From Bacteroidales bacterium (GTDB lineage Bacteria; Bacteroidota; Bacteroidia; Bacteroidales; F082): a stretch of 55,674 bases of DNA. Where the stretch lies: NCBI GenBank assembly GCA_017645275.1, contig JAGCPH010000018.1:1-55674 (forward strand), read 5' to 3'. The translations under genes and the position numbers were made by a program. Under the pieces are notes generated by a model, which was given only the letters and a program-made list of their open reading frames with translations, was not told the origin of the DNA and did not search any database. Shown one piece after another: positions 1-55,674 of this stretch (position 1 is the first letter of the stretch; every line of letters begins with the position of its first letter).

Positions 1-438
1 AACCGATTTCACATCCCAAACCACGCGGTCGACACCGAATTCGCCGCCATGAAGCGTGTTGTCACCATCATTTTTGTAAAGATGGTATGTCTTTCCGTCA
101 ATGGTAAAAGCAGCGTTTCCGATACGGTTGGCATAACGTCCGACAGCTGCGCCGAGATAACGCTCACCTTTATTATTAATATAGCGGTCGATATTTTCAT
201 AACCGAGCACGATATCGTCGAAACTGCCTTTATAATCAGGCATCCACAGCGCAACCACACGTCCACCGTAATTTGTCACCTGCATGGTCAGGAAACCGTT
301 TTTCAAAGTGTAAAGAGACACTTTCTTGCCATCGATTTCAGTATTGAAATCATTGACCTTCAATAATTTAACCTCATTTTTCTTTGTACAGCCAATCATA
401 ATCAAAACGCTTAATGCTAAAACCAAAAACTTTTTCAT
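1..438 (-). CDS. galM: Aldose 1-epimerase (galactose mutarotase) lipoprotein, 3' end cut off by window
   Basis: The visible 146 residues are the N-terminal part; the frame is open at the left edge. Residues 1-17 form a lipoprotein signal ending in a lipobox with Cys17 (LIMIGC). The mature part carries the mutarotase signatures NYGGRV (56-61), GRYANRI (100-106) and LHGG (129-132). The family interconverts alpha and beta anomers of aldoses at the head of sugar catabolism; a lipid-anchored copy suggests action in the periplasm or at the outer membrane. It is divergent from the histidine kinase gene, with its own -7 box 19 nt upstream of the ATG. The catalytic His and Glu further on lie outside the window. 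Confidence 0.9.
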   Translation of the reverse strand, partial: MKKFLVLALSVLIMIGCTKKNEVKLLKVNDFNTEIDGKKVSLYTLKNGFLTMQVTNYGGRVVALWMPDYKGSFDDIVLGYENIDRYINNKGERYLGAAVGRYANRIGNAAFTIDGKTYHLYKNDGDNTLHGGEFGVDRVVWDVKSV

Positions 439-456
439 TTTTAGAAATTTTTATTG

Positions 457-464
457 CAAAATTA
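457..464 (-). promoter_or_regulatory. -7 box TAATTTTG for galM
   Basis: The minus strand reads TAATTTTG, matching the Bacteroidetes -7 consensus TAnnTTTG, 18 nt before the galM ATG. It lies back to back with the kinase promoter. Confidence 0.7.
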
Positions 465-496
465 TAAAATATTTCGAACATAAACGGATTTTTTAG

Positions 497-504
497 TAAT
501 TTTG
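497..504 (+). promoter_or_regulatory. -7 box TAATTTTG for the hybrid kinase
   Basis: TAATTTTG ends only 5 nt before the ATG at 510, so transcription probably starts at or next to the start codon. Confidence 0.7.
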
Positions 505-509
505 TGACC

Positions 510-2969
510 ATGAGAGAGGTTAAATTCATACGAAAACATTATGAAAGCCGCGTCCGTTGGGAGGCTGTGGTCATTTATATTTTGGCCACGATAATATGCG
601 CTTTCGTTATCTACCGTATCTCAAATCTTAAGAAATCGATTATAAATCAACGAGTTACCATCGACCATAACGAGATGGTGCTCAACTTTACGAATGAGCT
701 GATTCAGAATGTGAACGAGGCGCAGTCGCATGCGCAGCTCTACACAATATCAGGAAATCCAGAGCATCTGATACATTTCAATGAGAATCTGCAACAGACT
801 TCCGCAATTAAGGATTCGATCATTTTCTATTCGGATGACGATGCGAAAAACACCAAGATTCTCAATGATATTATCGTTCTTTTAAATCGTAAAGAAAACA
901 TTATCAGGGAGATAACCCATCAATACGATGTGTTTAATCCATACGATGAGATTTACAAACTGCTTTCGGATTACAAGCCCAAGGAGACGACGACGCGCAT
1001 CGTGCCAGTCACCAGAATCGACACTATCGTCAAAAAAGCAGAAAAGCCAGGCTTCTTCCACCGTGTTTTCTCATCGGAAACACCACGCGACAGCATTATT
1101 TTTGTCACCACTACCACTTACGATACCATCACAGAGGAATCGCTAGGCAGCCGAATTGACCTCATGGAAGGCATAAAGATTTATACCGACAAGGGCAAGC
1201 AGGAGTATCTCGAGAGGCTTCAAACCATTGAGAATCAATATCAAAGCTTCATAAAATCGGATCAAGAGATTTCAGAGGAGATCTCGAACCTGCTTATCGT
1301 GCTGCACCAGCAGACCCTCACCTCGGTGATGAACGAGATCCAGAAAAGTGAAACAATTCTTCAACGGAGTCTTGATTATTCGATTTACGGTGGCACTCTC
1401 GCCCTGTTCTGCATCTTACTCTTTATCTTCTTGATTTCCAAAGATATACAGCGCGTTTCGAGGGCACGAAGAGCCATGGAGGAAGCTCAAAAGCAGACCG
1501 AGGCAATCATGGAGAGCCGTCACAAACTGTTGCTTTCGGTGTCGCACGATATCAAAGCGCCGCTGTCGTCGATTTTGGGATACATCGAGCTCATGCAGAT
1601 GGAGCAACATTCGGAAACCGACATGCAGCGACTCGACTCGATGAAGTTCTCATCGGAGCACATCCTGTCGCTTCTCTCGAATCTGCTGGACTTCTCGAGT
1701 CTCGACCAAGGCAAGCAACATGTCACTAGAGCAGTCTTCAACGCCTCTGAACTCAGCGACCAGCTCGCCAACATGTTCAAACCTATTGCAGAAAACAAAC
1801 AACTCAAGTTCTATTATCACAAGAATATCGCCGACGATCTTTACGTCAACTCCGACGCATTGAAAATCAGGCAGGTGGTGAGCAATATCATCTCCAACGC
1901 TATAAAATATACCATCGAAGGCGAGATACATTATGGTGTTTATCTTGAGAACAACAAATTGATTTTCAATGTAATAGACCAAGGCATCGGCATCCCGAAC
2001 GATAAGATTGAGGAGATGTTCAAGCCGTTCAGCAAAGCCGACAACAACCCAGGACTGGCCGAAGGCAACGGTTTCGGTCTTTATGTTGTTAAAGGACTGC
2101 TCGAGCTCCTTGGCGGAACCATCAATGTGATGTCGGAACTCGAGAAAGGCAGCCATTTCGAGATCAAGATTCCTGTAAAAGTTGTCGACAAGCAGCCAGA
2201 AGAGACAAAAGAAACAACTGATAATCAAGTTATTACAGCCAGGAAGAAGCTCAACATACTGCTCATCGACGACGACAACACCCTTCTCACCGTAGTAAGC
2301 GCCATGTTGAATAAAATCGGACATAACTCAGACATCTGCCGCTCGTATATCGAGTTCAACAAATACCTCACCGAGCTCGACAAATACGACCTTGTGCTTA
2401 CCGACCGCGAGATGGGAACGTTTTCAGGCAACGACGTATTGAAGATGATTAAGAATATTGACCCTGAAAAACGCGTCATACTGATGACCGCTCGCGACGA
2501 ATATTCCGAGAAATACGCTCTTAGTGAAGGCTTCGACGGGCACATCAAGAAGCCGTTCAGCATCAAAGACTTAGCGTTGCTGTTAAACGATAATTGGACC
2601 GAAGAGGAAGCTCAGACATGCGAGTTCTCCGACGACTTCCCGCAGCTCTGTGCCATGTTTGACAGTGACAGCAAGGCCATTCGCGACATCTTGCAAGCCT
2701 TTGTCGACTCCACATCCGACAACCTCGTGATATTGAACGATGCCATTACTGAGCACGATTTCGCGAAAGCGCAGGCTGTATGCCATAAGATGCGTCCGAT
2801 GTTCATCCAGCTGGAGCAGAAATCGGCGGAATATCTCACCGACATGGATAGCCGTCGCGGTCAAGATGCCTCCACCCTGCCCGACTGGGAAGAAAAAGGC
2901 ATCGAATTCATGAATCAATCCGATGCCCTATTGGCTTTCTTAGCCGAAAAATATGATATTTCCGATTAG
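510..2969 (+). CDS. Hybrid sensor histidine kinase with REC and Hpt domains
   Basis: An 819-aa membrane sensor with a built-in phosphorelay. Order: membrane segment about 20-38, extracytoplasmic sensor about 39-290, second membrane segment about 295-315, HisKA with SVSHDIKAPLSS (phosphorylated His346), HATPase with an N box (NIISNAIKYT) and G boxes (DQGIGI, NGFGLYVV), receiver domain (IDDDN, phospho-Asp632 in LTDREMG, Lys in HIKKPF), and a C-terminal Hpt (CHKMRPMF, His759). No DNA-binding output domain is present, so phosphate must pass to a regulator elsewhere. The sensor region matches no ligand family I recognise. I prefer ATG 510 to an upstream GTG at 504 because the -7 box overlaps that GTG. 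The stop overlaps the convergent typA stop by 4 nt. Confidence 0.93.
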   Translation: MREVKFIRKHYESRVRWEAVVIYILATIICAFVIYRISNLKKSIINQRVTIDHNEMVLNFTNELIQNVNEAQSHAQLYTISGNPEHLIHFNENLQQTSAIKDSIIFYSDDDAKNTKILNDIIVLLNRKENIIREITHQYDVFNPYDEIYKLLSDYKPKETTTRIVPVTRIDTIVKKAEKPGFFHRVFSSETPRDSIIFVTTTTYDTITEESLGSRIDLMEGIKIYTDKGKQEYLERLQTIENQYQSFIKSDQEISEEISNLLIVLHQQTLTSVMNEIQKSETILQRSLDYSIYGGTLALFCILLFIFLISKDIQRVSRARRAMEEAQKQTEAIMESRHKLLLSVSHDIKAPLSSILGYIELMQMEQHSETDMQRLDSMKFSSEHILSLLSNLLDFSSLDQGKQHVTRAVFNASELSDQLANMFKPIAENKQLKFYYHKNIADDLYVNSDALKIRQVVSNIISNAIKYTIEGEIHYGVYLENNKLIFNVIDQGIGIPNDKIEEMFKPFSKADNNPGLAEGNGFGLYVVKGLLELLGGTINVMSELEKGSHFEIKIPVKVVDKQPEETKETTDNQVITARKKLNILLIDDDNTLLTVVSAMLNKIGHNSDICRSYIEFNKYLTELDKYDLVLTDREMGTFSGNDVLKMIKNIDPEKRVILMTARDEYSEKYALSEGFDGHIKKPFSIKDLALLLNDNWTEEEAQTCEFSDDFPQLCAMFDSDSKAIRDILQAFVDSTSDNLVILNDAITEHDFAKAQAVCHKMRPMFIQLEQKSAEYLTDMDSRRGQDASTLPDWEEKGIEFMNQSDALLAFLAEKYDISD

Positions 2970-4786
2970 TCGCTGACTTCCTCGCTGTGACGGCCACTAC
3001 GCTTACGCTCGATCTCATCAAGGATAATCTTACGCAGACGCAGGCTCTTTGGAGTCACCTCGAGATACTCGTCGTCGCGGATATATTCCATGTATTCTTC
3101 AAGTGACATTCTTACTGGCGGGATGAGCACGATCTTATCGTCTGAGCCCGAAGCTCGCACGTTGGTGAGGTGTTTGGTCTTGTTGATATTCAGCACAATA
3201 TCATTAGCACGTGTATTCTCGCCAATAACCTCGCCCATGTAGACGTCTTCATTAGGCTGCACGAAGAACTTGCCACGGTCCTGGAGTTTCCACAAAGCGT
3301 AAGGCACTGCTTGTCCTGTCTCCATAGCAATCAAAGCGCCGACCTCGTGAGTGTCCATATCGCCTTTCCAAGGCTCGTAATCTTTGAAACGGTGCGACAT
3401 CACAGCCTCACCTTCTGTTGCGGTAAGCATTGCGCTACGCAAACCGATCAGACCTCTTGCCGGGATGTCGAAGTCGAGGTTCATACGGTCGCCTTTAGGA
3501 CTCATGTTAGTCATCTCGCCCTTGTGCTGTGACGCCAGTTCGATGACGCGGCCAGCGAAGTTTTCAGGAACCTGCACATTCATCACCTCGATAGGCTCGC
3601 ATTTCTTGCCGTCGATTTCTTTCAGAAGCACTTTCGGCTGACCGATCTGGAACTCATAACCCTCACGACGCATAGTCTCAACCAAGATACTGAGGTGAAG
3701 GATACCACGACCGTAAACCATAAGAGAATCAGGAGAATCAGTGTCTTCAACCTTCAAAGCGAGGTTCTTCTCAGTCTCACGGTAAAGACGCTCGCGCAGG
3801 TGACGTGATGTCACGAACTTGCCTTCACGGCCGAAGAATGGTGAGTTGTTGATTGTGAACAACATACTCATTGTAGGCTCATCGACGTGGATTGGAGGCA
3901 GTGCTTCAGGGTTCTCAAAGTCAGCGACTGTGTCACCGATTTCGAAGTTTTCGAGACCCATCACAGCGACGATATCGCCAGCCATCACAGGCTTCTTCGT
4001 TCTTTCCTTGCCGAGACCCTCGAAAGTGTATAATTCTTTGATCTGATTTTTCTCAATCGAGCCGTCGCGTTTCACCAATGAGACGTTCATACCGGCTTGA
4101 AGGATACCGCGTTTCAGACGACCCACCGCGATACGGCCCACGTATGAGCTGTAGTCGAGTGAAGTGATAAGCATCTGAGGTGTTCCCTCTTCGTATTTTG
4201 CCTCTGGAATAGTGTTGATAATCACATCCAAAAGGTAAGAAACGTCGTTCGTAACATGTGTCCAGTGGTCTGACATCCAGCCTTGTTTCGATGAGCCGAA
4301 CACTGTCGGGAAGTCGAGTTGGTCGTCGGTTGCGCCGAGGTTATACATCAGGTCGAACACGGCTTCCTGAGTCTCCTCTGGTGTGCAGTTAGGCTTGTCC
4401 ACTTTATTGACCACCACGATAGGCTTCAATCCCAGTTGGATAGCTTTTTCGAGCACGAAACGAGTCTGTGGCATAGGACCTTCAAAGGCGTCGACCAAAA
4501 GCAACACGCCATCAGCCATATTAAGAACACGCTCCACCTCGCCACCGAAATCGCTGTGGCCAGGAGTATCTATAATGTTGATTTTCACATCTTTATAACG
4601 CACTGACACGTTTTTCGACAAGATGGTGATACCTCGTTCACGCTCAAGGTCGTTGTTATCCAAAATCAAATCACCGTTATCCTTATCCTCTCTGAAGAGC
4701 TTTGACTGATACAGGATACGGTCCACCAAAGTGGTCTTTCCATGGTCGACGTGAGCGATTATCGCAACATTACGAATACTTGTCAT
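2966..4786 (-). CDS. typA: Ribosome-associated GTPase TypA/BipA
   Basis: A 606-aa translational GTPase of the EF-G-like family, the usual length for TypA. The GTPase motifs are clear: P-loop AHVDHGKTT near the N-terminus, DTPGH, and NKVD. Domain II and the EF-G-like III/V region follow, with the TypA-specific C-terminal block ([20 protein letters not shown]). BipA binds 70S ribosomes and helps 50S assembly and growth under stress or cold. It is divergent from recQ with its own promoter. Confidence 0.97.
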
Positions 4787-4862
4787 TTGTTTTTAATTAA
4801 CTGATTTTCAATAATTTAACTTTGATTTTTATCCTTTTTTCAAAAATTCAAAAAATCGGGTG

Positions 4863-4870
4863 CAAAATTA
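4863..4870 (-). promoter_or_regulatory. -7 box TAATTTTG for typA
   Basis: The minus strand TAATTTTG lies 76 nt before the typA ATG in the 130-nt divergent typA/recQ region. Confidence 0.65.
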
Positions 4871-4893
4871 CTAAAAAAATCCAAAAAAATTGT

Positions 4894-4901
4894 TATATTT
4901 G
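4894..4901 (+). promoter_or_regulatory. -7 box TATATTTG for recQ
   Basis: TATATTTG ends 15 nt before the recQ ATG at 4917. A TTG that would extend the protein by 9 residues lies inside or before this box and is therefore unlikely to be the start. Confidence 0.7.
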
Positions 4902-4916
4902 CAAAAAAATATTCAG

Positions 4917-6845
<1,929 letters not shown>

Positions 6846-6848
6846 AAC

Positions 6849-6874
6849 AAAAAAGGCCGCTATAAAGCGGCCTT
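6849..6874 (-). terminator. Intrinsic terminator of the HU gene
   Basis: Arms AAGGCCGC (6853-6860) and GCGGCCTT (6867-6874) around a 6-nt loop. On the minus strand the stem is followed by a run of T, so it terminates HU; no T run follows on the recQ strand. Confidence 0.85.
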
Positions 6875-6895
6875 AGGTGTCAATAGTAAAACCTA

Positions 6896-7159
6896 TTATT
6901 TTACTAAGTCGTTGCTTGCTTTGAATTTCACAACTGTCTTAGGACCGATTGTGATTTCTTTGCCAGTCTGTGGGTTACGACCTTTGCGGGCTGGGCGTTT
7001 TGTTGTTGACAATGTGCCGAAACCGACTAAAGAGATACGATCACCCTTGCGGATTGCGTCTGTTGCTGCGCAAATAAATGCGTCCAAAGCCTTTTTAGCT
7101 TCAACTTTTGTGATTTCAGCTTTTTCAGCGATCACATTAACTAATTCTGCTTTATTCAT
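6896..7159 (-). CDS. hup: DNA-binding protein HU/IHF family
   Basis: An 87-aa basic histone-like protein. It has the family layout: N-terminal helices (NKAELVNVIAEKAEITKVEA), then the beta-arm region with GFGTL and the DNA-intercalating arm RKGRNPQTGKEI, ending FKASNDLVK. HU dimers bend and compact DNA. I place the start at 7159 because the residues upstream are unlike the family and the promoter gives a normal leader of about 35 nt. Confidence 0.96.
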   Translation of the reverse strand: MNKAELVNVIAEKAEITKVEAKKALDAFICAATDAIRKGDRISLVGFGTLSTTKRPARKGRNPQTGKEITIGPKTVVKFKASNDLVK

Positions 7160-7198
7160 TTTGTAAAAATTAATAAGTTTGTAATTTTTTTGACATTG

Positions 7199-7206
7199 CA
7201 AATATA
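7199..7206 (-). promoter_or_regulatory. -7 box TATATTTG for hup
   Basis: The minus strand TATATTTG lies 39 nt upstream of the hup ATG. Confidence 0.7.
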
Positions 7207-7279
7207 ACATAAAATCAGAAACTTACAAACTTTTTTTTCATTTTTTTTAATTTTTTTGAAAAAAATTTTCAGCGCTAAT

Positions 7280-8245
7280 CTACAAAACCAGCTTCCAATC
7301 TTCGGAAACCCTTGTTCCTCTTAGGAATTCCGCAATTTTCATTGCTTTCTTGCCAGCCTGTTGAATTTCAACGATTTTTATGCATGAATCGCACAAAACC
7401 ACTGCCAGATATGACTTTTGGTCGGTTTTTATGCTGAGCAATTCGTCGTTTGAGCAATTTTTTAACGCCAATTCAGTCTTAAAAATCTTCAAATCCAAAA
7501 TCTCACCTTCAGGATTCTGAATCTTAGCATGTGCCGCAGGATACGGCGACAAGCCTCTCACAAAGTTGTATATCTCCCTCCCCGACTTGTTCCAGTCGAT
7601 GTAACAGTCTTCCTTGAAGATCTTCGGTGCAGGCTTCAACACAATGCCTTCTTTTTCAATCACTGCCTCCTGACTCTCGGGATGTATATCGCCTTTCTCA
7701 ATCTTCTTGATGGTCTCGACAATGACTTTGTTGCCCATCATCATCAGCGCATCATGGAGCTCACCAGCATTCATCTTATCGCTAATAGCCAGCTTCTCCT
7801 GCATGATCATAGCTCCAGTGTCAATCTCTTTGTCAAGGATAAAGGTGGTCAAGCCTGTCTCTGTCTCCCCATTGATGATGGCATGGTTGATAGGCGCCGC
7901 ACCTCTATACTGTGGCAGCAGCGACGCATGCAGATTGATCGTGCCTTTAGGAGGCATGCTCCATATCACCTCAGGCAACATCCTGAATGCCACCACCACA
8001 AACAAGTCGGCATCATACGAGCGCAGCTGGTCCACGAAAGCCTCGTCTTTGAGCTTCTCTGGCTGCAACACCGGCAATCCATGCTTCAAAGCGCATTCCT
8101 TCACCTCCGAGGCATGCATCTGCTTGCCACGACCAGCAGGCCTGTCAGGCGTCGTAACCACCACAGGCACCTCGTAACCCGCTGCCAATATCGCCTCAAG
8201 CTGTGATGCCGCAAACTCTGGCGTACCGAAATATATAATCTTCAT
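7280..8245 (-). CDS. fmt: Methionyl-tRNA formyltransferase
   Basis: A 321-aa enzyme that formylates initiator Met-tRNA using 10-formyl-tetrahydrofolate. It starts with the formyltransferase fold strand (IIYFGTPEFA) and has the diagnostic loop NLHASLLPQYRGAAPI, with the catalytic Asn/His/Asp set (Asp in the LDKEIDTGAMI region). The C-terminal OB-like domain follows. It lies downstream of the TPR gene, separated by a hairpin terminator, and I see no clear TAnnTTTG of its own, so it may depend on read-through. Confidence 0.96.
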   Translation of the reverse strand: MKIIYFGTPEFAASQLEAILAAGYEVPVVVTTPDRPAGRGKQMHASEVKECALKHGLPVLQPEKLKDEAFVDQLRSYDADLFVVVAFRMLPEVIWSMPPKGTINLHASLLPQYRGAAPINHAIINGETETGLTTFILDKEIDTGAMIMQEKLAISDKMNAGELHDALMMMGNKVIVETIKKIEKGDIHPESQEAVIEKEGIVLKPAPKIFKEDCYIDWNKSGREIYNFVRGLSPYPAAHAKIQNPEGEILDLKIFKTELALKNCSNDELLSIKTDQKSYLAVVLCDSCIKIVEIQQAGKKAMKIAEFLRGTRVSEDWKLVL

Positions 8246-8264
8246 ACCTTATTTATTATTTATT

Positions 8265-8294
8265 AAAAATGCCTGATTCGTCAAAATCAGGCAT
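8265..8294 (-). terminator. Terminator or attenuator between the TPR gene and fmt
   Basis: Perfect arms ATGCCTGAT (8269-8277) and ATCAGGCAT (8286-8294) with an 8-nt loop; the minus strand continues with TTTTT. It would stop transcription coming from the TPR gene before fmt. Confidence 0.75.
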
Positions 8295-8334
8295 CTTATA
8301 TTTAAACTTTAAACCGTAAACAGTAAACTGTAAA

Positions 8335-9027
8335 CTATTTAGCAAGTTTAGTCTCAACGTAAGCGATGTTCTTCTCGATGCTGAAGCCTTCGTTGCTGTT
8401 AGGATATTCAGCCTGGATGGTCTTATACATATCCAATGCCTTCTGGTAGTTTCCAACCATCTCGTAAGCATAGCCGGCTTTCATGAGCATCATAGGAGTT
8501 GTGAATGAGTTCTTCTGGTCGAGAGCTGCTCTCTCATAGCATTTTGCAGCCTCGGCAGCGTTGTCGAGCTCGAGGTAAGCATCACCCATAGCGCCCATTG
8601 CCAATGGCTTCACGATTTCATCTTTGCCATTGTATTCACCGAGATATTTGATAGCGTTGTCAAACTCACCAAGGTTGAGATAGCAGATACCTGCATAGTA
8701 TTTGGCGAGGTTGCCGCTCTTTGTGCTTCCGTAGTTGTTGATGATATCCATGAAACCGGCGTTGTTGCCATCACCATTCAATGCGGTAGCATAGTCATCA
8801 GCTGCGAAAAACTGCTCAGCACGGAACATCTGGGCCATAGCCTCTGCATTACGTGGCTCGATATAATATTTCTTGATACCAAAAATAGCAAGAATCACAA
8901 CCACCAATACGATAACAACTGCTGTGATGGTCTTCTTGTTGTTCTCAATAAACATTTCGGTCTTACTTAATGTCGACTCAATTGATTCGAGACGTTCCTC
9001 GTCTTTCTTTACATTTTCTTTTGCCAT
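8335..9027 (-). CDS. TPR membrane protein, YfgM-like
   Basis: A 230-aa protein with a cytoplasmic N-terminus rich in Lys/Glu, one membrane segment at about 33-54 (TITAVVIVLVVVILAIFGIK), and TPR-type helical repeats to the end (for example LAKYYAGICYLNLGEFDNAI and PMMLMKAGYAYEMVGNYQKA). The layout resembles YfgM/ancillary SecYEG-type TPR proteins, but a specific function cannot be read from the sequence. The start at 9027 (MAKENVKK) fits the -7 box 25 nt upstream better than an upstream alternative start at 9054. Confidence 0.8.
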   Translation of the reverse strand: MAKENVKKDEERLESIESTLSKTEMFIENNKKTITAVVIVLVVVILAIFGIKKYYIEPRNAEAMAQMFRAEQFFAADDYATALNGDGNNAGFMDIINNYGSTKSGNLAKYYAGICYLNLGEFDNAIKYLGEYNGKDEIVKPLAMGAMGDAYLELDNAAEAAKCYERAALDQKNSFTTPMMLMKAGYAYEMVGNYQKALDMYKTIQAEYPNSNEGFSIEKNIAYVETKLAK

Positions 9028-9051
9028 ATCAATTATAAATTTTTCGAACTG

Positions 9052-9059
9052 CAAAATTA
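9052..9059 (-). promoter_or_regulatory. -7 box TAATTTTG for the TPR gene
   Basis: The minus strand TAATTTTG lies 24 nt from the ATG at 9027, divergent from the trmH promoter. Confidence 0.65.
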
Positions 9060-9094
9060 CGGATTTTTCTTTTATATCCGAACATTTTTTTTGC

Positions 9095-9102
9095 TATATT
9101 TG
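9095..9102 (+). promoter_or_regulatory. -7 box TATATTTG for trmH
   Basis: TATATTTG lies 44 nt upstream of the trmH start. Confidence 0.65.
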
Positions 9103-9146
9103 TAAAAATTTTGATAAAGACGGTTTAAAATCATAACTCATTCATT

Positions 9147-9833
9147 TTGAACGCTAAAGAAGAAAAATTATACGAGTTTCTTTCAAATTACATCACCGAT
9201 GAAAGAAAACAACGCTTCGAGGAAGTGCTAAAATACCGCACACGTCACCTCACAATAGTGCTCGAAGATATCTATCAGTCGCACAACGCCAGTGCTGTCT
9301 TGCGCAGCTGCGACCTCACTGGAGTGCAGGATATCCATATCATCGAGAACAAATGGGTTTACGACATCAACCCCGACATCGTGGTGGGCTCCAGCAAGTG
9401 GCTCGACCTGCACAAATACAATGTCGGCGAATTCAACACACCTGAATGTTTCGACCTTCTTCACAGCAAAGGCTACAAAATAGTGGCCACATGTCCGCAT
9501 CAGAACGACTACAGTCTCGACACTCTCCCACTCGACCAGCCTATAGCCGTGGTTTTCGGCACCGAGAAAACCGGCCTCACCGAATATGCGCTCGACCATG
9601 CCGATATGTACGTACAAATCCCAATGCACGGATTCACCGAGAGCTTCAATATCAGTGTTTCCGCGGCATTGCTGATGTACACGCTCACACAACGTCTGCA
9701 TAAGAGCGACATCGACTGGCATCTCACCGAAGAAGAGAAACAGGAGATTCGTCTCGACTGGACACGTAAGTCACTGAACCGCGTGCGCACATTCGAGAAC
9801 AAGTTTTACGAACTGTATCCTGAGTTTAAATAG
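9147..9833 (+). CDS. trmH: SpoU-family tRNA/rRNA 2'-O-methyltransferase (TrmH-like)
   Basis: A 228-aa SPOUT methyltransferase, close to the 229 aa of E. coli TrmH, which methylates G18 in tRNA. The three SpoU motifs are present: SHNASAVLRSCDLTGVQ (motif 1 with Asn and Arg), VVFGTEKTGLT (motif 2, the SAM-binding knot) and IPMHGFTESFNISVSAAL (motif 3). The only start that includes motif 1 with a plausible N-terminus is TTG at 9147, since no in-frame ATG precedes motif 1. The TrmH rather than RlmB assignment rests on length and the lack of an extra N-terminal domain. It ends 3 nt from the convergent regulator gene. Confidence 0.85.
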   Translation: MNAKEEKLYEFLSNYITDERKQRFEEVLKYRTRHLTIVLEDIYQSHNASAVLRSCDLTGVQDIHIIENKWVYDINPDIVVGSSKWLDLHKYNVGEFNTPECFDLLHSKGYKIVATCPHQNDYSLDTLPLDQPIAVVFGTEKTGLTEYALDHADMYVQIPMHGFTESFNISVSAALLMYTLTQRLHKSDIDWHLTEEEKQEIRLDWTRKSLNRVRTFENKFYELYPEFK

Positions 9834-9836
9834 AGC

Positions 9837-11168
9837 TTAATCAAGGTCCATCCCGTACAGATGCATCTTGTTGTACAAGGTCTTACGGTCAATCTGCAAA
9901 AGCTTGGCCGCGACAGTCTTGTTGCCACGCGCCTTACGTAACGCATTGAGTATCTGTTCCTTTTCGTCACCCGGACGCAAAGCCATGTCATCAGCGTCTT
10001 GTTCCTTTTGACGACGGCTTGCCAACACTGGCAGATTATCGGCCGTAATCTCTTCATTCTCAGCGAACAAGGTGGCGCGACGTATCACGTTACGCAGCTC
10101 ACGAAGGTTGCCGTCCCAGCGATGCTGTTTCAGGACATCGATAGCTTCCGCCGAGATGCGTTTCACCTCTTTACCTAGTTCCTCATCGGCCTGCTGCAGG
10201 AAATGATACGCAAACTCCGGAAGGTCGTCGATACGTTCACGCAGCGGCGGCACATCAATCGAAAACTCGTTGATTCTATGGTACAGATCCTCACGGAATG
10301 CTCCGTTTTCAATAGCTTTCTCAAGGTCCTCGTTGGTGGCGGCTATAATCCTGACATCCACATTGATATCCTGTGCCGAACCCACAGGACGCACTTTCTG
10401 TTCCTGCAAAGCACGCAGAAGCTGTTTCTGCACCTCGTAAGGCAGGTTTCCTACCTCGTCAAGGAACACTGTACCGCCCTTTGCCTCTTCGAAGACGCCT
10501 CTTTTATCAGCGATTGCTGATGTGAACGAGCCTTTCAGATGTCCGAACAGCTCCGATGGTGCCAGCTCCTTCGAGAGGCTTCCGCAGTCGACAGCGATGA
10601 ACGGCTTGTCTTTGCGACCGCTCTGCTCGTGAATCATTCGTGCGATATATTCCTTGCCTGTTCCGCTCTCGCCGAGTATCAGCACCGACATCTTGGTAGG
10701 CGCCACCAATGCCACATGTTTGTAAACCCTTTGTATCACCTGACTCTCGCCCTTCACCATGGTCTTAGCCGTCACCTCTGTCTTGGCTTTCGGTGCAGCT
10801 TTGTTCTCCTGACTGAGGGCGCTCACAATCTTCTGTTCGAGCATGGTCGGCGTGATAGGTTTCTTAAGGTAGTCGAAGGCTCCCATTTTTATCGCGTTGA
10901 CGGCAGTCTGCACGTCGGCGTAGCCCGTCATGATGATAAATGGAGTCATTATTTTCTTTTCCCTCAACGACGTCAAAAACATGATACCGTCGCCGTCTGG
11001 CAGACGCAAGTCGCTGAGTATCAGGTCAAATTGTGCTGTTTTTGATGCCGCCACCGCCTGTTCCAGATTGGATGCCAGCACGGTTTCCCAGCTGTTTTTC
11101 TGGAACCATGTCTTCAGCATCACTCCGAAGGCGACGTCATCGTCTACAATCAATATCTTTTTCGACAT
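9837..11168 (-). CDS. Sigma-54-type response regulator (NtrC/AtoC family)
   Basis: A 443-aa regulator. The receiver domain (1-120) has IVDDD and phospho-Asp53 in ILSDLRLPDGDG. The AAA+ domain has Walker A GESGTGKE near 170, Walker B GGTVFLDEVGNL near 237 and the arginine-finger region DLYHRINEFSIDVPPLRER. A Fis-type HTH ends the protein (KARGNKTVAAKLLQIDRKTL). The loop that contacts sigma-54, normally GAFTGA, reads GSFTSA, so the contact may be altered. No partner kinase gene is adjacent. A -7 box sits 22 nt upstream of the ATG. Confidence 0.93.
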   Translation of the reverse strand: MSKKILIVDDDVAFGVMLKTWFQKNSWETVLASNLEQAVAASKTAQFDLILSDLRLPDGDGIMFLTSLREKKIMTPFIIMTGYADVQTAVNAIKMGAFDYLKKPITPTMLEQKIVSALSQENKAAPKAKTEVTAKTMVKGESQVIQRVYKHVALVAPTKMSVLILGESGTGKEYIARMIHEQSGRKDKPFIAVDCGSLSKELAPSELFGHLKGSFTSAIADKRGVFEEAKGGTVFLDEVGNLPYEVQKQLLRALQEQKVRPVGSAQDINVDVRIIAATNEDLEKAIENGAFREDLYHRINEFSIDVPPLRERIDDLPEFAYHFLQQADEELGKEVKRISAEAIDVLKQHRWDGNLRELRNVIRRATLFAENEEITADNLPVLASRRQKEQDADDMALRPGDEKEQILNALRKARGNKTVAAKLLQIDRKTLYNKMHLYGMDLD

Positions 11169-11190
11169 AACAATAATTCTGCTCGTTTTG

Positions 11191-11198
11191 CAAAATTA
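11191..11198 (-). promoter_or_regulatory. -7 box TAATTTTG for the response regulator
   Basis: The minus strand TAATTTTG lies 22 nt before the ATG at 11168. Confidence 0.65.
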
Positions 11199-11229
11199 TA
11201 CATTTTATCGTTACGGGCGACAAAAAAAG

Positions 11230-11269
11230 ATATAAAAAATAGAGATCCGACACCAGGCGGCGTCGGATC
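11230..11269 (-). terminator. Terminator of the coiled-coil lipoprotein gene
   Basis: Arms GATCCGAC (11244-11251) and GTCGGATC (11262-11269), with further pairing inside, followed on the minus strand by a T-rich stretch. Confidence 0.75.
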
Positions 11270-11297
11270 CCCGTAAATATTGAAAACGAGCAGAAAA

Positions 11298-12158
11298 TTA
11301 CTTGGTTAAAACAACCAAATATCTTGTAACTTTCCAGAACAGGTCTGGATTAGTAATTTCTAATGTCACGATCTTGTTGCCATCAGCGTCAACACCTTTC
11401 ACGAGGTTGTATGCCTCTGCAGCGTGTGTTGAGAGAACAACAGCTTTCTTTGAGTTGAAAGTGATTGATGTGAGTTCACGCATGTCACCTTTTGTGAAAG
11501 CCTCTGTAGGAACCTCGCCTCTCAAAACTTTTGTCTTGCTGAGGATGACACCCTGTGCCTTCAATTCTTTTGCTGTAGCGCCGATGTAGTACACAGCGTT
11601 GAGCTCATTTGTTGAGTTGGTCAGGTTGGTGTTGAGGTTTTCAATCTCATTGTTAGCGTTTGTGAGGTCAGTGTTGAGGTTCTCAACCTGTGTGTTCAGG
11701 TTAGCGATCTGACCGTCTTTCTCTGCGACCTGTGACTGAAGGTTAGCAATCATCTCTTCTTTCTCTGCGAGCTGAGCCTGGAGCTTCTTCACCTGTGCGC
11801 GGAGGTTAGCATTGTTTTTGTTTGACTTTGCCAAAGCATCGTTCAAAGAGTCGAGACGAGCGTGGTTGATAGCCATCTGTTCTTTGAGCTGGAGAAGTTC
11901 AGCAACGATCTGCTCTCTCTGGCTGCCTTCCTGCTGCATTGTCATCATGCCTTCTGCCTCACGAATTGCCTGGAGGTTATTCTCAACATCGTTGATAATA
12001 CCCATTGTGGTTTCGAAATCTTTCTGAATGCTTGCATTCTGAGCTGTAAGAGCTTCATTTTCCTTCTGCAAAGCTTGATACTTCTTTGAACTTTCAACGC
12101 ATGAGCTTAACATTAAAGCTACTAATGCGACCGACAAAATTGTTAATGTTCTTTTCAT
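11298..12158 (-). CDS. Coiled-coil lipoprotein of unknown function
   Basis: A 286-aa protein with a signal peptide and lipobox (ALMLSSC, Cys20). Residues about 25-185 form one long heptad-rich coiled coil with Lpp-like repeats (AEKEEMIANLQSQVAEKDGQ; NLNTQVENLNTDLTNANNEI). The C-terminal about 95 residues are a compact domain that looks globular (YYIGATAKELKAQGVILSKT through ITNPDLFWKVTRYLVVLTK). It is probably an envelope spacer or tether. I do not recognise a named family. It is transcribed alone. Confidence 0.8.
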   Translation of the reverse strand: MKRTLTILSVALVALMLSSCVESSKKYQALQKENEALTAQNASIQKDFETTMGIINDVENNLQAIREAEGMMTMQQEGSQREQIVAELLQLKEQMAINHARLDSLNDALAKSNKNNANLRAQVKKLQAQLAEKEEMIANLQSQVAEKDGQIANLNTQVENLNTDLTNANNEIENLNTNLTNSTNELNAVYYIGATAKELKAQGVILSKTKVLRGEVPTEAFTKGDMRELTSITFNSKKAVVLSTHAAEAYNLVKGVDADGNKIVTLEITNPDLFWKVTRYLVVLTK

Positions 12159-12307
12159 TTGTGTTATGATTTTAAATTAGTCTATGCTAACATCTCCATT
12201 TAACTACCAATATCGTGCCAAACTGAAAAATTATTTAACAAATTTTACAACCCATTGATAATCAATATATTAAAAATTTTATATTTTCTCGTTTCCTCTT
12301 CTTATGG

Positions 12308-12344
12308 TGTGGAAAAGTGTGGAATCATTCCACAAAAATCCACA
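12308..12344. repeat. Nested dyad of four TGTGGA/TCCACA boxes
   Basis: TGTGGA (12308-12313), TGTGGAA (12318-12324), TTCCACA (12328-12334) and TCCACA (12339-12344) are arranged with exact twofold symmetry and equal 4-nt gaps, in an AT-rich divergent intergenic region. The 9-mers resemble DnaA boxes with mismatches; it could equally be an operator. Confidence 0.7.
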
Positions 12345-12364
12345 ACTCATTCATTTTCAACATG

Positions 12365-12380
12365 CAAATATACAAATTTA
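12365..12380 (-). promoter_or_regulatory. Two abutting -7-like boxes, possibly for the coiled-coil lipoprotein
   Basis: The minus strand has TAAATTTG (12373-12380) directly followed by TATATTTG (12365-12372). They are about 210 nt from the ATG at 12158, so the leader would be long and would include the TGTGGA dyad. No closer match was seen. Confidence 0.4.
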
Positions 12381-12404
12381 TTTTTTACATACAACAGATT
12401 TTTT

Positions 12405-12412
12405 TAATTTTG
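12405..12412 (+). promoter_or_regulatory. -7 box TAATTTTG for the MATE gene
   Basis: TAATTTTG ends 16 nt before the GTG start at 12429. Confidence 0.65.
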
Positions 12413-12428
12413 CATAAAATTTTTTTTT

Positions 12429-13736
12429 GTGAATCGCGAAATTTTAAAATTAGCCATCCCCAACATAATCAGCAACATAACTGTTCCGTTGCTGGGTTTG
12501 GTCGACATGATGCTGATGGGTCATCTTAGCTCGCCGGCATATATCGGAGCCATAGCCCTAGGCGGCACCATCTTCAGCGTGCTGTATTCCTTCTTCAGCT
12601 TCCTGCGCGCCGGCACCACAGGATTCACCGCACAATCATACGGAGCTAACGACACCACTGAGATCAGCTACTCACTATATCGGTCGATAACAATAGCGGT
12701 TTTAGCCTCTATATTAATTATAGGTATACAAAAACCGATTGCAAGAGTAAGTCTGGTGCTGCTTGAAGGCAGCAACGAGGTGGAAAGTCTGGCGATAACA
12801 TATTTCTTCGTGCGAATCTGGGCAGCTCCGGCCAACATGCTGCTTTACTGCTTCAACGGCTGGTTCATCGGCATGCAAAACACTCGTATCCCAATGGCTA
12901 TCGCAATAATAATCAATGTGTTAAACATCATTCTCAGCATCATTTTCGTGGTGGTGATGAAACAAGATGTGGTCGGCGTGGCACTGGGCACCGTCATCGC
13001 ACAGTATAGCGGCCTCATCACGGCATTGGTGTTCCTTTTTACAAAATATAAGAATTATCTAATCAAGATTAACGCTCATATCTTATTGGATATCAACAAG
13101 TTAAAACGTTTCTTCAAGGTCAACACCGACCTGATGATTAGAAGCATATTATTGGTTTTAACGATAGCGTTTTTCACCAACCAGTCGGCGAAATTAGGTG
13201 ATAACATATTGAGTGTCAATATGATACTATTGCAATCATTTTACATTTTCTCCTATTTCACCGACGGTTTCGCCTACGCGGGCGAGGCTCTTGTCGGAAA
13301 GTATATAGGCGCCAACGACTCCGACAGTCTTCACAGCGTGGTGCGCCTGCTTTTCAAATGGGGAATGTACATCAGCGTGCCGTTTGCGATACTTTACGCC
13401 CTCTTCCCCACCGCTTTCGTGAAAATCATATCCGACAACGCCGAAATCATCAGCGAGATCAGACCTTATTATATATATATGGCGCTCATCCCGATAATCA
13501 CCTTCGCGGCATTCCTCTGGGACGGCATCTACATCGGCGCCACAGCGTCGAAAGCCATCCGCAACACCATGATTATCTCGGCAATACTGGTTTTCCTTCC
13601 GATGTGGTATTTCCTGATGCCTCTCTACGGCAACCACGGCCTATGGATCGCCTTCCTCGGTTTTATGGTCGCAAGAGGTGTCTCCATGACATTCTTCGCG
13701 AAGAAAAATATACTCCAACTACCTAACAATCAATAA
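12429..13736 (+). CDS. MATE family efflux transporter (DinF-like)
   Basis: A 435-aa integral membrane protein with about 12 predicted segments, the usual MATE size. The N-terminal MATE signature is clear (AIPNIISNITVPLLGLVDMM, then the first-helix region with GHLSS), as is the second half beginning near residue 230. MATE proteins export cationic drugs or metabolites using Na+ or H+ gradients. The start is GTG, preceded by a T run and a -7 box. The next gene starts 1 nt after the stop, so the two are almost certainly co-transcribed. Confidence 0.92.
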   Translation: MNREILKLAIPNIISNITVPLLGLVDMMLMGHLSSPAYIGAIALGGTIFSVLYSFFSFLRAGTTGFTAQSYGANDTTEISYSLYRSITIAVLASILIIGIQKPIARVSLVLLEGSNEVESLAITYFFVRIWAAPANMLLYCFNGWFIGMQNTRIPMAIAIIINVLNIILSIIFVVVMKQDVVGVALGTVIAQYSGLITALVFLFTKYKNYLIKINAHILLDINKLKRFFKVNTDLMIRSILLVLTIAFFTNQSAKLGDNILSVNMILLQSFYIFSYFTDGFAYAGEALVGKYIGANDSDSLHSVVRLLFKWGMYISVPFAILYALFPTAFVKIISDNAEIISEIRPYYIYMALIPIITFAAFLWDGIYIGATASKAIRNTMIISAILVFLPMWYFLMPLYGNHGLWIAFLGFMVARGVSMTFFAKKNILQLPNNQ

Positions 13737-13737
13737 G

Positions 13738-15018
13738 ATGCATATTTTATCAAAATCGACATATATCAAAGGCGAGCAATGCGAAAAGGCGTTGTATCTG
13801 TTCAAAAACAGACCTTTTTTGCGTGATAAGCTGAGTATGGAGCAACGCGCGAAGTTCAAACGCGGCACCGACGTGGGAATCCTGGCCCAGCAGCTGTTTC
13901 CAGGCGGCATCAACATGACTCCGAGTTCGCCTTCACAGTTCGGCAAAAAAGTCACCGAGACGATGCAAAACCTCAGCAATCCTGCCGTCAACGTGATGTA
14001 TGAGGCTGTGTTTCAATACGATGACACTCTCATTATGCTCGACATCATCGTCCGCGACGGCGACAAATGGCGCGCCATAGAGGTGAAAAGTTCGCTCAGC
14101 ATCAGTCCGACTTACATGAAAGACGCCGCACTGCAATACTACGTGCTCAAAGGCTGCAACGTGCCGCTGTCCGACATCCAGCTGATGTACATCAACGCCG
14201 ATTATGTCCGCAATGGAGATTTAAATTTATCACAACTGTTTGTATTTCAATCTGTTAAAGATTATGCCGAGCAATACCAAGATGTTATTGCAAAGAATAT
14301 AGCACATTTCAAAGACATCATCAAGCAGCCTCATTCACCGAAGATTCCTATTGGCAATCAATGTGATGCGCCTTACCGTTGTGAGTTTCACGGTCATTGC
14401 TGGAAAGATGTGCCCAACGAGCTCGACAAACCATACACCATTGATTATAAGCTACTTTACGAGCTTCTCGGCGACCGCAACAAGTCGACAGCGTTCCTGA
14501 ATCTGCTGTTTTACCGTCCGGCAGTGCCTCTCTTCGACGGCGACAAGCCTTACACCGAGTTTATCATCGGCTTCTCAATACTTTCAAACAACGGTCAATT
14601 CGACAAAATCTACAATTGGAACTGCCTCGACGACCTTTCGAGATGGAAAGACAGCCTCGAACTGCTCGCCACTCAACTCGCTGGTTTTGAGCGTGTTATC
14701 TGTTTCGCATCACAAAACATACAAGCATCGCTGCAGAAGTATAACGTATTGGAATCCAAAGTGTTAAACTACAAAATCTTGAATTTCAGAGAGGTGCTCC
14801 AGCAATCGGGGTTCGAGCACGAGAAGGTGAAAAACGATTTCTCTTTGAAAAATGTTTACGAGACCGTCTTCCCCGACAAGACCCTTTTCGAGCACAGCCG
14901 CATCATTTTAAATGCCCTCAGCGAAAACGTGCTTGAAAGAAATCTGATTACCAGCGACTTAGAAATGGAGAACAAAGCGCTGCGCGAGATTTACAAAAAA
15001 GTTATCAACATCTTATAA
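13738..15018 (+). CDS. Cas4-like Fe-S nuclease with degenerate DUF2779-like domain
   Basis: A 426-aa protein. The N-terminal half looks like a PD-(D/E)XK nuclease of the Cas4/RecB type: Asp102, the E-x-K pair Glu115/Lys117 (AIEVKSS), a downstream QYY motif, and four Cys (15, 209, 215, 221) placed as in 4Fe-4S nucleases, one near the N-terminus and three clustered late. The C-terminal half resembles DUF2779 (RPAVPLFDGDKPYTEFIIGF), but the acidic DFE-type residues that normally precede this block are replaced by NLL. No CRISPR array or cas1/cas2 is nearby. It is coupled to the MATE gene with 1-nt spacing, an unexplained pairing. The family names are from memory. Confidence 0.7.
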   Translation: MHILSKSTYIKGEQCEKALYLFKNRPFLRDKLSMEQRAKFKRGTDVGILAQQLFPGGINMTPSSPSQFGKKVTETMQNLSNPAVNVMYEAVFQYDDTLIMLDIIVRDGDKWRAIEVKSSLSISPTYMKDAALQYYVLKGCNVPLSDIQLMYINADYVRNGDLNLSQLFVFQSVKDYAEQYQDVIAKNIAHFKDIIKQPHSPKIPIGNQCDAPYRCEFHGHCWKDVPNELDKPYTIDYKLLYELLGDRNKSTAFLNLLFYRPAVPLFDGDKPYTEFIIGFSILSNNGQFDKIYNWNCLDDLSRWKDSLELLATQLAGFERVICFASQNIQASLQKYNVLESKVLNYKILNFREVLQQSGFEHEKVKNDFSLKNVYETVFPDKTLFEHSRIILNALSENVLERNLITSDLEMENKALREIYKKVINIL

Positions 15019-15036
15019 ACAAACCATCATTATTTT

Positions 15037-15044
15037 TACTTTTG
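15037..15044 (+). promoter_or_regulatory. -7 box TACTTTTG for dnaB
   Basis: TACTTTTG ends 4 nt before the dnaB ATG, implying a leaderless or nearly leaderless mRNA. Confidence 0.7.
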
Positions 15045-15048
15045 CAGT

Positions 15049-16605
15049 ATGAATAATGAAGGTATAAAAAAATCGGGATTTCTCAAGTCGCAGGCCGCTA
15101 CGGTACCTGCCGATTTCCTTAATAATCAAGGACGTATACCGCCTCAAGCCGTCGACTTGGAGGAGGTTGTCTTAGGTGCTCTCATGCTTGAAAAAGAGGC
15201 CGTGAACGCTGTGATCGACATTTTGTCGCCGGAGGTGTTTTACAAGGAGGCACATCAGATAATTTTCGCTGCAATAAAGGATTTGTTCACCAAGTCGGAG
15301 CCTATCGACATCCTCACGGTAACCAATCACCTGAAGTCGACTGGCGACCTCGAGGCTGTGGGCGGACCGTATTACATCTCGCAGCTCACCAACCGCGTGG
15401 TATCGTCAGCAAATATTGAGTATCACTCGCGCATCATCCTTCAGAAATACATTCAGCGTCAGCTCATCCAGATCTCTTCTGAGACCATCAAAGATGCCTA
15501 CGAGGACTCTGCCGACGTGTTCGATTTGCTCGACAGCGCTGAAAACAAGCTGTTCCAGATCAGCGAGAACAACCTGCGCCGCAACTACGACCAGATGCCC
15601 GACCTCGTGAAACTCGCTATCGATGACATCGAGAAGGCGAAAAACGCCGGTTCGGAGCTCCGCGGAGTGCCTTCGGGCTACACCGAGCTCGACCGCATCA
15701 CACAAGGTTGGCAGAAATCCGACCTCATCATCCTCGCCGCCCGTCCGAGTATGGGTAAGACAGCGTTCGCGCTCAACATGGCACGAAACGCCGCCGTCGA
15801 CTTCAACAAGCCGATTGCATTCTTCTCACTCGAGATGTCGTCAGTGCAGCTCGTCACACGTCTGATATCTTCGGAAACCTCGCTGACAGCCGACAAACTG
15901 CGTTCGGGACAGCTCGCCGAATACGAGTGGCAGCAGTTGAACACAAAGGTTTCGCCTCTTATCAATGCCAAGTTATACATCGACGACACGCCACAGCTCT
16001 CAGTTTTTGACCTCCGTGCCAAGTGCCGCCGACTCAAGCAACAACACGACATCCAGATGGTGTTCATTGATTATCTGCAACTTATGACGGCAAAGACCGA
16101 GAAAAACGGCAACCGTGAGCAGGAAATCAGTAACATCTCGCGTTCGCTGAAGAGTCTGGCGAAAGAGCTCAACATCCCTGTCTTGGCCCTTTCACAGCTG
16201 TCACGTAGCGTGGAGTCACGTCCAGGTTCGAAGAAACCTATCCTCTCCGACCTTCGTGAGTCGGGTGCTATCGAGCAGGATGCCGACATGGTTATCTTCA
16301 TCTATCGTCCTGAGTATTATGGACTTAGCGAAGACGAAGACCATTCATCGACAAAAGGAAAAGCCGTCATAAACATCGCTAAGCACCGTAACGGCAAGCT
16401 CGGCGACGTGGAGCTGCGTTTCGTTGGACAATATGCACGTTTCGAAGACCTTGAGCAAGATTACTCAAAGAGTTTTGGAAATGAAAATGCCGGCGGTAAC
16501 AACGACCAACCGGCACAATTTGCTCCAAACGCCAACTTCAACGCCCCGACGGAGCGCCGAGTGGGCTCCCGTATGAATAACGAACTCGGGGATGTGCCTT
16601 TCTAG
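15049..16605 (+). CDS. dnaB: Replicative DNA helicase DnaB
   Basis: A 518-aa hexameric fork helicase. It has the N-terminal collar domain (PPQAVDLEEVVLGALMLEKE), linker, and RecA-like C-terminal domain with Walker A (ARPSMGKTAFALNMA), Walker B (MVFIDYLQLM) and the LSRSVE/SGAIEQDAD motifs. No intein is present. A low-complexity Asn/Gly/Pro-rich tail follows after about residue 480. It is transcribed from its own promoter, 30 nt after the preceding nuclease-like gene. Confidence 0.97.
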   Translation: MNNEGIKKSGFLKSQAATVPADFLNNQGRIPPQAVDLEEVVLGALMLEKEAVNAVIDILSPEVFYKEAHQIIFAAIKDLFTKSEPIDILTVTNHLKSTGDLEAVGGPYYISQLTNRVVSSANIEYHSRIILQKYIQRQLIQISSETIKDAYEDSADVFDLLDSAENKLFQISENNLRRNYDQMPDLVKLAIDDIEKAKNAGSELRGVPSGYTELDRITQGWQKSDLIILAARPSMGKTAFALNMARNAAVDFNKPIAFFSLEMSSVQLVTRLISSETSLTADKLRSGQLAEYEWQQLNTKVSPLINAKLYIDDTPQLSVFDLRAKCRRLKQQHDIQMVFIDYLQLMTAKTEKNGNREQEISNISRSLKSLAKELNIPVLALSQLSRSVESRPGSKKPILSDLRESGAIEQDADMVIFIYRPEYYGLSEDEDHSSTKGKAVINIAKHRNGKLGDVELRFVGQYARFEDLEQDYSKSFGNENAGGNNDQPAQFAPNANFNAPTERRVGSRMNNELGDVPF

Positions 16606-16622
16606 TTAAAAGTTAAAAGAGT

Positions 16623-16648
16623 AAAGTTAAAGGAGGAGTATTAACTTT
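16623..16648. terminator. Convergent hairpin between dnaB and arcC
   Basis: Arms AAAGTTAA (16623-16630) and TTAACTTT (16641-16648). A larger, imperfect palindrome with CTAG ends surrounds it. Its position between two convergent genes suggests a bidirectional terminator. Confidence 0.55.
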
Positions 16649-16654
16649 TATCTA

Positions 16655-17596
16655 TTATCTTTTAACTATTCTAGTTCCTGCATTAGGGTTTCCGAGGCTT
16701 GTGGCGTCAGTGATTACAGCCTCATGGCCTGTCTCTTCCACGAACTTGATAGCTGCACGCATCTTAGGTGCCATCGAGCCTTCGGTAAACTGACCCTCTT
16801 CGAGATATTTCTTAGCTTCAGCCACTGTGATACGGCCGAGAGCCTTCTCGTTTTCCTTACGGAAATTGATGTAAGCCTGCGGGACGTCGGTAAGGATGTA
16901 GAACTCATCGGCTTTCACCTGCACTGCTGCCAGTGATGATGCAAGGTCCTTGTCGATAACTGCCTCAACGCCGACGTAATAGCCGTCTTTCTCGACCACC
17001 GGGATGCCGCCGCCACCAACGGTTACGACGATGTTTCCGCCTCTGGCGAGCTGTTCCACAAGTTCTATATTATTGATTTCCAACGGTTTTGGTGATGCCA
17101 CAACCTTACGCCAGCCTCTACCCTTGGGGTCTTCCTTGAAGATAGCGCCAGTGGCGGCGGCATATTCCTCAGCCTCTTCCTTCTCATAGTAAGGACCGAC
17201 AGGCTTGGTAGGGTTCTTGAACATCGGGTCGTTGCCGTCGACAAGCACGCGGGTCACCAAGGTGACAATATTATGCTTGTATCCGTGCTGTGACAACACT
17301 TTACGGAATCCTGTCTCGATCATGTAACCGATTGAGCCTTGTGTCTCCGACACGCAGAAATCCATCGGCATCGACTGCACCTCAAACATCTTGGCGCCAG
17401 CCTCGTGCTGAAGCATGACATTGCCGACTTGTGGGCCGTTTCCGTGGCCGATAATCAAATTGTCACCGTTTTTGATGAAGCTCATCAAAGCCTCGCATGT
17501 CTCGGTAACGTTCTCAATCTGTTCCTTGTAAGTACCTTTTTGATTGCTTCTCAACAAAGCGTTTCCGCCGAGAGCTACAACTACTAATTTACTCAT
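16655..17596 (-). CDS. arcC: Carbamate kinase
   Basis: A 313-aa amino-acid-kinase-fold enzyme that makes ATP from carbamoyl phosphate or runs in reverse. Signatures: VVALGGNALL at the N-terminus, IGHGNGPQVGNV, and VVTVGGGGIPV. It lies 11 nt downstream of the small lipoprotein gene, in an SMR-lipoprotein-arcC operon. The usual arginine deiminase partners (arcA, arcB) are not in the window, so here it may serve another carbamoyl phosphate source such as allantoin or agmatine breakdown. Confidence 0.95.
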   Translation of the reverse strand: MSKLVVVALGGNALLRSNQKGTYKEQIENVTETCEALMSFIKNGDNLIIGHGNGPQVGNVMLQHEAGAKMFEVQSMPMDFCVSETQGSIGYMIETGFRKVLSQHGYKHNIVTLVTRVLVDGNDPMFKNPTKPVGPYYEKEEAEEYAAATGAIFKEDPKGRGWRKVVASPKPLEINNIELVEQLARGGNIVVTVGGGGIPVVEKDGYYVGVEAVIDKDLASSLAAVQVKADEFYILTDVPQAYINFRKENEKALGRITVAEAKKYLEEGQFTEGSMAPKMRAAIKFVEETGHEAVITDATSLGNPNAGTRIVKR

Positions 17597-17607
17597 GTCT
17601 GTATTTT

Positions 17608-17949
17608 TTATTTCTCTACTTTTCTTTTATATTTCACGACTTGTCCGGATGTGATAAGGATGAGCTCGTCGTCATCCACCTTCTCGATTTTCAAGGTATC
17701 CGAAAAATCTCTCTTCATCGAACCGATGTTTTTGCCATTTAAAATAAGGTAATCGCCTTTCTTCTCCCATGACTCGTATGTGACATAATCCACATTGATG
17801 TCGGAAGCTGTGCCGTCCTTGTGCAGTTCGAAACCCTGTTCCTGAGTGTGCTTTGTCTCTGGTTGCACCCAAGCGCCGACAAGTGGATTTGTGCATGAAA
17901 TCATCGAAAATAAAAGTGCAAAAGCACTGAAAATCAATACTTTTTTCAT
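17608..17949 (-). CDS. Small lipocalin-like lipoprotein
   Basis: A 113-aa protein with a lipoprotein signal (FSMISC, Cys20). The mature part starts NPLVGAWVQP and continues with beta-strand-rich sequence (GFELHKDGTA, YESWEKKGDYLILNGKNIG), the pattern of the Bacteroidetes lipocalin-like small lipoproteins. Ligand unknown. The start at 17949 gives a proper signal peptide; longer readings overlap the SMR gene. It sits 11 nt after that gene and 11 nt before arcC. Confidence 0.75.
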   Translation of the reverse strand: MKKVLIFSAFALLFSMISCTNPLVGAWVQPETKHTQEQGFELHKDGTASDINVDYVTYESWEKKGDYLILNGKNIGSMKRDFSDTLKIEKVDDDELILITSGQVVKYKRKVEK

Positions 17950-17960
17950 ATTTTTCAAAA

Positions 17961-18320
17961 CTATTTTGCCATTGAACCGATCAATCCGACACCGAGCATG
18001 ATCAACAAGATACCAAGCCATCCTCCCAACGACACTCTTTCGCCAAGTAAGGCCATTGCCAAGAGCGTTGTGAAGATATAGCTAATGCTCGTGAGCGGAT
18101 AAACCACTGATAATGAATAACTTTTGAGCATAAACATATAGATAATCATGGCGATGATATACAGCAGCAGCGATATGCCGAGCTGCCAGTTGAGGAAGCT
18201 GCGGTAAAACGCCCACGACATGCTGTAATCAACCACCCTGTCCATGCCCACTTTCATGAAATATTGGGCGACGGCAAGGAGAGCCGATTGTATTATCGCT
18301 GTGATTATCAATTTAAACAT
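17961..18320 (-). CDS. Small multidrug-resistance-type (SMR/EamA) membrane protein
   Basis: A 119-aa protein with four predicted membrane helices (about 3-20, 44-64, 72-92, 97-115). The sequence VVYPLTSISYIFTTLLAM LGERVSLGGWLG has the PL..I..IF....LGE signature of the DMT superfamily. Such single-domain proteins act as dimers and export small cations or lipids-linked sugars. First gene of the operon with the lipocalin-like lipoprotein and arcC; substrate not evident. Confidence 0.85.
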   Translation of the reverse strand: MFKLIITAIIQSALLAVAQYFMKVGMDRVVDYSMSWAFYRSFLNWQLGISLLLYIIAMIIYMFMLKSYSLSVVYPLTSISYIFTTLLAMALLGERVSLGGWLGILLIMLGVGLIGSMAK

Positions 18321-18334
18321 AAAAAAATTTTTTG

Positions 18335-18342
18335 CAAAATTA
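18335..18342 (-). promoter_or_regulatory. -7 box TAATTTTG for the SMR-lipoprotein-arcC operon
   Basis: The minus strand TAATTTTG lies 14 nt upstream of the ATG at 18320. Confidence 0.7.
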
Positions 18343-18351
18343 CAACTTTTT

Positions 18352-19062
18352 TCAATCCAAATAATAATCTTTTAAAAAGTCTTTGTATTCTTTGGTGAAA
18401 CTGTGGTCGGGATGCCTTAAGACAAACGTCTCGCTTTCAACCTTATCAACTTGATTTACAACAAGTTGCATATTGATTCTATTTGGTTCTTTTCCTTCAA
18501 CAGGAATTATTTTTTGCTCTTTTTTCAAAAAAAATCCTTGATTTTCAGCCTCTTGCAGAAATGTGGTCGATTCACGGGCCGGAAGCACCAACGAGAAGCG
18601 TCCGTCAGGCTTCATGAGTTTTTTTACCGAAGCAAGCAAATCGCTGTAACTCAATGTGTTAGTATGTCTTGCAAGACCTTTTTTCGCCTTTTCAGGGATG
18701 TTGTCGCCAAAGAAAAACGGAGGGTTCGACACCACCAGATCGTACTTTTTCGTGCAAACGTCGGAATAGTGTTTTATGTCGTCATTTATGGCAAAAATAC
18801 GCGTTTTCCACGCCGAATTGCTGAAATTTTGCGCCGCCTCCTCATATGAGTCACGGTCTATTTCCACTGCATCGGCACTGTTGATGCCTTTCTGCGCAAG
18901 CATCAATGGAATGAGTCCGCAGCCTGTCCCGATATCGAGGACGTCGTCAGTTGCCGCCACTTCGGTCCAACGGGCCAGCAAGATGGCATCCGTCCCGATT
19001 TTCATGGTCGAGCGATGGTGGAAAAGACCGAATTTCTTGAAAAAAAACGGACGGCAATCCAT
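18352..19062 (-). CDS. trmN6: tRNA1(Val) (adenine-N6)-methyltransferase (TrmN6/YfiC-like)
   Basis: A 236-aa Rossmann-fold SAM methyltransferase. It shows the SAM motif I (VLDIGTGCGLIPLMLAQ) and the N6-adenine catalytic motif NPPFF. The N-terminal block (FFFKKFGLFHHRSTMKIGTD) matches the YfiC/TrmN6 family that methylates A37 of tRNA-Val. It begins 3 nt after the rimM stop, so it is co-transcribed with rimM. Confidence 0.88.
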   Translation of the reverse strand: MDCRPFFFKKFGLFHHRSTMKIGTDAILLARWTEVAATDDVLDIGTGCGLIPLMLAQKGINSADAVEIDRDSYEEAAQNFSNSAWKTRIFAINDDIKHYSDVCTKKYDLVVSNPPFFFGDNIPEKAKKGLARHTNTLSYSDLLASVKKLMKPDGRFSLVLPARESTTFLQEAENQGFFLKKEQKIIPVEGKEPNRINMQLVVNQVDKVESETFVLRHPDHSFTKEYKDFLKDYYLD

Positions 19063-19065
19063 GAT

Positions 19066-19593
19066 TTACATATTGAGATACATGTCGATCAAGCCCTCAG
19101 GAGCCTTGATATTCAATATCTTAGCTTTCTTGTTCACCTTTTGGATGATGTCGTCGTGAATCGGGATAAGAATCTCTTTTCCGTCGCGCATCACCTGGAT
19201 GACGGCCTGTGTCGGGTATTCGAGCACATCGGAAATCGTACCCACCTCCCCTTTTTCCTCATCGATGAGCTTGAAACCTATTATCTCCTTGAAATAGAAG
19301 TCGTTATCGTCGAGTTCGGGCAGCATCTCGTTAGGCAAAAACACACCTTTTCCGAGAAAAACCACAGCCTGTTCCATCTTCGTCACATCCTGCAGCTGCA
19401 CAAACATCTTGTCGCCGTTAATCTTCTGATTTTCAATAAAATACGGAATAAGATTCCCTTTATCTTCGATTAAAAGGTATCTCAAATCACGGAAATCGGC
19501 AGGGTTCACCACGTCGAGCTTGATGGTGATTTCGCCTTTAAGTCCGTGTGTTTTGGTCACTTTGCCAAAGAAGAAACAGTCGTTTTTTGTCAT
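19066..19593 (-). CDS. rimM: Ribosome maturation factor RimM
   Basis: A 175-aa two-domain protein, the normal size. The N-terminal RimM domain starts FFFGKVTKTHGLKGEITIKL and the PRC barrel follows (YFKEIIGFKLIDEEKGEVGTI; GKEILIPIHDDII). RimM binds S19 and assists 30S head assembly. It is the middle gene of an exporter-rimM-trmN6 operon, 12 nt after the exporter gene. Confidence 0.95.
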   Translation of the reverse strand: MTKNDCFFFGKVTKTHGLKGEITIKLDVVNPADFRDLRYLLIEDKGNLIPYFIENQKINGDKMFVQLQDVTKMEQAVVFLGKGVFLPNEMLPELDDNDFYFKEIIGFKLIDEEKGEVGTISDVLEYPTQAVIQVMRDGKEILIPIHDDIIQKVNKKAKILNIKAPEGLIDMYLNM

Positions 19594-19605
19594 AATCCAA
19601 ATTGT

Positions 19606-20658
19606 TTAAAAACCTATCAATAATCCCGCGATGCCCACAGCGACTCCCAGTCCAATCTTTATCCCTTTCGAGAGCAGGAATGCTTTTCTCGACTCCGCCA
19701 GAAGCGGCAATGCGCCGTGTCCGTCCTGCACTATCGAGTTGGCGAGCAATATGCTGAACGGCAGCGTACCGTTGGCAAACAGCAGCACAAACACCAGATG
19801 CGGCCCCGACTGCGGGATGATGCCAATCAGCACAGCGATAAGCAGCACTATATATGGATTTGCGTTTACAAGTCCTTCTAAATCAACATATTCCTCAAGC
19901 AATGTGATCACCAGAATCACGCCGAAGCTCCACAGGAAGATTTTCGGGAGATGCACCTTGATGACGTGTTCCCAGAGGTGTTCCTGCAGGAAATGCTCTT
20001 TTGCCACCGCCACGATGACGAGAATCACCGAAAACATCGCTATCAGCGAGTAGCGTATCCACTCCTCGTCGCCGCCATGCTCATGTCCGTGTTCGTGACC
20101 TTCGTCGATGACGCCACCGAGTATCAGGCCCAGCACCAGCACGCACATCGCGATGAGCAGAGCTCTCACGAAGGTGATGTTTTTGAGGTTGTTTTTCATC
20201 GTATGCTCATGATGATGGTGGCATTCAGGCTCATCGTGCAGCGGGAACGACTTTTCAGTCAGGCCGATGTATTTGTCTTTCATCACCAGTTGGAGGATTG
20301 CGCCCACCACTATGGCCGCCACAAACATTATCAGTGTGATTGTCAATGCTTTACCGGGAAACATCGAGAACATGAAGAAAGCCTCATCGCCTGCCGTCGC
20401 TATCAACGCAGCCATCAGGGCTGGAAAATTCACCACCCGATGGATGTAGAGCGACACGATGGTGTAGGTTCCGAGACAACCTGGTATCACGCCCATCAGC
20501 GCGCCTATCAATATCTGCATCCAGGGCGACGCCTGTAGCTTTTTCGACCACAGTCCGTCGGTTTTCACGTTGATAAACTCAATGATCATCATCATTCCGA
20601 TGACAAATGCCGTTATCGTAAGTGTCTGTTGCAGAATACTATACAAATGTTCAAACAT
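19606..20658 (-). CDS. Putative 10-TM heavy-metal exporter (ArsP_2-like)
   Basis: A 350-aa integral membrane protein with about ten hydrophobic segments in two halves. Each half has a matching glycine-proline loop: GALMGVIPGCLGTYTIVSLY in the first and IGIIPQSGPHLVFVLLF in the second. Two His-rich cytoplasmic stretches (ECHHHHEH near 150 and EGHEHGHEHGGDEE near 190) look like metal-binding loops. The arrangement matches the family annotated as putative 10TM heavy-metal exporter. The metal is not known. ATG 20658 is preferred over a TTG three codons upstream. Confidence 0.75.
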   Translation of the reverse strand: MFEHLYSILQQTLTITAFVIGMMMIIEFINVKTDGLWSKKLQASPWMQILIGALMGVIPGCLGTYTIVSLYIHRVVNFPALMAALIATAGDEAFFMFSMFPGKALTITLIMFVAAIVVGAILQLVMKDKYIGLTEKSFPLHDEPECHHHHEHTMKNNLKNITFVRALLIAMCVLVLGLILGGVIDEGHEHGHEHGGDEEWIRYSLIAMFSVILVIVAVAKEHFLQEHLWEHVIKVHLPKIFLWSFGVILVITLLEEYVDLEGLVNANPYIVLLIAVLIGIIPQSGPHLVFVLLFANGTLPFSILLANSIVQDGHGALPLLAESRKAFLLSKGIKIGLGVAVGIAGLLIGF

Positions 20659-20675
20659 CGTTTTCAAAATTTTTG

Positions 20676-20683
20676 CAAAAATA
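20676..20683 (-). promoter_or_regulatory. -7 box TATTTTTG for the exporter-rimM-trmN6 operon
   Basis: The minus strand TATTTTTG lies 17 nt upstream of the ATG, directly after the hsp20 terminator. Confidence 0.6.
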
Positions 20684-20719
20684 AAAAAAAAGTAGAGACG
20701 ATGTATACATCGTCTCTAC
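20684..20719 (-). terminator. hsp20 terminator built from a GTAGAGACG palindrome
   Basis: A perfect 28-nt palindrome (20692-20719) with arms GTAGAGACGATGTA and TACATCGTCTCTAC. The minus strand continues with a run of eight T. It is one member of a dispersed palindrome family also found at 29697 and 53907. Confidence 0.85.
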
Positions 20720-20739
20720 TTTTTCAATAACATCAATTA

Positions 20740-21162
20740 TTAAAGAACATCAATGTTTTTCGAAACCTTCATCTCTTGTTTTGCTTTCTTTGGCAGTACC
20801 ACTGTCAGGATGCCGTGTTCGACTTTTGCGGAAATCTTGTCGGTCTCCACGTCGTCAGGCAATGTGTAGTTCTGTTCGTAGTTTGCGTATGAGAACTCGC
20901 GGCGCAGATAGTGATGCTTGCGGTCTTCGTCTTTATGTTCTGTCTTGTTTTCGATGGCGATGTTCAGATTACCATCCTCGTTGATGTTCACGCGGCAAAA
21001 CTCTTTTCTGATGCCTGGGGCTGCGAGCTCCATTGTGTAGGCCTTGTCGTCTTCTTTCACGTTGACTGCCGGTGCTGTTGTATTGGCACGAGGCATCAAA
21101 TCATTGTCGAAGAATTCGTCGAATACTGTTGGGAACCAACTGTTTTTAAATACTGGTAACAT
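20740..21162 (-). CDS. Small heat shock protein, Hsp20/alpha-crystallin family
   Basis: A 140-aa holdase chaperone. The alpha-crystallin domain spans about 30-130 with the strands NVKEDDKAYTMELAAPGIRK and the closing motif VEHGILTVVLPKK (GxLxxxxP type). It binds unfolding proteins during stress. Unlike most genes here it has a strong Shine-Dalgarno GGAGGT (21171-21176) 8 nt before the ATG. No clear TAnnTTTG lies nearby, so it may use another sigma factor or a distant promoter. Confidence 0.95.
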   Translation of the reverse strand: MLPVFKNSWFPTVFDEFFDNDLMPRANTTAPAVNVKEDDKAYTMELAAPGIRKEFCRVNINEDGNLNIAIENKTEHKDEDRKHHYLRREFSYANYEQNYTLPDDVETDKISAKVEHGILTVVLPKKAKQEMKVSKNIDVL

Positions 21163-21170
21163 AATTTTAT

Positions 21171-21176
21171 ACCTCC
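21171..21176 (-). promoter_or_regulatory. Strong Shine-Dalgarno of hsp20
   Basis: GGAGGT on the minus strand, 8 nt from the ATG. Most starts in the window lack such a site, so it fixes this start. Confidence 0.8.
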
Positions 21177-21342
21177 ATAATTTTGTTTAACAATCTGTTT
21201 GTTTTGATCGCCTCAGCTTATCGCATCGGCTTTCGACTGGAATAGTATCAAATTATGTGCCAGAGGCCTTTTTGCGACATTTTGACACGTTTAATGACAT
21301 TTTGACATGTTTTGTTTTTAGACAGGATCATCAGGGTATAGT

Positions 21343-21370
21343 TGTCATTCCGAACGAAGTGAGGAATCTC
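21343..21370 (-). repeat. Dispersed GGAATGACA-type repeat, copy 1
   Basis: The minus strand reads GAGATTCCTC ACTTCGTTCG GAATGACA. It matches the other copies in the window at about 80-90 percent by eye and sits in the intergenic region between hsp20 and the ORF6N gene. Confidence 0.8.
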
Positions 21371-21414
21371 ATAGTTTTTTGCAGAAAACTTTGTAAAACA
21401 TTCAAAACATTTAG

Positions 21415-21422
21415 TAATTTTG
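21415..21422 (+). promoter_or_regulatory. -7 box TAATTTTG for the ORF6N gene
   Basis: TAATTTTG ends 28 nt before the ATG at 21451. Confidence 0.65.
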
Positions 21423-21450
21423 CACCGATAATTTGAAAACTCACTGATTT

Positions 21451-22173
21451 ATGGAGCCTTTAGAAAACGCGAACAATAGTAGCATAATAATGTATAATTC
21501 AAAGGATTCTCTCAACAACATTGAAGACAGAATCTTCTGTATAAGGGAAGTTAATGTCATGATTGACAGAGATTTAGCCGAAATATATGGTGTAAAAACA
21601 AAAAGATTAAACGAACAGGTAAAACGTAATATTGAGCGTTTTCCTGAAAGATATATGTTTCAACTATCTGATTATGAAACACTTAAACTGGTCGCAAATT
21701 GCGACCGGTTACAGACGCTGAAGCATTCCTCATCCAATCCTTACGTTTTCACCGAGCAAGGTGTTTCCATGCTAGAAGACAAGCAAAAACTATTCTTTGA
21801 CGGCCAAATATATGATGCCTTCAGCTTGATGGTTTCAATAATCCAAAAAGCCAACGAAGAAATCATTTTGATTGATAATTATGTAAACAATGAAACTCTG
21901 GACATTCTTTCAAAAAAGAAAGAAACAGTTGACGTTCGATTATTTACATCGAAAAACACAAAACTCACGAAAACAGATATCATCAAGTTTAATTCCCAAT
22001 ATCCGAATTTGACGTTAAGTTTTACTGACAAATTTCATGATAGGTTTTTGATCATAGATAACAGTATTGCTTATCACATCGGAGCATCAATTAAAGATGC
22101 CGGAAAGAAGTGCTTTGCGGTGAGTTTGATAAACGACAAGTGGATGGTAGAGGCACTATTGGGAAATATATAA
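21451..22173 (+). CDS. ORF6N-domain protein fused to a PLD-like domain
   Basis: A 240-aa protein. Residues about 27-110 are an ORF6N/KilA-N-type DNA-binding domain (IREVNVMIDRDLAEIYGVKT, RFPERYMFQLSD, NPYVFTEQGVSML). The C-terminal half (about 118-240) looks like a single phospholipase-D-like half: IILIDNYVNNETLDIL, then His196 to Asp203 in FHDRFLIID, with AYHIGASIKDAGKKC. The HxK of canonical HKD is HDR here. ORF6N domains are typical of phages and mobile elements, and this gene is visibly more AT-rich than its neighbours, suggesting transfer. Possible roles are nucleic acid binding or cleavage in phage conflict; no activity is proven by sequence. Confidence 0.85.
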   Translation: MEPLENANNSSIIMYNSKDSLNNIEDRIFCIREVNVMIDRDLAEIYGVKTKRLNEQVKRNIERFPERYMFQLSDYETLKLVANCDRLQTLKHSSSNPYVFTEQGVSMLEDKQKLFFDGQIYDAFSLMVSIIQKANEEIILIDNYVNNETLDILSKKKETVDVRLFTSKNTKLTKTDIIKFNSQYPNLTLSFTDKFHDRFLIIDNSIAYHIGASIKDAGKKCFAVSLINDKWMVEALLGNI

Positions 22174-22204
22174 AAAAGGCCCCCGTACCGTCACGGCGGG
22201 GGCC
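22174..22204 (-). terminator. Terminator of the candidate small RNA
   Basis: GC-rich stem GGCCCCCG (22178-22185) with CGGGGGCC (22197-22204), and CCG/CGG inside. A T run follows only on the minus strand, so it does not serve the ORF6N gene on the plus strand. Confidence 0.85.
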
Positions 22205-22260
22205 AACAAAACTAAAACAAAACTAATCTACATTTCTGTAGATGACATTTTGAGAATGTC
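22178..22260 (-). ncRNA. Candidate small RNA with three hairpins
   Basis: A minus-strand unit with its own -7 box, no meaningful ORF, and an intrinsic terminator. Reading 5' to 3' on the minus strand: hairpin GACATT/AATGTC (22255-22260 with 22244-22249), hairpin ATCTACA/TGTAGAT (22237-22243 with 22226-22232), an A/T-rich linker with repeated AGTTTTGTT, then the GC-rich terminator. Length about 80 nt. No known RNA family was recognised. It is convergent with the ORF6N gene and would touch its 3' end only at the stop codon. Confidence 0.6.
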
Positions 22261-22264
22261 GGTG

Positions 22265-22272
22265 CAAAGATA
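22265..22272 (-). promoter_or_regulatory. -7 box TATCTTTG for the candidate small RNA
   Basis: The minus strand TATCTTTG, with a TTG about 19 nt further upstream, and no gene other than the candidate RNA downstream. Confidence 0.6.
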
Positions 22273-22372
22273 CGAAATTTTTTCTTTACTTCAACTTTTT
22301 TTTGACCACGAATCGCACGGATTTACACGAATCTGTTCTTCCGAAAGGAATCAAAGGGGCTGACGTGAGATG

Positions 22373-22400
22373 AAAAAAGCCCGAACGATGATGTTCGGGC
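22373..22400 (-). terminator. Terminator after the first PLGSG small-protein gene
   Basis: Arms GCCCGAAC (22379-22386) and GTTCGGGC (22393-22400), then T6 on the minus strand. Confidence 0.85.
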
Positions 22401-22403
22401 TAT

Positions 22404-22454
22404 ACTGCATAAAGCAAAAGTCATTTTGAAGTTAGAAAAAACGCTTTATGCAGT
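22404..22454 (-). repeat. 12-bp inverted repeat in the 3' UTR of the small-protein gene
   Basis: Perfect arms ACTGCATAAAGC (22404-22415) and GCTTTATGCAGT (22443-22454) separated by 27 nt, between the stop codon and the terminator. The paralog at 28445 has the same arrangement with different stem sequence. Confidence 0.75.
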
Positions 22455-22467
22455 GTTTTTTAAGCCA

Positions 22468-22719
22468 TTAGCTGCGCTTTTTGCGATAGACGGCGTAGCC
22501 CGCACCGAGGGCGGTGAGGACTAAGAGGCCGGAGCCGAGAGGTGTGTCAACGTTTTCTGTTGAACCATGACCCTGTGGGTTTTGTATATCTAAAGCGTCA
22601 CCTGTGGCTCTGTTACCATAACCATTGTCGTAGTTACTGAAGAAACCATCACGACCTTGAGCGTTGGCTGTGAAGCTGAGTGTTAAAACTATAGCGATTG
22701 TGAATAATATCTTTTTCAT
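22468..22719 (-). CDS. Small secreted protein with PLGSG C-terminal anchor-like signal (paralog A)
   Basis: An 83-aa protein: signal peptide 1-20 ending NAQ, a short mature part with GFFSNYDNGYGNRATG, then PLGSGLLVLTALGAGYAVYRKKRS, i.e. a proline/glycine motif, a hydrophobic helix and a basic tail. This three-part end resembles sortase or exosortase-type sorting tails; I do not know its processing enzyme. A Shine-Dalgarno AGGAG (22728-22732) 8 nt upstream fixes the start at 22719. It follows the large T9SS gene by 21 nt and is probably co-transcribed with it. The paralog at 28445 shares about half its residues. Confidence 0.8.
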   Translation of the reverse strand: MKKILFTIAIVLTLSFTANAQGRDGFFSNYDNGYGNRATGDALDIQNPQGHGSTENVDTPLGSGLLVLTALGAGYAVYRKKRS

Positions 22720-22740
22720 TTTAAATTCTCCTTTCATAAT

Positions 22741-25700
22741 TTAGCGAACAACAATTTTTTGGACTTTCTCATTCAATCTGAAGATGTAAACACCTTGAGA
22801 AGGAACGTTGATTGTTTCAACACCGTTAATTGTAGTTGTCATCACACGACGACCAGTGACATCGAAGACTTGAAGTTCGCCTTCTCCGTTAACGATGATA
22901 TCGCTACCACTCTGATAAGCGAATATGTCGTTGTTAAGTACTTCATTACCTGAATTATATGTGAGTTTTACAATGAAACGATTGTCGCCATCGATTGGTG
23001 AACCGATGAAGCTGTATTCGTTATCGATTAGCATGTCAATATCCTCACCGGTGAGGCGGTCGATTAAATGGAGATAGCTGTAATCACCCTTGGTGTTGTA
23101 GCTTAAAGTGTATTTGCCTGTTGTGGCAGCCTTGAAATTGAGACCGAACATTGGGGTGTTGTCGTTCATCATAGCAATTGCGTAGTTGTCATCGTTTTGA
23201 GGGATATAGATCATAGGCGCCTCTGAGTTGCGGTGCTCAATCTTATTCAAACCATTGCCTTTATCGAACATTGCATAGGCAACGTCTTCATACTGGCTAT
23301 TGGCAACAGTGAACTGGATGTAATCCTGATTTGCTTTCGATGCTGGAGCTGATGCATCATTACTGAAACTAACAGTTGCATTATCCTTTGTGACGAAAAC
23401 AAATACTGCTTCCATTGGATCGATGGCTGTACCAGCTGCTGTTGAAATCCATGAACCAGTTGAATTTAGTTTATAATAACCTGCATTTGAAATATCGCCA
23501 TCAATAGCAACTCCATAATAAATTGTATGTGTGTATGGATTACCGATTAAGTGGAGACCAGAATGTTTTACATCAGATTTTGAAAGACCTGTCAACTCAA
23601 AATCATTTGAAACAACTGAACCATCAAAACTTAAAGTTGCATTTGTGCTACGAGCGTAGAGATAACCATGACCTTTTTCCAAAGAACTTATTGACTGGCC
23701 ACTATATTGTGAGTTATACCAACCCATGTTTTCGACATACTTGTAGAGGTCGTATTGTGGTACATTATTTGCAGGGTCTGGTGTCATATTAGTAACACTA
23801 CCTGGAGCGATATTATCAACAGGTGAGCTTATTGCATACCAGCCTGTATTATCATTATTGCTCCATGAATCAGGTTTTGTTATAGTTTTCTCAACAGTGG
23901 CTGCAACAGAGTTGGCTGTTATAAGCTGACCGCCGTTGGCGATAGTAAGAGAACCATCGCCGGTAATAATGATATTATCGACATTGGCTGTATAATCATC
24001 AGGAATTGTACATGCTGCTGAAATGGTAACTGCAGGTTCTGTGGTTGGAACAGCGCCCCAAGACCAATTTCCATTAGTATTCCAGTTATTACCGTCATTA
24101 TTTGTGAAGGTATTAATGGTAGAGCAATAGCCTGAATAAGAAGGTTTATCATATGTTACTTTAATTTCACTAAAAGCAAGAGCTGCTGAAACATAAACGT
24201 AGAATTGGCTAAAAGTAGGTGAAGAAGATAAATTTATTGAACGATTTGTGTCAAATGATGAACTTTTAGGTACGGATAAAGACGCAATGTCTCCGCTAGA
24301 TGGCTGCGCAGTTGAATTTGATGAACAGATATAAACTGTACGATCATCTTTACTACTTCCATTTTTAACTTTCATAGTGATGGCAGTAATATTCCCACTA
24401 AATGACGGTGAACCAATGTTATAGTTATTTGCGTTACTGTTTAATCCGAAATTAAAAGTTCCTGAATCATTATTGATTGCCGCATAATAACTCCATGTAT
24501 TACCTTTATCATCATCTCTAGTTCCTGAACCATATGCAGCAGTTGACATTCCTGAAGCGTTTAAGGTTACTGTTGTAGAAGTAATTGTCTCTATAGCCAT
24601 TACAGCATAATAGGTAATATCTTTTGAGCTATCGCCTGATGATACATAAGTAATGCCTGTTTCATTTGCTTGATAAGTAGCAATGCTACTTTCACTCCAG
24701 CCCATAAATGTATAACCTGAAGGGATTCCACTTGCAGGTGCTGCAAAAGAAATAGCTTCACCTTCTTCAACATCTACTTCTGTCTCCGTTCCATTAACAC
24801 TATATGTAATGGTATGATAAACTTTGGCTACAAAGCTGGCTCGAAATTGAACAGCACTAGTCACCGTATAAGATGTACCATCGCCATCAGACCATGTGCT
24901 ACCTCCATTTGTGCTGTATTCCCACTTAACTAAAATGTAGCCATCAGCAGGTGTAGCCAAAACTGTTAATGTGGTACCTGATGGCACTTCATCGCCTGAA
25001 GATAATGTGGTTTCATCTCGTTTAATTACTAATGTGCCATTGCTGGGGGCAGAAAAAGTTACAGTAAACTTTTCAGTAGCAGCGGCTTGAGTGATAGTTA
25101 CATCTTTAGTGGCTGTGCCATAAGTAAGAGTTACCACAGCAGGACGTGACGATGCTGTAGTGTTCTCTTCTGCTGTAAATGCCACTTTCTTATTTACAGC
25201 GTCAACTGCACCAACAGTTAACCAATCGCCAGATTTCTTTGTAGCGGTTAATGTGCTTCCATTTGGATTTGTAATGTTATATGAAATATTACCTGAAAGA
25301 ATATCTGCCGCTATGTTCACGTCGTCAGCAGAAATAGAAGGAGTGAGTTCTTCGTAAAAATCAACAGAAGTAATATTTATACCACAATTATTAGCGCTTT
25401 TAGTTGTTACTACATGATAATTAACTGTAATTCTAAAGTATGAGTTCGCTGCCCAAGCGTCGTCTGGCTCAAAGGTTAAGGTGCCAGATGAAGAAACACT
25501 TGGAGAAGATAATACTTTTGTAATTGTACTCTCATTAGGGAAACTGGAACTTGTAGATCCCTCTACTTTTATAGAATTCACAGTCATTGTTGTATTACTT
25601 CCATTGGTAATACCATTATGACTAAGTATAACTTTATAAATCTTCTTGTTGACCAGAGTAGCATTACTAGTCAAAGTTCTATCGGTTGCTGTAGTAGTTT

Positions 25701-25935
25701 TTCCACCAACTCTAAGAAGATTTCCCACAGATTGATTGCCATAGACAGTCCATTCTTTTGAAGATGCAGTAACAGAATGTGAGGCAGTGTAGGAATTATA
25801 ATTGGTACCGCTGGACATCTGTGAAAAAGTTAAGGAATATACTGGAGTTTCAGTCTTCTCTTGAGCCCAGACGTTCGAACTTCCTACTACTAGGGCGAAT
25901 AGCAGGAGCATGATTTTTGTAAATGTTTTTTTCAT
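22741..25935 (-). CDS. Large T9SS-secreted surface protein with BACON and InlB-like repeats
   Basis: A 1064-aa secreted protein with a signal peptide ending VWAQ (1-25). An N-terminal beta-rich module (about 28-200) is shared with the 47217 protein. Next come a BACON-type Ig domain (about 202-285; SGDWLTV, RPAVVTLTYGTATKDVTITQ), a divergent InlB B-repeat region (about 285-450; GYILVKWEYS, YTFMGWSESS), a further beta-sandwich region, and a C-terminal type A T9SS sorting domain (LQVFDVTGRRVMTTTINGVE ... GVYIFRLNEKVQKIVVR). It is probably a surface-attached binding protein; ligand unknown. The leader upstream is about 310 nt long and holds a palindrome, a G9 tract and a repeat. Confidence 0.9.
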   Translation of the reverse strand: MKKTFTKIMLLLFALVVGSSNVWAQEKTETPVYSLTFSQMSSGTNYNSYTASHSVTASSKEWTVYGNQSVGNLLRVGGKTTTATDRTLTSNATLVNKKIYKVILSHNGITNGSNTTMTVNSIKVEGSTSSSFPNESTITKVLSSPSVSSSGTLTFEPDDAWAANSYFRITVNYHVVTTKSANNCGINITSVDFYEELTPSISADDVNIAADILSGNISYNITNPNGSTLTATKKSGDWLTVGAVDAVNKKVAFTAEENTTASSRPAVVTLTYGTATKDVTITQAAATEKFTVTFSAPSNGTLVIKRDETTLSSGDEVPSGTTLTVLATPADGYILVKWEYSTNGGSTWSDGDGTSYTVTSAVQFRASFVAKVYHTITYSVNGTETEVDVEEGEAISFAAPASGIPSGYTFMGWSESSIATYQANETGITYVSSGDSSKDITYYAVMAIETITSTTVTLNASGMSTAAYGSGTRDDDKGNTWSYYAAINNDSGTFNFGLNSNANNYNIGSPSFSGNITAITMKVKNGSSKDDRTVYICSSNSTAQPSSGDIASLSVPKSSSFDTNRSINLSSSPTFSQFYVYVSAALAFSEIKVTYDKPSYSGYCSTINTFTNNDGNNWNTNGNWSWGAVPTTEPAVTISAACTIPDDYTANVDNIIITGDGSLTIANGGQLITANSVAATVEKTITKPDSWSNNDNTGWYAISSPVDNIAPGSVTNMTPDPANNVPQYDLYKYVENMGWYNSQYSGQSISSLEKGHGYLYARSTNATLSFDGSVVSNDFELTGLSKSDVKHSGLHLIGNPYTHTIYYGVAIDGDISNAGYYKLNSTGSWISTAAGTAIDPMEAVFVFVTKDNATVSFSNDASAPASKANQDYIQFTVANSQYEDVAYAMFDKGNGLNKIEHRNSEAPMIYIPQNDDNYAIAMMNDNTPMFGLNFKAATTGKYTLSYNTKGDYSYLHLIDRLTGEDIDMLIDNEYSFIGSPIDGDNRFIVKLTYNSGNEVLNNDIFAYQSGSDIIVNGEGELQVFDVTGRRVMTTTINGVETINVPSQGVYIFRLNEKVQKIVVR

Positions 25936-26014
25936 TTTGTTTTGTTTAGATTTAGTTAATTATTATTGTTGATTTATTTTGTTTGCTTAGTAGCTTACGG
26001 CTTAGAAGCTTAAA

Positions 26015-26062
26015 GGATTTCTCCACTACGCTCCACTGCGTTACGCTTCGGTCGAAATGACA
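26015..26062 (+). repeat. Dispersed GAAATGACA-type repeat, copy 2 (expanded)
   Basis: Begins AGGATTTCTCCACTACGCTC, contains an extra partial unit (CACTGCGTTACGCTTC) and ends GGTCGAAATGACA. It lies in the leader of the T9SS gene. Confidence 0.7.
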
Positions 26063-26163
26063 AGAAAAAGCGGCTCCGGCAGCGAAGTGGGATGCGGAGT
26101 TATGAAATTAGATTAAAAAAGATGAGGGGTGTTAGGAAAGCGGTGTTTACAATTATTGCTTGT

Positions 26164-26200
26164 AACTTATTGAATATCAATAAGTTGTACTGGGGGGGGG
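26164..26200. repeat. Palindrome followed by a nine-G homopolymer
   Basis: AACTTATTGA (26164-26173) and TCAATAAGTT (26177-26186) form a 10-bp stem with a 3-nt loop. Nine consecutive G follow at 26192-26200, within the transcribed leader of the T9SS gene (read as C9 on that strand). Confidence 0.8.
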
Positions 26201-26252
26201 TAATTGTAAAATTGTTATTTTTCATCTTCTTCAGAATTTTTTAATGGCGGTG

Positions 26253-26260
26253 CAAAATTA
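26253..26260 (-). promoter_or_regulatory. -7 box TAATTTTG for the T9SS gene
   Basis: The minus strand TAATTTTG is the only good match upstream of the ATG at 25935, giving a leader of about 310 nt. Confidence 0.5.
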
Positions 26261-26378
26261 GGATTAATTTTTGATAGTCACGCAATTAATTGAAATTATT
26301 TTTTCTTTCAATCTTTTCTCGCAGATTACACAGATTGCACGGATTTTTTTCTTCCACGGTTCTACCACAAAGGATTTT

Positions 26379-26403
26379 AGCTCGTGGACACTCGCGGGAT
26401 TAC
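26379..26403 (+). repeat. Direct repeat, left copy, at the acyltransferase 3' end
   Basis: AGCTCGTGGACACTCGCGGG followed by ATTAC; the right copy at 27440-27463 differs by one substitution and one missing G. Confidence 0.7.
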
Positions 26404-27341
26404 GCAGATTTTGTACTAATTGTTTTTAGTAATGTGGCTAGTATTATCGACAGTACTACCATTATGCAGAAGTTTACCATGTGGTTGAATGGCCATTGGG
26501 TGATGGCTATAAAAGGACCGGCACAGAGGGTGTGGTGAACAAGATAGATTTCGAAACTGATTCCGCAGAGGAATGCTATTGTTTTGCTGCTTCGATTTGG
26601 TATATATCGTAACATCAGTGATAATAACGACAGTCCACATAATCCAGTAAGCAGGAAATGGAGTGAGCGTGATTTGATGAAAAGGCCGTGATATTCGAGA
26701 TAGAAGCATCCGATGTTGAGAAGCACGATTGCTATTGCCATCCACCATGTCATGGATTGGGATTTCTGCAGGAACCAACTGCTTTTTAAAAACACGAAGG
26801 CAAAGAATCCAAGAGTAAGAAAGGCTATGCTTGGAATTCCTAGTTTTTCTCCTATGATTAATAAAAGAACTGATGTGGCAAGTATTATATACGGTGCTTG
26901 CTTGGATTTTACGTTGAATCTTTGTAGGAGTATCATTTCGGCATAGCAGGCCATAAGGACTGTGAGAAACCATAGATGTCCATTGCCTGGAAGTTTGCCG
27001 AAATATCCAAGAAACAGGAAATTCAATCCGACGTTGAACCACGAAAATGAAATCTTGAAAACCAAATAAAGTGCTGTGATAATGATGAGATATATCCAAG
27101 TGGGTGTGACGATTCGGGTGATTCGTCCTTTGATGAAATGTTTGCAATCGAGAGTTTGCCCGTTGCTGTATTTTAAGCCATAAAGCATGGCTGATACCAG
27201 GAAGAAAATCATATTGCCCACTCCTGCGAAATAGCGGCTGACTCCGTTGATGAGATTGCTGAATAGGAAGTAGTGGCATAACAGAATCATGAGAAGTGCT
27301 ATGACACGGATGTGGTCGAGGGAAAAGATTTTCTTGTCCAT
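26400..27341 (-). CDS. Acyltransferase 3 family membrane protein
   Basis: A 313-aa protein with about ten membrane helices. It starts with the acyltransferase-3 signature (FSLDHIRVIALLMILLCHYF, with the catalytic-type His) and continues with RxxxR-type loops (GRITRIVTPTWIYLIII). The family O-acetylates cell-surface sugars. The last codons (KSA and stop) are formed by the dispersed element reading ATCTGCGTAATCC, and a close copy of the neighbouring CTCG..GACACTCGCGG sequence lies upstream of the gene at 27440, so the gene is bracketed by direct repeats. Confidence 0.85.
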   Translation of the reverse strand: MDKKIFSLDHIRVIALLMILLCHYFLFSNLINGVSRYFAGVGNMIFFLVSAMLYGLKYSNGQTLDCKHFIKGRITRIVTPTWIYLIIITALYLVFKISFSWFNVGLNFLFLGYFGKLPGNGHLWFLTVLMACYAEMILLQRFNVKSKQAPYIILATSVLLLIIGEKLGIPSIAFLTLGFFAFVFLKSSWFLQKSQSMTWWMAIAIVLLNIGCFYLEYHGLFIKSRSLHFLLTGLCGLSLLSLMLRYIPNRSSKTIAFLCGISFEIYLVHHTLCAGPFIAITQWPFNHMVNFCIMVVLSIILATLLKTISTKSA

Positions 27342-27363
27342 CAGAGGTTAAATATGACGATTG

Positions 27364-27371
27364 CAAAAATA
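27364..27371 (-). promoter_or_regulatory. -7 box TATTTTTG for the acyltransferase
   Basis: The minus strand TATTTTTG lies 22 nt upstream of the ATG at 27341. Confidence 0.65.
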
Positions 27372-27439
27372 CGATAATTTTTGAATGGCAAAAATAAAAT
27401 TGCACCGCGAAGCGAGGTGTGGCGGAGCCGAGAGGGATT

Positions 27440-27463
27440 GGCTCGTTGACACTCGCGGATTAC
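27440..27463 (+). repeat. Direct repeat, right copy, upstream of the acyltransferase gene
   Basis: GGCTCGTTGACACTCGCGGA then TTAC; partner of 26379-26403. Confidence 0.7.
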
Positions 27464-27637
27464 ATAAAACGGAGAGCTCGGAGAACTAGGAGGGCTCGGG
27501 AAGAGATGTTCTAGAACGCTGGCGCTAAGCTAGACCGCCTGAGGCTAATCGAGATTGGCAAGATAAGGCTTTAGGGTGTTTAGGGAGATTAGAGACATTA
27601 GTAATAAATCGGTAATATAATTTGGTTAATGGTAAAG

Positions 27638-27668
27638 AATAACTTTGATAGAAGGGATCAAAGTTATT
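27638..27668 (-). terminator. Hairpin 3' of the 28-codon ORF
   Basis: Perfect arms AATAACTTTGAT (27638-27649) and ATCAAAGTTATT (27657-27668) with a 7-nt loop. The T run on the minus strand is weak (CTTTACC), so it is a probable rather than certain terminator. Confidence 0.5.
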
Positions 27669-27718
27669 ACAATTTGTAATTGGTTTTATGGCAGCTTTTG
27701 TGCCGATGCTGCTGGGAT

Positions 27719-27805
27719 TTAGCAATTTTTAATAGCGTGGATTGTTTCAATTGCCAATGCTATCCCTGATAAACCAACCACTACAATTAATGCTGGCTTG
27801 CTCAT
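27719..27805 (-). CDS. Candidate 28-aa hydrophobic small protein
   Basis: A 29-codon frame starting ATG: MSKPALIVVVGLSGIALAIE then TIHAIKNC. Nearly the whole peptide could form one membrane helix, flanked by Lys residues. It has its own promoter about 115 nt upstream, a strong structured leader with a terminator-like U run, and a 12-bp hairpin after the stop. No Shine-Dalgarno is clear. The layout recalls type I toxin or regulated small membrane protein genes, but I recognise no family. Translation is unproven. Confidence 0.4.
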   Translation of the reverse strand: MSKPALIVVVGLSGIALAIETIHAIKNC

Positions 27806-27852
27806 CTTTGATAAGCTCTTAAAATTTAATACAGTTCCTAATAGCTGCATCT

Positions 27853-27909
27853 GAAAAACTACTGGTAGATTTTTCGATGGACCAACGTGGTTAACCATCG
27901 TTTTACCAG
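27853..27909 (-). promoter_or_regulatory. Structured attenuator-like leader of the 28-codon ORF
   Basis: On the minus strand the leader folds as CTGGTA (27904-27909 complement) with TACCAG, then CGATGG with CCATCG, then ACCA with TGGT, all nested. Three nt after the stem comes TTTTT, as in an intrinsic terminator. It lies just downstream of a -7 box. Confidence 0.6.
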
Positions 27910-27915
27910 CGGCTG

Positions 27916-27923
27916 CAAAAATA
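27916..27923 (-). promoter_or_regulatory. -7 box TATTTTTG for the small-ORF unit
   Basis: The minus strand TATTTTTG lies 7 nt upstream of the nested leader hairpin. Confidence 0.6.
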
Positions 27924-27953
27924 TAAATAAAAAATGTACGAAAGTTTTTTATT

Positions 27954-28304
27954 TCAGTAAAAATTGAAAAAACCTGCTTTTTCCATTAATGGATACCAAT
28001 CTTCAGTTGTTTTTGTTTTTTCCCAGAATTGTTTTGTCATTTCGGTAATATGTGAATCGTTATAATAATTGATTAGCAAACCATTGATATATTCTATGCA
28101 GGCGTTATGATAAGCCTCCAATGCTTTCATGGCTTCTTGGGATAAGGTTTTTTGTTCGGCGACTTTTTCATCTAATTCAGGATCAGAATTTCCATTTTTC
28201 TTTTTTCCAAGTTCAAGAACTTCATTTGATTTATCACGGAATTGATCGCATTTGTTTATCCATTTTTCTCGAAAATCGTAAATAGTTTTTTGTGAGTTTG
28301 TCAT
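27954..28304 (-). CDS. Small soluble helical protein of unknown function
   Basis: A 116-aa protein, highly charged and predicted mostly helical, with no signal peptide or membrane segment (for example CDQFRDKSNEVLELGKKKNG; SQEAMKALEAYHNACIEYIN). It ends in aromatic residues (GFFNFY). I recognise no family. It is AT-rich like the other accessory genes here, has its own -7 box 26 nt upstream, and lies in an island of small genes. Confidence 0.7.
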   Translation of the reverse strand: MTNSQKTIYDFREKWINKCDQFRDKSNEVLELGKKKNGNSDPELDEKVAEQKTLSQEAMKALEAYHNACIEYINGLLINYYNDSHITEMTKQFWEKTKTTEDWYPLMEKAGFFNFY

Positions 28305-28330
28305 AATAATGTAAGTTTATATTTCAGTTG

Positions 28331-28338
28331 CAAAGATA
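28331..28338 (-). promoter_or_regulatory. -7 box TATCTTTG for the 116-aa protein gene
   Basis: The minus strand TATCTTTG lies 26 nt upstream of the ATG at 28304, directly after the preceding terminator. Confidence 0.65.
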
Positions 28339-28339
28339 A

Positions 28340-28368
28340 TAAAAAAAGCCCGCTCGGTGGAGCGGGCT
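28340..28368 (-). terminator. Terminator after the second PLGSG small-protein gene
   Basis: Arms AGCCCGCTC (28347-28355) and GAGCGGGCT (28360-28368), then T7 on the minus strand. Confidence 0.88.
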
Positions 28369-28374
28369 GAAACT

Positions 28375-28432
28375 GCACAAATTAAGTTTGCCATTTTTCT
28401 GATTCCGTATAGATGAAATTAGAAATTTGTGC
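28375..28432 (-). repeat. Inverted repeat in the 3' UTR of the second small-protein gene
   Basis: Arms GCACAAATT (28375-28383) and AATTTGTGC (28424-28432) separated by 40 nt, placed between stop codon and terminator as in the paralog at 22404-22454. The loops share TTCTAA(C/T)TTCA. Confidence 0.65.
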
Positions 28433-28444
28433 TGTTATTTTTAT

Positions 28445-28699
28445 TTATTTTTTTCTCTTGCGAGCGACGGCGTAGCCGGCACCGAGGGCGGTGAGTACTA
28501 AGAGGCCGCTGCCGAGAGGAGCACCTGTTGTATTTTCTGTGAGATTGTGGTTTGGTGCGCCGAGTATCAATTCACTGTTTCCTGTACCCCTGTCATCATA
28601 ACCGTTGTCATAATTGCCGAAGAAACCGTCCATACGCTGTGCGCTGGCACCGAAAGCCATCATTGTCACGAATGCAATTGCGAATAATATCTTTTTCAT
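28445..28699 (-). CDS. Small secreted protein with PLGSG C-terminal anchor-like signal (paralog B)
   Basis: An 84-aa paralog of the 22468 protein: signal peptide ending ASAQ, a conserved GFFGNYDNGYDDRGTG segment, and the tail PLGSGLLVLTALGAGYAVAR then KRKK, 17 residues of which are identical in both. Unlike paralog A it stands alone, with a weak -7-like TTCGTTTG upstream. Shared features suggest that the DGFF-NYDNGY core and the tail are both functional. Processing and role are unknown. Confidence 0.8.
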   Translation of the reverse strand: MKKILFAIAFVTMMAFGASAQRMDGFFGNYDNGYDDRGTGNSELILGAPNHNLTENTTGAPLGSGLLVLTALGAGYAVARKRKK

Positions 28700-28705
28700 T
28701 TTTTA

Positions 28706-28713
28706 TATCTTTG
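28706..28713 (+). promoter_or_regulatory. -7 box TATCTTTG for the DUF6266 gene
   Basis: TATCTTTG lies 83 nt upstream of the ATG at 28797, just outside the divergent small-protein gene. Confidence 0.55.
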
Positions 28714-28796
28714 CAAACGAATCCAAGAGCTACTATGCTAGCTAGTGGTTTGAGGATGGGAAAAACAAATTATCAACTTTTTAAATTATTAAGATT

Positions 28797-29624
28797 ATGG
28801 GAAAAATTAATTGGAGTTTAACTTCAGGATTCACAAAGAAGCTCGGCAATGTGGTCGGCTTCAACTGGAAAGGGCAGAACATTTTGCGTGCCTTGGTGCC
28901 AGTCAAAAACAGCAAAACAGAAAGCCAGCAATTGCAACGCGGCAAGTTCGGATTTCTCGGTAACCTCAGTGGGATTGTTTATGACGCTATCGTTGAAGGC
29001 TATCGCCTCGAGGCCAACAAGAACCGATCAACCCAGAGTGGCTTGTTCATCAAGAATAACATGGACATCTTCAGTGGCAACACACGTGATGAGTTGACCG
29101 TAGATCTCTCAGCACTGCAGCTCAGCGATGGCAAATTGAAGGGTGTGGTTTGCGGCAGTCCTGCCATTAGCGGCACTACCCTCACCGTCGTGGTGAGCAA
29201 CACCGCAGCTATCAACCGCCGCACGGCATTGGCCGACAGAGTTTACATCTGCGCCTACTGCCCGAAACTGGAAGACGCCGTGTGCGCTTGCGTCGGTACC
29301 CGTCAGGGTGGCTCGTTTGAACTCACAGTGCCGGCAGAATACGCCTCTGAGCTGGTTCATGTTTATGCCTTCGTGGTAGGAGCAGCCAGCACCAACGACG
29401 GAGTGGCATCGCCAACCATCTATCTCGGCACAGCCGGCGAAGGAACAGCAACTCCTTCGACAGGCTCAGGAACCGGTACTGGTAGTGGCTCAGGAACCGG
29501 CGGCAACACTGGTGGCAATACCGGCGGTAACACTGGAGGTAACACTGGAGGTAACACCGGTGGCGACGACAACGGCGGTGACGACAACGGCGGTGACGGC
29601 GACGGCACAATTGAAACCGAGTAA
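28797..29624 (+). CDS. DUF6266 family protein with Gly-Asn-Thr repeat tail
   Basis: A 275-aa protein. Residues about 1-210 match the DUF6266 pattern as I remember it (GFTKKLGNVVGFNWKGQNIL; KFGFLGNLSGIVYDAI). No signal peptide or membrane segment is seen. The last about 60 residues are low complexity: GTGTGSGSGTGG, then five GGNT units, then GGDDNGGDDNGGDGDG. The repeat DNA (about 29505-29600, 12-nt units) could vary in copy number by slippage. The family has no function known to me. Confidence 0.75.
   Translation: MGKINWSLTSGFTKKLGNVVGFNWKGQNILRALVPVKNSKTESQQLQRGKFGFLGNLSGIVYDAIVEGYRLEANKNRSTQSGLFIKNNMDIFSGNTRDELTVDLSALQLSDGKLKGVVCGSPAISGTTLTVVVSNTAAINRRTALADRVYICAYCPKLEDAVCACVGTRQGGSFELTVPAEYASELVHVYAFVVGAASTNDGVASPTIYLGTAGEGTATPSTGSGTGTGSGSGTGGNTGGNTGGNTGGNTGGNTGGDDNGGDDNGGDGDGTIETE
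29505..29602 (+). repeat. In-frame 12-nt tandem repeats encoding GGNT and GDDN
   Basis: About five units of the GGTAACACTGGA type followed by GGCGACGACAAC-type units, all in frame at the end of the DUF6266 gene. Confidence 0.8.
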
Positions 29625-29696
29625 CATCCGATGGTGAACGGTTAACGGTGAATTTGCAATGTAGAGACGTCAGATATGTGAAGTGACCCCCAAAAA

Positions 29697-29724
29697 GTAG
29701 AGACGTGCCATGGCACGTCTCTAC
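29697..29724. repeat. GTAGAGACG palindrome, second copy (with half copy at 29661)
   Basis: Perfect 28-nt palindrome with arms GTAGAGACGTGCCA and TGGCACGTCTCTAC. A half-site GTAGAGACGT lies at 29661-29670. The ends match those at 20692 and 53907; the centre differs. Confidence 0.85.
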
Positions 29725-29770
29725 AAATATCTAAAGACTAAAGTATATTGTTGGAATTTTATCGAGGTAA

Positions 29771-29800
29771 AATAAAAAAAGCCGACCGTATGGAATCGAC
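29771..29800 (-). terminator. Terminator of the tRNA-Ser pair
   Basis: Minus-strand stem GTCGA...TCGGC with an inner CC/GG pair, then T7. It follows the downstream tRNA. Confidence 0.65.
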
Positions 29801-29807
29801 TTTAACG

Positions 29808-29894
29808 CGGAGAGAAAGGGATTCGAACCCTTGGAACGCGAAAGCGTTCAACGGTTTTCGAGACCGCCCCATTCGACCACTCTGGCATCTCTCC
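29808..29894 (-). tRNA. tRNA-Ser (anticodon CGA)
   Basis: An 87-nt class II tRNA: acceptor GGAGAGA with TCTCTCC, discriminator G, anticodon loop CTCGAAA (anticodon CGA, reads UCG), long variable arm GAACGC/GCGTTC, and T loop GGTTCGAATCC. CCA is not encoded. It is second in a two-tRNA transcript. Confidence 0.95.
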
Positions 29895-29939
29895 CCAACC
29901 TTTTATAATAGAAAAGCAACCCTTTTGAGTTGCTCTCAG

Positions 29940-30024
29940 CGGAGACAGAGGGATTCGAACCCCCGATACATTTCTGTATAACGGTTTTCAAGACCGCCGC
30001 GATCGACCGCTCTGCCATATCTCC
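29940..30024 (-). tRNA. tRNA-Ser (anticodon TGA)
   Basis: An 85-nt class II tRNA: acceptor GGAGATA with TGTCTCC, discriminator G, anticodon loop CTTGAAA (anticodon TGA), variable arm ATACA/TGTAT, T loop GGTTCGAATCC. CCA is not encoded. Its 5' end is 4 nt after the -7 box, so a 5' leader may be absent or very short. Confidence 0.95.
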
Positions 30025-30028
30025 GCTG

Positions 30029-30036
30029 CAAAAATA
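30029..30036 (-). promoter_or_regulatory. -7 box TATTTTTG for the tRNA-Ser pair
   Basis: The minus strand TATTTTTG ends 4 nt before the mature 5' end of tRNA-Ser(TGA). Confidence 0.65.
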
Positions 30037-30099
30037 CAAAAGTTTTCAATGCAACAAACTTTTTTTGAAAAATTTTTAATTTTTTCCGAAAAAATGCCT

Positions 30100-30107
30100 T
30101 ATCTTTG
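30100..30107 (+). promoter_or_regulatory. -7 box TATCTTTG for the TPR-TM-HTH gene
   Basis: TATCTTTG ends 9 nt before the ATG at 30117. An upstream TTG start at 30105 lies inside the box and is rejected. Confidence 0.7.
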
Positions 30108-30116
30108 TATCCGAAT

Positions 30117-31646
30117 ATGAGGAGTTTTGAACGACATATCGCCTTTATTGCGTTGCTAATCACAGCATTATGCTTCTTTACCTGCAACAAGAAATCCGTC
30201 CCAACAGAGGTTTTGGATTTCAAAATCAATTATGAAAACTCCGACGAGTACCTCGAAAATCTGTCGAAAATAGCCGACAGCTGCTCCGAATTTTACGCCA
30301 ACGACCCGATTTTTCTTGAAAAAAAATCACAAATCAACTATCAGAAAGGGCGCAACGAACGCAAAAACGGCAAATATATAGATGCCGCACACTCGCTAAT
30401 CGAAGCATACAACTCGCAGAAAGCCCTTATATCACTGAAGAAAACAGCCGATAACGACGACTACCACTACCTCGGTCAGATCCTCGACAACATTGGCGAC
30501 GTGTATTCCGACGTCAACAGCGTGAAACCGGCATCGTATTTCTACGACCAGGCTCTGGAACAGTTTCAGAACGCCAACCGCCAACATGAGGTGATCGACA
30601 TGCTGCTGAAGATCGGCGACCTTTACCAGCACAACCATATCTCGAATATCGCACTGCTGAACTACGAGACCGCCGAGGAAAAGAAAAACCTCACCGAAGA
30701 TCAGTATAACCTCATCCAAATCAAAAAAGGAATAGCATTATACGACATTTTCGACATAAATTCGGCCGATTCGCTATATGGAAGAATGTGGACAAAATCG
30801 CTGCAATCGATTGAATTCCAATATTTTACAGCATGCCATTTTTATTACAACAACGATTTCGCCGAAGCACTGCCCTATCTGCTGAAATGTTTTGACGAAG
30901 GCGACGCAAAAATGAAGATGGAAGCAGCGGAAATGCTTGCCAGCGTTTACTATTCGCTAAATGGCCACGACAAAGAGCTGTATTACGCACAATATCAGGC
31001 CAAGGCACAGTCGGCAGAGGCCCGACTCACCCCTGTGAAGATGGAACTCGACAACATATTCGAACAATTCGCTAACGACAACAGTTCGAAACCGAAAGAT
31101 AACTCAAAGAGTTTCAACGGCTTAGTCTGGATACTGATAATCGTTATCCTTATATTAATAATAGGTGTGGTCGTATTCTACAAACATGCCAAAAAGAACT
31201 CTCCAGAGATCATCACTCCAGTTGAAACCACACCAGATACGCCGAAACGCACATTCGAAGAAGGCTGTGAGATGTTTGTCAACTCCAAGATTTACAAGGA
31301 GATAAAGGAATCGATGGAAGGCAAAGAGATATTGATAAAGACCGTGGGCGACTTCCCTCGCCTGGCCCTCACCCGTAACAAGATCGTGGCGCTGACAACG
31401 ACGTTTAACGAGGCTTTTCCAAACCTAACACATTCATTAGCAGCAGCTTATCCCGATTTAACACAAGCCGACTTCAGGTTTATCATTTTGAGTTTCATGG
31501 GTTTCTCCAACCTTGAAATCGCCGTTTTGCTCAAGCAGACATACAGCGCCGCCAACAAACGTGGCAACCGCATCGAGGCGATTTTCGACACTCAGCTGGA
31601 GCTCGACCATTTTATTCCTGGTTTTTTAAGCACTTACAAGTACTGA
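30117..31646 (+). CDS. TPR-transmembrane-HTH regulator
   Basis: A 509-aa protein. The N-terminus is a signal or lipoprotein-like segment (CFFTCNKK). Residues about 40-320 form TPR repeats (HYLGQILDNIGDVYSDVNSV; DMLLKIGDLYQHNHISNIAL). A membrane helix follows at about 335-356 (LVWILIIVILILIIGVVVFY), then a cytoplasmic part ending in a LuxR-like helix-turn-helix (FRFIILSFMGFSNLEIAVLL, residues about 440-495). This is the common Bacteroidetes one-component layout in which the TPR domain senses outside and the HTH acts inside. Target genes are unknown; the divergent neighbours are tRNAs. Confidence 0.8.
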   Translation: MRSFERHIAFIALLITALCFFTCNKKSVPTEVLDFKINYENSDEYLENLSKIADSCSEFYANDPIFLEKKSQINYQKGRNERKNGKYIDAAHSLIEAYNSQKALISLKKTADNDDYHYLGQILDNIGDVYSDVNSVKPASYFYDQALEQFQNANRQHEVIDMLLKIGDLYQHNHISNIALLNYETAEEKKNLTEDQYNLIQIKKGIALYDIFDINSADSLYGRMWTKSLQSIEFQYFTACHFYYNNDFAEALPYLLKCFDEGDAKMKMEAAEMLASVYYSLNGHDKELYYAQYQAKAQSAEARLTPVKMELDNIFEQFANDNSSKPKDNSKSFNGLVWILIIVILILIIGVVVFYKHAKKNSPEIITPVETTPDTPKRTFEEGCEMFVNSKIYKEIKESMEGKEILIKTVGDFPRLALTRNKIVALTTTFNEAFPNLTHSLAAAYPDLTQADFRFIILSFMGFSNLEIAVLLKQTYSAANKRGNRIEAIFDTQLELDHFIPGFLSTYKY

Positions 31647-31754
31647 AAATCGGCATAGCGTAATTTATTGTAGCTCATACAGTTACACGGATTTCTTCCA
31701 CATTTTTCCACAAAAAACACGGCCAAAATCCTTGACAAAATTTATTTACGGTTG

Positions 31755-31762
31755 TACTTTTG
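31755..31762 (+). promoter_or_regulatory. -7 box TACTTTTG for the GWxTD gene
   Basis: TACTTTTG lies 26 nt before the ATG at 31789, with TTGAC about 22 nt further upstream. Confidence 0.65.
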
Positions 31763-31788
31763 CACTCGAATTAAATTTTTATAGCATC

Positions 31789-33273
31789 ATGAAAAGACTT
31801 TTTATTATCTGTTTAATGGTTATGGTTGGCATCAGTGCCAGCGCGCAACAGCAGAAAGCATTAAACTCATATATCTCATACGCCACTTTCAATGCGCCAG
31901 GTGACGACGCAAATCCTTATATCGAGACTTACATCACTTTCGACAAGAGCAGTCTTATATATATAAAAGGTGCCGACGGACAATACAACGCCACTGTCAA
32001 CATCACGGTGATGTTCAAACAGGACGAGTCGATAAAGAACTTCGGAAAATATTCATTGACAAGCCCATCGGTTGCCGACACTGCCAATATAAGCGGTTTC
32101 TTCATGGACATGCAACGTTATTCGCTCACCAATGGCTATTACACCATGGAAGTGACTCTTGAGGACGAGAACAACAAGGCTGTCGCCCCATACAAAGTGG
32201 AAGAGCAGTTTTTGATTGATTATCCTGAAACGTTTTCAATATCAAACATCATTGGTCTCGAGAGCTATACGAAAGCCGATCCTGCAAGCAGCTCAGCCCG
32301 TCACGGCTACGAGCTCATCCCGATGATGATGCCATTCTATCCTGAAAGCGCCAACAGACTCTCGTTCTACGCAGAGATATACAACGCGAAAAAACAGCTT
32401 GGTGAGAACGAGAAATATCTTCTCAACACTTACCTCTGCACTTTCGAAAACAACGCCAAACTCAACAACTACTATTACACCAAGAGGATGACCGCCAAGG
32501 ATATCGATGTGATTATCAACAGCATAGATATCACCAATCTGCCTTCAGGCAACTATTATCTGGTGCTCGAGGCTCGCGACCGCAACAACGAAGTCATCGG
32601 TTTGAACCGTTACTTCTTCCAGCGCAGCAATCCATATTATCAGGTTGACGAGTCTGTGATGGCGAATATCGATATCTCAAGCGTTTTCACTGGAAGAATC
32701 GACAATATCGACACCATCCGCGAGTATATCAGGACTATCGACCCGATTTCAACCATGGTTGAGAAAGAATATGGCCGTCAGCTCATCAAGACCAACGACC
32801 TCAAGACGATGCAACAGTATTTCTACACATTCTGGGCAAGCCGCAACAAGGTCACTCCAGAGCAGGCATGGCTCGACTATTACGCACAGGTATTGAGAGT
32901 CAACGCTTCGTTCAACTCGGTCAACAGCAAAGGCTACGACACCGACCGTGGCATAGTGTTTTTGAAATACGGCGCTCCAGACAGAATCGTTCAGAGCTAC
33001 AACGAGCCAGGCGCCTACCCTTACGAGATCTGGCATTACTACCAACTCGGCTCGCAGCGTAACAAGAAGTTCGTGTTTATGACGCTCGATTTGGCCACCA
33101 ACGACTTCCAGCTCATCCATTCAGATGCTGTAGGCGAACTCAGCAACTTCAGATGGACCACCGAGATCTACCAGAGGACTTACGGCACCTATTACGACTA
33201 CGGTGTTGACGGTGCTGCCGATCCTAACTCATACGGCGACAAGGCCAAAGACTACTACGACCTTCCGAGATAG
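31789..33273 (+). CDS. GWxTD domain-containing secreted protein
   Basis: A 494-aa protein with signal peptide 1-19 (ending ASAQ). Most of the protein is beta-rich. The C-terminal region (about 340-480) matches the GWxTD domain family: TFWASRNKVTPEQAWLDYYA, then DRGIVFLKYGAPDRIVQSYN and YEIWHYYQLGSQRNKKFVFM. The exact GWxTD tetrad is not conserved here (TFWASR is at the equivalent place). The domain is common in Bacteroidetes and its function is not established. It is followed by a terminator. Confidence 0.8.
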   Translation: MKRLFIICLMVMVGISASAQQQKALNSYISYATFNAPGDDANPYIETYITFDKSSLIYIKGADGQYNATVNITVMFKQDESIKNFGKYSLTSPSVADTANISGFFMDMQRYSLTNGYYTMEVTLEDENNKAVAPYKVEEQFLIDYPETFSISNIIGLESYTKADPASSSARHGYELIPMMMPFYPESANRLSFYAEIYNAKKQLGENEKYLLNTYLCTFENNAKLNNYYYTKRMTAKDIDVIINSIDITNLPSGNYYLVLEARDRNNEVIGLNRYFFQRSNPYYQVDESVMANIDISSVFTGRIDNIDTIREYIRTIDPISTMVEKEYGRQLIKTNDLKTMQQYFYTFWASRNKVTPEQAWLDYYAQVLRVNASFNSVNSKGYDTDRGIVFLKYGAPDRIVQSYNEPGAYPYEIWHYYQLGSQRNKKFVFMTLDLATNDFQLIHSDAVGELSNFRWTTEIYQRTYGTYYDYGVDGAADPNSYGDKAKDYYDLPR

Positions 33274-33314
33274 AGTAATTTTTAAACATACCACATACCA
33301 CACATACTTTGTTT

Positions 33315-33355
33315 GATAACGGGGTTTGGAGCGATCCAGGCCCCTTATCGTTTTC
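33315..33355 (+). terminator. Terminator of the GWxTD gene
   Basis: GATAACGGGG (33315-33324) pairs with CCCCTTATC (33341-33349) with one bulge, and TGGA/TCCA pairs inside; TTTTC follows. Confidence 0.8.
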
Positions 33356-33445
33356 TCCCATAATTGTCAAATCACCGCCCATCAATTGATTCTGGATTAT
33401 TCGAATGCCGGTGATTTATTCACCAAAGGTGAATGCTTTCGCAAA

Positions 33446-33474
33446 GCTCAGGTCTCGACTCCGCTCGGAATGAC
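33446..33474 (+). repeat. Dispersed GGAATGAC repeat, copy 3
   Basis: GCTCAGGTCTCGACTCCGCT then CGGAATGAC, in the intergenic region before the glycosyltransferase. Confidence 0.75.
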
Positions 33475-33536
33475 GGTGTGAATGTTGTTTTTTAAAAAAA
33501 ATAACATAAGTAAGACCATTTTAAGTAAAAAAATCG

Positions 33537-33544
33537 TAATTTTG
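33537..33544 (+). promoter_or_regulatory. -7 box TAATTTTG for the glycosyltransferase
   Basis: TAATTTTG ends 5 nt before the ATG at 33550, so the mRNA is probably leaderless. Confidence 0.7.
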
Positions 33545-33549
33545 TCGGC

Positions 33550-34569
33550 ATGAAAAAAGTGGCGGTAGTCATATTGAATTACAACGGCAGGAAATTCTTG
33601 GAGAAGTTTCTTCCTACCGTTATAGAGCACAGCAGCGAGGTGGCGGATGTCATCGTCGCCGACAATGCCTCTACCGATGACTCTGTGGCTTTCATGAGAG
33701 AGGCCTTCCCTTCTATCAGATTGATAATCAATGACAACAACGGCGGTTTTTCGACAGGTTACAACGTCGCTTTACGTCAAGTGGAGGCCCAATATTATTG
33801 TCTTTTGAACTCCGACATCGAGGTGACGCCACATTGGATCGAGCCAGTGATAGAGCTGATGGACAGCGACCCGACGATAGCGGCCTGCCAGCCTAAAATC
33901 CTCTCGTATCACGACAAGGAGAAGTTCGAATATGCCGGTGCAGGTGGCGGTTTCATCGACAAATACGGCTATCCGTTCTGTCGTGGCAGGGTGTTTCAGC
34001 ATCTGGAGAGCGACAACGGACAATACGACGACGTGAAAGAGGTGTTTTGGGCCACAGGAGCGTGTATGTTTGTGCGTTCCGACGTATATCACCGCTTCGG
34101 GGGCCTGGACGACAGTTTCTTCGCCCATATGGAGGAGATAGATTTCTGCTGGAGGGTGAAAAACAACGACTATAAGGTGATGTACTGCCCGCAGTCGAAG
34201 GTGTATCATATAGGTGGCGGCACCTTGCCAAAGAGCTCGGCCCGCAAGACGTATCTCAACTTCCGAAACAACCTGTCGCTGCTGATGAAAAACCTTCCAA
34301 ATGGCGCCGTATTCACCACTATCGCATACCGCATTCTGCTGGATTGGGTGGCAGGACTGAAGTTCCTGTTTGACGGCAGTTTCGCCGACCTTTGGGCAGT
34401 GACGAGGGCTCACCTGAGCTTCTACAGGCATCTGCGTGTTTTAAGAAAGAAACGCAGAGCGCTGCCGCACAAGCATGTGTCGATGGTTTATCAGAAAAAC
34501 ATCGTGTTCAAGCATTTCTTGGAGAAGAAAAAGCTGTATACTGAATTAAACGAGAAAGATTTTTCATAA
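33550..34569 (+). CDS. Glycosyltransferase family 2 (rhamnosyltransferase-like)
   Basis: A 339-aa GT-A enzyme: VAVVILNYNGRKFLEKFLP, the nucleotide-binding VIVADNASTDDS, NNGGFSTGYNVA, and the metal-binding-type region LLNSDIEVTP, then GGLDDSFFAHMEEIDFCWR. The GGF..GxN and EEIDFCWR blocks are typical of WbbL-type rhamnosyltransferases. There is no membrane segment, but the C-terminal basic helices could bind the inner face of the membrane. It is a single-gene unit and probably works in surface polysaccharide assembly; donor and acceptor are not evident. Confidence 0.92.
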   Translation: MKKVAVVILNYNGRKFLEKFLPTVIEHSSEVADVIVADNASTDDSVAFMREAFPSIRLIINDNNGGFSTGYNVALRQVEAQYYCLLNSDIEVTPHWIEPVIELMDSDPTIAACQPKILSYHDKEKFEYAGAGGGFIDKYGYPFCRGRVFQHLESDNGQYDDVKEVFWATGACMFVRSDVYHRFGGLDDSFFAHMEEIDFCWRVKNNDYKVMYCPQSKVYHIGGGTLPKSSARKTYLNFRNNLSLLMKNLPNGAVFTTIAYRILLDWVAGLKFLFDGSFADLWAVTRAHLSFYRHLRVLRKKRRALPHKHVSMVYQKNIVFKHFLEKKKLYTELNEKDFS

Positions 34570-34585
34570 AGTTTATATAGTTTTC

Positions 34586-34645
34586 AGTCGTCATTATTCA
34601 ATTGCCACCTTTCTGCGAAAGCTGAAGATTGAATAATTGACGACT
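34586..34645. repeat. Long imperfect inverted repeat 3' of the glycosyltransferase
   Basis: AGTCGTCATTATTCAAT pairs with ATTGAATAATTGACGACT with one bulge. No T run follows on either strand, so it is not a standard terminator. Confidence 0.6.
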
Positions 34646-34673
34646 AAAAAAACAAACTGTTTATGTTGAAATA

Positions 34674-34701
34674 GGATTTCTCGACTACGCTCGAAATGAC
34701 A
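34674..34701 (+). repeat. Dispersed GAAATGACA repeat, copy 4, overlapping the aroQ 3' end
   Basis: GGATTTCTCGACTACGCTCG then AAATGACA. Its first part lies outside aroQ and the rest is read by aroQ as its last codons and stop. Confidence 0.8.
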
Positions 34702-35110
34702 GCAAGAAGCTTATTGCTTCAGAATAGCCTTCAAGACCGTGTCCCACGATGGTTTTCACGGCGGCGTCGGCGGTGTAGGAATGGTGGCGGAAGGGCTCGC
34801 GTTCATAGATATTTGAGATATGAACCTCGACCACCGGGATGCCTATGGAACGTACAGCATCGGCGAGAGCTATTGATGTGTGCGCATAACCTCCAGGATT
34901 CATCACCACGCCATCATAACGGTCCATCGCCTCATGCAGCTTATCGATAAGCACTCCTTCGTGATTTGACTGAAAAGTATCGATCTGATGTTCGGGAAAC
35001 CGTTTTTTGACGATATCTAAAAACTCGTCAAGTGATTGAGTACCATATATTTCAGGCTCACGACGCCCGATGAGGTTCAGATTAGGACCGTTTAAAACCA
35101 ATATCTTCAT
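34685..35110 (-). CDS. aroQ: 3-dehydroquinate dehydratase, type II
   Basis: A 141-aa dodecameric type II enzyme of the shikimate pathway. Signatures: ILVLNGPNLNLIGRREPEIYG with the catalytic Tyr, SNHEG, NPGGYAHTSIALADA, and VHISNIYEREPFRHHS. The C-terminus departs from the family: SFLLSFRA and the stop are encoded by a dispersed repeat that has replaced or trimmed the normal end. The start at 35110 lies 2 nt after the ATPase stop, so it is the last gene of a seven-gene minus-strand unit. Confidence 0.95.
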   Translation of the reverse strand: MKILVLNGPNLNLIGRREPEIYGTQSLDEFLDIVKKRFPEHQIDTFQSNHEGVLIDKLHEAMDRYDGVVMNPGGYAHTSIALADAVRSIGIPVVEVHISNIYEREPFRHHSYTADAAVKTIVGHGLEGYSEAISFLLSFRA

Positions 35111-35112
35111 AA

Positions 35113-37839
35113 TCAAATTTTATCTTTAATGAAAAGTCGGATTATCTCGCCAATAATTATCACTGGGCTGGTGCCTATGAAGCATAATAGCCAGTCTTTC
35201 CATGAGAGCGGCTCCACGTTGAACATCTCCCCTCCTATCGTGACGATCAGGAACTGTCCGACGAGTATTATCACCAGAGCGAGTTCAAAACCGCCGAATG
35301 ACTTGGATTTGTTGATGAAAGCGGAGGCTCCTGTATGGAAAGCCTTGGCGTTGAAGAGGTTCCAGAACTGCAGGAACACGAATATCGTAAAGGTGAGTGT
35401 ATGCTCGTAAAGAGTGTAGTTTTTATCTTCCACGAACTTGAAGTTGAAGAAATCGCGGAAATAAGCGCCCAGCGAGAACTCCGTAAGTGACTGAACCTCA
35501 TTATGTTTGAAATACTGCACAAAGCCAAACATCACGAGGAGGAAGGCTATACCGACGATGAATATAGAGTATATCATCGGTTTTGTCAGTATGTTGGCGT
35601 CTTTCGAGCGTGGTTTCTCTTTCATCACGTCTTCCATCGGTGGCAGCGATGCCAGTGCGAGTGCCGCGAAGGTGTCCATAATGAGGTTGACCCACAGCAT
35701 CTGTGTGACGGTGAGCACGAGGTCGGTGCCGAGCAGCGAGCCTATCATCACGATGAGACATGCCGCCACATTGATAGTCATCTGGAACAGCACGAAACGC
35801 TGGATGTTAAGATACAGCGAGCGTCCCCACATCACGGCGCGTGCTATGCTTCGGAACGAGTTGTCGAGTATGGTGATGTCGGATGCCTCTTTTGCCACCG
35901 AGGTGCCGTCGCCCATCGAGAGTCCCACCTGTGCCGATTTCAGTGCAGGCGCGTCGTTGGTGCCGTCACCGGTGACAGCTACCACCTCACCTACCGACTG
36001 CTGCAGTCGCACGAGACGCTCCTTGTCCATCGGACGGGCACGTGACATGATTTTTATCAATGGGATGCGACGTAGAGCCTCTGCATCGGAGAGCTCCTCA
36101 AAATCCTTGCCTGAGACGTGGTTGAAGTCTTTTTGGTCGGTGTCTTTCCACAGTCCCAGCTGACGACCTATCTCTATAGCCGTCGCAGGAGTGTCGCCAG
36201 TCACAATCTTGATGTCGATGCCGGCATCCATGCAGCTTTGCACAGCCTCGGCCACATCGGGACGTATAGGATCGGCGATAGCCACAGCGCACAGGAAAAT
36301 CAGGTTGTTAGCAATGAGGTCGTCGGTACGGCGGTCGAACGACTGTTCGTTAGGGTCAGCCTCTTTGTATGCCAGCACGAGGGTGCGCATAGCCTTGCAG
36401 TTATACGCATACAATTGATTTTCAATCTCTTTGCGATATTTTTCAATATCTTCAAGGCCATTGTCGGTACGTATCTTGTCGCAGTGCTTCAGGATTATCT
36501 CCGGAGCGCCTTTCACGTAAAACATCGGCTTGTTGAACACCTGTGATTCAACCACCGTGGCCATGAACTTATATTTTGTAGAGAAAGGCACCTGTAGGCA
36601 AAGCTTCATGTTTTCTCTATAATCGAGGTAGTTGACTCCTTGATTATGAAGCCATAACAGCATTGCGCCTTCTGTTGGATTTCCGATTACCTTAGCTTTC
36701 TTTTCATTTGAGAAATCGAGGAAAGCCGTTGTGTTTACCGATATGCACTCATAGAGCAAATCATCTGATTTACAATATGATAGCACATCGTTCACGCTCA
36801 TTTGGTTTTGGGTCAGGGTGCCGGTTTTGTCGGTACATATGACGGTGGCGGCTCCCATTGTCTCGCAGGCGTGCATTTTCCTTACGAGGTTGTTTGTCGA
36901 CAGCATCCTGCGCATGCTGAGGGCGAGGCTTAGTGTGACGCTCATCGGGAGGCCTTCAGGCACTGCCACGACTATTATAGCCACTGCCATCATGACGGTG
37001 CCGAGCATATATTTTGCGAACAGCAGCCAGTCGATGCCGTCGCTGATGTTGTCGAGATATGCGAAATACATGACAGCTCGGGCTATCATGATGAGTGCCG
37101 CGATGATATAGCTCGCGTAGCATATCACCTGGCCGAGTTTGTCGAGCTGTATGTTAAGAGGTGTCTTGATGTTGCTCTCGATCTGCGAGCCTTTGTACAC
37201 CTTACCCCATTCGGTGGCGTCGCCCACTCGTTCCACCTGCATGATGCCGTGACCGTCAATGATTTTGCTGCCACGCATCACCCAGTTTGACGGATATGTC
37301 GCCTCGGGGTTAAAGTCGGCCTCATCCGTTGTCTTACGTGCCATCGGCTCGCCTGTGAGGTCCGATTCGTTGACCTGCAGGGTGAAAGCGTCGAGCAGCA
37401 CGCCGTCGGCAGGCACCTCGTCGCCCGTTTCGAGCACCACGATGTCGCCAACCACTATCTCGCGACGTTCAACGAGGGTTACGTTACCGTCGCGTATCAC
37501 TTTTACTTTCTCCTCATCATCGAGTTTGTTGAGGATTTCGAATTTCTTGTTTGCGCTGACTTCGAAGGCGAATCCAACGCCTGTGGCCAGCATGACAGCG
37601 ATAAAAATGCCCAGTGGCTCGAGCAGCACCCTGACGCCGTCGTCAGTGGTAACATATTGATACACGGCAACTCCCACCGACAAGATCAAGGCGATAAGCA
37701 GTATGCGTATTATCGGGTCTTTGAACTTGCAGATGTATTGATGAAAAAGCGACTCCTTTTTGGGAGGAGTGAGAATATTAAAGCCGTGCATAGCACGGCT
37801 TTGTTCAACTTGTTGCTTATTAAGTCCTTGATACTTCAT
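35113..37839 (-). CDS. Ca2+-type P-type ATPase (P2B/PMCA-like)
   Basis: A 908-aa cation pump. Order: cation-ATPase N-domain, membrane helices M1-M2, actuator domain, M4 with PEGLP, phosphorylation motif DKTGTLTQNQ, nucleotide-binding domain (KGAPEIIL), hinge TGDGTNDAPALKSAQVGLSM, and six C-terminal helices. The M4 and overall sequence favour Ca2+ export. Its ATG overlaps the stop of the upstream lipoprotein gene by one base (TAATG), so translation is coupled. Confidence 0.93.
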   Translation of the reverse strand: MKYQGLNKQQVEQSRAMHGFNILTPPKKESLFHQYICKFKDPIIRILLIALILSVGVAVYQYVTTDDGVRVLLEPLGIFIAVMLATGVGFAFEVSANKKFEILNKLDDEEKVKVIRDGNVTLVERREIVVGDIVVLETGDEVPADGVLLDAFTLQVNESDLTGEPMARKTTDEADFNPEATYPSNWVMRGSKIIDGHGIMQVERVGDATEWGKVYKGSQIESNIKTPLNIQLDKLGQVICYASYIIAALIMIARAVMYFAYLDNISDGIDWLLFAKYMLGTVMMAVAIIVVAVPEGLPMSVTLSLALSMRRMLSTNNLVRKMHACETMGAATVICTDKTGTLTQNQMSVNDVLSYCKSDDLLYECISVNTTAFLDFSNEKKAKVIGNPTEGAMLLWLHNQGVNYLDYRENMKLCLQVPFSTKYKFMATVVESQVFNKPMFYVKGAPEIILKHCDKIRTDNGLEDIEKYRKEIENQLYAYNCKAMRTLVLAYKEADPNEQSFDRRTDDLIANNLIFLCAVAIADPIRPDVAEAVQSCMDAGIDIKIVTGDTPATAIEIGRQLGLWKDTDQKDFNHVSGKDFEELSDAEALRRIPLIKIMSRARPMDKERLVRLQQSVGEVVAVTGDGTNDAPALKSAQVGLSMGDGTSVAKEASDITILDNSFRSIARAVMWGRSLYLNIQRFVLFQMTINVAACLIVMIGSLLGTDLVLTVTQMLWVNLIMDTFAALALASLPPMEDVMKEKPRSKDANILTKPMIYSIFIVGIAFLLVMFGFVQYFKHNEVQSLTEFSLGAYFRDFFNFKFVEDKNYTLYEHTLTFTIFVFLQFWNLFNAKAFHTGASAFINKSKSFGGFELALVIILVGQFLIVTIGGEMFNVEPLSWKDWLLCFIGTSPVIIIGEIIRLFIKDKI

Positions 37840-38417
37840 TACTTAGTATTGCTGTATTCTTCGAGGGCTCTGTAGAAGTCGTCTTTGTACTGCTCCTGTT
37901 TGAAGTCGATCTTGAGCTCTGTGTCGGCGCTCATTGTCTCGACCACTGTGTTGTAGATGTCTTCAGCATTGTATTCAACGCAGACATACACAGAAATCTT
38001 ACCAGGAGTCATTGTGCTTGGTCTTGCATCCCAGCATGTCACAGGGGTGCCTTTGATCTTTGCATTGATGATGTTCAATGACTGGACTGTGTTCTTGGCG
38101 ATAGTTTTCACATTCTCACCGTCGCGGTGCTGCTGTGTGAACTGGTCGACTGATCTCTTGACAGCTGTCTCGATCATAGCCTGGAGGCCTGCGCGTGCAT
38201 TTTCCTCAGTCAATGTTCTGACTGTCTGGATGTCGTATTCGCTATCGGCTACACCCTGTGCCAGATATTTGAACTGTGTGCTTGTTGCTGTGCAGTTAGG
38301 GCATGGCACTGATGCTGGCTGAGTTTGTGGAGCCTGAGCTGTTTCTTTGCTTGAACCGCATGAGATAACGAGCAATGCTGTCAATGCGATTCCGAGGAAT
38401 AAGTTAATTTTTTTCAT
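37839..38417 (-). CDS. Lipoprotein of unknown function (envelope operon, gene 4)
   Basis: A 192-aa lipoprotein (lipobox LVISC, Cys20) with a Pro/Gln-rich linker and a paired CPNC motif at about 39-42. The rest looks like a soluble alpha/beta domain with an LPP20-like segment (ENARAGLQAMIETAVKRSVD). I recognise no precise family. It overlaps the ATPase start by 1 nt and follows three other exported-protein genes, which suggests one envelope complex or pathway. Confidence 0.72.
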   Translation of the reverse strand: MKKINLFLGIALTALLVISCGSSKETAQAPQTQPASVPCPNCTATSTQFKYLAQGVADSEYDIQTVRTLTEENARAGLQAMIETAVKRSVDQFTQQHRDGENVKTIAKNTVQSLNIINAKIKGTPVTCWDARPSTMTPGKISVYVCVEYNAEDIYNTVVETMSADTELKIDFKQEQYKDDFYRALEEYSNTK

Positions 38418-38455
38418 GATAAAAAAATTTTAGTTAGTAATTAGTTGAATTTATT

Positions 38456-39382
38456 CTATTTAAAAAATATTTTCTCTTTGGCGAACTTAGGTCCGACTTT
38501 GAAACGCACTTCGACGTAGTTGTCGTCCTGATCGTAGCAATATTCAGAGTCGAAATTGATAACGGTGTTGTCGCCTTCCGATTTCACGGTAAACTGTGTA
38601 GCACAATTCGATGAAGTACGCGGTTTTTGTGATGTGGCTATGGTGTTGCCGTTGTAAACCAGGCGAACCGTCACTTTGTTCTTTGATTTATTGACCACAT
38701 CGATGATGATATTGTCATAAATCTTGTTGTAGCGTTTCACTATGCCTTCGATTGTTATTGTGCGTGCGTCTTCGGCGCCTATCTCACCTTCCAAAGCGTT
38801 GAGTGCCAATATATTGGCATCGATTTGTTCAACACTCTCGATATTATCGAGGCCGTCTTCGAAGCCTTTGATCTTGTCGTCAATCTCTTTCTCATGAAGC
38901 TCGTATGCTGTGACGAGTTCCACGAGGTCGAACTGTGAGAATGGGTATTTCACATAGAGGTTATAGTACACCTCGCCTGTCTTTTTGTTTCTGAACAGTT
39001 CCTGATAAGTGTCGGCTTTAGTGATGCTGACGCCTTGTATTGCGGGCATTCTGGCGATTTTCGATGTCGACTCTATCGACATTGTGGCGTTGGTCTGGCT
39101 TTCGTTGCCTTCAACGACTTTCTGTGTGTAAGAATTGACTGTACGCATCACGTTGGTAGCCACTGACGCTGCTATCTCGGTGCGCACTTTCTGCATGGCG
39201 TCAGACTTTGCCTCTTCGAGTGTCGGTTTGTCGGACTGCACGATGATATAGTCTTTCACGCTGCCTTGTCCCACCCATTCAGGTTTCGGGCCGCTTTTCT
39301 CGACAAGTTTGAAGCCTTTTTTCTGAGCGCAGGCGCAGAGAGGAAGCATCAAAGACAATGCTATAACTAATAATCTTCTCAT
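38456..39382 (-). CDS. LPP20-like exported protein (envelope operon, gene 3)
   Basis: A 308-aa exported protein; signal ends around LPLCACAQ, so lipid anchoring is possible. The N-terminal 140 residues resemble the LPP20/FlgP-type fold: PEWVGQGSVKDYIIVQSDKP, then a helix of alternating Ala and Ser residues (EAKSDAMQKVRTEIAASVAT). A helical region follows (about 165-215), then a beta-rich C-terminal domain. No flagellar genes are nearby, so a general envelope role is more likely. Confidence 0.7.
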   Translation of the reverse strand: MRRLLVIALSLMLPLCACAQKKGFKLVEKSGPKPEWVGQGSVKDYIIVQSDKPTLEEAKSDAMQKVRTEIAASVATNVMRTVNSYTQKVVEGNESQTNATMSIESTSKIARMPAIQGVSITKADTYQELFRNKKTGEVYYNLYVKYPFSQFDLVELVTAYELHEKEIDDKIKGFEDGLDNIESVEQIDANILALNALEGEIGAEDARTITIEGIVKRYNKIYDNIIIDVVNKSKNKVTVRLVYNGNTIATSQKPRTSSNCATQFTVKSEGDNTVINFDSEYCYDQDDNYVEVRFKVGPKFAKEKIFFK

Positions 39383-39393
39383 GTTGCTAGTTT

Positions 39394-39939
39394 TTATTTT
39401 TCAAAAATCCATGATACGTCAGGGTCGCCTTCACTCTCTTCCTGACCTTCGGTAGCCTGATAGTATTGGATAGCTCTATCTTTACCTATCTTGATGAGTT
39501 TCTTCAACTTAGGGTCACGGGCCTGAATCTGTTTGATGGCTTTGCTGACGGCTAAGTCATCGGTGTTGTCGAGGCCTTTTTTGGTGATCATCTCCTGTGA
39601 GAGTATCACTTTTGTGACGTTGTCGACGAAATAGACTGCCACTTCCACTTCGGCCATATACTGTACTGGCACCGATGCCGTGGCTTCTTTTGAAAGCACT
39701 GTCACCGACGACACGATGAGGAAACGGCTGTCGTTGGTTGTCGAGCCCAGTCCGTTGAGTGTAACTGCCTGATTCAGACGGTTATACAACACTGTGAGGG
39801 CATCGCCTTTAACTTCTTTGTTGACAGGCATGAGCACGCGGACAGGCATCATCTGCTCGAACGTCATCTCTTGAGCTTTGACCGTGAAACTTGTCAGCAT
39901 GACAAGTGCCGCGATTATTAACAGTTTGATTCTCTTCAT
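39394..39939 (-). CDS. Exported protein of unknown function (envelope operon, gene 2)
   Basis: A 181-aa protein with signal peptide (ending VKAQ). The mature part includes TVLYNRLNQAVTLNGLGSTT and VSSVTVLSKEATASVP, then VEVAVYFVDNVTKVILSQEM, a pattern like the alternating strands and helices of CsgG-type or FlgT-like periplasmic domains; this is a weak resemblance. It ends 11 nt before the next gene's start region and follows gene 1 by 15 nt. Confidence 0.65.
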   Translation of the reverse strand: MKRIKLLIIAALVMLTSFTVKAQEMTFEQMMPVRVLMPVNKEVKGDALTVLYNRLNQAVTLNGLGSTTNDSRFLIVSSVTVLSKEATASVPVQYMAEVEVAVYFVDNVTKVILSQEMITKKGLDNTDDLAVSKAIKQIQARDPKLKKLIKIGKDRAIQYYQATEGQEESEGDPDVSWIFEK

Positions 39940-39954
39940 ATTATACAATTTTTA

Positions 39955-40530
39955 TTATTTCCAATCAATCGGAACGTTACGCATCTCGATGCGGCAGTCG
40001 CCCACGTTGAATATTATCACAGGCATCACCTTTGTGTTGTTAGGATTGATTTTGCCAGGAATATCCATCTCTGTCCTAACCGTTACGTCGGTAATCATGT
40101 CATATGTTGATACCGAATAGCCTCTGGAATGCTCTACACCTTCGCAGTCGTATGCAATGAAATTGCCGCCCACGCTCATTCTTTTATTTGTCTGGTGTTG
40201 TGTCAATTTCATTGTCATTTTCACTGTCTGTGAACCTCTGCTGCCGACCACTGAAACGAGTTCAAAGTCGAGCCATTCGCTGCATGGGTTTGAGATTACC
40301 ATCTCATTGACAGGCTTTTTTTCCTCCTGTTGTGGCTGAGGTGCCGGAGTTGGAGCTGGCGTAACCTCTTCTGTTGTGACTTTTCTTCTGTTTTTGTTGC
40401 GTTTCTCGTTTTTTCCGCCTTTCGACTGAATAACCTGCTGTTCAAATGGATCGTTCGACTGTGCCGACACGATTTCCGGAAGTGCAGTAAGCAACAATGC
40501 CGTTATCAAAAAATAAGCTAATCTTTTCAT
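39955..40530 (-). CDS. Exported protein of unknown function (envelope operon, gene 1)
   Basis: A 191-aa protein with signal peptide (ending VSAQ), a Lys/Arg-rich stretch (GGKNEKRNKNRRKVT), a Pro/Gln linker and a C-terminal beta-sandwich-like domain with three Cys (NPCSEWLDFEL, AYDCEGVEHSRG, GDCRIEMRNVP). No family recognised. It is the first gene of a unit of four exported proteins plus the Ca2+ ATPase and aroQ, with the promoter 53 nt upstream. Confidence 0.7.
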   Translation of the reverse strand: MKRLAYFLITALLLTALPEIVSAQSNDPFEQQVIQSKGGKNEKRNKNRRKVTTEEVTPAPTPAPQPQQEEKKPVNEMVISNPCSEWLDFELVSVVGSRGSQTVKMTMKLTQHQTNKRMSVGGNFIAYDCEGVEHSRGYSVSTYDMITDVTVRTEMDIPGKINPNNTKVMPVIIFNVGDCRIEMRNVPIDWK

Positions 40531-40582
40531 AGTCAGTAGTTTAGTCGTTATTTGATAATTCTTATTTTACTTTTTCAATCTG

Positions 40583-40590
40583 CAAAGATA
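40583..40590 (-). promoter_or_regulatory. -7 box TATCTTTG for the envelope-ATPase-aroQ operon
   Basis: The minus strand TATCTTTG lies 52 nt before the ATG at 40530; no other good match occurs further into the operon. Confidence 0.65.
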
Positions 40591-40619
40591 TACATTATTT
40601 TTATAAAATGCAAATTTCT

Positions 40620-41393
40620 TTACAAAACATATTTTGTTATTTCCTGATTCGGTTCAAGTTCGACAGGCTCTTTGCCGTATTGGAAAATCATCATTTTCTT
40701 GCCGCCCTTGAGGAAATATTTGTCACCGACGACCCAGATAGCTGTCGCTTCACGCAGTCCGACGACCTTCATATCCTGGCGCACTGCGAGATATTCGTTG
40801 ATACGATCCTGACGAGTCTCGCCGCCGTGTTTTATCATCTTGTCGATCTCAGGATGCGGATCGAGGTAGTGAGGATTGATCTGGAACGGTATGAGATTCA
40901 ATGTGTTGAAGCTTGCTGGCTGCACTATAGGCATGTCGTTGGTGGTGCAGAGTGTAGGGCAAGCGATGTTTGAGCCGGCGCTCCATCCGATGTAAGGCGT
41001 GCCGTTGTTGGCGCATTCCGCGATAGCCTGCATGAGACCAAATTTATGCAGTTCAGCAACGAGATGGAAGGTGTTGCCGCCACCCACCACGATGCAGTCA
41101 GCAGTCTTCACGAGACCGACTTTGTCTTCGACTTCGTGCACCGAAAGGAATTTTTTCACGCCAAGTTTCTCGTTGAAGACCTTCTTAACCTTCTCTGTAT
41201 AAGCATCATAGCTCTTCGGATAAGGGTTTCCGCCGATGAAGACGCCTGCAAATGGCACGAATGCAACCTTGCTGTCGGCTCCGAGTTTGTTTTTGTCAAA
41301 AAACTGTTCGAGCTGGGTCATGGCCCAAGCCAAATATGTCTCACCAAAATTCGTTGAATTGCTGATTAAAAGTAAGTTTCTCATGTTTGTCAT
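40620..41393 (-). CDS. pepE: Dipeptidase E (alpha-aspartyl dipeptidase, peptidase S51)
   Basis: A 257-aa serine peptidase of the glutamine-amidotransferase-like fold, which cleaves N-terminal Asp from dipeptides. Signatures: LLLISNSTNFGETYL at the N-terminus, VVGGGNTFHLVAEL, the nucleophile elbow GWSAGSN (Ser), TTNDMPIV, and the His in INPHYLD. The start is 41393 or 41384; the second matches homologous N-termini better, the first fits the promoter slightly better. It is divergent from GH97. Confidence 0.93.
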   Translation of the reverse strand: MTNMRNLLLISNSTNFGETYLAWAMTQLEQFFDKNKLGADSKVAFVPFAGVFIGGNPYPKSYDAYTEKVKKVFNEKLGVKKFLSVHEVEDKVGLVKTADCIVVGGGNTFHLVAELHKFGLMQAIAECANNGTPYIGWSAGSNIACPTLCTTNDMPIVQPASFNTLNLIPFQINPHYLDPHPEIDKMIKHGGETRQDRINEYLAVRQDMKVVGLREATAIWVVGDKYFLKGGKKMMIFQYGKEPVELEPNQEITKYVL

Positions 41394-41407
41394 TTTTAAA
41401 ATTTCTA

Positions 41408-41415
41408 CAAAATTA
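41408..41415 (-). promoter_or_regulatory. -7 box TAATTTTG for pepE
   Basis: The minus strand TAATTTTG lies 14 nt before the ATG at 41393. Confidence 0.65.
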
Positions 41416-41447
41416 AGTATTTTTTTGATATGAAAGATTTTTTTTGA

Positions 41448-41455
41448 TATTTTTG
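41448..41455 (+). promoter_or_regulatory. -7 box TATTTTTG for the GH97 gene
   Basis: TATTTTTG lies 122 nt upstream of the ATG at 41578; the leader contains an inverted pair of the dispersed repeat. Confidence 0.6.
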
Positions 41456-41466
41456 TAAAAAATATG

Positions 41467-41553
41467 CCGGTGATTTCTCCACTCCCTCCGGTCGGTCGAA
41501 ATGACACCATCCCTTTATGTCATTTCGAGTGTAGCGAAGCGAAATCGAGAAAT
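41467..41553. repeat. Inverted pair of the dispersed repeat in the GH97 leader (copies 5 and 6)
   Basis: One copy begins GATTTCTCCACTCC and ends GGTCGAAATGACA; the second, inverted copy begins TGTCATTTCGAG and ends TCGAGAAATC. Together they can fold into a long hairpin in the 5' leader. Confidence 0.8.
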
Positions 41554-41577
41554 CTCAAACAAAAATTATCAACTATC

Positions 41578-43575
41578 ATGAAAAAGCTTTTGTTTTTATT
41601 ACTAATCATTGGGGTTAATTGGTTTAATGTGCTCAAAGGGCAAAATTATGAATTAAAGTCACCTAACGAAAAGATTTGTGTAATGGTGAATGTGGGCGAT
41701 GTGGTGACTTATAAGGTGACACATGGAGAGACAGTAGTGATTGATTATTCGCCAATATCGATGGAGCTGGAAAACGGGCAAACGTTGGGGTTAATGAGCA
41801 AAGTACGCAATGTTGGCACTAAGACAATAAATGAGACTATTCATGCTGATTTTTATAAGAAAAGTGAGGTTAAAAATAACTATAACGAATTGATTATCAA
41901 ATTTAAAGGCAATTACGTTTTAACTTTCAGAGCATTTGACGACGGAGTGGCTTATAGATTTTCGACGAGTTTCAAAAAGCCGATTATCGTAAAGAAAGAA
42001 AACGTAAGTTATTGTTTTGACGACGATTACGTGGCGTATATCCCATATGTGAACGCACGCAAAGGCGATGGCGACTTCCTGACGCAGCAGTTTTTCACCT
42101 CGTTTGAAAGCCAATATACGATAGATTCGATTTCGAAGATGGATACGGAGCGCATCGCTTTTACACCTTTATTAATATGTCTCAAGGATGGCAAGAAAGC
42201 GGTGATTGTGGAGTCGGACCTTGAAGATTTCCCGGGAACTTTCTATAGAAAAGGCGAAGGCAACAGCCTGGTATCGGTGCAGGCTACTTATCCGAAAGTC
42301 GAGGAGCAAGGCGGGCACAACATGCTGCAGATGGTGGTGAAAGAACGTGAGGATTTCGTCGCAAAGACCAGAGGCACAAGGGATTTCCCATGGAGGGCGA
42401 TAGTAATTTCGGAGAACGATTACGAGCTGATGAACAGCGACATGGTTTATAAGCTAGCGTCGCCGTCGAGAGTCGACGATGTAAGCTGGATCAGGCCTGG
42501 TAAGGTCGCTTGGGACTGGTGGAACAACTGGAACATCTGGGGTGTCGGCTTCAAGGCGGGCATCAACAACGACACCTATAAATATTATATCGATTTCGCA
42601 TCAAAAAACGGCATAGAATATGTGATTTTGGACGAAGGCTGGGCGGTGAACAAACAAGCCGATTTGTTCAAGGTGGTGCCGGAGATAGATCTGGAGGAGT
42701 TGGTAGCATACGGCAACAAACGCAACGTCGGACTGGTGCTTTGGGCAGGATATTACGCCATCGACAGAGACATGGAACACGTGTGCAAGCACTACAGCGA
42801 GATGGGAATCAAGGGATTCAAGGTAGATTTCATGGACAGGGATGACCAGAAAGTGGTGGATTTCTATTACAGGATGGCGGCGATGGCAGCGAAATACCAC
42901 TTATTCGTTGATTTTCATGGAGCTTACAAGCCGACGGGATTGAGCCGCACCTACCCTAACGTGCTTAATTTCGAGGGAGTTTACGGTCTGGAACAGTCGA
43001 AATGGGACGATAACCTCAATCAGGTGAACTACGAATGCATGATACCTTATATAAGAATGGTAGCTGGCAACTTGGATTACACACAAGGCGCTATGGACAA
43101 TGCCACGAAACATCACTTCAGAGCCATCTACACCAACCCGATGAGTCAGGGAACGAGATGCAGGCAACTCGCTGAGTATGTTATATTTGAGTCGCCATTC
43201 AACATGATGTGCGACAGTCCGACAAAGTACATGCAGAACCAGGAGTGTGTCGACTTTATCTCTGAGGTGCCGACGGTGTGGGATGAGACAGTGGCGTTGG
43301 ACGGGAAACTTGGCGAGTATGCGGTTATTGCAAGAAGAAAAGGTGACACTTGGTATGTGGGGGCGATTACGAATTGGGAGAAGAGGACGATTGAGATTGA
43401 TATAAATTTGCTTGAGGTTCCTCGTCACGCTCGGAATGACATCAGGATTTATATGGATGGAGTGAATGCGGGGAGAAATGCGGAGGATTATCAGATAATA
43501 GATGAAAAGATAACAGATAATATATTAAAGATTGAGCTTGCTAGTGGTGGTGGAACTGTTATTATTTTGAAATAA
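41578..43575 (+). CDS. Glycoside hydrolase family 97 (retaining alpha-galactosidase type)
   Basis: A 665-aa secreted enzyme with signal peptide about 1-21 (MKKLLFLLLIIGVNWFNVLKG). An N-terminal beta-sandwich (GH97_N) comes first, then the catalytic barrel (PGKVAWDWWNNWNIWGVGF; YVILDEGWA) and a C-terminal sandwich. Asp417 in FKVDFMDRDDQ fits the retaining-type nucleophile and Glu466 (LNFEGVYG) the acid/base, by analogy with BtGH97b. Residues 613-621 (EVPRHARND) are encoded by the dispersed repeat. The region upstream of 41578 is repeat sequence, not coding, so ATG 41578 is the start. Confidence 0.92.
   Translation: MKKLLFLLLIIGVNWFNVLKGQNYELKSPNEKICVMVNVGDVVTYKVTHGETVVIDYSPISMELENGQTLGLMSKVRNVGTKTINETIHADFYKKSEVKNNYNELIIKFKGNYVLTFRAFDDGVAYRFSTSFKKPIIVKKENVSYCFDDDYVAYIPYVNARKGDGDFLTQQFFTSFESQYTIDSISKMDTERIAFTPLLICLKDGKKAVIVESDLEDFPGTFYRKGEGNSLVSVQATYPKVEEQGGHNMLQMVVKEREDFVAKTRGTRDFPWRAIVISENDYELMNSDMVYKLASPSRVDDVSWIRPGKVAWDWWNNWNIWGVGFKAGINNDTYKYYIDFASKNGIEYVILDEGWAVNKQADLFKVVPEIDLEELVAYGNKRNVGLVLWAGYYAIDRDMEHVCKHYSEMGIKGFKVDFMDRDDQKVVDFYYRMAAMAAKYHLFVDFHGAYKPTGLSRTYPNVLNFEGVYGLEQSKWDDNLNQVNYECMIPYIRMVAGNLDYTQGAMDNATKHHFRAIYTNPMSQGTRCRQLAEYVIFESPFNMMCDSPTKYMQNQECVDFISEVPTVWDETVALDGKLGEYAVIARRKGDTWYVGAITNWEKRTIEIDINLLEVPRHARNDIRIYMDGVNAGRNAEDYQIIDEKITDNILKIELASGGGTVIILK
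43414..43441 (+). repeat. Dispersed repeat copy 7, in frame inside GH97
   Basis: GAGGTTCCTCGTCACGCTCG then GAATGACA, translated EVPRHARND within the C-terminal domain of GH97, in the same reading frame as the copy at 46563. Confidence 0.85.
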
Positions 43576-43576
43576 T

Positions 43577-43746
43577 TTTCTCACAGATACCACTGATTAA
43601 CACAGATTTTAAACTATATTATATTTTGATTGCTAAAGCAATCGGATTTGCACAGATAAATCTGTGTACTGATTTATCAGTAATCTGTTAAATTTTTGCG
43701 GAAGAACAGCAAATTATCTGTGATTATCTGTGTAATCTGTGTGAGA
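43577..43746. repeat. CAGATT-type palindrome-rich region between GH97 and truA
   Basis: A run of related words (CACAGAT, CTGATTAACACAGAT, ATCTGTGTGAG) with outer inverted ends CTCACAGAT and ATCTGTGTGAG plus smaller palindromes (GATTGCTAAAGCAATC; CACAGATAAATCTGTG). Similar fragments occur at about 22306, 26320, 31676 and 53945. Confidence 0.7.
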
Positions 43747-44475
43747 TTAATAAGTAACTGCTTCGAGGAAGAGGGCGTGGGCGGGCATGGAGGTGCCGGC
43801 GGAGCAGCGGTCTTTTTGTTCGATTATGCGGCGGAAACCGTCGAGGGTGAGTTTACCCTTCCCCACTTCGAGGAGCGTGCCGACGATGGCACGGACCATG
43901 TTACGTAAAAAACGGTCGGCTTTGATATGGAAGACGAGCAAGCCGTTCTGTTCGAACCAGTAAGCCTCCATTATTTTACAGTTATTGGTCTTGACTTGGG
44001 TATGAAGCTTCGAGAAGCTTGTAAAGTCTTGATAATCAAAGAGAAGCTTTGCTGCTTCGTTCATTTTTTCTACATCGAGAGGTCCGTAAATATAGAGGGC
44101 GTCGTCGGTGTGGAACGGATTTTTGGTGCGGGTGACGTAATAATGGTATGTGCGTGACTTTGCGTCGAAGCGGGCATGGAGATATGGGTCGACCTGCCAG
44201 CAGCGGTAGACCACAATATCATCGGGCAGAAACATATTCAGTTGATTTACAAATGTTTGCAAATCATTGATAGGCTCCGATTCGAAGTGTGCGTAGAAGT
44301 TGCGTGCGTTGACACCAGTGTCGGTACGGCCGCATCCTGTGACGGAGATATCCTGTTTCAGTTTGAGGCTGATACATTTTTCGAGCACCTCCTGAACGGA
44401 GATGTCGCCCGGTTGGATTTGCCAGCCGTGATAAGCTTTTCCGTTGTATGCCAGATGTAAGAAATACCTGTTCAT
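43747..44475 (-). CDS. truA: tRNA pseudouridine synthase A
   Basis: A 242-aa enzyme that modifies U38-40 in the tRNA anticodon stem. It has RYFLHLAYNGKAYHGWQIQP at the N-terminus, the catalytic Asp in GCGRTDTGVNARN, and RFLRNMVRAIVGTLLEVGKG near the end. ATG 44475 is preferred to a GTG at 44490 because the promoter lies very close to the latter. It is divergent from aat. Confidence 0.96.
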   Translation of the reverse strand: MNRYFLHLAYNGKAYHGWQIQPGDISVQEVLEKCISLKLKQDISVTGCGRTDTGVNARNFYAHFESEPINDLQTFVNQLNMFLPDDIVVYRCWQVDPYLHARFDAKSRTYHYYVTRTKNPFHTDDALYIYGPLDVEKMNEAAKLLFDYQDFTSFSKLHTQVKTNNCKIMEAYWFEQNGLLVFHIKADRFLRNMVRAIVGTLLEVGKGKLTLDGFRRIIEQKDRCSAGTSMPAHALFLEAVTY

Positions 44476-44492
44476 TGCAAATTTTCGCACTG

Positions 44493-44500
44493 CAAAATTA
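44493..44500 (-). promoter_or_regulatory. -7 box TAATTTTG for truA
   Basis: The minus strand TAATTTTG lies 17 nt upstream of the ATG at 44475. Confidence 0.65.
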
Positions 44501-44541
44501 AAAAATTTGCCAAAACGCTTGCATAATTGAAAAATTATTTT

Positions 44542-44549
44542 TATCTTTG
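44542..44549 (+). promoter_or_regulatory. -7 box TATCTTTG for aat
   Basis: TATCTTTG lies 32 nt upstream of the ATG at 44582. Confidence 0.65.
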
Positions 44550-44581
44550 TGGTGAATTTTAACCTCTAAAATCGTAAAGCC

Positions 44582-45334
44582 ATGCCAGTATACATGTTAA
44601 AAGACGAGGTTTATGATTTTCCGCCGGTAAGTCAGTCGACCAAAGACGGATTGCTTGCGATTGGCGGAGATTTGTCACCCGAGAGGCTGCTCGTCGCCTA
44701 CTCATCGGGGATATTTCCATGGTACAGTGAAGGTGAGCCTATCTTATGGTGGGCGCTCGACCCTAGGATGGTGTTGAGACCTGAAGACATCAAGGTAACG
44801 AAGTCGTTGTGGAAGACGATAGAGTCGAACAAATACTCATGTTCGTTTGACGCTGATTTTGAGGGAGTTATACGCGCGTGTGCCACCATGCCACGCACCG
44901 ACGACCAAGCCGAGGAAGAAGAAGACCAGGATGAGCCGAGTCCGTGGATCAGCGAAGAGATGATTGCGGCTTATTGCGACTTGAATGACTTAGGCATAGC
45001 ACATTCCGTGGAGGTTTACCAAGAGAACGAGCTCGTGGGCGGGCTCTATGGAGTGTCGGTGGGCAAGGTTTTTTGTGCCGAATCGATGTTCCACACCAAG
45101 ACCGACGCATCGAAGGTGGCTCTATATAACCTTTGCCAGTTTTTGACACGAAACGGCATAGAACTCATTGACGCTCAGCAGGAAACAGCGCACATGAAAC
45201 GCATGGGAGCGGCTCCGATAACACGCAGGGAGTTCATGAAGAAGCTGAAAAAACTTGTACACGGCCAGGAGACGCTGGTCGGGAACTGGGGAGATGGAAC
45301 AGCGGAGTTGAGGAAATTGACAATTGATAATTGA
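44582..45334 (+). CDS. aat: Leucyl/phenylalanyl-tRNA-protein transferase
   Basis: A 250-aa N-end-rule enzyme that adds Leu or Phe to proteins starting with Arg or Lys, marking them for ClpS/ClpAP. Signatures: LLAIGGDLSPERLLVAYSSG, IFPWYSEGEPILWWALDPRM, GGLYGVSVGKVFCAESMFH. An acidic insert (DDQAEEEEDQDEPSP, near 103-119) is longer than I recall for the family. The last residues (LTIDN) and stop lie at the edge of a 14-bp tandem repeat. Confidence 0.95.
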   Translation: MPVYMLKDEVYDFPPVSQSTKDGLLAIGGDLSPERLLVAYSSGIFPWYSEGEPILWWALDPRMVLRPEDIKVTKSLWKTIESNKYSCSFDADFEGVIRACATMPRTDDQAEEEEDQDEPSPWISEEMIAAYCDLNDLGIAHSVEVYQENELVGGLYGVSVGKVFCAESMFHTKTDASKVALYNLCQFLTRNGIELIDAQQETAHMKRMGAAPITRREFMKKLKKLVHGQETLVGNWGDGTAELRKLTIDN

Positions 45335-45361
45335 CAATTGATAATTGACAATTGATAATTG
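45316..45361 (+). repeat. 14-bp tandem repeat between aat and kdsA
   Basis: Three units of CAATTGATAATTGA (45321-45361) with a preceding partial unit. It forms the aat stop codon and fills the whole gap to kdsA. Confidence 0.85.
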
Positions 45362-46177
45362 TTATAGGGCTTCCTTAATTTTTACGAGTTTTTCAAGAAG
45401 ACCTTCCACTAAATCGAGGCGGAGCATATTGGCGCCGTCGGATTTGGCTTGGGCCGGGTTTGGATGAGTCTCCATGAAGAGGCCGTCGGAACCCACAGCA
45501 ATAGCTGCTTTTGAGATGAGCTCGATAAGCTCAGGCTTACCGCCAGTGACACCCGCTGTCTGGTTAGGCTGCTGCAACGAATGTGTACAATCCATGATGA
45601 CAGGCACATTGTTCTTCTGCATGTCGTAGATGTTGCGGTAATCGACGACGAGATCCTGATAGCCGAAGAAATTACCCCTATCAGTCAGCATAATAGACTG
45701 ATTGCCAGACTGTTGCACCTTCTCGACAGCGAAACGCATCGAGTCGCCGGAGAGGAACTGACCTTTTTTGATGTTGACAGTCTTGCCTGTTTTTGCGGCA
45801 GCGACAAGCAAATCCGTCTGACGACACAAGAAAGCCGGAATTTGGAGAATATCCACGTATTCGGCGGCCATAGCAGCCTCTTCGCAAGAATGGATATCGG
45901 TGACGACGGGCACGTTGAACTGCTTCGAGATGTTCTTCAAGACATTGAGGGCACGCTCATCCCCTATCCCCTGAAACGAGTCGAGACGCGAGCGGTTTGC
46001 CTTACGGTACGAACCTTTGAAAACAAATGGAATATCAAGGCTTTTTGTGATTTTGACAAGATGCTCGGCGATTTTGAATGGCGACTCCTCATCCTCGATG
46101 ACACACGGTCCGGCAAGGAGGAAGAAGCGGTTGGGCTTCAATGATTTCAGGAACGGATAATTGCTTAAAGTTATCAT
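45362..46177 (-). CDS. kdsA: 3-deoxy-8-phosphooctulonate (KDO-8-P) synthase
   Basis: A 271-aa enzyme joining PEP and arabinose-5-phosphate for lipopolysaccharide Kdo. Signatures: FLLAGPCVIEDEESPF, FKGSYRKANRSRLDSFQG, VVTDIHSCEEAAMAAEYVD, and the C-terminal DGLFMETHPNPAQAKSDGAN. ATG 46177 gives the usual length; an upstream start would pass through the promoter. It is divergent from the TIGR02757-type gene. Confidence 0.96.
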   Translation of the reverse strand: MITLSNYPFLKSLKPNRFFLLAGPCVIEDEESPFKIAEHLVKITKSLDIPFVFKGSYRKANRSRLDSFQGIGDERALNVLKNISKQFNVPVVTDIHSCEEAAMAAEYVDILQIPAFLCRQTDLLVAAAKTGKTVNIKKGQFLSGDSMRFAVEKVQQSGNQSIMLTDRGNFFGYQDLVVDYRNIYDMQKNNVPVIMDCTHSLQQPNQTAGVTGGKPELIELISKAAIAVGSDGLFMETHPNPAQAKSDGANMLRLDLVEGLLEKLVKIKEAL

Positions 46178-46193
46178 CAGAAATAATTTTTTG

Positions 46194-46201
46194 CAAAGAT
46201 A
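46194..46201 (-). promoter_or_regulatory. -7 box TATCTTTG for kdsA
   Basis: The minus strand TATCTTTG lies 16 nt from the ATG at 46177. Confidence 0.65.
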
Positions 46202-46213
46202 GGTGTTTTTTTG

Positions 46214-46221
46214 TAATTTTG
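46214..46221 (+). promoter_or_regulatory. -7 box TAATTTTG for the TIGR02757-type gene
   Basis: TAATTTTG ends 14 nt before the ATG at 46236; the two divergent -7 boxes are only 12 nt apart. Confidence 0.65.
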
Positions 46222-46235
46222 CGAAAAAATTTGTC

Positions 46236-47009
46236 ATGGACGATTTGAAAGGCTATTTGGACGAGTTGGTGGCGAAGAACAACACCGAGGCTTTTATCAA
46301 GGACGACCCCGTGCAGTTTCCGCACAGATACAGCGACAAGCGCGACATTGAGATTGTGTCGTTTCTGGTGGCGACGATAGCGTGGGGCAATAGAAAGATG
46401 ATTCTGAACAATGCCAACAAAATGCTGGAGATGATGGGCAAATCGCCATACGACTATGTTATGTCGGGAGGTTGGGAGAAGATTGATGAAGCTAAGTGCG
46501 TGCATAGGACTTTCTTTGGGAGGGATTTGAAGTATTATTGTAGGGGAATGAAAGCATTGTATGAGGTTCCTCACTGCGTTCGGAATGACAACAACAACTT
46601 TTTGGAGGACATTTTCGTTAAAGATGGCAACCATGATGTGTGGAGGGGGATACAGAATTTCAGGGATTTGATGGAAGAGGCGAATGGTGGGACGAGCAAG
46701 CATATCTCGAATCCGTGTTGTGGGGAGCCTAAGAAAGGCAGTGCTTGCAAGAGGCTGCACATGGCGTTGAGGTGGCTTGTGAGAAACGACGGCATTGTTG
46801 ATTTAGGAATATGGAACCGATTGAAACCCAGCGACTTGATGATACCTTTGGATGTGCATGTGGCGAGAGTCTCGAGAGATTTGGGACTGATTGACAGGAA
46901 GAGCAACGACAGGCAGACGGTGGAGCTTCTGACCGAAAAGCTAAGGGAATTCGATAAAGAAGACCCGGTGAAGTATGATTTTGCGCTGTTTGGGGTAGAA
47001 CTCATGTAG
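46236..47009 (+). CDS. TIGR02757 family protein
   Basis: A 257-aa protein of a Bacteroidetes family annotated TIGR02757, function unknown. Supporting blocks: DDPVQFPHRYSDKRDIEIVS, ATIAWGNRKMILNNANKML, ALRWLVRNDGIVDLGIW, and DLMIPLDVHVARVSRDLGL, which resembles the HhH-type DNA glycosylase fold. Residues 110-118 (EVPHCVRND) are encoded by the dispersed repeat inserted in frame, followed by an Asn run. A start at 46203 is rejected because the promoter lies inside it. Confidence 0.85.
   Translation: MDDLKGYLDELVAKNNTEAFIKDDPVQFPHRYSDKRDIEIVSFLVATIAWGNRKMILNNANKMLEMMGKSPYDYVMSGGWEKIDEAKCVHRTFFGRDLKYYCRGMKALYEVPHCVRNDNNNFLEDIFVKDGNHDVWRGIQNFRDLMEEANGGTSKHISNPCCGEPKKGSACKRLHMALRWLVRNDGIVDLGIWNRLKPSDLMIPLDVHVARVSRDLGLIDRKSNDRQTVELLTEKLREFDKEDPVKYDFALFGVELM
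46563..46590 (+). repeat. Dispersed repeat copy 8, in frame inside the TIGR02757-type gene
   Basis: GAGGTTCCTCACTGCGTTCG then GAATGACA, translated EVPHCVRND, same reading frame as the copy in GH97. Confidence 0.85.
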
Positions 47010-47012
47010 CCC

Positions 47013-47145
47013 AAATTGTTGATAACTTTTATATTTTTATGAGTTATCAACAATTTGTTGATAAGTATTTTACACCTTATTCATTTTAATTAGTATTTTT
47101 GTAAGTTGAAGTTAAGGCAACTTAGAAATAGTATTTTGTTGATAA
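47013..47145. repeat. Cluster of four TTATCAACA boxes and a 14-bp inverted repeat
   Basis: TGTTGATAA at 47017-47025, TTATCAACA at 47044-47052, TGTTGATAA at 47056-47064 and 47137-47145. The first two are parts of 14-bp perfect arms AAATTGTTGATAAC and GTTATCAACAATTT with a 16-nt AT loop. The word is one mismatch from the DnaA box TTATCCACA. Confidence 0.75.
47094..47101 (+). promoter_or_regulatory. -7 box TATTTTTG for the giant T9SS gene
   Basis: TATTTTTG lies 115 nt before the ATG at 47217, inside the TTATCAACA cluster. Confidence 0.55.
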
Positions 47146-47216
47146 TCACAGGATTAGTAGGATTTTTGGAATTGAAAGATAAATAAAATAAGATAAAAAC
47201 AAAAAATTTTAGTACA

Positions 47217-50200
47217 ATGAAACGTATCTTTACATTGATGATCACAGCAGTTATGCTGATGATTACAAGCCTCGCCTGGGGACAGACGAGAGAAGAGGTG
47301 GTAGCATACACCTTGGACGGCACCATAACAGGGGGCTCATCAGGTTATGCAACAGAAAGTGAAATCACCCAGAACAATCTCACATGGAAAGTCATGGCTA
47401 ACACCACAATGAATCCATGGCGTATAGGCGGTAAGAATATTACCGATGAGGATCGTCCTGTTTATTCAACGGGTACATTGTCTGACAACATCACAAAAAT
47501 TGTTGTCACTCACGGTGCTGCAAGTAGCATTACAGTAAACTCAATGACACTTGTGGTTTCATCGAATGCTGATTTCAGCAATCCCACAAGCACATTGACT
47601 GGAGATTTCGAGGCAAATACGACAACTACATTCAACAGACCAGCAGCAACTGACTGGACTAATAAGTATTACAAGATCATATACAATGTTTCAGTGTCAG
47701 GTAATACCAACAGATTCATACAGTTCAATTCAGCTGTGTTTTACAAAGAGAGTGGTGGTCAGCAGACTGTGGCGACACCGACATTCTCTCCAGCTGCAGG
47801 CACATACAATGAAGCCCAGAATGTGACGATAAGCTGCACAACAGCAGGTGCGACCATTTATTACACAACAAACGGCGACACGCCAACAACATCAAGTTTA
47901 GTCTACTCCACTCCTATCGCTATCAGCACAACCACAACAGTGAAGGCTATGGCAGTTAAGACAGGAATGGACAACAGTTCGGTGGCAACAGCGACATACA
48001 CCATTCAGCAAATACCGACAATCACGACAATTGCTGGTTTGTGGGAGTTTGCCGCTACAGCTGGCAGCAGCACCCCAAGTCAGCCAAACGCCAATGTGAC
48101 ATTCAACGACTGGTATGTGACTGGTGTGAAGAGCTCTCAGGTATGCGTTTCAGACGGTCAATATGGTTTTGTGATTTACCAGTCAAGTCACGGTTTTGTG
48201 GCAGGCGACAAGCTGAGCGGTACTGTGGCATGTAAAGTTTTGATGTATCAGAACCATTATGCTGAAGTAATGGGTGTCAAGGCCAGCGACCTCACTGTCG
48301 TATCAGGACAAGAGATGCCTGTATTGACAACAACCATTGCCGCATTGGAAGTCAGAAACTACGGAACAGCCATCGACCTCGGCACATGCTCATATAACGG
48401 AATCAAGTTCTATGATGCGGCTGGCGACTCAATAGCTCTGTACAACAACTTCAACGTCAATCCAAACCCGATCAATTCATTGGTAGCAGGCAAGCAATAC
48501 AATGTAAAAGGTGTTTCGATCATCTATTGGCAAAGCAACAACCAGACTCAGCAGATTGCCCCACGCAGCGCTGACGACTTCGAGGAAGTTGTAGGACCTA
48601 CAGAGCAGGTGGCCACACCTACTTTCACACCTGTTGAAGGCACTTACACCGAGGCACAGGATGTAACAATCTCAACAACGACTGAAGGCGCAACCATCTA
48701 CTACACTTTGGATGGAACAACACCTACCACAAACAGTTCTGTTTATTCAACAGCTATCACTATCAGCGAGACAACGACAGTGAAGGCATTTGCTGTGAAA
48801 GCCGACATGATTGACAGTGAGGTTGCTACAGCGGAATATACAATCAATATTGTGCCTCCAACCCCAACAGAGACATCATACAAGTTGATCACCAATGCCA
48901 ACGCACTTATTTCGGGCGACAAATATATTATCGTCGGTATTAAAGGCGAGACATACAAGGCTTTAGGAAAACAAAGCACTAACAACAGACCGGCAGTCAC
49001 CGTGACACCATCAAACGATACAATAACAGTGACACCTGCTTCAGCAGCGGGCGAAGATGCCGTTTACGAACTCACATTGGGTCAGGAAGGCAATTATTGG
49101 ACATTGTATGACGCAGCAAACGAAGGTTATTTGTATGCCGCAAGTTCATCAGCTAACCATTTGAAGGTTCAAGCCGAAAACGATGCCAACGGACAGTGGA
49201 CCATTGAGATCGCATCGAGCGGTGTGGCCACCATCAAGGCACAGGGCACCAACACACGCAACTGGTTAAGACTCAACAGCAGCGGTTCACCATTCTCATG
49301 CTATGCATCAGGTCAGGCGGATGTATATCTGTACAAAGCTGGCGACGTTCCGACACCTCCTGCACCTTCATATTATAATGTAAGTGTAGCTCAAGGTATC
49401 ACCAACGGTACTGTGACTGTCAACCCGACAACGGCATTGGAAGGCGACACCATCACAGTAACAGCCACACCAGCACTAGGCTATGAGTTGGCAATGTTAA
49501 CATACACATACGGTCAGACCACAAACAACATAGACCAGACCACGATGAAGTTCCTCATGCCGGCATCTGATGTCACAGTCAATGCCACATTCACCGAGAT
49601 GGACGCTGTTGCAACTCCTACATTCACACCGGCAGCAGGTTTATACATCAGCGCACAGACAGTCACATTGGAATGTGCCACTGAAGGAGCAACAATTTAC
49701 TACACCACCGACGGCACAGAACCTACGACATCAAGTACTGTTTATGCCGAGCCATTCACTGTAAGCATGACTACAACTGTCAAGGCATTTGCAGCTAAGG
49801 AAGGCATGAACAACAGTGCGGTTGCTACGGCAGAATACACCATCATCGAGGTGATGACAATTGCATCAGCAAGAGCTTTGGCTGTCAACGAGTACGCATT
49901 GGTACAAGGTATTGTGACATTCATCGACGGCAGAAATATTTACGTACAAGACGCGACAGCAGGTATTGATTTATTCCTTAACAGTAATACAGTGCCAACG
50001 ACATTAGCCATCGGCGACATGGTGAAAGCATATGGTAAAGTTGCTGTTTACAACGGTCTTGTCGAGCTTTCGAGCATAAACGGAGGCAACGAGAACCAGT
50101 TCCTCGTCTTGTCGAGCGGCAACCCACTCCCATTGGCAGTGAAGACCATAGCTGAGATTTTGGAAGACGCAGCAGGCGACAACATGTTGCAGTCGACACG

Positions 50201-53200
50201 CGTTCAGATTGTCGACGCTATCTGCGGAACCATCAACACTGCAAACAACACACCTATCACACAAGGTGAAAGCACATTGAACATTTACAAGATGCCAGTC
50301 GTAACAGGTCTTATGGAAGGCGACATCATGACTGTTATCGGTGTCATCGGATGCCATAACGCTCCACAACTCCGCGTCAACAGCGCAGACGACGTCACAT
50401 TCACACATCCGGCAGGCATCACCGTCAATCCGACAGCATTGTCAGGATTCAACTACGTGTATGAAGAAGGTCCGTCGACAGTTAAGACTTTCAACATCAG
50501 CGCAATAAGCCTTGGTGCTCCTACATACATTTACGCATCTGAGAACTACGAGATCTCATCATTCCCAGGCGAGAGTTTCTATCCTGAGAGTTTGATTACC
50601 ATCAACACCTACACTGGAGTGTACAACTACACCATCAAGGTGAGACTCAAAGCAGGTCTTGAAATTGGCGAATACAACGAATACATCACTATTTGCGAGG
50701 AAGAGCTCGACACTATGTACATTGCTTTAAGCGGAAATGTGACAAGCACTCCGCCTCAGCCACAGGGCGACTACACACGCGTGAGCGACCTCTCACAACT
50801 GACAAGCGGCTCGAAAGTCATCTTCGCTGCACGTTTCGATGAAAACGCAGACCAATATTATGCAATGACAGCACAGGCCTCTGGCAAGCCTGAAGGCGTG
50901 TTGTTCACAAGTATTCCTGACAACAACGGCGAGACATTGCCAGCTGAGATCACTGATGCAGAAGACACATTCTACTGGACAGTGGAAGTCGACGGTGCCA
51001 ACTACACCTTCACCAATGCCAATGGCGACGTGCTTGGCTATAACAGCAGCACCAACTTCGCGACAGGCGGCGACAACACTGCATGGACCATCACATTCCA
51101 GACTTCTGAAGCCACCGCAATGGTTCCTGAATACAGTGCATTTGTGATCAACAACGTGAACACACCTGTGAGAGCGTTCGCTTTGAACAGCAACCACAAC
51201 TACGGTGCGTACCACACACAAAATATGGCAGCAGACAACTACAACTTCTTTATCGATATGTTCGCCACAACAGGCGGCGGCACTCTGACATGCGCCACTC
51301 CGACATTCACGCCAGAAGCTGGCACATACTATGAGGCACAGACAGTCACTATCGCATGCGCCACAGCAGATGCTACTATTTACTACACATTAGACGGCAC
51401 CGAGCCAGATGAGAACAGCGCAGTTTACAGCGAGCCTATCGCAGTAGCTGAAAGCATGACCATCAAGGCAATTGCTATGAAAGAAGGCTATGAAAACAGC
51501 AACGTTGCGACAGCGGAATACACTATTATATTAGGTGCTGTCACCATCTTCGAGCAAGACTGGGAAGGCGACATGAACGGCTGGACATTTGTCACTGTTG
51601 AAGGCGGCAAGCCATGGGCTATCGGTCAAAACAGCGGTAACCACTACGCTTATGCCAACGGCTACAACGGCGGCGTCAACGAGCAGTGGTGCATCTCCCC
51701 TGCTTTCAGCCTTGACATTTACAGCAATGTGAGCTTGAACTTCAGAAACGCAAAGAACTACACAGGTCCTGACATGGAGCTGTTCTTCTCGAACGATTAC
51801 GATGGCGCAGACCCGACAGCGGCAACATGGGTAGCTCTTGAGTTCGTCAAATCGACAGGTTCATACGCATGGACTGAGTCTGGCAATATAGACCTTGCCA
51901 ACTTCACTGGCGATGAGTGCTACATCGGATTCAAGTACACCTCAACAGAGACCGAGGCGGCAGCATGGGAAATCGATGACGTGACACTCATGGGATTCAC
52001 GACAGATCCATATCTGACAGTGACACCTAATGCTTTGTCAGGCTTCACCTATATCGTTGGAAACGGTCCATCACAGGTACAGACATTCACTGTTTCAGGC
52101 GGCAACTTGCCTCCAGCGCCAGGCGGATCTACTGGTGGTATTACTATCACATGCAGCAACACCCATTATGAATTCTCACTCGACGGAGAAGTATTCTGGC
52201 CTTATACTATTGCCATCCAAGCTACTGGAACCCTTGAACCCACTACACTTTATGTAAGACTCGAGGCAGGTTTGTATGTCGGTCAGTGGGACGGCGTTGT
52301 CACCTTTGAGGACGGTGGTTTAGAAGTGACTGCAACCGTAAGCGGCACTGTGGCAGAAGAACCTATTCCTGGTGGCGACTGGAACCGCATCCTCTCACTC
52401 GCTGATCTTGAAGACGGCGACCAGGTCATCATCGCATCACGTTACGACGCCACAATTGGCGACGGCTACTATGCAATGACTGCAGGCGTTTCAGGCAAAC
52501 CTGACGGCGTGTTGTTCACATCAGTCAACGATGGCGGTGTTGAGAAATTGCCAACGGAGATTGCTGACGATGCCGACACATATCTGTGGAACGTGACATT
52601 GAACGGCGATGTTATCACATTGACAAATGCGGCTGGCGACATGCTCGGATACAGCAGCAGCACCAACTTCGCAGCCAACACAAGCACCGATTGGAACATC
52701 GCACTCGAGACATCAGAGGAAGGTGCTTTGATACCTAACTACACAGGATTCGTAATCACCAATGCCGAGACAACCAATAGAGGTGTCGCAAAGAACGCAT
52801 CGAACAAGTTTGGAGCTTACGCTACAAGCAACATCAGCAATCCTGACTACAACTTCTATCTCGACCTGTTCGTGTATGGCGGCTCGGTGACACCGACAGT
52901 GGCAACACCAGTATTCAGCATACCTTCAGGCACATACTACGAGACCATCGAGGTTGAAATCACATGCGCAACCGAAGGTGCGACAATCTATTACACCACC
53001 GACGGCAGCGACCCGACAGCTGAGTCAGAGATTTATGCAGAGCCAATCGTTGTGGAAAGCGACATGACCATCAAGGCCATCGCAATGATGGAAGGATACG
53101 ACAACAGCGCCATTGCGACAGCAAGCTACGTCATCATGGGTGATGTTGACATCATCTTGAGCCAAGACTGGGAAGGCGAAATGGACGGCTGGACATTCGT

Positions 53201-53879
53201 GACTATCGAAGGCAATAAGCCATGGGTCGTCAACGAGCATAACGGCAACCATTACGCCAACGCCAACGGCTACGGCGACGATGTCGACAACGAGCAGTGG
53301 TGCATCTCCCCTGCCTTCGACCTCAGCAACCGTGACGAGCGCAACGTGACGTTGACATTCAAGAATGCAATGAAGTTCAACGGTCCAGCACTCGAGCTTT
53401 ACGTCTCTGATGACTACGACGGACAAGATCCCACAGCCGCCACATGGGAGCCATTGGAGTACATCGCATCAGAAGGCAACTACGTATGGACAGAGTCTGG
53501 CGAGATTTCACTCAACGAATACGCCGGTTCGAGCAGTTGCCACATCGGATTCCGTTACATCAGCACCATCGACGAAGGCGCTGCATCATGGGAAATCGAC
53601 GACATCTTGATTGTGGCTGACAAGTACGATAACGTGGTCACATCTGAGACATCGCTCAACGTCGAAGTCTGGAACAACTACAATGCTCTGATGATTTCGA
53701 ACGACAGCGACAGCAAGCTCGACGTGGTGGTTTACAACATCGTTGGACAGCCGGTGTTGAGCGAGACCGTCGCCACAGGCACCAGCACCATCCGTCACGA
53801 CCTCGTTGAAGGCGTCTACATCGTGAGAGTCGCCAATGGCAAGGATATGAAGGGAATCAAAGTGGTTGTTAGACGTTAG
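47217..53879 (+). CDS. Giant T9SS-secreted adhesin-like protein with five chitobiase-C-terminal-type repeats
   Basis: A 2220-aa surface protein. Signal peptide ends LAWGQ. An N-terminal beta-rich module (about 25-180) is shared with the 22741 protein. Five CHB_HEX_C-type Ig repeats start near 183, 464, 797, 1359 and 1894 (consensus VATPTF.PA.GTY..AQ.VT; GATIYYT.DG). An OB-like segment (about 880-1060; TIASARALAVNEYALVQGIV) and two cleaved-adhesin/choice-of-anchor J domains (near 1442 and 1980, QDWEG-MNGWTFVT) follow. The end is a type A T9SS sorting domain. About 1.6 kb (50420-52015) is duplicated in tandem as 52015-53640. Probably a surface adhesin or glycan-binding protein. Confidence 0.9.
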   Translation: MKRIFTLMITAVMLMITSLAWGQTREEVVAYTLDGTITGGSSGYATESEITQNNLTWKVMANTTMNPWRIGGKNITDEDRPVYSTGTLSDNITKIVVTHGAASSITVNSMTLVVSSNADFSNPTSTLTGDFEANTTTTFNRPAATDWTNKYYKIIYNVSVSGNTNRFIQFNSAVFYKESGGQQTVATPTFSPAAGTYNEAQNVTISCTTAGATIYYTTNGDTPTTSSLVYSTPIAISTTTTVKAMAVKTGMDNSSVATATYTIQQIPTITTIAGLWEFAATAGSSTPSQPNANVTFNDWYVTGVKSSQVCVSDGQYGFVIYQSSHGFVAGDKLSGTVACKVLMYQNHYAEVMGVKASDLTVVSGQEMPVLTTTIAALEVRNYGTAIDLGTCSYNGIKFYDAAGDSIALYNNFNVNPNPINSLVAGKQYNVKGVSIIYWQSNNQTQQIAPRSADDFEEVVGPTEQVATPTFTPVEGTYTEAQDVTISTTTEGATIYYTLDGTTPTTNSSVYSTAITISETTTVKAFAVKADMIDSEVATAEYTINIVPPTPTETSYKLITNANALISGDKYIIVGIKGETYKALGKQSTNNRPAVTVTPSNDTITVTPASAAGEDAVYELTLGQEGNYWTLYDAANEGYLYAASSSANHLKVQAENDANGQWTIEIASSGVATIKAQGTNTRNWLRLNSSGSPFSCYASGQADVYLYKAGDVPTPPAPSYYNVSVAQGITNGTVTVNPTTALEGDTITVTATPALGYELAMLTYTYGQTTNNIDQTTMKFLMPASDVTVNATFTEMDAVATPTFTPAAGLYISAQTVTLECATEGATIYYTTDGTEPTTSSTVYAEPFTVSMTTTVKAFAAKEGMNNSAVATAEYTIIEVMTIASARALAVNEYALVQGIVTFIDGRNIYVQDATAGIDLFLNSNTVPTTLAIGDMVKAYGKVAVYNGLVELSSINGGNENQFLVLSSGNPLPLAVKTIAEILEDAAGDNMLQSTRVQIVDAICGTINTANNTPITQGESTLNIYKMPVVTGLMEGDIMTVIGVIGCHNAPQLRVNSADDVTFTHPAGITVNPTALSGFNYVYEEGPSTVKTFNISAISLGAPTYIYASENYEISSFPGESFYPESLITINTYTGVYNYTIKVRLKAGLEIGEYNEYITICEEELDTMYIALSGNVTSTPPQPQGDYTRVSDLSQLTSGSKVIFAARFDENADQYYAMTAQASGKPEGVLFTSIPDNNGETLPAEITDAEDTFYWTVEVDGANYTFTNANGDVLGYNSSTNFATGGDNTAWTITFQTSEATAMVPEYSAFVINNVNTPVRAFALNSNHNYGAYHTQNMAADNYNFFIDMFATTGGGTLTCATPTFTPEAGTYYEAQTVTIACATADATIYYTLDGTEPDENSAVYSEPIAVAESMTIKAIAMKEGYENSNVATAEYTIILGAVTIFEQDWEGDMNGWTFVTVEGGKPWAIGQNSGNHYAYANGYNGGVNEQWCISPAFSLDIYSNVSLNFRNAKNYTGPDMELFFSNDYDGADPTAATWVALEFVKSTGSYAWTESGNIDLANFTGDECYIGFKYTSTETEAAAWEIDDVTLMGFTTDPYLTVTPNALSGFTYIVGNGPSQVQTFTVSGGNLPPAPGGSTGGITITCSNTHYEFSLDGEVFWPYTIAIQATGTLEPTTLYVRLEAGLYVGQWDGVVTFEDGGLEVTATVSGTVAEEPIPGGDWNRILSLADLEDGDQVIIASRYDATIGDGYYAMTAGVSGKPDGVLFTSVNDGGVEKLPTEIADDADTYLWNVTLNGDVITLTNAAGDMLGYSSSTNFAANTSTDWNIALETSEEGALIPNYTGFVITNAETTNRGVAKNASNKFGAYATSNISNPDYNFYLDLFVYGGSVTPTVATPVFSIPSGTYYETIEVEITCATEGATIYYTTDGSDPTAESEIYAEPIVVESDMTIKAIAMMEGYDNSAIATASYVIMGDVDIILSQDWEGEMDGWTFVTIEGNKPWVVNEHNGNHYANANGYGDDVDNEQWCISPAFDLSNRDERNVTLTFKNAMKFNGPALELYVSDDYDGQDPTAATWEPLEYIASEGNYVWTESGEISLNEYAGSSSCHIGFRYISTIDEGAASWEIDDILIVADKYDNVVTSETSLNVEVWNNYNALMISNDSDSKLDVVVYNIVGQPVLSETVATGTSTIRHDLVEGVYIVRVANGKDMKGIKVVVRR

Positions 53880-53906
53880 TCTTTAGATTTTAGACCTTAG
53901 ACATTT

Positions 53907-53945
53907 GTAGAGACGCCACAATGTGACGTCTCTACGTTTTTTATT
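53907..53945 (+). terminator. Terminator of the giant T9SS gene (GTAGAGACG palindrome)
   Basis: 29-nt element with arms GTAGAGACG and CGTCTCTAC and inner CACA/TGTG; TTTTTT follows. Same family as 20692 and 29697. Confidence 0.8.
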
Positions 53946-53998
53946 AGACAGGATTAACAAGATTTACAAGATTATTTGCATTTGTATTGAATTATTGT

Positions 53999-54006
53999 TA
54001 TTTTTG
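53999..54006 (+). promoter_or_regulatory. -7 box TATTTTTG for the PEGA gene
   Basis: TATTTTTG ends 16 nt before the ATG at 54023. Confidence 0.65.
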
Positions 54007-54022
54007 CAAAAAATATTTCAAT

Positions 54023-55240
54023 ATGAAAAAGTCATTACTCCTTATCTTATTGGTTATCAGCAGTCTGATATGCTCGGCACAATTGCAAGTGAAAGAAGGC
54101 TCATTCAAGAAAGTTGATGGCTTTGTAAATATCAACATTGAAAAGATGTATGACGACAACGACAAGCCGTATGCTGTTCTGAAGATAAAAACAGAGAATA
54201 TCAACGACAAACAGCGTCGCGAACTGAGTTTCGGTGGCGATGCCCAGACGTTTTTCGAGACTGAATACAAAGACGGCGAAGTATGGCTCTACATCAGCTA
54301 TTACGCCACTTTCCTGAAGATTTCGCATCCCGATTTGAGCTCGACGGAGTTTTGGTTTCCATTCGATATGGAGCCGAAACGAGGTTACGAGCTGACGTTG
54401 GTGAATAAGCCAGCATTAGATGAGGCTGCAATTATAAGCATAATCGACCAACGGCTTGAAAACACATCGAATATAGCTGCAAATCCCGAGGATTTCGGTT
54501 ACATCGTTGTAAAAACAGGCTCACTCGAAGGTGCCACAGTGTATATCGATGGCGAAGAGATGGAGATGAAGACTCCTTTTGTGAGCAACCCTATTGAACA
54601 GGGACCACACAAAATCAGAGTTGTGAAGGATGGATACGAGACATTCTCGGATATTGTTGCCGTTGAAGGGAAAGGAATGAGAACGGTTAATGTGGAGTTG
54701 AAAAAAGAGAAAAAAGTAAATACTGTAAGAAAGAAAGGATTTGTATTTATTCCAGAGATAAGTGCGGCATTAGAAATTGGTTTCCATGATGATGCTGTCA
54801 TTGACAATTACACAATGATTATGCCCCAATTAAATATTGAATATATGTTTGGACCCAAATTTGGAATTGGAGTCGGTACTGGAGTGATGTATTTTAATAA
54901 TAGTTTTGATGCAGTCCCTATTTATGCCCAGATTTCATATTATTTAAACAACAGGAAAATTGCTCCTTTTATTAATTTAAAAATAGGTAGTTCAATTAAT
55001 CTAGGAACCCATTTATACGAAAATGGCAACAGATATATTTATGATTATAAAACTTCAGGTTTGACTGGCGCTATTACTATAGGTGTTAATACAAACCATT
55101 CAAGAATAGGATTATTATTTGATATAGCCAGCTTACAATACAAATATGACTCTGCGGGCACGGATCCTACAGTTAAAGAAAAATACTATTTTATTGGTCT
55201 ATCATACAGTTACATGATTCCATTTGGGAAAAAGGAGTAA
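54023..55240 (+). CDS. PEGA-domain protein with a C-terminal outer-membrane barrel
   Basis: A 405-aa exported protein with signal peptide ending ICSAQ. A lipocalin-like or unknown N-terminal domain (about 20-155) comes first, then a PEGA domain (about 165-240; GATVYIDGEEMEMKTPFVSN, HKIRVVKDGYETFSDIVAVE). The C-terminus from about 250 alternates in the manner of an outer-membrane beta-barrel (IGVGTGVMYFNN; YAQISYYLNNRKIAPFINLK) and ends YSYMIPFGKKE. The last third is more AT-rich than the giant gene upstream. Likely an outer-membrane protein displaying PEGA domains at the surface. Confidence 0.75.
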   Translation: MKKSLLLILLVISSLICSAQLQVKEGSFKKVDGFVNINIEKMYDDNDKPYAVLKIKTENINDKQRRELSFGGDAQTFFETEYKDGEVWLYISYYATFLKISHPDLSSTEFWFPFDMEPKRGYELTLVNKPALDEAAIISIIDQRLENTSNIAANPEDFGYIVVKTGSLEGATVYIDGEEMEMKTPFVSNPIEQGPHKIRVVKDGYETFSDIVAVEGKGMRTVNVELKKEKKVNTVRKKGFVFIPEISAALEIGFHDDAVIDNYTMIMPQLNIEYMFGPKFGIGVGTGVMYFNNSFDAVPIYAQISYYLNNRKIAPFINLKIGSSINLGTHLYENGNRYIYDYKTSGLTGAITIGVNTNHSRIGLLFDIASLQYKYDSAGTDPTVKEKYYFIGLSYSYMIPFGKKE

Positions 55241-55278
55241 TTTTTTTCAAAAAAAGTGTTACATATAAAAAATAATTG

Positions 55279-55286
55279 TATTTTTG
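55279..55286 (+). promoter_or_regulatory. -7 box TATTTTTG for the candidate structured RNA
   Basis: TATTTTTG ends 6 nt before the first paired base of the long closing stem. Confidence 0.6.
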
Positions 55287-55290
55287 CAAT

Positions 55291-55420
55291 GTAGAAAACT
55301 TCTATGGTTCCAAGCACTAATCTCAGGCAGACCGCCGAAATGGTCTGAGATGTTTAAGGAAACGGACGGCGGCAATCCGTTAAAAGTGTGTGCTACTTTT
55401 TCCATAGAAGTTTTCTTTTT
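55291..55420 (+). ncRNA. Candidate multibranched noncoding RNA
   Basis: A plus-strand unit of about 130 nt. P1: AGAAAACTTCTATGG (55293-55307) pairs perfectly with CCATAGAAGTTTTCT (55402-55416). P2: AGCAC (55313-55317) with GTGCT (55390-55394). P3: ATCTC..AGACC (55320-55333, 4-nt bulge) with GGTCTGAGAT (55342-55351). P4: AACGGA (55361-55366) with TCCGTT (55376-55381). The loops of P3 (GCCGAAAT) and P4 (CGGCGGCAA) are complementary over GCCG/CGGC and could kiss. The 3' end is TTTTT. It overlaps the end of the minus-strand gene at 55393. Confidence 0.55.
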
Positions 55421-55674
55421 ATTATATCCTCAGTTTTTCTTGGCTCCGCCGTCTTAACTTCCCAGTATTCGCCAGACAAACACATATCTATTCCAGCGGT
55501 ATAATTCAAATCAGAATTAAAAATAACCAAAAGAATTGAATCGCCAGAACCTTCTCGAATCTGATTATAACCATTTACTACTGCAGAAACAAAGTCAACC
55601 GCTGATAATCCAACTTTTTCCAATTCTATTTTATGACGTCTTTCTATATGTTTCAAATAATTAGGTGTCAAATA
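55393..55674 (-). CDS. C-terminal part of a possible BECR-fold (phage-type) nuclease, 5' end outside window
   Basis: 93 residues up to the window edge; the frame is open there, so the start is not visible. The sequence KHIERRHKIELEKVGLSAVD, then NGYNQIREGSGDSILLVI and YWEVKTAEPRKTEDIIKRKL, ending LLWKK, resembles the PBECR/BECR nuclease domains found at the ends of phage and polymorphic toxin proteins. This is a resemblance from memory. Its last codons are antisense to the 3' arm of the structured RNA, and a copy of the same 15 bases lies inverted at 55293. Confidence 0.45.
   Translation of the reverse strand, partial: YLTPNYLKHIERRHKIELEKVGLSAVDFVSAVVNGYNQIREGSGDSILLVIFNSDLNYTAGIDMCLSGEYWEVKTAEPRKTEDIIKRKLLWKK

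Follow-up and report, generated by a model that had tools for sequence, protein, structure and literature searches.

To our knowledge, toxins guarded by an RNA are known from few families, usually with the RNA upstream. This is its location relative to the toxin in type III toxin-antitoxin systems, of which CptIN and TenpIN are further examples beside ToxIN, while type I toxins are usually small hydrophobic peptides. In the parts of the published accounts on which we draw, ToxI is a co-transcribed RNA pseudoknot, an antitoxin with multiple repeats; type I antitoxins act on the toxin mRNA (PMC4147584); and RCd22 of Clostridioides difficile represses the toxic activity of AbiF in cis and, according to a heading, interacts with the protein (PMC12373285). 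PBECR domains of phages and conjugative elements are described, in the covered part of their survey, as solo versions and as parts of polyvalent proteins (PMC5512222). The words "noncoding" and "non-coding" are absent from the main text of that survey, which, in the part covered, mentions no RNA partner.

The locus described here lies at the end of a 55,674-nucleotide stretch of Bacteroidales DNA, called the window below. As far as the accounts of type III systems go, it shares their logic as we propose it, an endoribonuclease held by a structured RNA, but the RNA is single-copy, has its own TAnnTTTG promoter and is located downstream of the toxin gene in convergent orientation, and the nuclease belongs to the PBECR type. 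The AbiF/RCd22 pair, in the portion of its description used here, likewise consists of one small structured RNA adjoining an abortive-infection-type gene, although RCd22 is upstream, is suggested to be co-transcribed and belongs with another protein family. With type I systems the locus shares an RNA that overlaps the toxin gene from the opposite strand. Judged from sequence comparison, it fairly likely encodes an RNA antitoxin that acts on the nuclease, type-III-like but single-copy and convergent. The arrangement was unreported among the best matches to literature titles and abstracts on PBECR, RNA antitoxins and kissing loops, a collection that covers few subscription papers and no bioRxiv preprints.

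Structured RNA at the end of the window

The window corresponds to contig C14 of a genome with a completeness of 82% and ends inside a minus-strand gene. The features found at this end are as follows.

55279..55286, + strand: TAnnTTTG (-7) element, TATTTTTG, a Bacteroidota-type promoter of the RNA, from the sequence
55293..55420, + strand: structured RNA, class I, its ends placed by the promoter, the closing stem and the T run
55293..55307, + strand: 5' arm of the closing stem P1, a perfect 15-bp inverted repeat with 55402-55416
55402..55416, + strand: 3' arm of P1, antisense to the last codons of the nuclease gene
55313-55317 (AGCAC)/55390-55394, + strand: P2, pairable and invariant in 14 sequences
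55320..55351, + strand: P3 hairpin (55320-55328/55343-55351)
55361..55381, + strand: P4 hairpin (55361-55366/55376-55381)
55332..55337, + strand: kissing loop 1, CCGCCG, partner 55367-55372
55367..55372, + strand: kissing loop 2, CGGCGG, partner 55332-55337
55416..55420, + strand: T run, presumed RNA end, from the sequence
55393..55674, - strand: PBECR3-like nuclease (toxin-like) gene, convergent with the RNA, from the open frame, full-length relatives and the fold

The RNA would be about 130 nt long, with a closing stem of 15 bp and a loop-loop match of 6 bp. Six bases separate TATTTTTG from the start of the 15-bp repeat, and the promoter element is kept across 11 compared sequences. A preliminary description of this DNA had listed the TAnnTTTG, the 6-nt gap, the perfect 15-bp stem and the final T run, all of which are present in the sequence, and the GCCG/CGGC loop pair that it named is real and longer than claimed (CCGCCG/CGGCGG, 6 bp). 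The 3' arm is, as it stated, antisense to the last codons of the opposite-strand gene, which ends at 55393 and overlaps the arm; the identity of the 5' arm to the mRNA is true as well but is a plain consequence of the inverted repeat.

The predicted fold of the window RNA has an energy of -42 kcal/mol (z = -3.25), equalled by 0/200 shuffles, and its score for two hairpins plus a kiss gave a p value of 0.005, the floor with 200 shuffles. Rfam returned no match at gathering score for this RNA, agreeing with the earlier remark that no known family could be seen, nor for the RNAs of 26 further loci, and the sub-threshold matches at the window were at chance level. Positions 54600-55674 contain no repeat array, and a tandem-repeat finder applied to two relatives (L002 and L003) gave only short AT-rich or coding stretches of two to three units. 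Two genes before the RNA, the window encodes a 2220-aa protein with repeated segments (47217-53879, + strand).

Nuclease gene and protein

The 5' part of the nuclease gene runs off the contig end, with 93 residues in the window compared with 120 in the full-length relative L002. The structure model obtained (pLDDT of 94.1) has mostly BECR toxins as best solved neighbors, CdiA-CT toxins included, and Foldseek gave no match at an E value of ≤0.001. Two His columns are invariant and one column is all Ser/Thr in 22/22 PBECR3-like and class II proteins; in the model, H36 lies in the helix at residues 31-40 and T102 in the strand at 97-107.

Pfam assigned L102 to PBECR1 (E value of 1.4e-24) and L098 to PBECR3 (2e-7), and the proteins above its curated cut-off were L102 and L103 (PBECR1) and L098 (PBECR3), with L062 sitting at the PBECR3 cut-off (30 bits). 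The class I proteins are below the cut-off (E values of 0.0054 to 0.016 in three copies), as are L057, L061 and L037 for PBECR, and of two further proteins the class II L043 had no Pfam match of any kind and L055 had no PBECR match. At an E value of ≤1, PBECR1 and PBECR3 were listed by Pfam and no ToxN-type family was. PADLOC-DB gave 0 families for four proteins at the same threshold, and a sequence search of solved structures found only a ribosomal protein (E value of 0.72).

Covariation and coding strand of the class I RNA

A DNA search of 100 genomes, including the source genome, recovered 10 further RNA copies in eight genomes after removal of two 23-nt matches to the promoter only (L010 and L013), and protein searches added three copies (G109, G138 and L017). 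The resulting class I alignment contains 14 sequences, window included, and the relatives are named Bacteroidales, from ruminants and others. Over the 14 sequences 97.9% of the cells pair, and 10 of the 41 pairs are double changed compared to a shuffled mean of 5.1, a count reached by 0/500 shuffles. Here as in the other classes, the alignment in which the pseudoknot pairs were counted had also served to select them. Double changes were found in 2/15 pairs of P1 (99.0% of cells paired), in 5/9 of P3, in 2/6 of P4 and in 1/6 of the kissing helix (97.6% of cells paired), which also has two one-sided changes. P2 never varies among the 14 sequences, hence its lack of covariation signal. The covariation check proposed in the preliminary description thus came out in its favor, with double changes in four of five helices, the loop pair among them. 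An additional measure, the presence of further standard pair types, was not above shuffles (class I, 216/500; class II, 425/500).

At paired positions the ratio of G-U to A-C was 25:3 in class I and 38:5 in class II. Since a G-U pair on the plus strand would be an A-C mismatch on the opposite one, the promoter strand is also the strand with the kept fold. From these alignments the plus strand is the folded product, in a test whose structure was derived on the plus strand and which somewhat favors it.

Convergent promoters past short PBECR genes

Relatives obtained by protein searches were inspected for a TAnnTTTG element on the opposite strand, 50 to 300 nt past the stop codon. It was present at 41/41 loci (33/33 PBECR3-like and 8/8 PBECR1) versus 29/345 control genes, or 17/121 among those with at least 100 nt free downstream; the controls were open frames of at least 100 aa from further DNA stretches and the window. 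A TTG 17 to 20 nt before the element was found at 26/41 loci versus 7/345 controls. The 33/33 do not represent 33 independent events because the loci are related, and the 41 include near-duplicates (e.g., L043/L044), a gene without a start (L099), a domain at the C terminus of an 838-aa frame (L062) and one element located beyond a tRNA gene (L031). At the last of these loci (L031:1321-1528) the class I RNA comes directly after a tRNA-Met gene with no promoter between, and it seems to be read, as if cut, from the tRNA-Met transcript.

Several loci were kept outside the 41: L058 (truncated gene, element at 128 nt), L063 (124-aa frame, element at 356 nt, beyond the limit), L064 and L066 (domain inside long frames, with no element and elements at 108 and 30 nt, respectively), L045 (4043-aa frame, end not reached) and L052 (23-residue match, no element). 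At the downstream end of L066, a CRISPR-like repeat array was seen by eye beside a 525-aa frame with a PBECR-type domain. The PBECR-like L048 to L051, with frames of 227 to 337 aa, had an element at 50 to 300 nt in 0/4 cases (one lies at 27 nt), which confines the convergent rule to short PBECR genes; these four are perhaps a different use of the same domain.

Within the genus, PBECR1 occurs at 66 places in 51/99 genomes. Thirty were examined, the eight above included, and 27/27 of the parsed genes have the convergent element; the remaining three (L196, L197 and L199) were missed by the motif used, and their elements are 62, 47 and 47 nt past the stop, so that two fall short of the 50-nt minimum. 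An order-wide search yielded ten new loci, and 5/5 with a readable gene end were positive (L200, L202, L206, L208 and L209, four of them outside the genus); L201, L203, L204 and L207 (long frames) and L205 (contig end) do not enter this count. One stretch, G095:C266:17514-19128 (L060, L202 and L208), holds three consecutive PBECR genes from two families, one of which has a broken frame, and a convergent TAnnTTTG at each.

RNA classes and the kissing design

Sixteen RNA representatives from these loci are nearly unrelated, with one 12-nt match among them, and about 15 RNA types is the safer number because L182 and L172 still align as variants of a single class. In class II (13 sequences), two hairpins carry the loops CUUGC and GCAAG in 13/13, and double changes occur in 11/24 pairs (none in the invariant loop pair), a number that 0/500 shuffles reach. 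In class VI (18 sequences), 12/20 pairs are double changed, two of them in the loop-loop helix (0/500 shuffles).

When single sequences were scanned for kissing hairpins, the signal was strong in the window, L033 (CCUAC/GUAGG) and L062 (8 bp), borderline in L057, L060 and L061, weak in single class II sequences (0.065 to 0.159) and unsupported in L037, L059 and L098. The combined Fisher p value was ~1.5e-6 over ten types and 2e-5 without the window, taking 10/18 scanned sequences: seven members of counted classes were left out (L034, L039, L042, L056, L101, L103 and L109), and L098 was omitted because its kissing match uses the terminator hairpin. Folding energy alone flags 11/16 representatives (fraction of ≤0.045), L043, L033, L057, L059 and L060 being unremarkable. 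On present evidence, the kissing design is common but not universal.

RNAs retained without a toxin gene

Covariance-model searches of 99 genomes from the genus detected 13 RNAs of class I, spread over 11 genomes, and 23 of class II, one of 24 class II matches (L142, in G125) having been dropped for its missing kissing motif. Of the 13 class I RNAs, nine lie opposite a class I toxin gene, which in the window is truncated at the contig edge, and four have no toxin gene or a remnant only. Of the 23 class II RNAs, 11 lie opposite a full-length toxin gene, another 11 have none or a remnant, and that of L138 faces a gene without a start, so that 16/36 RNAs of the two classes lack an intact toxin gene. 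In the opposite direction, 20/20 class I/II toxin genes of the genus have an RNA, and none was seen without it. For class I, the RNA is beside the nuclease gene in 9/9 cases within the genus, and the absence at orthologues that the preliminary description had named as a possible refutation was not seen. The two loop motifs are kept in all 23 class II RNAs, orphans included. At a dnaE-side locus (a name given by eye), both flanks of the toxin region can be aligned between L003 and L006, and L006 is without the toxin region while its RNA is kept.

Other arrangements were seen in these genomes. Three RNAs are lined up at L011:1281-2292: an orphan of class II, one of class I whose gene is truncated, and one of class II whose gene is intact. 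The orphan class II RNAs of L139 and L147, from different genomes, share a near-identical new 3' extension ending CGAGGATC...GATCCTCG, and at L145:1600-2200 an orphan RNA and a short toxin tail are beside what looks by eye like a serine recombinase frame.

Wider occurrence

The source genome itself has three different modules, each with an RNA: the window, a class II module (L054, G000:C34) and a PBECR1 module (L186, G000:C16). The inverted repeat was also considered as a mobile element that had copied the gene end, a reading that the single class I copy in this genome does not support. A scan of the phylum gave matches in 2/395 genomes, one of them the source genome, and PF18812 was found in 2/198, both within long frames. 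Among phages and plasmids, neither the class II protein L043 nor the PBECR3-like L061 had a match; the PBECR1 protein L102 matched 116 phage records, of which the two examined are large proteins, and no plasmid. Viral contigs searched by tblastn with A3, A6 and L102 gave none. A SAM-II riboswitch is located close to class III modules at L033:1324-1382 (- strand) and L035:1971-2029 (+ strand).

Function of the RNA

Comparative evidence shows the fold of the RNA, and the analysis also shows its strand, the regular association of short PBECR genes with a convergent promoter and an RNA-like stretch, and the retention of RNAs after gene loss. In the mechanism that we propose, a small BECR-type ribonuclease would be harmful to the cell by cutting RNA, and a compact kissing-loop RNA, presumably transcribed separately and tail to tail with the nuclease gene, would bind the nuclease directly and block it. 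The preliminary description had offered three guesses, of which the RNA antitoxin fits best, the antisense regulator poorly, and the mobile-element copy is unsupported. The antisense version would be type-I-like, the RNA pairing with the 3' end or 3' UTR of the toxin mRNA to cause decay or blocked expression, with the hairpins as contact sites. RNA and gene do overlap convergently, which brings with it a possible pairing at the 3' end, and the RNA is loop-rich like known antisense systems. The overlap is probably a by-product of packing, as some classes have no overlap of arm and codons. Pairing between opposite strands needs neither covariation nor kept unpaired bases, and here the arms covary, the unpaired bases are kept, and the loop motifs persist in orphan RNAs without a toxin gene. 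Nor is there an unusual affinity for the toxin start, since the pairing of 14 RNAs with their own starts was equalled or beaten by 36 to 97% of 200 control starts. Start-site antisense being unsupported and covariation being unneeded by antisense, a nuclease-binding RNA is favored, and we consider antisense regulation improbable.

It is also unlikely that, in a defense RNP, the RNA activates the nuclease as a cofactor or aims it as a guide instead of inhibiting it. Its regular pairing with the gene, its compact fold and loops of diverse sequence would suit such a role, which nevertheless predicts the reverse of the observed losses, in which RNAs persist without nuclease and no class I/II nuclease gene is found without RNA. 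This asymmetry is what a guarded harmful nuclease predicts, again favoring a nuclease-binding RNA. The antitoxin reading includes a special case, a decoy mimicking the nuclease substrate, such as part of a tRNA, which draws on the CdiA-CT toxins among the best structural neighbors, as some of these toxins and colicin E5/D cut tRNA; ARAGORN, run on L031 alone, gave only the neighboring tRNA-Met gene beside the RNA, and we give the decoy little credence. Most improbable is a terminator or leftover of convergent transcription without partner function. The closing stem and T run could end a transcript, but the RNA keeps its own promoter and is retained after toxin loss, its inner helices covary, G-U exceeds A-C by the 25:3 and 38:5 given above, and the minus strand has no T run comparable to that of the plus strand.

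Beyond the window, we tentatively propose an unnamed large kind of module, in which short Bacteroidales PBECR nucleases may each be guarded by their own single-copy convergent RNA, with a separate promoter, often a two-hairpin kissing plan and a freely diverging sequence. It might constitute a new toxin-antitoxin type alongside types I and III, in which each RNA co-evolves with its own nuclease. A single rule, to look on the opposite strand immediately downstream of a short PBECR gene, yields many RNAs that are nearly unrelated, so that further searches can enlarge the set and each pair can be tested in turn. If true, this would explain what solo PBECR proteins do and supply a natural set of RNA-protein pairs that differ in specificity.
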